Shown piece after piece: positions 1 to 23,375 of a DNA stretch of 23,375 bases. Below the pieces are notes generated by a model that did no database searches, had not been told where the DNA came from, and was given only the letters and a program-made list of their open reading frames with translations. The stretch is from the IMG/VR virus record IMGVR_UViG_3300043313_000717, positions 1 through 23,375 of that record, one strand, 5' to 3'. This DNA is from a virus. The position numbers and the translations under genes are program-made. Positions within the stretch are counted from its first letter, which is position 1, and each line of letters opens with the position of its first letter.

Positions 1-27
1 ATCCCGGGATGCGATACCAACTTCGTT

Positions 28-609
28 ATGCAACCCCAGAAATTTGGAAGTGAGGACGACGTGACCCCAGCAGAGATGGACACCATCGTTAATCGTGTAC
101 TTGCCGGGATGGATCACAGGCTATGTCGCATTGTCGCATACCTGGTAGGTATGGCGCCGAGTGGGAATATGTACATCAGTGACACGTGGGACATTCCCAA
201 GGAGGGTCCATTCCCAGCTGCCACTGACGCCTGGAGCTTCTTCAATGACCCGAGGGCAATCACCATCGAAGAGATCACCAAGAGTCTCCAGTTGATATAC
301 CGAGGCGACACCGACGCCGCGGGGCAGGCTAAGCCTCCCGGGCAAAATACACATCCAGCCAACATCGAGTTCATCTACAAGGCTGTTGACACGGTCGAGA
401 CTTCCCAGGCTGAGTTCAAAACAGCGATCGCTGCACTTCCCAAGGAGATTCCGCCGCTCAGTGATGCGCAGATCGAGGCCATCGCGGCAAAGCTTTCGGC
501 GATCCATCCCCAGGCCGAACTGAAAGTCGAGCTGACGGGTACTGCACAAGCACAAGCCACACCTCCCCCCGCAGGTATCTCAGAAGACTACGCCGACTCG
601 GCAGAATAG
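28..609 (+). CDS. Unrecognised protein, possibly 5'-truncated by the window edge
   Basis: I do not recognise this protein and assign no function. The listed form has 193 residues from the first ATG, but the frame is open back to base 1, so the true start may lie outside the window. A GTG at 61 preceded by GAGG (52-55) at good spacing is the best-supported internal start and would give 182 residues. The N-terminal part is a mixed alpha/beta region with several Met and Trp residues. The C-terminal third (about 115-170) looks like an amphipathic helical tail rich in Ala, Glu and Ile with the pattern AxIAALPKEI, followed by a polar, disordered end. Such Ala/Pro-rich tails occur at the C-termini of actinophage lysins and minor tail proteins, but no catalytic motif is seen here. 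It is followed by a short gene 10 bases downstream and is probably co-transcribed with the packaging genes. Confidence 0.6.
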   Translation: MQPQKFGSEDDVTPAEMDTIVNRVLAGMDHRLCRIVAYLVGMAPSGNMYISDTWDIPKEGPFPAATDAWSFFNDPRAITIEEITKSLQLIYRGDTDAAGQAKPPGQNTHPANIEFIYKAVDTVETSQAEFKTAIAALPKEIPPLSDAQIEAIAAKLSAIHPQAELKVELTGTAQAQATPPPAGISEDYADSAE

Positions 610-618
610 GAGTTCGTC

Positions 619-783
619 ATGCTTGGTCTCGCCATTGCTCTTCTCGTCATCGGGGTGGTCTTGTTCATCTTGGGCCTTTCCGGTGTTGGGAGCTTCCTCA
701 TCTGGATTGGGGTCATCATCGCGGTCGTGGCTTTGGTCCTCTGGGTGGTGACCGGAATCGGGAGTCGGGGTAGCAGGTTGTGA
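619..783 (+). CDS. Small two-helix membrane protein (54 residues)
   Basis: A 54-residue ORF too short for many gene callers. It begins ATG at 619, with AGGAG (608-612) about 6 bases upstream, and ends with a TGA that overlaps the GTG of the next gene (GTGA at 780-783). The product is almost entirely hydrophobic: helix 1 is about residues 2-19, a Gly-Ser turn (LSGVGSF) follows at about 20-26, and helix 2 is about 27-45. It ends in a short basic tail with three Arg. This layout suggests a hairpin membrane protein with a cytoplasmic basic tail. Small hydrophobic proteins occur as holins, superinfection-exclusion proteins or hosts' stress proteins, but the sequence gives no way to choose. Its place ahead of the packaging genes, not beside the lysis genes, argues mildly against a primary holin. 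Confidence 0.65.
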   Translation: MLGLAIALLVIGVVLFILGLSGVGSFLIWIGVIIAVVALVLWVVTGIGSRGSRL

Positions 784-1217
784 CCCCTCGTAAGTCAGTT
801 GAACCTGATCTTGTCGCGGGTAAGCCGAAGAAGAGTTCTGAGAGAGCCCCACGCAAGAAGGCCGAACCAGTAAAGGTTCCGGCTAAGTTAGCGGGGTTGT
901 CCTTCTCGATACAGCATGACATGGTGACTCGGAGGGATTTTTTAGATCGCATAGCTACAGGCAGTTTCAATGCGGCACAGATCATCTCCACTACCGTAGC
1001 TAATTCTGACGCCAAAGCTCAGGCACAGCGCTTGGCTTTGGTTAACGCCGTAGTGAATGATCCTGAGAAATATGCGAAGAACTTTGCATACATGGTGGTA
1101 TCTCGTCCTACGGTCACCAGTGAGGATATCCCCGACAACCTCATCAACACCACCCTGACTAATCCCATAGCATGGGATAGTTTAGCGGTCCAGCTATTCC
1201 CCAACGTAACCCCTTGA
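780..1217 (+). CDS. Unrecognised protein with basic N-terminus
   Basis: 145 residues from a GTG start that overlaps the previous stop (GTGA), a sign of translational coupling. The first 35 residues are Lys/Arg/Pro-rich (repeated KKS, RKK) and probably disordered or nucleic-acid contacting. Residues about 40-110 look helical, with an RRDFLDRIATG segment and an Asn/Ala-rich stretch, and the end (SRPTVTSEDIPDNL) is polar. I do not recognise a family. Its position two genes before the protease and four before the large terminase leaves open a small-terminase-like or DNA-binding role, and the basic tail is compatible, but no helix-turn-helix is convincing, so this stays a hypothetical protein. Confidence 0.7.
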   Translation: MTPRKSVEPDLVAGKPKKSSERAPRKKAEPVKVPAKLAGLSFSIQHDMVTRRDFLDRIATGSFNAAQIISTTVANSDAKAQAQRLALVNAVVNDPEKYAKNFAYMVVSRPTVTSEDIPDNLINTTLTNPIAWDSLAVQLFPNVTP

Positions 1218-1224
1218 GGTTCCG

Positions 1225-1479
1225 ATGCATGAAGAAGCACCACTCTGCAGTTTGTGTGGAATGACCGAGAATGTCCATAACAAGTTGAACCATGAATTCA
1301 ACCTAGACGGTCGTCTAGTTCAGAAAGCTCCACCGAAGCCCGACCCTGCTCCAATCAGCAGTCTTGATATCCCGCTTCGTATGGCACTTCTGCAGAGGGG
1401 AGTGATCACGGGCGAGGATCTCGCAATCCAGGAAGCTCTGCTCCGCCAGCAGTTAGCGAGGCATAGTGATGGCCACTGA
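1225..1479 (+). CDS. Small zinc-knuckle-like protein
   Basis: 84 residues starting at ATG 1225, seven bases after the previous stop. The N-terminus carries a compact potential zinc site: C8-x2-C11, then H18 and H23 (CSLCG followed by VHNKLNH). The rest is a Pro-rich linker (about 34-42) and a C-terminal helix rich in Leu, Gln and Arg (about 48-80). The gene ends inside the start of the JAMM protease gene (overlap of 11 bases), so the two are probably translated together. Zinc binding is inferred from the ligand pattern only. Function is unknown; a nucleic-acid or protein-binding adapter is the most that can be said. Confidence 0.7.
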   Translation: MHEEAPLCSLCGMTENVHNKLNHEFNLDGRLVQKAPPKPDPAPISSLDIPLRMALLQRGVITGEDLAIQEALLRQQLARHSDGH

Positions 1480-1873
1480 GATACCACTAGCTAGAAATAG
1501 TATCGTTTTGTTTCCCGAGATACTTGAGGAACTGAAGCGAATCGCCCTCGAGCGATCCCCGAATGAAGCATGTGGGGTATTGCTGCCCACACCGCGAGGG
1601 CATAACTCAGCTTCTCAGGTAGTGGAACTGCCGAACCGCTCCATGCAGCATCACGACAGTTACCAGATCTATCCGAGTGATATCCACATCACTCTAGCGG
1701 AGTGGATTGAGGACTCCACGGTCGAGGACGTTGGCAAGATGGCTGTATGGCATAGTCATCCGGGCGGTAACGTGGGGCCCTCTGCTGATGACCTGAAGAT
1801 GAAGGTAGATGGACTGCAGTATCTCGTGGTCACACTCACTGCGGAGCAGGAACTAATACCCTGTTGGTTTTAG
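1469..1873 (+). CDS. JAMM/MPN (Mov34-PAD1) family metalloprotease
   Basis: 134 residues from ATG 1469, chosen over a GTG at 1466 because AGCGAGG (1455-1461) sits about 7 bases upstream. The complete JAMM zinc-peptidase motif is visible: catalytic Glu33 in NEACGVLL, then H95-S-H97-P, Ser105 and Asp108 (HxHx7Sx2D). Members of this fold are zinc isopeptidases/peptidases; in phages they are best known as a domain of lambda gpK-type tail proteins. Here the domain is free-standing, without an NlpC/P60 partner, and sits two genes before the large terminase. Its substrate is unknown. Because no ordinary prohead protease is visible in the head module, processing of a structural protein is a possible but untested role. 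The stop codon lies inside the ribosome site of the next gene. Confidence 0.88.
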   Translation: MATEIPLARNSIVLFPEILEELKRIALERSPNEACGVLLPTPRGHNSASQVVELPNRSMQHHDSYQIYPSDIHITLAEWIEDSTVEDVGKMAVWHSHPGGNVGPSADDLKMKVDGLQYLVVTLTAEQELIPCWF

Positions 1874-1878
1874 GAGGT
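1872..1878 (+). promoter_or_regulatory. Strong Shine-Dalgarno site deciding the start at 1882
   Basis: AGGAGGT overlaps the stop of the protease gene and lies 3 bases before the ATG at 1882. It makes that ATG more likely than the GTG at 1864 that would extend the frame into the protease gene. Confidence 0.7.
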
Positions 1879-1881
1879 ACC

Positions 1882-2202
1882 ATGCCTGGTATTCGGAACG
1901 TAACTGATGTCTCACCGCTACAGATCGAGGGTAGTGAGTATGGTGGTTCAGAGGTCACAATCGCGGCTGGTATTCAACCTATGGGGCCAGATGCCTTAAC
2001 TCCCGCTGACAAGTTAAGGTTAGGGTATGTAACCGGTATCGAAGACAACACCAACCCGCATATCAACATCGATGACAAACGTCAGATGCTGGGTCTTCGA
2101 CCGGCGAACGGCAAGCGGCCGTTGTTCCTTGCCAACGTCAGTCCAGTTGATGACCCTCGACTCACCAGCGAGGCCGAGCGACAAGGATACACCAACGAAT
2201 GA
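1882..2202 (+). CDS. Unrecognised pre-terminase protein
   Basis: 106 residues from the ATG directly after a consensus AGGAGGT. The frame is open a little further upstream, but the ribosome site fixes this start. The N-terminal half is acidic and Gly-rich (about 12-30); the C-terminal half has a GYVTGIEDN turn, an NINIDDKRQMLG segment and a polar end. No family is recognised. The stop overlaps the terminase start (ATGA at 2199-2202), so terminase translation is probably coupled to it. A packaging accessory is a reasonable guess from position alone. Confidence 0.72.
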   Translation: MPGIRNVTDVSPLQIEGSEYGGSEVTIAAGIQPMGPDALTPADKLRLGYVTGIEDNTNPHINIDDKRQMLGLRPANGKRPLFLANVSPVDDPRLTSEAERQGYTNE

Positions 2203-3584
2203 CAGCAGTACTTCCAGACCAGGGATTGGTCTTCAGGAAGGATGTCTACTTCGAGCGAGTGGGATACTTCCCTTTTCCGGGCCAGGCTCGAATCCACTAC
2301 AACACAACTCGGCATCGCGTCTTATGTAATGGGCGACGGTGGGGCAAGACACTAGTGGGTGGTCGCGAATGCGAAACCATGGCATTCATCAGAAACTTCC
2401 TCGGTGAACCCTGCCGGGGATGGATCATTGGTCCTGAGTATAGTGACTCGGAGAAAGAGTTTCGAGTTATCTACGACTCATTCAGAAAACTAGATATCGA
2501 CAAGGTATCTTCCAAGTTTCTGAATAACACTGAGAACGGTAACATGCATATCCGAACTCGGTGGGGATTTGATCTGCAGTGCCGGTCCGCTCATCATCCA
2601 GAGACCCTGGTTGGTGAGGGACTTGACTTTGTGTTGTTGGTTGAGGCGGGGCGGCATAAGCGAAAGATGTGGGGTGACTATGTCCGCCCGGCCTTGAGTG
2701 ATAAGCGAGGCTGGAGTCTTGCATCTGGGGTGCCTGAGGGGGCCTCCGAAAACTCGTTGCTCTATTCGTTGTTCCAACGAGGCAAGGACCCAGCGAAGAA
2801 GACTTGGTGGTCAATGCGAGCGCCAAGTTGGACCAACCCAGTTGTATTCCCCGGCGGTAGAACTGACCCTGAAATCCTCGAGGCGGAAGACGATCTAACT
2901 GACGACGAGTTTGCTCGGCAGTATGGGGCAGAATTCGTCGAAGCAGTCGGCAGGGTCATGAAAGAATGGGACGACGATATCCACATCGTTGACTTAGAAT
3001 ACAACCGTAAGTGGCCTCTTTACGCTGCGGTTGACTTCGGCTACACCAATGATTGGGTGTGGCTTTGGATTCAGGTAGATGAGTGGGGTAACGTTTATGT
3101 TATCGGTGAAGACCGATACCTCTTCCGTGATACCGAAGATATTGCGCGAGAGGAATACGCACGCCACCCTCTGCTACCTAAACTGCTGGGTATTTATACC
3201 GACCCTGCTAGTCCTGATGACGCGAATATCTTGAGACGTCACCTCAAGGTGAATACGCTCATGAATACGGGCGGTGATCTACAAATTCGCCTCAGGCTGA
3301 TCAGGGCAGCTCTGAAGCAACGGCCCGCGCACTTGCCCGATGGTCATCCCGATAAGAAGCCTGCTTTGGTTGTCGACCGGTCATGCACCAAGCTCATCTG
3401 GGAAATGAAGACTGGGTATCGGTGGCCGGAGAAGAAGAATGAACTCATTCGCAACGACAGTGAACTTCCCCTTGATAAGGACAACCACGGGCCGGAAGCG
3501 CTCGGGCGGTTCTTCAAGGGCCACACCAGCCGACTAAACCCCGAGCGTAGGTCAAGACAAGGGAAGGTGGGTACTAGAAGATAA
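2199..3584 (+). CDS. Terminase large subunit (DNA-packaging ATPase/nuclease)
   Basis: 461 residues, a usual length for the family. It is the motor that pumps DNA through the portal and cuts the concatemer. The N-terminal ATPase has a Walker A loop GRRWGKT (45-51) and a Walker B strand FVLLVEAG (144-151). In Walker B the acidic pair is reduced to a single Glu149, with Val where Asp is usual. The C-terminal RNase H-like nuclease shows Asp279 in AAVDFGYTNDW, an Asp near 335 (IYTDPAS), and a C-terminal acidic cluster D428-x-H430-x2-E433-A (DNHGPEALGRFF) matching the common DHxxDA position. The extreme C-terminus is basic. The start overlaps the previous stop; the TAA stop overlaps the portal ATG (TAATG). 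No small terminase is confidently identified upstream. Confidence 0.95.
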   Translation: MTAVLPDQGLVFRKDVYFERVGYFPFPGQARIHYNTTRHRVLCNGRRWGKTLVGGRECETMAFIRNFLGEPCRGWIIGPEYSDSEKEFRVIYDSFRKLDIDKVSSKFLNNTENGNMHIRTRWGFDLQCRSAHHPETLVGEGLDFVLLVEAGRHKRKMWGDYVRPALSDKRGWSLASGVPEGASENSLLYSLFQRGKDPAKKTWWSMRAPSWTNPVVFPGGRTDPEILEAEDDLTDDEFARQYGAEFVEAVGRVMKEWDDDIHIVDLEYNRKWPLYAAVDFGYTNDWVWLWIQVDEWGNVYVIGEDRYLFRDTEDIAREEYARHPLLPKLLGIYTDPASPDDANILRRHLKVNTLMNTGGDLQIRLRLIRAALKQRPAHLPDGHPDKKPALVVDRSCTKLIWEMKTGYRWPEKKNELIRNDSELPLDKDNHGPEALGRFFKGHTSRLNPERRSRQGKVGTRR

Positions 3585-5203
3585 TGGCAACTGCCTTTAC
3601 GCCTTACTCGACGGCGAAGCCTTTCTTGTCTGCCGAGAACATCCAGTGGATTCCTGAGGAAGATCGCGATCGTGCGGCGTCGTACATTAAGTACGATGAG
3701 ATGTACTGGAACGATGACACCCAGTTTCTGATTCGGGTTCTAGAAGAAGAATACCCGATCTACATCCCTAACGCACGAACCATCGTTGACACAACCTCGT
3801 ATTACTTGCTCAAGGGTCTGCAGATCACTGTCGACGATCCTGAGAAGCACGTACCGCTCGCTGACGCTCTCAAGGCTTTTATGGATCGCGAGCTCTTCTA
3901 TTCTCGATTCCACACAGCCAAACATGCTGGTGTGGCTCGTGGTGACTTCTGCCTGCACATGACGGCTAACTCGCTCAAGGCACCTGGCAGTAGGCTTGCG
4001 CTCAACTCAGTCGACCCTGGCAATGTCATCTTGGTGTTTGATGATGACGACATCACCCAGCTCATTCGGATTCACCTGGTAGATCTCTGGGTTGATCCTT
4101 CGGATACTCAGCACAAGCAGCGAGTGAAGAAACTCACCTATGAGTATGAGGGTGAGGGTGAGACTCGCAAGATCATCCGCTCTGAGGGTATCTACGAGAT
4201 GGAGACTAACTGGTGGGGAGATCGGCCGAAGCTTCTCAAGCAAACTATCCCCAAGGGTCCTCTGCCGCCAGAGATTCATACTTTCCCCCTCTACTGGTTC
4301 CAGAACATGTCCTGGGAGGGTCAGCAGTATGGTTCTTCTGAACTCAGGGGGTTTGAGAGGGCACTACAGGGTGTTTCACAGGCGACTACCGATCAGGCGG
4401 CAGCCCTGGCGCTCGAGGGCCTCGGGGTCTATGCCACTGACGGTGGCCGACCAGTCGATGATCAAGGTCGAGAGGTCGACTGGGAGGTCGCGCCAGGTAA
4501 AGTGATGGAGGTCCCGACGGGATCTTACTTCCGTCGAGTCGAGGGTCTGAGCACACTGAAGCCCTCCATGGATCACATCAACTATCTAGAATCGAAGCTT
4601 CGTGAGGCAGGAGGGCTGAGTGATGTTGCACTTGGTCGTGTGGATGTTCAGACGGCTCAGAGTGGTATTGCTCTGGCCATCAAGTTCATCCCAACGCTTG
4701 CGAAGATCGAGGAGCGAGACACGGCGGGGCTTGGTAGGCTCAAGCAACTATTCTACGACTGGCAGAACTGCTGGTACCCGTCATACGAGGGATCGCTACT
4801 AGACGGTGAAGTCATCCCAGTCATCGGTGAGAAACTGCCTCAGGATCGTGTGGCTACAGTCAATGAGCTGAACAACATGCTCGACCGTAAGGTCATCTCG
4901 ATCCAGTTCTACCGGCAACGTATGCAGATGCTGGGGTACGAATTTCCCGATGATATCCAGCAGCAGATCGATGATGAACAAGAGAAAGCCGCCGAGCAAG
5001 CCGCGGCCTTTGCTCCCCCAGGTTTGCAGCAGAATGCTCAGGATGCTGCGACAGGCAAGATCCCTCCGCCTCCCGGTCAAGGTGGTAATGGTACGAGACC
5101 GTCGTCGGGTAATCGTAGTAACAATAAGAATCGGCCCAATGAAAGTAAGGGCACAGAAACCGGACAATCACTAAGTCGACAAGCTCGGGGCGGGAAGCCC
5201 TAG
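3584..5203 (+). CDS. Portal protein
   Basis: 539 residues, starting in the terminase stop (TAATG). It forms the dodecameric ring at the unique head vertex through which DNA passes. Support: position between terminase and scaffold, length, and a typical portal pattern of an alpha/beta wing, then an SELRGFERALQGVSQ helix (about 248-262), a GLSDVALGRVDVQTAQSG segment (about 345-362) that resembles the SPP1/HK97-type portal crown region, and a long C-terminal helix. The last about 70 residues are low-complexity (Gln/Ala, then Pro/Gly/Asn/Ser) and probably disordered. No MuF or protease domain is fused at its end. Confidence 0.93.
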   Translation: MATAFTPYSTAKPFLSAENIQWIPEEDRDRAASYIKYDEMYWNDDTQFLIRVLEEEYPIYIPNARTIVDTTSYYLLKGLQITVDDPEKHVPLADALKAFMDRELFYSRFHTAKHAGVARGDFCLHMTANSLKAPGSRLALNSVDPGNVILVFDDDDITQLIRIHLVDLWVDPSDTQHKQRVKKLTYEYEGEGETRKIIRSEGIYEMETNWWGDRPKLLKQTIPKGPLPPEIHTFPLYWFQNMSWEGQQYGSSELRGFERALQGVSQATTDQAAALALEGLGVYATDGGRPVDDQGREVDWEVAPGKVMEVPTGSYFRRVEGLSTLKPSMDHINYLESKLREAGGLSDVALGRVDVQTAQSGIALAIKFIPTLAKIEERDTAGLGRLKQLFYDWQNCWYPSYEGSLLDGEVIPVIGEKLPQDRVATVNELNNMLDRKVISIQFYRQRMQMLGYEFPDDIQQQIDDEQEKAAEQAAAFAPPGLQQNAQDAATGKIPPPPGQGGNGTRPSSGNRSNNKNRPNESKGTETGQSLSRQARGGKP

Positions 5204-5218
5204 GGAAGGACACGCGAG

Positions 5219-5935
5219 ATGCGTATCGAACTGTTGGATGCTCCTTGGATGCTGCAGGTGATCTGCGGTCGAGAGGGAGACGGTGACGCAGGTGGTACTG
5301 GTGGCGACACGGGGGGCGATCCTCCAGCTGGCACTACCGACGACACAGGTGACACTGGCGATGGTGACACCACGGATGACACCGATGATCTGAAAGATGC
5401 AGATCTTACCGGTCTCAAGTCCGCTATCGCCAAAGAGCGCGCTGAGAAGAAGCAGTTGGCGAAGGAGCACAAGGCTGCTGCCAAAGAACTCGCGGCACTC
5501 CGCAAGCTGAAGCAGGATGCTGACGATGCGGATAAGACCGAGCTCGAAAAGGCTCAGAAGGCGCTGGCAACAAGTAACGATCGGGTCACGAAACTGGCCG
5601 CGGGTTACAAGAAGTCTGCGATCGATGCTGCTATTGCGCGTGAGGCGCAGTCGCAGAAGTTCATCGACCCAGATGATGCCGTTACTGGGGTCATTCGATC
5701 TGGCATTACGGCTGAGCAGGACGAGGATGATCCTACCTCAGTTGAGATTGACGCCAAGACAGTCAAGGCGGCCGTGAAGGCTTTGGCTGAGAAGAAGAAG
5801 CACCTTATCAATGCTGATGGAAGCGGCGGCGATGGTGGTGCTAGTGGTTCTCGCTTTGGTGGCGGGTCGAACAATCAAGACAAGACCAAGGCCACCGAAG
5901 AAGTGCTCCGAACGCGTTATCCGTCTCTAGGATAG
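5219..5935 (+). CDS. Probable capsid scaffolding protein
   Basis: 238 residues; ATG 5219 is preceded by GGGAAGGA (5203-5210). Residues about 18-58 form a Gly/Asp/Thr-rich acidic low-complexity segment. Residues about 62-128 are a highly charged Lys/Glu/Ala coiled-coil, and about 130-200 a second helical part. The end is Gly/Ser-rich with a short C-terminal helix (EEVLRTRYPSLG). Acid head, long coiled coil and a basic or helical tail directly before the decoration and capsid genes fit scaffolding proteins (GP20-like), which guide prohead assembly and leave before packaging. How it leaves is unclear because no adjacent protease is found. The identity is from architecture and position. Confidence 0.8.
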   Translation: MRIELLDAPWMLQVICGREGDGDAGGTGGDTGGDPPAGTTDDTGDTGDGDTTDDTDDLKDADLTGLKSAIAKERAEKKQLAKEHKAAAKELAALRKLKQDADDADKTELEKAQKALATSNDRVTKLAAGYKKSAIDAAIAREAQSQKFIDPDDAVTGVIRSGITAEQDEDDPTSVEIDAKTVKAAVKALAEKKKHLINADGSGGDGGASGSRFGGGSNNQDKTKATEEVLRTRYPSLG

Positions 5936-5948
5936 GAGAAAACAGCAC

Positions 5949-6410
5949 ATGCCCCGTTATGACAAGTATAGCCCGATCGCAGGGGGGTTCCGCGCAATTC
6001 TGGCGGCTGACCTCGTCTTCGACGGTACCGGCGCGATGGGACCCATTGTGGTCTCCCTCGACGCCAACGGCAAAGTGGTAATCGGTACCGCTGGCCAGTC
6101 GGGTGGAGTGGGTGTTCTCGTAAAGAACGTGCCCATGACCCCAAACCTCGGTTCTATCGCTGGGCAGGTCAACCTGGCGGTGCCGATCGGTGGTCGAGCT
6201 GGTGACGTCGTCGACATCATGACTTCAGGTGAGGTCGTATACGACACCGCAGTTCTCGTCGCCGGTACGGCGTACTACTGCCTCGCAGCTCAGGCTGCGA
6301 CTGGAGCTCTCACGGCTACTGCTCCGGCCTCTGGTGTAACCTATCACAAGGTTGGCTACACCGCCGAGGCCACTCGGCTCGTGGTTCGCTTCGACCGGAT
6401 CATCGGCTAG
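5949..6410 (+). CDS. Probable head decoration protein (DUF2190-like)
   Basis: 153 residues from ATG 5949, with AGGAGAA (5934-5940) upstream. The product is rich in Gly, Val, Ala and Thr, predicted all-beta, with few charges. It opens with MPRYDKYSPIAGGFRA and has a GRAGDVVDIMTSGEVV segment (about 80-95) of the sort seen in DUF2190-type capsid cement proteins that stabilise the expanded shell. Its place directly before the major capsid gene supports this. Alternatively it could be a different small capsid-associated protein. Like the capsid gene it prefers C-ending codons, as expected for abundant products. Confidence 0.75.
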   Translation: MPRYDKYSPIAGGFRAILAADLVFDGTGAMGPIVVSLDANGKVVIGTAGQSGGVGVLVKNVPMTPNLGSIAGQVNLAVPIGGRAGDVVDIMTSGEVVYDTAVLVAGTAYYCLAAQAATGALTATAPASGVTYHKVGYTAEATRLVVRFDRIIG

Positions 6411-6430
6411 AACCCGACTAGCATAGAATC

Positions 6431-6436
6431 AGGAGG
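6431..6436 (+). promoter_or_regulatory. Consensus Shine-Dalgarno for the major capsid gene
   Basis: AGGAGG in a 36-base gap, 10 bases before ATG 6447. One of the few full-consensus ribosome sites in the window, fitting the need for many capsid copies. Confidence 0.6.
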
Positions 6437-6446
6437 ATACCAAAAC

Positions 6447-7607
6447 ATGGGAACACGCAGTATTTATGACATGATCGTCAACCCGAGCAAGGCGGAGTTC
6501 GAGTCCGTCATTGGGGGACGTGAGGTTGGCTACAACGAGCGCGCAGACGTAGTCATCCAGGCTGCTGATGGTACTGATCTCAATGAGTTCTACAATGAGA
6601 TTCAGGCCACGCTCGCTCTTCGGAATGCGCAGCGCAACCGGCTGATCGACTTGCTCACCTTCAATGTGACGAGCACGATCGACATGGTCGGGGTGCCAAG
6701 CAACGCGCAGTTCGAGAAGGCATCCGAGTACGGCCAGCCAGTCGGCATCCGTGGTGGGAAGCGATTCAACCGCGGGTACACGTTCGACTTCTACGACCTA
6801 GCCGTGCGGTACACCTGGATGTTCCTCGCCGAGGCCGATCGTCGCCAGCTGGAGAACCTGAACAACATGGCTCTCGAGGCTGACAACAACCTCCTTTTCG
6901 GCGCGGTGTTCAAGACCCTGTTCAACCCGGTAAACCTTGTTGGTGTGGCCGATGGTAACATCCCGGTCAACGTCTACAAGTTGTACAATGGTGATGGCGA
7001 AGTTCCTCCGGCCTGGAAGAACAACACCTTCGCTGGCACGCACACTCACTACATCGGCAGCAACTCCGCCACTCTGGTTCCCGCCACGATCACCCTCTTC
7101 GAGGACGACATGATCTCCCACGGCTATGGACCGCAGAACGGCACTCGGCTGGTGCTGATGGTCAACCGCGCACAGGGCAAGGTTCTTCGCTCTTTCCGCG
7201 TAGCTACTGGTGCGGTGTACGACTTCATCCCATCCGAGGGAGTCGGCGGCGGTACTTTCTTGGCTTCTAACGCAGCTCTGGTTGGTCGTCCGGGTAGTCC
7301 AGTGCCGGGTGAGATCGGTACCTACGGTCCGTTCCACATCGTCGAGGAAGAGTACATTCCGGCTGGTTACCTTGTCTGCCTCGCCGCTGGTGGGCCGGAT
7401 GATCTGACCAACCCGATTGGCATTCGTCAACACAGCAACCCGTCTTACCAGGGTCTGAAGATCATCCCTGGTCAGCGGTCGGCATACCCACTGATCGACA
7501 GCTTCTACCGGCGTGGTTTCGGTACTGGCATTCGGCAGCGGGGCGCAGGCATGGTCATCCAGATGGTCGCGTCAACGACCTACACGACCCCGGCGGCTTA
7601 CGTCTAA
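6447..7607 (+). CDS. Major capsid protein (HK97 fold)
   Basis: 386 residues. It forms the hexamers and pentamers of the head. The C-terminal third carries a pattern I recognise from siphovirus major capsid proteins: EEYIPAGYLVCLAAGG (about 290-305), NPIGIRQHSNPSYQGLK (about 316-332), then YPLIDSFYRRGFGTGIRQRG (about 346-365). The N-terminal 60 residues are charged and could serve as a scaffold-like or N-arm region; no clear cleavage site is visible. It is 36 bases after the decoration gene and carries a strong ribosome site. Codons ending in C dominate, consistent with high expression. Confidence 0.93.
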   Translation: MGTRSIYDMIVNPSKAEFESVIGGREVGYNERADVVIQAADGTDLNEFYNEIQATLALRNAQRNRLIDLLTFNVTSTIDMVGVPSNAQFEKASEYGQPVGIRGGKRFNRGYTFDFYDLAVRYTWMFLAEADRRQLENLNNMALEADNNLLFGAVFKTLFNPVNLVGVADGNIPVNVYKLYNGDGEVPPAWKNNTFAGTHTHYIGSNSATLVPATITLFEDDMISHGYGPQNGTRLVLMVNRAQGKVLRSFRVATGAVYDFIPSEGVGGGTFLASNAALVGRPGSPVPGEIGTYGPFHIVEEEYIPAGYLVCLAAGGPDDLTNPIGIRQHSNPSYQGLKIIPGQRSAYPLIDSFYRRGFGTGIRQRGAGMVIQMVASTTYTTPAAYV

Positions 7608-7624
7608 GAAGGAGGCACCACACC

Positions 7625-7963
7625 ATGAGTGACAGCAAAACTGGGAAGGTGACCGACGTCGAAGATGTTGATGTCGCGGTTACCGATCTCACCGAGCCGG
7701 AGAAGGCTCCGGTCTACAAGGTTGGCGATCAGGTGCTCAACGCCTGGGGTCAGCGTCCGCAAGACCTGCCCGAGGCAGAGCAGGAGAACATTGGCGAGGT
7801 CGATGGTGATGCTTCTATCTACGAAGGGTGGAAGAAGGCCGAGCTCGTTCAGGAAGCCAAGAACCGCAACGAGGGTCGACAAGCTGATGATCGGATCAGC
7901 ACCGAGGGCACTGCCCAAGATCTGATCGCGCGGCTCGAGGAAGACGACGAATCGGGAGAGTAA
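7625..7963 (+). CDS. Head accessory protein with HeH/SAP-like C-terminus
   Basis: 112 residues; ATG 7625 follows AAGGAGG (7609-7615). The first half is acidic. Residues about 69-105 have the two-helix spacing of HeH/SAP/Rho-N type domains: WKKAELVQEAKNRN, a polar loop with ISTEGT, then AQDLIARLEED. Such domains occur in phage head and connector accessories and in DNA-binding proteins. The N-terminal part has a short beta-like YKVGDQVLNAWGQ segment. It lies between capsid and adaptor genes, where small capsid-associated or connector accessories are common. DNA binding is unlikely to be strong given the overall negative charge. Confidence 0.72.
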   Translation: MSDSKTGKVTDVEDVDVAVTDLTEPEKAPVYKVGDQVLNAWGQRPQDLPEAEQENIGEVDGDASIYEGWKKAELVQEAKNRNEGRQADDRISTEGTAQDLIARLEEDDESGE

Positions 7964-7964
7964 C

Positions 7965-8288
7965 GTGGCAACACCTGACGAGGAACAACTCAGGGCCCTC
8001 CTTGGGGAGTCAATCCCTGATGGTGGTTCTGAGTCAGACACGTTTTTCACCGATCTCGACATTGAGAGTATGTTAATCAATGCCGAGAATGATGTCAACC
8101 GAGCAGCAGTTCAAGGCTGGCGCATGAAGGCTGCTTCCTATGCTGACTTTGTTAACGTGACTGAGGGCAACGCCTCACGGGCGATGTCTGACTTACATGG
8201 TCACGCACTAGCAATGGTCAAGCATTTTCAATCGTCTAACACTGTTACGGGACGTACCAGAATAGGGCGTATTAGGAAGTCGATCTGA
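7965..8288 (+). CDS. Head-tail adaptor (connector) protein
   Basis: 107 residues from GTG 7965, one base after the previous stop, with GGGAGAG (7954-7960). The predicted all-helical product has a short acidic N-terminus, FFTDLDIESMLINAENDVNRAAVQGWRMKA spread over about 26-55, and a C-terminal helix with many Ala and His. This matches the gp6/gp15-type adaptor ring that binds below the portal: small, helical, first gene after the capsid. The stop overlaps the next start (TGATG at 8286-8290). Confidence 0.78.
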   Translation: MATPDEEQLRALLGESIPDGGSESDTFFTDLDIESMLINAENDVNRAAVQGWRMKAASYADFVNVTEGNASRAMSDLHGHALAMVKHFQSSNTVTGRTRIGRIRKSI

Positions 8289-8674
8289 TGGAGCAAAAGG
8301 CACTCAGGATACTGAGACGAAACCTCGACGCTTTCATCAAGGCTGACCCGGTTGATGTCATCTTCACTAGGCCGACGCAGGTACAGAACTACAGCACGGG
8401 CGGTTGGGTTAAGGGTCCGCCAGTTACCCTTATGCCTCAGCAGTTCCGCTTTGTACCATTCAAGCGACGACTCAGTGACCAAACACAAAACACGCAAGAC
8501 GGTCCACTCCGTCTGGGTGACTATATCATTGTTGGGAGATACAGCGTTGATGTAGAGATCGGTGATGAGTTCGGGTACAACGGACGCAATTATCGAGTCA
8601 AGGATATCGAGCCCAAGACGGATGACCGCAGTTTAACTGATCGGGTGACAGTAGCCCTGGAGGTGCGAGACTAA
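8288..8674 (+). CDS. Head-tail stopper (head closure) protein
   Basis: 128 residues, coupled to the adaptor by TGATG. The beta-rich product includes PVDVIFTRPT, RFVPFKRRLSDQT and a C-terminal YNGRNYRVKDIEP strand-turn-strand followed by an RVTVALEVRD strand. That is the usual look of SPP1 gp16/HK97 gp7-like stoppers that seal the packaged head and offer the tail docking face. Assignment rests on fold-like pattern and strict order (adaptor, stopper, gp10-like, terminator). Confidence 0.75.
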   Translation: MEQKALRILRRNLDAFIKADPVDVIFTRPTQVQNYSTGGWVKGPPVTLMPQQFRFVPFKRRLSDQTQNTQDGPLRLGDYIIVGRYSVDVEIGDEFGYNGRNYRVKDIEPKTDDRSLTDRVTVALEVRD

Positions 8675-8676
8675 CC

Positions 8677-9030
8677 ATGGCGGCTGGGTTTTTCATTCTA
8701 GAGGACACGCTTTCCACACTCATGGGCTCAGAGCATATCTTAGCAGAGGCTCAGGATCGAGCTCGTGAACTAGCTCCAAGGATTGAAGCCTATGCCAAGC
8801 AAAATGCACCATGGACTGACAGGACTGGCCAAGCCCGTGAAGGATTAGGTACTAACGTCTACGCCCAAGGAACCGAAGTAATCATCGAACTCTACCACTC
8901 AGTCGACTATGGCTATTGGCTAGAGGTCATCCAGAGCGGAAGATTTGCGATTATCATGCCGACGCTGGAAGCTCTGAGTGGTGAGGTGATGGGGAGTATG
9001 GGTGCGACGCAAACGGGGGTGGACTTCTAA
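8677..9030 (+). CDS. HK97 gp10-like tail completion/neck protein
   Basis: 117 residues from ATG 8677. A long N-terminal helix (about 18-42) ends in ELAPRIEAYAKQNAPWTDRTG, followed by a GLGTNVY strand and the family signature YGYWLEVIQSGRFAIIMPTL (about 86-105). This pattern is typical of HK97 gp10-type proteins, which act at the head-tail junction or in tail completion. The stop overlaps the next start (TAATG at 9028-9032). Confidence 0.83.
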   Translation: MAAGFFILEDTLSTLMGSEHILAEAQDRARELAPRIEAYAKQNAPWTDRTGQAREGLGTNVYAQGTEVIIELYHSVDYGYWLEVIQSGRFAIIMPTLEALSGEVMGSMGATQTGVDF

Positions 9031-9428
9031 TGTCTGCCCGCGAGTTCGTATATGAGACCCTGAAGAACTACCCTGCTCTTCAGACCTTTGTGGCGGATCG
9101 AGTCTACCAAGGTGAGTCCCTAACACATTCAACACAGGTCAAACCCTTCGTGGTTTACCGGATGGGAAATGACACCAGTGAGTTACTGGCTGAAGTTGAT
9201 GCCTTCCCTCACCGGCAATTTTTCCAGGTCTATGCTCATGATGAACCCGCTGACTACTACAAGCTAGACCAGATCTGTGATGCGGTCAAGGGTGCGTTTC
9301 GAGCGAGGAACGGGTCTGGTGTGGATAACATCTACACTGTAGTTTATCTGGAGACTAGCAGAGATCTGGATGATCCGGTTCTCAATACTGTCCTCAGGTA
9401 TGTTCGATTCCAACTAGTCATGGGCTAA
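9030..9428 (+). CDS. Tail terminator protein
   Basis: 132 residues. The pattern of an N-terminal helix (FVYETLKNYPALQTFV), VYQGES, a PFVVYRMG strand, an FFQVYAHDEPADYYKLDQICDAVKGAF strand-helix and a final LRYVRFQLVMG strand fits the lambda gpU/DUF3168-like tail terminator fold. The protein caps the growing tail tube and joins it to the head. The TAA stop lies inside the ribosome site of the next gene. Confidence 0.82.
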   Translation: MSAREFVYETLKNYPALQTFVADRVYQGESLTHSTQVKPFVVYRMGNDTSELLAEVDAFPHRQFFQVYAHDEPADYYKLDQICDAVKGAFRARNGSGVDNIYTVVYLETSRDLDDPVLNTVLRYVRFQLVMG

Positions 9429-9436
9429 GGAGAACT

Positions 9437-9799
9437 ATGAAGTACGTTCAATATACAGGATTCGGGGATGCCCGAGTTCTGGGACCGAATGAGTGGCTTC
9501 GGTACGTCGGAGAAGAGGATCTCGACGAGGTTACCTTCAGTAAGACCGGCCCGCCGACCAAGCTCAAGAATGCCCACGCCGACAAGCTCATCAGCTCTGG
9601 TGAGTGGGTCGAGGTTACGGACTACAACCCCGCAGAAGAGCCAGAACTGGTCGACGACGAGGAAGTGCCGATCGAGGCACTAGGTTCGACGGAGCCGCAA
9701 TTCACGGTCTTAGATGACGAGTTGATCGATGATGACTCATCAGTCGATGAAGCGTCTACCGCGAAGGCGTCCACAAAGTCCTCTCGCAAGGCAAAGTAG
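9437..9799 (+). CDS. Unrecognised acidic protein before the tail tube genes
   Basis: 120 residues; AAGGAG (9427-9432) overlaps the previous stop. Residues 1-62 form a small beta-rich unit (YVQYTGFGDARVL, then DADKLISSGEWVEVTD-like end). Residues about 65-105 are strongly acidic and disordered, and the last 15 are Ser/Lys-rich and basic. Proteins with a short beta domain and a charged tail at this position occur in other actinophages, without known function. A virion accessory is a positional guess. Confidence 0.68.
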   Translation: MKYVQYTGFGDARVLGPNEWLRYVGEEDLDEVTFSKTGPPTKLKNAHADKLISSGEWVEVTDYNPAEEPELVDDEEVPIEALGSTEPQFTVLDDELIDDDSSVDEASTAKASTKSSRKAK

Positions 9800-9862
9800 A
9801 CTCACAGGTCATATCACATCACGCATGATTGCCTGCGATTCAGGGATTGAATGGGAGCGATT
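9800..9862. other. Intergenic gap without visible signal
   Basis: The longest gap in the window. No convincing -10/-35 pair, terminator hairpin or small ORF with a ribosome site was seen apart from the GGGAG that serves the next gene. Confidence 0.5.
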
Positions 9863-10093
9863 ATGCGCGAACTTCGATGTGGTACGACTATGCATGGCAG
9901 GATGCTCAGCGATCATGAGCTAGAGGTCAAGTGCAAGCGCCGTGCATGCGGGCATAAACCTGGTGTGGTAGTACTACATGTATTCGACATTCGCACAGGT
10001 AACCTTGTTTCAACTAAGAGGTATGCCGACCCACAGAAAGAGCAGGTGAAATATGGTTCAGGCGAACCCGGCCCTACCATACGGTCTGCGTGA
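9863..10093 (+). CDS. Com-like zinc-ribbon protein
   Basis: 76 residues from ATG 9863, chosen over the in-frame ATG at 9851 because GGGAG (9853-9857) lies just upstream. The start MRELRCG, then HELEVKC (C24) and C29-G-H31, is the layout of the phage Mu Com/zinc-ribbon family, a small two-knuckle zinc protein. The first knuckle is degenerate: C6 is followed by H11 rather than a second Cys; H18 or H31 could also contribute. The segment VVVLHVFDIRTGNLV follows as a beta hairpin. Mu Com binds mRNA to permit translation of mom; whether this protein binds RNA is not known. Its last 41 bases overlap the major tail protein gene. Confidence 0.75.
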   Translation: MRELRCGTTMHGRMLSDHELEVKCKRRACGHKPGVVVLHVFDIRTGNLVSTKRYADPQKEQVKYGSGEPGPTIRSA

Positions 10094-10601
10094 TGTGCGG
10101 TTGTATCCACTGGCTGCTGACTGGTCGTTGGGTACTGGGGTCGATCTTCCGGTAGCTCGGGTGTTCACCTTCAGTGATACTGAGGCGTTCACGGAGCTCA
10201 CGGGCGATGACACCACGCAAGCATCACACGGCGCAGGTCCCGTGGTGGAGTGGGAGCTCGAAGCGGGAGGTATCTCGCTTGCCGCCTATCAAGTTATGGC
10301 GGGCGGTGCTATCGTCCGTACGGGCGTCACACCGAACATCAAGGACACGTTCACAAAGCTGACAACGGATTCACGGCCTTACTTCCAGGTAGAGGGTCGA
10401 GCAATCTCCGACAGCGGCGGCGATGTCCACACCATTGTCTATCGGTGCAAGGCCGATAGCAACCTGGAGGGCACGTTCGAAGGAGGCAACTTCTTCCTTA
10501 CCAAGGGCAAGGGTAAGGGGTATGGCGACAACGTTGGTGCTTCGCCGACGTTCAAACTTTACCAGTTCGTGCAGAATGAGACTGGGGTGGCGATTCCATA
10601 A
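10053..10601 (+). CDS. Major tail protein (tail tube subunit)
   Basis: 182 residues from ATG 10053, with AGGTG a few bases upstream inside the overlapping zinc-ribbon gene. It polymerises as hexameric rings to form the tail tube. Support: position between tail terminator and tail assembly chaperones; opening NPALPYGLRDVRLYPL; an even beta-rich pattern (ARVFTFSDTEAF, WELEAGGISLAAYQVMAG, PYFQVEGRAI, VHTIVYRCKA) and the closing FKLYQFVQNETG strand, as in tube proteins of other siphoviruses. The stop overlaps the next ATG (TAATG). A later start around residue 12 is possible but would lose the conserved opening. Confidence 0.85.
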   Translation: MVQANPALPYGLRDVRLYPLAADWSLGTGVDLPVARVFTFSDTEAFTELTGDDTTQASHGAGPVVEWELEAGGISLAAYQVMAGGAIVRTGVTPNIKDTFTKLTTDSRPYFQVEGRAISDSGGDVHTIVYRCKADSNLEGTFEGGNFFLTKGKGKGYGDNVGASPTFKLYQFVQNETGVAIP

Positions 10602-10990
10602 TGGCCGACCTATCCTCCTTCGTCCAGCGTCCCAACGCAAGCACCGTTGTTATTCCAACGTATACCGCGGTGACGGCAGCGGACAAGTTCCTCGCCAGCC
10701 AGAACAGCGGGTACATGCTCCATTACAAGAATGGGGCAACCTTGGCGGGTGCCGTTTACATCAACGAGAAGTTGGCGGCAAACCCTCCGAGTTCACAAGC
10801 TCCAATCCCGCCGCCAGCGGGTGGGCTGAAGTGGTCAGATTTTGTTGTCCACACCGCATTTCCCGCGTCAGTCGAGCGGGTAGTGTTCATCGACAACATC
10901 TCTGCCTACATCGACAACCTAGGGTTTGTGAATCTCCAGCACCTTGGAACGATCACGACCCTGACGGTCTGCATTATGGGACCGCTGTAA
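10601..10990 (+). CDS. Unrecognised tail-module protein
   Basis: 129 residues coupled to the major tail gene by TAATG. The sequence looks all-beta with a Pro-rich loop (about 64-75: SSQAPIPPPAGG) and a C-terminal half rich in Ile, Val and Leu (about 88-129). No transmembrane helix or catalytic motif. Position after the tube gene and before the chaperones suggests a virion or tail decoration protein, but I do not recognise a family. Confidence 0.68.
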   Translation: MADLSSFVQRPNASTVVIPTYTAVTAADKFLASQNSGYMLHYKNGATLAGAVYINEKLAANPPSSQAPIPPPAGGLKWSDFVVHTAFPASVERVVFIDNISAYIDNLGFVNLQHLGTITTLTVCIMGPL

Positions 10991-11035
10991 CATCCTAGTA
11001 GTACCCAATTCGGATCCCCAGGAGGACCAACTGCC

Positions 11036-11560
11036 ATGACCCCACGTAAGCGCACCATACCGACCAGCACTGAAGGCGTCACCTCAGTATCTGCATGGAA
11101 GAAAGAAACTGGCCCGTTGCTCGAGCTCCCCAGTGGCAAGACGGTAAGAGTCATGGAGCATCCCAGCATGCGGATCTTCATGAAAGCCGGCATTATCCCG
11201 AACTCTCTTGTTGGCATTATTCAGAAAGCCATTGACCAGGGCGATCAGCCTGACATGTCTGGCTTTGTTGCTGACGCCTCTCGCGTAGAAGAGATGTTCG
11301 AAATGATGGACAACATTGTGCGTTTCGTTGTTCAGGAGCCGAAGTTCCAACCCCTCCCCTCGAACGATGCTGAGCGGGACGATAGTGTGTTGTACATCGA
11401 TGAGATGGAACAGACTGACAAGATGTTCATCTTCCAGTGGGCCACCGGGGGTACCCGAGACCTGGAGCGATTTCGTAAGCAACACAACCCTGGTATGGAT
11501 CTTGTACCAGGACGCGAAGACGTGGTCGGTAAGACCGTCCGATCTTCTCGCGGTAAGTGA
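11036..11560 (+). CDS. Tail assembly chaperone, short form (gpG-like)
   Basis: 174 residues; ATG 11036 follows GGAGGA (11021-11026). Content fits gpG-like chaperones that coat the tape measure protein during tail assembly: an opening beta segment with LLELPSGKTVRV, then a mostly helical body (about 43-110, with FMKAGIIPNSLVGIIQKAI and VEEMFEMMDNIVRFVV), an EQTDKMFIFQWATGG segment and a polar C-terminus. It lies directly before the tape measure gene and overlaps a second open frame that encodes the gpT-like part. The first eight residues echo those of the gene at 780 (MTPRK), probably by chance. Confidence 0.85.
   Translation: MTPRKRTIPTSTEGVTSVSAWKKETGPLLELPSGKTVRVMEHPSMRIFMKAGIIPNSLVGIIQKAIDQGDQPDMSGFVADASRVEEMFEMMDNIVRFVVQEPKFQPLPSNDAERDDSVLYIDEMEQTDKMFIFQWATGGTRDLERFRKQHNPGMDLVPGREDVVGKTVRSSRGK
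11524..11540 (+). other. Imperfect hairpin at the chaperone frame switch
   Basis: GGTCGGT, loop AAG, ACCGTCC: seven possible stem pairs with one T-T mismatch and a three-base loop. It lies exactly where the useful reading must pass from the gpG-like to the gpT-like frame. The heptamer CGGTAAG inside it (11527-11533) recurs at 11551-11557, just before the short-form stop. It could stimulate frameshifting at a site upstream, but this is inferred from position and pairing only. Confidence 0.4.
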
Positions 11561-11756
11561 CGAGTACCAAGCCTACTGCTTAGATCAGGCAGTGGGTCTT
11601 TTAGGTCGGCGAATCGAGAATGAACTTGAAGCAGTAGAAGGCAGGAACGAAGCCGAGATCAAAATGAAGCGCGAAAGAATCCTTGCCAAGTACATCGACT
11701 TGGGAGAAGGCAAGAAGAGTGGATTCGCAGACCCAGCACTCCTCATCAAGAAGTAA
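11532..11756 (+). CDS. Tail assembly chaperone, frameshift extension (gpT-like)
   Basis: About 74 codons read only as a C-terminal extension of the upstream chaperone; the start given is approximate. The frame has the typical gpT-like opening RPSDLLAVSDEYQAYCLDQA followed by a helix with GRRIENELEAVEGRNEAEIK and a polar end; RPS-x-LL and YxAYCLDxA recur at this point in actinophage G-T fusions. Relative to the gpG-like frame it is +1 (equivalently -2); the -1 frame is closed by TAA at 11530. No convincing independent start with a ribosome site exists (GTG 11592 lacks one and would drop the motif). The fusion would be about 239 residues. No canonical slippery heptamer was found. Confidence 0.72.
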   Translation, partial: RPSDLLAVSDEYQAYCLDQAVGLLGRRIENELEAVEGRNEAEIKMKRERILAKYIDLGEGKKSGFADPALLIKK

Positions 11757-11765
11757 GGGGGCAAC

Positions 11766-14690
11766 ATGACCGCACCCCTGGGGCAGATTCGTGGCCAAAT
11801 CCTCATCGATGCCAAACAGGCCATAGCAGAATACGTCGCACTACGCGCCGCTAACGCTGCTACAATGTCGGCATTGACGGGGTCAAGCCGGGCGTTTATC
11901 GCTTTCGGTATAGCTGCAACTGCTGGGGGTGCGGCGATTGTCGCCCTCTTTGCTAAGGCGATCAGTGCTGCTGCGGACTTCCAGAAGAAGATCGACCTCT
12001 TCGGTGCTGTTACTGATGCCTCTCAGGCTGACATGGAGGCGGTGGCTCAGAAGGCCATGGAGATGGGTCGTACAACGATCTTCTCCGCGGGTCAGATGGC
12101 TGACGCCTTCGTAGAGTTCGGCAAGGCAGGTGTCAATACCAAGGACATCCTTGCTGGTGTGGCTGATTCAGTTGTCGCCCTCGCGAGCGCTGCGGGTATT
12201 GGGCTAACTGACGCATCTGACATCATTATCTCCACGATGCAGACGTTCAAGATCAGCGCCAATGATACCATGAAGATTGCTGACCTTCTGGCCGGTGCTG
12301 CAAACTCGTCCATTGTCGAGGTTCGTGATCTGGGTGTCTCACTGAAGTATGTCGGTGGTATTGCTGCTGCGACGGGCATTCCTCTCAAATCAGTAGTTAC
12401 TGCTCTATCGCTCCTTGGGCAAGCTGGGATTAAGGGATCGACTGCAGGCACATCATTACGCCAGATTTTGGTCTCCCTCAACGCAACTAGCAAAAAGTCT
12501 CAAGATGAACTGAAGAAACTAGGTATCATCACCAAGGATGGTACTAACCTCTTCATCGATCAGGCGGGGCACCTCAAGCCGCTAGACCAGATCTTCCAGA
12601 TTTTGCAGACCCACACCGCAGGGCTGACTGATGCCCAGCGTCTATCGGCATTGAAAATCATTTTCAATAACAGAGCCCTAGCAGCTGCGAACATTCTGCT
12701 GAAGGATGGCGCTAAGGGCTTCTCAGACATGGCGGCTCAGATTGATAAGATCTCTGCTGCTGATGTGGCTGCACGCCGACTTGATAACCTCGCGGGTGAT
12801 GTTACTAAACTGAAGAACACCTTCCAGACCTTTTTGATTCAGGCTGGCGGTCCATTCCAGAATGTGATGCGGGTTATCGTCCAGGGTCTTACTAACCTTA
12901 TTAAGGCATTCGCCAACTTGCCCGAACCAATTCAGACAGCCATTGTTGCTACGCTGGCAATTGTCGGTGCTCTGCTTCTCATTGCTGGTACAGTATCGCT
13001 AGCGGTCGGGTCTGGTATCAGACTTGTCATTCTGTTCACTCGTGTAGCTGCGGCAATGCGGATCTTGATGATCGTCATTCGTGCGGTGGTTATCATTCTG
13101 CGGGTGCTGAGCATCGCTCTTCTGACAAATCCCATTGGTCTTATCGTAACTGCAGTTGCTCTTTTGGTTGTCGGCTTTATTCTGCTATATACACACAGCA
13201 AGCGATTCCGCGACATTATTGCCAGTATAGGTAATGCGCTGAAGACAGCATTCCTTGCAGTGGTTGACTTTGTCAAGGGCATCCCTCAGTTCTTCATTGA
13301 CCTCTGGCATAATGTCCAGGAGATCTGGAACAATATCACCTCAGCAATAACTGGCGCAGTCCAAGCAGCCATTGACTTCATTCTGTCGGTGTGGAGTACA
13401 GTTACCGAGGCAGTTCTTGGTCCGATTCGTGCAGTGGGTGCTGGTGTATCTGCAGCATTCCAGGCAGTGTATGACGCGATTGCTAACGCGATTAACAATG
13501 TCATCGGGTTCATCCAGCGCAACTGGCGCGTACTGATTCTGATTACTGGTCCCTTCGGGATTATGGTCGACATCATTACTGCGCACTGGGCAGCAATCAA
13601 CAACGTCATTCATGTGGCAGTACAGCAGATTGTTAACTTCCTTACCACCATATGGAACGTTCTAGTAGCTACTGCTACGGCTGCGTGGAATGCAATTGTT
13701 TCAGCTGCTACTGCCGCTTGGAACTTCTTGGTGGGAGTTACCACGGTAGCTTGGAATGCCATTAAGGCAGTCTTCGCTCCGGTCATTGCTTTCATCGTTG
13801 CGGTAGTTACTACTGGAGTTAACACAATCCGGGCGATTGTTTCTGCCGTATGGAATGCAGTATCAGCAGTTACCTCAGCTGTTTGGAATGCCATTAGAAA
13901 TGCGGTCGCTGCGGCAGTTAATGGTATCTTAGCTGCGGTTCGACTTATCTCACAGATCGTTGGTATTGTTGCTGGAGCTTTGTCTGCGGCCTTCAACGCA
14001 GTAGTCAGAGGAGTTGCTACAATCCTGGGCTACTTCGGACGGTTCGCTGGGATGGTTCTCGGGGCAATTGGTAACCTAGCAGGTACTTTAGTTGGCCCGG
14101 CGGTATCACTTATAACTGGCTTCTTCAATGCCATTGTTTCTTCGGCGTCGAGAATCTGGGGTTATCTCAGTAATATCGGTAGTACTGTTGCTAGTGCTGT
14201 CGGTGATCTTGGTGGTGCTCTATTCTCTGCCGGTGTTTCAGTTATCACTGGCTTTATCAGTGGTATTGTTTCAAAGGTCGGGGATATTATCGGAACAGTT
14301 AAGGATGCTATTGGTGGTGCGATCAACTTCGCCAAGGGGTTGCTGGGTATTGGTTCACCATCTAGAGTCTTCCATCAGATGGGTCGTTGGACTGTCCAGG
14401 GCTTTGCCAATGGTATCGAGCATGACAAGAGACTGGCGATTAATGCACTTACCGATCTCGACAGTGTGATCAATAGCCACACCAAGGGGCTCAGCATTAT
14501 GGCTTCTCCGTCCTTGGTTAACACTATTGCTGGGGATAAGTTTGGGAGAGGTACTCCGCCAATAGTTATCACGCAGCAGCCGAACCAGAGTTTCAATGTG
14601 ACTATGACCGTCCCAGCCGACAAGATCAAGGATGTCGCTAAGTTGATTGATATTGTCCAGGGTATTCCGCAGGCAGTGAGGGCGAGGTAA
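11766..14690 (+). CDS. Tape measure protein
   Basis: 974 residues; ATG 11766 follows AAGGGGG (11755-11761). It sets tail length and is ejected with the DNA. Residues about 70-340 match the TP901-type tape measure core (FQKKIDLFGAVTDAS, ATRTTIFSAGQMADAF-like, LGQAGIKGSTAGTSLRQIL). Residues about 385-480 hold very hydrophobic helices, usual in these proteins and possibly membrane-penetrating. From residue 521 to about 728 the chain runs in 11-residue units with Trp or a beta-branched residue at position 1. Near residue 862 the common GIGSPSRVFHQMG motif precedes a C-terminal region that would bind the tail tip. At about 0.15 nm per residue the tail would be roughly 145 nm, an estimate from family behaviour. 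The stop overlaps the next start (TAATG). Confidence 0.96.
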   Translation: MTAPLGQIRGQILIDAKQAIAEYVALRAANAATMSALTGSSRAFIAFGIAATAGGAAIVALFAKAISAAADFQKKIDLFGAVTDASQADMEAVAQKAMEMGRTTIFSAGQMADAFVEFGKAGVNTKDILAGVADSVVALASAAGIGLTDASDIIISTMQTFKISANDTMKIADLLAGAANSSIVEVRDLGVSLKYVGGIAAATGIPLKSVVTALSLLGQAGIKGSTAGTSLRQILVSLNATSKKSQDELKKLGIITKDGTNLFIDQAGHLKPLDQIFQILQTHTAGLTDAQRLSALKIIFNNRALAAANILLKDGAKGFSDMAAQIDKISAADVAARRLDNLAGDVTKLKNTFQTFLIQAGGPFQNVMRVIVQGLTNLIKAFANLPEPIQTAIVATLAIVGALLLIAGTVSLAVGSGIRLVILFTRVAAAMRILMIVIRAVVIILRVLSIALLTNPIGLIVTAVALLVVGFILLYTHSKRFRDIIASIGNALKTAFLAVVDFVKGIPQFFIDLWHNVQEIWNNITSAITGAVQAAIDFILSVWSTVTEAVLGPIRAVGAGVSAAFQAVYDAIANAINNVIGFIQRNWRVLILITGPFGIMVDIITAHWAAINNVIHVAVQQIVNFLTTIWNVLVATATAAWNAIVSAATAAWNFLVGVTTVAWNAIKAVFAPVIAFIVAVVTTGVNTIRAIVSAVWNAVSAVTSAVWNAIRNAVAAAVNGILAAVRLISQIVGIVAGALSAAFNAVVRGVATILGYFGRFAGMVLGAIGNLAGTLVGPAVSLITGFFNAIVSSASRIWGYLSNIGSTVASAVGDLGGALFSAGVSVITGFISGIVSKVGDIIGTVKDAIGGAINFAKGLLGIGSPSRVFHQMGRWTVQGFANGIEHDKRLAINALTDLDSVINSHTKGLSIMASPSLVNTIAGDKFGRGTPPIVITQQPNQSFNVTMTVPADKIKDVAKLIDIVQGIPQAVRAR
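13326..13949 (+). repeat. Tandem 11-residue (hendecad) repeats in the tape measure gene
   Basis: Nineteen successive units of 11 residues (residues 521-728), with one unit of 10 (598-607). Position 1 is W, I, F, V or G, position 4 is usually I, V or L, and many units start WNAI, WNAV or WNVL. The repeats are at protein level; the DNA copies have diverged. Hydrophobic 11-residue spacing continues more weakly to about residue 850. Confidence 0.8.
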
Positions 14691-17600
14691 TGGGAACCAT
14701 TCTGACCGGCCGCGATCCAGCGGCAGCCACGTGGCCACTTGTCGTCCGGCCTATTCAGGTGGAAACTACTACGGCTGGGTTTACGGCTACTGGTGGTACT
14801 GCACTAGCAGTCATCAGCGACAACAATGACACCACGTACCTTAATGAGACCAACCCCACTGATTACTTCCGATGCAAGTGCGCAGCTATTACGTTGCCTA
14901 AGAATGCGAGACTATACTATGTCTCAGCTGCAGTTCGTGGTCGTGCGGCTGCTGGTAATACAAAGTATCGTGATGCTCTGATAGGTGTTGGTGATCACAG
15001 CAACAAGGGTATCCGGAATGATAACTGGAAGACCACTGGGATGCACTATGCCCTGAGCTCTGGTCTCTTGAGCTTCTTTGGTAAGAATACTATCACCAAC
15101 TCGCTCAAACAACCAATGAGCCAGATAGATCTGCAGAAAGGTTTGTATGTTCTGTTCGGTCTGAACACTGCCTATGGTCCTCTTTCAGCTGGGGCAATCT
15201 TCACTGATGCATGGATTCGTCTTCAGTATGACCTGCCGCCGAGTGCTGCGATCACTTACCCCGCACCGGGTGGCACACTCAACGATACTTCTGCACCTGA
15301 GTTTGTGTGGGATTACTCAGATGATCTTCAGCCTCAGGCCAAGTATCAACTTAGTGTTACTAACACAGGCACCTCGATCCAGGTTTACGACAGTGGACTA
15401 AGAGTTTCATCGCAGACTGCTCACACATTGCCATTCAACTTGCCCAATGGTACTTACCGAGTTGACCTTCGAGTTTACCAGAACTGGCCGTTCCCGGGGG
15501 GAGACTTTCCTGCTAGTGCACTTACTTCTAGCACCTTCACTATTGCAGTTGCCAAGCTTGGTGTTCCACGTATCAAGGTGGCAGATAACTCGTACAACAA
15601 AGAGTTCGTAGAGGTTATCACTTATCCCGAGGTCAACCTCCTTGACTTTGAGACTAGCACCTTCGATCGAGGCGTGCTTACTTGGGTTACGGATGCAACG
15701 AACTGCAGTATTGTCGCTAGTACTACGACTGTGAAAGACGGAGCACAGTCAGGTAAAGTTACTATTACTTCCACTACTGCTAGCATAGGCACTCGCAAGA
15801 AGGGCATCAAAGTATCACCCGGGGATTACTTAAGTTCAGTTATCTATGTTAATCCCCTGGCTTTGTCTGGACGGATTGCTCAGTTAACAATCCAGTGGCG
15901 TGATTCTGCGGGAACTTTCATCGCGGAGTCTAGCGGATCAAATGTACCGCTGACTATCAATACGTGGAATGAAGTTCGTATTAACAACGTAGTTAATCTT
16001 TCTGGGTCTCTTGTTTATGCACAACCAAAACTCAAGTTCACTTCAGTGATCAATGGCGACATCATGTATTTGGATGATGCTGCTCTCTGGCATGCTAGTG
16101 GTGCTCATCGCAACAACCTGTTTAATATCACTTCTTGGGAGAGTGCTCTTCAAACCTGGAGCACCTTCGGGGCCACACCACCTACCCTCTCGATTGATAC
16201 CGCCAGATTCCTCAATGGCACTCACTCGCTGAAGATGCAATTTGGTGCTAGTGGTAGTCCCAGTGATGGTGCAGCTAGTACTGCATTTTCGAATCTGCAG
16301 ATCGGTAAGAAATACACGGCTAGTTTGCATGTGTGGATTCCCAGTGGTGCTCCCGATGTCAGTATGGATATCCAAGGTGTGGAAGGTAAGTCTTCTGCGG
16401 GTGTTAGAAATGCATGGACTAGACTCTCAGTTACCTTTATCTCAGATGGTACTGCACAGCAAGTAAACCTTAGTACCATGACTGCATATACTGGGTCGCC
16501 TGCAATCTGGGTTGATAATCTTCTCTTTGAAGATGTCTCAGTCGTGCTGCCCTGGTTCAACGGTAGCAGTGCAGGGGCAACTTGGGATGGTGCTACGGAT
16601 AACAGCACTTCTCACTTGCTGGATTCTTTCCCGGTCTGGTCTCGTGGTGGCTTCTTCGAGTTTACGCCGAACCTCTTAACCAACGCTGATTCATCGTTCG
16701 AAGACGATAGCTTCGTGTGGGTTGCTAATGCCTCACTTTCTGGTAGCACTGTAGCCAAGAGTGCTGTACAGCATCTTCAGGGCGCTGCGTATTCTTTGTT
16801 GGTTAATAAATCTACTGCCGGTACCAATGATATTGAAACAGTCCTTGGTAACGGGTACTGGTTCCCTGCAACACCCGGTCAAATTTTCAGGGCACACTGG
16901 GCAGTATTCTCAGACACCACTGCTCGTACCCATCAACTCATATTGCACTTCTATGACGCAAACTTTGTTACTATCAGTAACCAGGTCTTGTCAATTGCTA
17001 GTACAGTGGGTGCTTGGCAAGGTAATGAGGGTACCTTTGGCGCAGCTCCAGCAAACACGGCGTATTTCTATGTTTCATTTAAGGTCCTCGCAGTAGCGAC
17101 TACCACTGAGAAGCATTACTTAGATGCAGTGGCCGTTTATGATGATGCTCTCGGTTACACTGGTTACTGGTCTGGGTACAATAACCCTGCCAATACTGAC
17201 GTTGCACCTACCTTGCTGGTAGAATACCAGAATGTCGGCGAAAGTGACTGGCATCCACTCGGGACTCAGTTGCTTGATGTGGATAGTGAATATGTGGTAT
17301 TCCCTGACTATTCATTGAAGTCAGGCGTAGGTCGCGTTTATAGAGCCCATCTTGAACAGACGGAGAATGGGCTCGACCTCAATAGCGATTACTCGACCTC
17401 GACGTCTCCCGCTGTCTCTAGGACGCTTAGGAACGTTTGGCTTGCGTCAGATGATGACCCCACGAACACCAGCCATTGGTTCAATTGGGACGGTGGTGGC
17501 AAGAAGGAAATGATAGATGCTGCCGCAGCTCTGGTAGATATCGAGGGGTCAGAGTTCCCCTTCGCTCAGTTCGGTGTGCAGAGTAGGGGTACAGTTGATG

Positions 17601-17797
17601 TAGATCTGATGCTGGAGACTGCTGATGACCAGACTGCTCTTGATAATCTCGCTCGCAAGAAGTCTTTGGTTATCTACCGTGATGGTCGAGGGCGTGCTTA
17701 CCGAGGCGTTCTGGGTGCAGTCAACTTCATAGATATCCCCAGTACAGGAATGAAGCGGGCTGGGTTTACTTTGCAGTTGTCTGGTGATCAACCATGA
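14690..17797 (+). CDS. Large modular minor tail protein (distal tail/adsorption)
   Basis: 1035 residues coupled to the tape measure gene. Order by eye: N-terminal beta domain (1-185) opening MGTILTGRDP; a fibronectin-III-like module (about 186-290; PPSAAITYPAPGG, then LPNGTYRVDLRVYQNW); three carbohydrate-binding-like beta-sandwich modules at about 315-468, 474-617 and 660-818, each with the start NLLx, a mid GQxY/GKxY strand and a YLDDAAL, WVDNLLF or YLDAVAVY strand near the end; and a C-terminal distal-tail-like domain (about 835-1035). Module 2 ends in WFNGSSAG...TWDGATDNSTS (622-641), a tail recurring in actinophage minor tail proteins. The modules suggest binding to cell-wall glycan; ligand unknown. 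The TGA overlaps the next ATG (ATGA). Confidence 0.88.
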   Translation: MGTILTGRDPAAATWPLVVRPIQVETTTAGFTATGGTALAVISDNNDTTYLNETNPTDYFRCKCAAITLPKNARLYYVSAAVRGRAAAGNTKYRDALIGVGDHSNKGIRNDNWKTTGMHYALSSGLLSFFGKNTITNSLKQPMSQIDLQKGLYVLFGLNTAYGPLSAGAIFTDAWIRLQYDLPPSAAITYPAPGGTLNDTSAPEFVWDYSDDLQPQAKYQLSVTNTGTSIQVYDSGLRVSSQTAHTLPFNLPNGTYRVDLRVYQNWPFPGGDFPASALTSSTFTIAVAKLGVPRIKVADNSYNKEFVEVITYPEVNLLDFETSTFDRGVLTWVTDATNCSIVASTTTVKDGAQSGKVTITSTTASIGTRKKGIKVSPGDYLSSVIYVNPLALSGRIAQLTIQWRDSAGTFIAESSGSNVPLTINTWNEVRINNVVNLSGSLVYAQPKLKFTSVINGDIMYLDDAALWHASGAHRNNLFNITSWESALQTWSTFGATPPTLSIDTARFLNGTHSLKMQFGASGSPSDGAASTAFSNLQIGKKYTASLHVWIPSGAPDVSMDIQGVEGKSSAGVRNAWTRLSVTFISDGTAQQVNLSTMTAYTGSPAIWVDNLLFEDVSVVLPWFNGSSAGATWDGATDNSTSHLLDSFPVWSRGGFFEFTPNLLTNADSSFEDDSFVWVANASLSGSTVAKSAVQHLQGAAYSLLVNKSTAGTNDIETVLGNGYWFPATPGQIFRAHWAVFSDTTARTHQLILHFYDANFVTISNQVLSIASTVGAWQGNEGTFGAAPANTAYFYVSFKVLAVATTTEKHYLDAVAVYDDALGYTGYWSGYNNPANTDVAPTLLVEYQNVGESDWHPLGTQLLDVDSEYVVFPDYSLKSGVGRVYRAHLEQTENGLDLNSDYSTSTSPAVSRTLRNVWLASDDDPTNTSHWFNWDGGGKKEMIDAAAALVDIEGSEFPFAQFGVQSRGTVDVDLMLETADDQTALDNLARKKSLVIYRDGRGRAYRGVLGAVNFIDIPSTGMKRAGFTLQLSGDQP

Positions 17798-19038
17798 CCC
17801 AAGTAGAAATGACGGTGGGCAAGTATACCTATGAGGATGTATGGGCGGTACTTGTCACACCGGGTAATACATTAGCCTTCCAATATGAGTGGCTCGATCG
17901 AGATGACCAGAGCCAGGGCTGGCTGGAGAAGACAGTCCTTGGTTGCAAGGTAACTCATAACTACTTAGCTACGGTAAAGCGAACGGCGAAGCTAGACCTT
18001 ATCGAGTCAGCAGATGAACCTATCGACTGGCTCAATGACCGCATTCGTCCCTGGATAGGTGTGAAGATGCCTGCTGGGGACTTTGCGGGGTTTCCCCAGG
18101 GTGTGTTTGTACTTAACAGCCCCGAACGAACTAAAGATGGCCCCCTAATCTATCGCGCGGTCGATGGGTATGACAAAACACAGGTGGTGTTGGATAGCAG
18201 CTTTGGTAGCGATGTAGTTGCAGTCTCCTCAGTTACAATTCCTGCGCTAACGGTTTACACAGATCAAATCTTACTGCTGCTCAGTCAGGCCTCAATCACT
18301 CAGTCTCAGGTTAAGATTGTAGATTCTGAGCGACAGTCGCTGGTTGACCGAACGTGGACTGCGGCTACTCGACGATCAGGTCAGATTCAGATTGCTAAGA
18401 AAGTAGCACAAGAAGCGGCACTTAAGAAGAAGCTCAACAACACCTTGACCATCATTAACCACCTGATCACTGCATTGCACTATGAAGATCTTTGGTTCGA
18501 TGGTTTTGGTAATGCTCGTGTGGAACCCTACATTGAGCCGTATGAAGCTCCGATCAATCACAAGTATGATGTCGAGGATAAGAACATCTTGACTCCCAAA
18601 GTGATACAAACTCTCGACCTTTTCAGTGTACCAAATGTCATCACCTTCTGCGTGAGTCAACCAGATCGACCCATGCTGGTGAGTAGGTTTGTTAACTCAG
18701 ACCCTGCTTCACCAGTGAGTACAACTAGTCTTGGTCGACGAAAAGTTTTGTTTGATGCCAGTGTTGAAGCAGCCACACAGTCTGAGCTTGATGGTTTGGT
18801 TCGAAAGGCTGCGATTAATGCATCGAATGTATACGAGCATGTGAAACTTGAAACTATGATTAACCCCATGCATAGCAACCGCGACATCATCGAGCTCTAC
18901 GTAACTGACATGGGACTTGCAGATTACTTTACCGAGATGTCATGGGAGATAGATTTCAAAGCTGGTGGGATTATGACCCACGATCTCCGTCGACTAGTGA
19001 ACCTGAATCCGAGCATCCTGGGAGATCCCAATGGGTAG
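17794..19038 (+). CDS. Minor tail protein, tail hub-like
   Basis: 414 residues, ATGA-coupled to the distal-tail gene. A beta-rich N-terminal half (about 1-150, with WLNDRIRPWIGVKMPAG and FPQGVFVLNSPERTKDG) resembles tail-hub/baseplate proteins that contact the distal tail protein (of the ReqiPepy6 gp37-like kind). A helical segment at about 205-235 (KKVAQEAALKKKLNNTLTIINHLI) precedes a second beta region (about 240-414). No peptidoglycan-hydrolase motif is visible. Order and overlap place it in the tail tip. Confidence 0.78.
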   Translation: MTQVEMTVGKYTYEDVWAVLVTPGNTLAFQYEWLDRDDQSQGWLEKTVLGCKVTHNYLATVKRTAKLDLIESADEPIDWLNDRIRPWIGVKMPAGDFAGFPQGVFVLNSPERTKDGPLIYRAVDGYDKTQVVLDSSFGSDVVAVSSVTIPALTVYTDQILLLLSQASITQSQVKIVDSERQSLVDRTWTAATRRSGQIQIAKKVAQEAALKKKLNNTLTIINHLITALHYEDLWFDGFGNARVEPYIEPYEAPINHKYDVEDKNILTPKVIQTLDLFSVPNVITFCVSQPDRPMLVSRFVNSDPASPVSTTSLGRRKVLFDASVEAATQSELDGLVRKAAINASNVYEHVKLETMINPMHSNRDIIELYVTDMGLADYFTEMSWEIDFKAGGIMTHDLRRLVNLNPSILGDPNG

Positions 19039-19645
19039 TATCGATACGGCTCATGAGTTTCTTGCTGAGCTTTTGCCAGAGGAGGATATCTCCGGAGATA
19101 CTATTGGTATTGGGGTTGTTACCAACAAGGTCCCTTTGTATATAGCCTGGGAAGGGGATATTGATGATGCAGGCAACTCATACTATACCCCTCAGGCATA
19201 TGCGCGTGTAGATAGTTATAGCCCTGTCGTAGGCGATAGAGTTCTTATGTTGCATACGGGCAATACGTGGACTTGCTTGGGTAGTCTTGCTATGAAGCCC
19301 GACTGGCAGCCTTTGTCTTATGGTACTAACGTAGCTGACTTTGACCCCGTTGGCTTTGATGCTGGACAATATTGCAAGTTTGGCGGAGTAGTTTATTTAC
19401 GAGGTCAGATAAAGGCTACTGGTACTATCGCAATTAATGCAACTCTTGCGACTTTGCCCACTAACTATGGCTTGTCTACTACTAGCACCAGTGGGTCGAT
19501 GTTCTCTATTAACTATGCCCGAGCCGGTGCTGTTAATGCAATGCGTGTTCAGATAAAGAACTACCTACTCATGCTGGGTTTTCCTGGGTTAGTTCTTAAC
19601 GACAATTTCTCACTCAGTGGTATCAGCTTTCCGGCGGATATCTAA
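19031..19645 (+). CDS. Minor tail protein with C-terminal knob (receptor-binding candidate)
   Basis: 204 residues, overlapping the previous gene by 8 bases. Residues 1-85 look like a small beta attachment domain (YARVDSYSPVVGDRVLMLHTG). From about 92 a knob-like domain begins: WQPLSYGTNVADF, FDAGQYCKFGGVVYLRGQIKATG, then a TLPTNYG loop and a final NDNFSLSGISFPADI strand. This repeated W-x-P ... GxVxLRG ... LP layout is common in the C-terminal heads of siphovirus minor tail proteins that touch the cell surface. It is the last gene before the lysis genes. Confidence 0.77.
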   Translation: MGSIDTAHEFLAELLPEEDISGDTIGIGVVTNKVPLYIAWEGDIDDAGNSYYTPQAYARVDSYSPVVGDRVLMLHTGNTWTCLGSLAMKPDWQPLSYGTNVADFDPVGFDAGQYCKFGGVVYLRGQIKATGTIAINATLATLPTNYGLSTTSTSGSMFSINYARAGAVNAMRVQIKNYLLMLGFPGLVLNDNFSLSGISFPADI

Positions 19646-19663
19646 CTACAGAAGGGAACGACA

Positions 19664-20002
19664 ATGCTCAACTACACTGCTGACTGGTGGGGAATGCTCG
19701 CTCTGCTTGTGGCCGTGGTTCTGCCGATTCTGGTGGGACTGGTCACGCGAGTTACGACCCACCCGGGAGTGCAGGCAGTTCTGCTGCTCGCTCTCTCTGC
19801 TATCGCTGGGACGCTCACGCTTGCGCTCCAGGCACATCAAACCAACGATGTGAACTTTAGTTGGCGAGCGGCAGCGCTCAACTCGCTGGTCACGTTCGTC
19901 ATCGCAGTTGCCTCTCACTTCGGGCTTTGGAAGCCAACGACCGTGGCTCGTAAGGCTCAGCTCGTCGGGGCCCCTCGCGCGCAGAAACGGCAATACCAGT
20001 GA
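19664..20002 (+). CDS. Holin candidate (three membrane helices)
   Basis: 112 residues; GAAGGGA (19651-19657) precedes ATG 19664. Three hydrophobic segments are visible at about 9-29, 36-57 and 70-88, with a short periplasmic N-terminus (NYTADWW) and a basic C-terminal tail with many Arg/Lys. This is the size and layout of class I holins, which open the cytoplasmic membrane at lysis time. It directly precedes a peptidase gene with GTGA overlap, as in a holin-endolysin pair. A second, two-helix membrane gene at 21537 might be a partner or the real holin. Confidence 0.82.
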   Translation: MLNYTADWWGMLALLVAVVLPILVGLVTRVTTHPGVQAVLLLALSAIAGTLTLALQAHQTNDVNFSWRAAALNSLVTFVIAVASHFGLWKPTTVARKAQLVGAPRAQKRQYQ

Positions 20003-20850
20003 AAATCACGCTACCTGAGGTTCGCATAGAAGATCGAAGATTGGGTCGGCATATAAATCATGACCCTCGATCGCTAACCTATCGCACTACTCCTGCAGTT
20101 GTCGACCTCAGTGTTCAGTGGAAGCGGCATGTTGACATCTTCGATCAGGGCAACTTGGGTTCTTGTACGGGTAATGCCGAGGCGGGTCTCTTGGCGAGTG
20201 ATCCATTCTTCCCGACAATGCCGAACATCCTCGTCATCAACGAGGCTTTCGCAATCAAGCTTTACTCACTGGCGACGAAGCTCGATCCCTATGGTGGGTC
20301 GTGGGAACCTGATGACACCGGCAGTGATGGGATGTCGGTCAACAAGGCAGCTCAGCAACTGGGCTATATCAATGGCTACGTTTGGGGCACGACTCTCGAT
20401 GAAGCCAAGGGGTTGATCCAGAAGGGGCCGTTTATCGTCGGCACCAACTGGACAACCTACATGGACGACCCCGGGAGTGACGGCATCATTCGTAATCCCG
20501 CGGGTGGTTCAGTCCGAGGAGGTCATGAGTACGTCTGCCGGGAGAGAGATGCATCTCGTGGCCTCTGGTGGTTCGACAATTCATGGGGCCTTGGTTTCGG
20601 TGTGGCTGGACGATTCGCGTACGACGACGCAGGTCTGATGGCTCTGATGGCACAGGGTGGCGATATGACGCAGTCCACACCAAATACCTTGCCCCCTCCG
20701 AAGCCAGAACCAACTACGGATCAAGATCTCATCGACTGGTGGGTGGCAGCAAAGCCATGGGCCACTGGTCACTTCTTCTCCCGTCTCACCAAGGCCGGTA
20801 AGGCATCAGCCGCTTCGGTCACACTCGCACAAAGGAAAGGACTGGCATGA
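19999..20850 (+). CDS. Papain-family (C1) cysteine peptidase, putative lysis enzyme
   Basis: 283 residues from GTG 19999, overlapping the holin stop. The full papain set is visible: Gln50 and Cys56 in DQGNLGSCTGNA, His176 in GGHEYVC, and Asn194 in WFDNSWG. Only about 35 residues precede the domain, so there is no long inhibitory propeptide and no signal peptide. A Pro-rich linker (about 226-240) leads to a short C-terminal region (about 242-283) that may bind the wall. Coupling to a holin suggests it acts as endolysin, cleaving peptide bonds in the wall, although C1 enzymes normally cut proteins; a role in processing or in cutting surface proteins is an alternative. No amidase, muramidase or NlpC/P60 lysin lies in the window. 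The stop overlaps the next ATG (ATGA). Confidence 0.88.
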   Translation: MKITLPEVRIEDRRLGRHINHDPRSLTYRTTPAVVDLSVQWKRHVDIFDQGNLGSCTGNAEAGLLASDPFFPTMPNILVINEAFAIKLYSLATKLDPYGGSWEPDDTGSDGMSVNKAAQQLGYINGYVWGTTLDEAKGLIQKGPFIVGTNWTTYMDDPGSDGIIRNPAGGSVRGGHEYVCRERDASRGLWWFDNSWGLGFGVAGRFAYDDAGLMALMAQGGDMTQSTPNTLPPPKPEPTTDQDLIDWWVAAKPWATGHFFSRLTKAGKASAASVTLAQRKGLA

Positions 20851-21122
20851 GCGCTCGGGTAGCATCACAGTGCGATGGGTGTGGTCAGGTTGATGACCAC
20901 CCTAAGCTGCATTACGCAGGACAGGGGATGCAGGTGGCAGATTCATACCACCACGACTGTCTCCCATTCAAGGTCCAGTTGGACATTCTCGGCCCCGATC
21001 CCGATGCTTGGGACGATGGTCAAGCAAGGGTAGCTGAGATCATCGAACAGGCCAAGCAGGGTGTGCACGGGAAGAAGTTGCTCGCGCACATCACGAAGAT
21101 GCATGCGGAGGTGGAAGTCTAA
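20847..21122 (+). CDS. Zinc-finger-like small protein
   Basis: 91 residues, ATGA-coupled to the peptidase gene. A treble-clef-like ligand set is visible: C9-x2-C12, then H35-x2-C38 (CDGCG ... YHHDC), with H18 and H22 between. The rest is acidic at the centre (PDPDAWDD, about 50-57) and helical at the end. No function is recognised. Similar small CxxC/HxxC proteins accompany lysis or tail genes in actinophages. The stop overlaps the next start (TAATG at 21120-21124). Confidence 0.72.
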   Translation: MSARVASQCDGCGQVDDHPKLHYAGQGMQVADSYHHDCLPFKVQLDILGPDPDAWDDGQARVAEIIEQAKQGVHGKKLLAHITKMHAEVEV

Positions 21123-21535
21123 TGGCTAAGGCGACTACTTACGCTAACGACATCCTCGACCAGTCGTACGAGAATACTGGTACTGGCACGGATGTCATCG
21201 GTCCTACTACTTACACCCGTCCGTACAACCTGGCATTGTTGACAACGTTGTCGACTGCTGGGGCAATGGGTACTGAGTTTGTTGGTGGTTCGTATGCGCG
21301 GATCAGTATTGCTGCCAAGTTTGCGACGCCGGCTGCATCAGCTTCGAAGGCGAATACCACTGCTTTCTCTTTCACCAACATGCCTTCTGGTACCTGGGCA
21401 GATGCTGAGGTCCTAGACAGTACAGGTACGCCCAAGCGAATGAACTTCAAGGGCACTCCATCATTGGCCAAGACAGTCAACACTGGTGATACTTGCTCCA
21501 TCGCCATTGGTGGATTCACAGGTACTGAGGTCTAG
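21122..21535 (+). CDS. Tail fibre-like protein
   Basis: 137 residues. The segment RPYNLALLTTLSTAGAMGTEFVGGSYARISI (about 31-61) follows the layout of the phage tail-fibre family in which LxLHT ... G ... EVSGGSYAR recurs; here the sequence reads TEFVGGSYARI. The remainder is beta-rich with many Thr, Ser and Gly. It likely belongs to the virion's host-contact apparatus, placed downstream of the lysis pair. It may also be a capsid or tail decoration protein. Confidence 0.7.
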   Translation: MAKATTYANDILDQSYENTGTGTDVIGPTTYTRPYNLALLTTLSTAGAMGTEFVGGSYARISIAAKFATPAASASKANTTAFSFTNMPSGTWADAEVLDSTGTPKRMNFKGTPSLAKTVNTGDTCSIAIGGFTGTEV

Positions 21536-21536
21536 T

Positions 21537-21776
21537 ATGATCAAGTCGTTGTGGGCGATGGTGCAGGGTGATCCCGTGTTCATGCGTCGTATCAACGGCT
21601 GGTTGGCCATTTTCTGGACTGTCATGATTCCAGTCTCAGTACTTACGGGGTGGGTCACATCAGTCACATACGTTAGTGCCTTATCTCTCTGGGCTCTTGT
21701 TTCCGGCCATTGGTCCGCATGGCAAGCTGCTCGTGTTGAAGTGAAACAAGACCAAGAAAAAGGAGATCAAGTATGA
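21537..21776 (+). CDS. Two-helix membrane protein (second holin or partner candidate)
   Basis: 79 residues; the frame extends further upstream, but ATG 21537 with GAGG (21527-21530) is the best start and begins one base after the previous stop. Two hydrophobic helices (about 20-39 and 42-58) are joined by a short turn, and the C-terminus (HWSAWQAARVEVKQDQEKGDQ) is charged. The closing SGHWSAWQAARVE pattern is common in small actinophage membrane proteins of the lysis region. It could be a holin, antiholin or spanin-independent membrane factor. The stop overlaps the next start (ATGA). Confidence 0.74.
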   Translation: MIKSLWAMVQGDPVFMRRINGWLAIFWTVMIPVSVLTGWVTSVTYVSALSLWALVSGHWSAWQAARVEVKQDQEKGDQV

Positions 21777-22348
21777 CAGTCCAGGCATGGCAACAAATAC
21801 TCTCCAGCGCCGAGCTTGATGGTCCCGTGGTATCTGCTACAGGTCCTTCATCCCTGTTGCCCCCCCAAGCTCTACACACAGTGGCACCAGATGACTGGTG
21901 GCTGGGTAAGCTTCTCAAGATCGAGGCTTGCATCAACTTCGGTAACGTAGTCACAGCTCAGCCCACATTTACCCTCGATCTGAAGTTTGGTGCTACTACT
22001 GGTATCTGGAACTCAGGTGCCATTCTTACCTCAACGACAGCACACACCGCACTACCCTGTTACTTAGAATTGCTTCTGTCTTGCCAGGTTACTGGTTCTG
22101 CGGGTAAGCTCAAGGGTCAAGGTAAGATCACTGGTCGACCGTTCTTGCTTACTGGAGCGGGTGCAATTGCTGATCTCACTACAAGTGGGGTGCCAGTTAT
22201 TCCTCTGCCTCAGACCACACCAGCACAGGGTGCGTCGTTCAACACCAACGTGAGTCAGCAGATCGATCTTACGGTCGCCCTCTCAGTGGCTAACGCCGCT
22301 AACCTGGTTCAGCTCACTCAGTACGCGCTATACGCCACCGAACTGTAA
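21773..22348 (+). CDS. Putative virion structural protein
   Basis: 191 residues; AGGAG (21761-21765) precedes ATG 21773. The sequence is beta-rich and Thr/Ala/Leu-rich, with a two-Trp site (DDWWLGKLLKIEA, about 41-53), a TFTLDLKFGATTGIW strand pair and a C-terminal LTVALSVANAANLVQLTQYALYATEL typical of phage capsid/tail surface proteins. It resembles virion proteins of the kind encoded next to receptor-binding genes in actinophages. No catalytic motif is present. Confidence 0.66.
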   Translation: MTVQAWQQILSSAELDGPVVSATGPSSLLPPQALHTVAPDDWWLGKLLKIEACINFGNVVTAQPTFTLDLKFGATTGIWNSGAILTSTTAHTALPCYLELLLSCQVTGSAGKLKGQGKITGRPFLLTGAGAIADLTTSGVPVIPLPQTTPAQGASFNTNVSQQIDLTVALSVANAANLVQLTQYALYATEL

Positions 22349-22385
22349 TTGCTCAAGTGGGATGGGTGTTAAGGAAGGGGTATGA

Positions 22386-22757
22386 GTGGCCCAGACAACG
22401 AATATACCCAGCACGCTGTTCACAGGGCATCAGGTCACCAATTTCCCCAGCACTAACCAGCAGTACTCCCACGCGATACTCACGGTTGATCGCACTGTTG
22501 CTAGCGGTCTTAATAGTTTGGCAGCAACTGACTTTTTCACCTATGTGATTGATTACTCCATTGACGGTGGAAACAGTTGGATAATGCTTGGTGGCTCAAC
22601 TCTTCGGGGCGGCATTAATGTCACTAAGGGCAAGCAACATGACACTGACGAAATCAGCGTTGGTTACAACGGGCCTCTTCCAGTTGGCACTCAATTTCGG
22701 GTAACGACGGATGCCACTGCCCCGGTGCGCATCGCAGGATCGATGGTGTATAGCTGA
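22386..22757 (+). CDS. Putative structural protein
   Basis: 123 residues from GTG 22386, with AAGGAAGGGG (22371-22380) directly upstream. An ATG at 22382 in another frame would give only 24 residues. The product looks like an all-beta domain: TNIPSTLFTG opening, then YSHAILTVDRTV, FTYVIDYSIDGGNSW, and a VRIAGSMVYS end. Small beta-sandwich proteins like this occur in tail-tip and decoration roles. The stop overlaps the next start (TGATG). Confidence 0.68.
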   Translation: MAQTTNIPSTLFTGHQVTNFPSTNQQYSHAILTVDRTVASGLNSLAATDFFTYVIDYSIDGGNSWIMLGGSTLRGGINVTKGKQHDTDEISVGYNGPLPVGTQFRVTTDATAPVRIAGSMVYS

Positions 22758-23375
22758 TGCCCCCGTCGATTACTACCGCATTCAGCGCGTTCAACACGAC
22801 GACCACCCCGAAAACAATCTCGATTAGCTACAACGCGGGCGACCAAGTTGTTGTATTGATGCTCAGCGAGAACGATGGTGGTGCGGGCGATGCCTTCGGC
22901 ACACCAACCGGCACCGGATTATCGTTCGCTCCGATTGACGTCGATTCCGGCGCGACAGGCTCGCACTGTCGCGGTGGTTCCTGGCAATGCATCGCCTCCG
23001 CAGGCGGCTCCTCGATTTCGATATCTGAAGGCGGCGGACCTAATAACAACTTTGGCGGCGTCGCGATCGTTGCAGCCGCCGGCACCTTCACCGGCATCGG
23101 GGTACATGGTCGGGTTGTCGACACATCGAAAACCGCCACAGCCAACCCCGCCAACCATTCCGTTATGTGCGAGATCCTCGGCGACTGGAGCGCGGTCTCC
23201 CCGGCCGGGGTCGTCTACGTCCCATCGGGCGGCACCCAGATCACCAACGGTCAGGTCGGCGCCAGCTACACGCACTATAGCGTCACCTGGGCCGACACCA
23301 TCGCCGGCAGCAATGGGTACGGCGTCTCAAACGTCTCCAGCTCCGGCACCTTCACCAAGGTCTACGTCGAGATCA
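22757..23375 (+). CDS. Unfinished adsorption/structural gene, GC-rich, cut by window end
   Basis: ATG 22757 in TGATG with the previous stop; the frame stays open for 206 codons to the right edge, so the gene is partial at its 3' end. The beta-rich, Gly/Ser/Thr-rich product opens PPSITTAFSAFNTTTPKTI and has a YNAGDQVVVLML strand followed by an SENDGGAGDAFGTPTG loop, a common opening in phage surface proteins with immunoglobulin-like or decoration folds. Bases 23161-23220 hold 41 G/C of 60, and 23221-23280 hold 39, compared with 30 of 60 at 16741-16800, so this gene is clearly GC-richer than the rest and favours GGC, ACC and GTC codons. Recent acquisition of an adsorption gene is the simplest reading. 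Confidence 0.7.
   Translation, partial: MPPSITTAFSAFNTTTTPKTISISYNAGDQVVVLMLSENDGGAGDAFGTPTGTGLSFAPIDVDSGATGSHCRGGSWQCIASAGGSSISISEGGGPNNNFGGVAIVAAAGTFTGIGVHGRVVDTSKTATANPANHSVMCEILGDWSAVSPAGVVYVPSGGTQITNGQVGASYTHYSVTWADTIAGSNGYGVSNVSSSGTFTKVYVEI

Follow-up and report, generated by a model that had tools for sequence, protein, structure and literature searches.

The tail assembly chaperone locus of the window (meaning here the whole analysed stretch of 23,375 nucleotides from IMG/VR virus record IMGVR_UViG_3300043313_000717) very probably represents one gene with two readings, in which, judging from comparative sequence evidence, a +1 slip of the P-site tRNA-Phe from UUU to UUC would give both a gpG-like protein and a longer gpG-T fusion. 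As the initial annotation had claimed, the gpT-like segment lies in the +1/-2 frame relative to the gpG-like gene, and this relation of the downstream half is kept in every relative examined, complete isolate genomes included; the extension is a conserved protein, and the frame changes at one and the same site, TTT_CGT at positions 11471-11476, even though no slippery site had been thought visible.

The locus, its relatives and the data set

The gpG-like ORF matches phrog_4336 (tail assembly chaperone, E 8.5e-12) and phrog_6280 (E 6e-14), scores above the cut-off for PF24117 (DUF7391) and sits between the major tail protein and tape measure genes, all of which agrees with the G/GT-type tail chaperone pair proposed initially; the predicted chaperone role of the gpG-like gene rests on these profiles and the gene order. 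The features referred to throughout are as follows:

10053..10601, + strand: major tail protein, upstream neighbour (phrog_4971, E 1.2e-55)
11020..11025, + strand: AGGAGG, Shine-Dalgarno (SD) sequence of the gpG-like gene, from the sequence
11036..11560, + strand: gpG-like predicted tail assembly chaperone, 0 frame, 174 aa, ATG start (PHROG, Pfam, gene order)
11447..11452, + strand: GGGGGT, which in the window represents the anti-SD-complementary GGRGGT of the family; 18 nt upstream of the slip codon
11471..11474, + strand: putative slip site UUU_C (TTT_C in 70/71 clusters, one alignment column; frame-window argument)
11474..11476, + strand: 0-frame A-site codon CGU (CGT in 58/70 clusters, CGC in 8/70)
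11472..11756, + strand: gpT-like extension, +1 frame (F146 V S N T T L V W ... LLIKK; stop 11754-11756)
11766..14690, + strand: tape measure protein, downstream neighbour (phrog_1272, E 3.4e-100; PF10145)

The gpT-like open frame spans 11307-11753 in the +1/-2 frame relative to the gpG-like ORF and encodes, at 11532-11591, the peptide quoted in the initial annotation, RPSDLLAVSDEYQAYCLDQA, about 60 nt 5' of which TTT_CGT is found. A canonical -1 frameshift was rejected, as there is neither an X_XXY_YYZ heptamer nor an open -1 frame (TAA at 11530-11532), and it had rightly been remarked that the -1 frame is closed at 11530 and that the mechanism, lacking a canonical -1 heptamer, is unlike that of lambda. 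A PDB sequence search with the 0-frame chaperone found no relative, and the predicted 0-frame fold (13-sequence model, pLDDT 71) had no PDB match at E<=0.001.

Some other genes of the window may be mentioned in passing: a small gene in the interval between the major tail protein and gpG (10601-10990) has no PHROG or Pfam match; a Prok-JAB (JAMM-type) domain protein (PF14464, E 1.4e-10) is encoded near the terminase (1466-1873); and the predicted protein of 19999-20850, for which there was no Pfam match, shows papain-like C1-type motifs by eye (NLGSCTGNA, GGHEY, DNSWG) and might be a peptidase.

Relatives of both the gpG-like and the gpT-like halves were found by tblastn in Microbacterium phages (Triscuit, Huwbert and the Krampus group), Arthrobacter phage Wollypog, Curtobacterium phage Shrew, Gordonia phages Lambo and Ranch and Mycobacterium phages Nova, Hawkeye and Predator, and the extension lies in the +1/-2 frame in 12/12 of the phage loci opened. 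Two IMG/VR scans added 83 loci; in the second scan, the pattern searched for came from the YVDEVDxxDK region, which precedes the slip site, and so was not selective for the slip site itself. The resulting 96 homologous loci fall into 71 clusters at 70% aa identity; as the clusters share descent, it is the identity-thinned sets and the frame-window argument (see below) that carry weight. Among the prophage scans, one (A3) gave two metagenome-assembled genome (MAG) contigs with homologous tail genes (L154 and L155), which could be either prophages or mis-binned phage contigs, their source MAGs being labelled Armatimonadota and Acidobacteria; the results of the prophage genome scans A1 and A2 were too divergent for use, and a single-protein genome scan with a slightly consensus-edited window gpG as the query found nothing.

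The frame change at TTT_C

At a single alignment column (F146 of the window, 11471-11473), TTT followed by C is present in 70 of the 71 clusters, while the frequency of TTT is 24%, 16% and 5% at the remaining conserved Phe columns and 17.8% in the rest of these genes. The pattern persists upon thinning to below 60% (61/62), 50% (44/45), 45% (36/37) and 40% (18/19) identity, and, as an independent check, TTT_CGT was also present in all 7 contigs found later and in both MAG contigs. The following A-site codon is CGT in 58 of the 70 clusters, CGC in 8, CCT in 2 and CTG and CTT in one each. The UUU_CGN motif is in frame and lies where the two ORFs overlap, the second of them being in the +1 frame; TTT and CGT are both constrained beyond codon usage (z 12.8 for TTT and 11.1 for CGT, values that are descriptive because the clusters are related by descent). 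The sole exception to TTT_C (L079/L080) has TAT_CTT_CAA near the end of its gpG ORF, which points to a prfB-like slip one codon farther 3', since on CTT_C tRNA-Leu could re-pair in the +1 direction through a first-position G:U pair, as in prfB.

That the frame is changed at this very place follows from the positions of stop codons (the frame-window argument): in 8 clusters, a +1-frame stop three codons before TTT means that ribosomes cannot enter the +1 frame any earlier, and in one locus (L052), where the +1-frame stop lies nine codons before TTT, a 0-frame stop four codons after it makes gpG end almost at the junction, so that the upstream stops of the former and the narrow overlap of the latter, taken together, place the shift at TTT_C. 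Base conservation at codon positions 1/2/3 (0-frame count) is 0.96/1.10/0.55 bits before TTTC and 0.47/0.77/0.83 bits after it, and this move from positions 1 and 2 to positions 2 and 3 indicates that the protein under selection switches frame at TTTC. Fusion sequences align across the junction among the homologues, in which W154 of the fusion, an R-P-S stretch and a C-terminal FADP motif are conserved, all of them encoded in the +1 frame only.

In the mechanism proposed, most ribosomes would read through to 11560 and produce the 174-aa gpG-like protein, while in a minority the P-site tRNA-Phe paired with UUU (11471-11473), the A-site codon CGU being still unoccupied, would move one base forward and re-pair with UUC, which is fully cognate for its GAA anticodon and leaves no mismatch. 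Reading would then continue with GUA AGC AAC and so on, to give a 239-aa gpG-T fusion ending at 11753, whose expected junction peptide in the window is ...DLER-FVSNTTLVWILYQDAK, with Phe coming from UUU and the residues after it from the +1 frame. The re-pairing on UUU_C without a mismatch, the lack of any -2 pairing and a G-run that is not conserved argue for the +1 direction. By analogy with lambda, gpG would coat the tape measure protein and gpG-T would recruit the major tail protein, and, because of such lambda-like roles of the two products, the efficiency of the shift would be expected to set the gpG:gpG-T ratio.

Possible stimulators and competing explanations

What might promote such a slip was sought on both sides of it. 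With CGT accounting for 66 of the 319 Arg codons in the window, CGU is no rare codon, so a pause at a "hungry codon" or through a scarce tRNA is unsupported, and the CGT preference may reflect the need for Val/Ala in the +1 frame. Conserved RNA structure 3' of the slip site was absent (z averaging about -0.1 to -0.2 over 69 sequences, against shuffles), which led to the rejection of a downstream structure as a stimulator, despite the window's own overlap RNA (11480-11560) folding better than shuffles (z -2.15), a property that is not conserved in the relatives. A prfB-like SD stimulation at 3 nt was likewise rejected, since no complementarity above the control was found next to the slip codon.

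Farther upstream, the slip is preceded, at a distance of seven and eight codons, by a Gly-Gly pair that is encoded by GGR GGT far more often than expected from codon usage (GGA z 8.1, GGT z 7.6), with complementarity to the 16S rRNA 3' end peaking at -24..-19 of the slip codon and exceeding that of within-gene synonymous shuffles (z about -11), all of these z-scores being descriptive for clusters so related. The preference persists in the identity-thinned sets (below 40-60%), and, as the element precedes the shift, overlapping coding does not explain the constraint; it is not universal, though, as some relatives without the Gly-Gly pair (e.g., Hawkeye and Predator) have no GGRGGT at that place. 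SD-like elements are known to act at 3 nt for +1 and at 9-14 nt for -1 shifts (PMC5009743), against the 18 nt seen here, and GGRGGU can only tentatively be put forward as a putative +1 stimulator, 18 nt 5' of UUU_C, of a previously undescribed geometry. If true, the anti-SD contact would form and come apart again two to four codons ahead of the slip codon, instead of at 3 nt.

The same SD-like GGRGGT could be taken as a sign that the downstream ORF has an internal start of its own and is translated separately, with no frameshift at all, an explanation that also fits the two separate genes annotated at the tail chaperone locus in the Triscuit, Nova and Predator records and the non-AUG starts found in the +1 frame of many loci. 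It is nonetheless improbable, and was rejected on a start-codon survey of 70 clusters: only 8/70 of them have an open start in the +1 frame at 2-17 nt 5' of the slip, the window offers a single candidate from the slip to RPS, a TTG at +31, +1-frame conservation sets in right at the slip, ahead of any common start, and the conservation of TTT_C would be given no role.

A -2 shift like that of Mu, at which the initial annotation had hinted, could be placed on the G-run of 11447-11451 (GGG GGT) or at another upstream position; it has a documented precedent in Mu itself (PMC3498833, PMC5009743) and might seem favored by the tblastn alignments of the extension, which begin just past GGGGG; the window sequence alone would be compatible with it too, given that its +1 frame is open from 11307. 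The relatives, however, make it very unlikely, as GGGGG is found at that place in only 20/70 clusters and a +1-frame stop intervenes between the element and TTT in 10/70, on which grounds a -2 shift at GGGGG was rejected, and the conservation of TTT at the slip column would be left unexplained. Nor would a -2 shift of tRNA-Phe at TTT itself fare any better, the bases at -2..0 being CCT, AGT, CGT, etc., and never TTT. The data thus point to +1 at UUU_CGU.

A sequencing error or a decayed gene would be conceivable for single-contig data from a virus fragment, yet its probability is negligible, since the frame relation and the motif are shared by homologous loci, complete isolate genomes among them, and the same relation in the homologues also rules out the error restoring a -1 relation that the initial annotation had allowed for. 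Equally negligible is a transcriptional slippage producing mixed mRNAs, for, although the site is a T-run, it consists of three T's only, the preceding base being T in 1/70 clusters and the next one always C, and known transcriptional slippage sites are much longer homopolymers.

Relation to known recoding systems and implications

Tail chaperone genes use -1, -2 or +1 frameshifting depending on the phage, and among the tetranucleotides known to be prone to +1 shifts in bacteria is UUU_Y (PMC5009743). The "unusual" mechanism anticipated initially is uncommon in tail genes indeed, but is not without precedents. Lambda gpG/gpGT (PMC5009743) is likewise a two-product tail chaperone gene between the major tail protein and the tape measure, but its tandem -1 slippage employs a canonical heptamer, instead of a +1 slip on UUU_C without one, whereas phage Mu gpGT shares both the frame pair and the gene function and shifts by -2, UUU_C and the non-conserved G-run favoring +1 here. 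The closest precedent is that of the HF1-group haloarchaeal myoviruses, for the tail chaperone genes of which TTT-CGC was proposed as a +1 site (PMC7230728): gene position, frame relation and the UUU_CGN motif all match, yet those are archaeal viruses, represented by six aligned genomes with the motif very near the first stop, as opposed to bacterial phages, 70/71 clusters and a motif that is mostly 12-38 codons before the stop.

Outside of tail genes, influenza A PA-X uses a +1 slip on UUU_C in UCC_UUU_CGU, proven by peptide sequencing (PMC3498833), and UUU_CGN is a proposed +1 site in amalgaviruses (PMC5052127); UUU_C, the CGN A-site preference and the +1 direction are common to these systems and the present one, although the former involve eukaryotic ribosomes and other genes, and no conserved UCC precedes the slip codon here. 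The role of the A-site codon at UUU_CGN has been called uncertain (PMC3498833). The prfB CUU_UGA site (PMC5009743) likewise combines a +1 P-site slip with an upstream anti-SD-complementary element (and its CUU is what L079 could use, as CUU_C), but its SD spacing is 3 nt and a stop occupies the A site, compared to 18 nt and a sense codon. FseA of rhizobial ICEs (PMC5009743, PMC10359603) shifts +1 at UUU with an RBS-like UGGGGG nearby, also in a bacterial mobile element, in a gene unrelated to the tail chaperone and with a closer SD-like spacing.

As for actinophages specifically, the PRFect paper (PMC10885494) contains 350 SEA-PHAGES cases classed as forward positive and says that a general motif for forward shifts was not known; the forward-shift tail chaperones concerned are from actinophages as well, and UUU falls under its generic "three" motif, while a family-wide UUU_C(GU) is not named in the text consulted. 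A literature search of partial coverage did not find UUU_C(GU) named for these actinophages either, so the UUU_C +1 trick, albeit known elsewhere, seems undescribed for this large phage group.

The site proposed here offers an exact and testable position for the frameshift in a large group of phages whose locus several records give as two unlinked genes and one, that of Krampus, calls "weird" (the annotator's remark there being "slipp is weird"). It also indicates that the UUU_CGN +1 motif of eukaryotic viruses, proposed in haloarchaeal viruses, is kept in bacterial phages too. These phages also provide a natural series for finding out by measurement what a bacterial +1 shift needs, from UUU_CGU, UUU_CGC, UUU_CCU and UUU_CUN to CUU_C, with and without GGRGGU.
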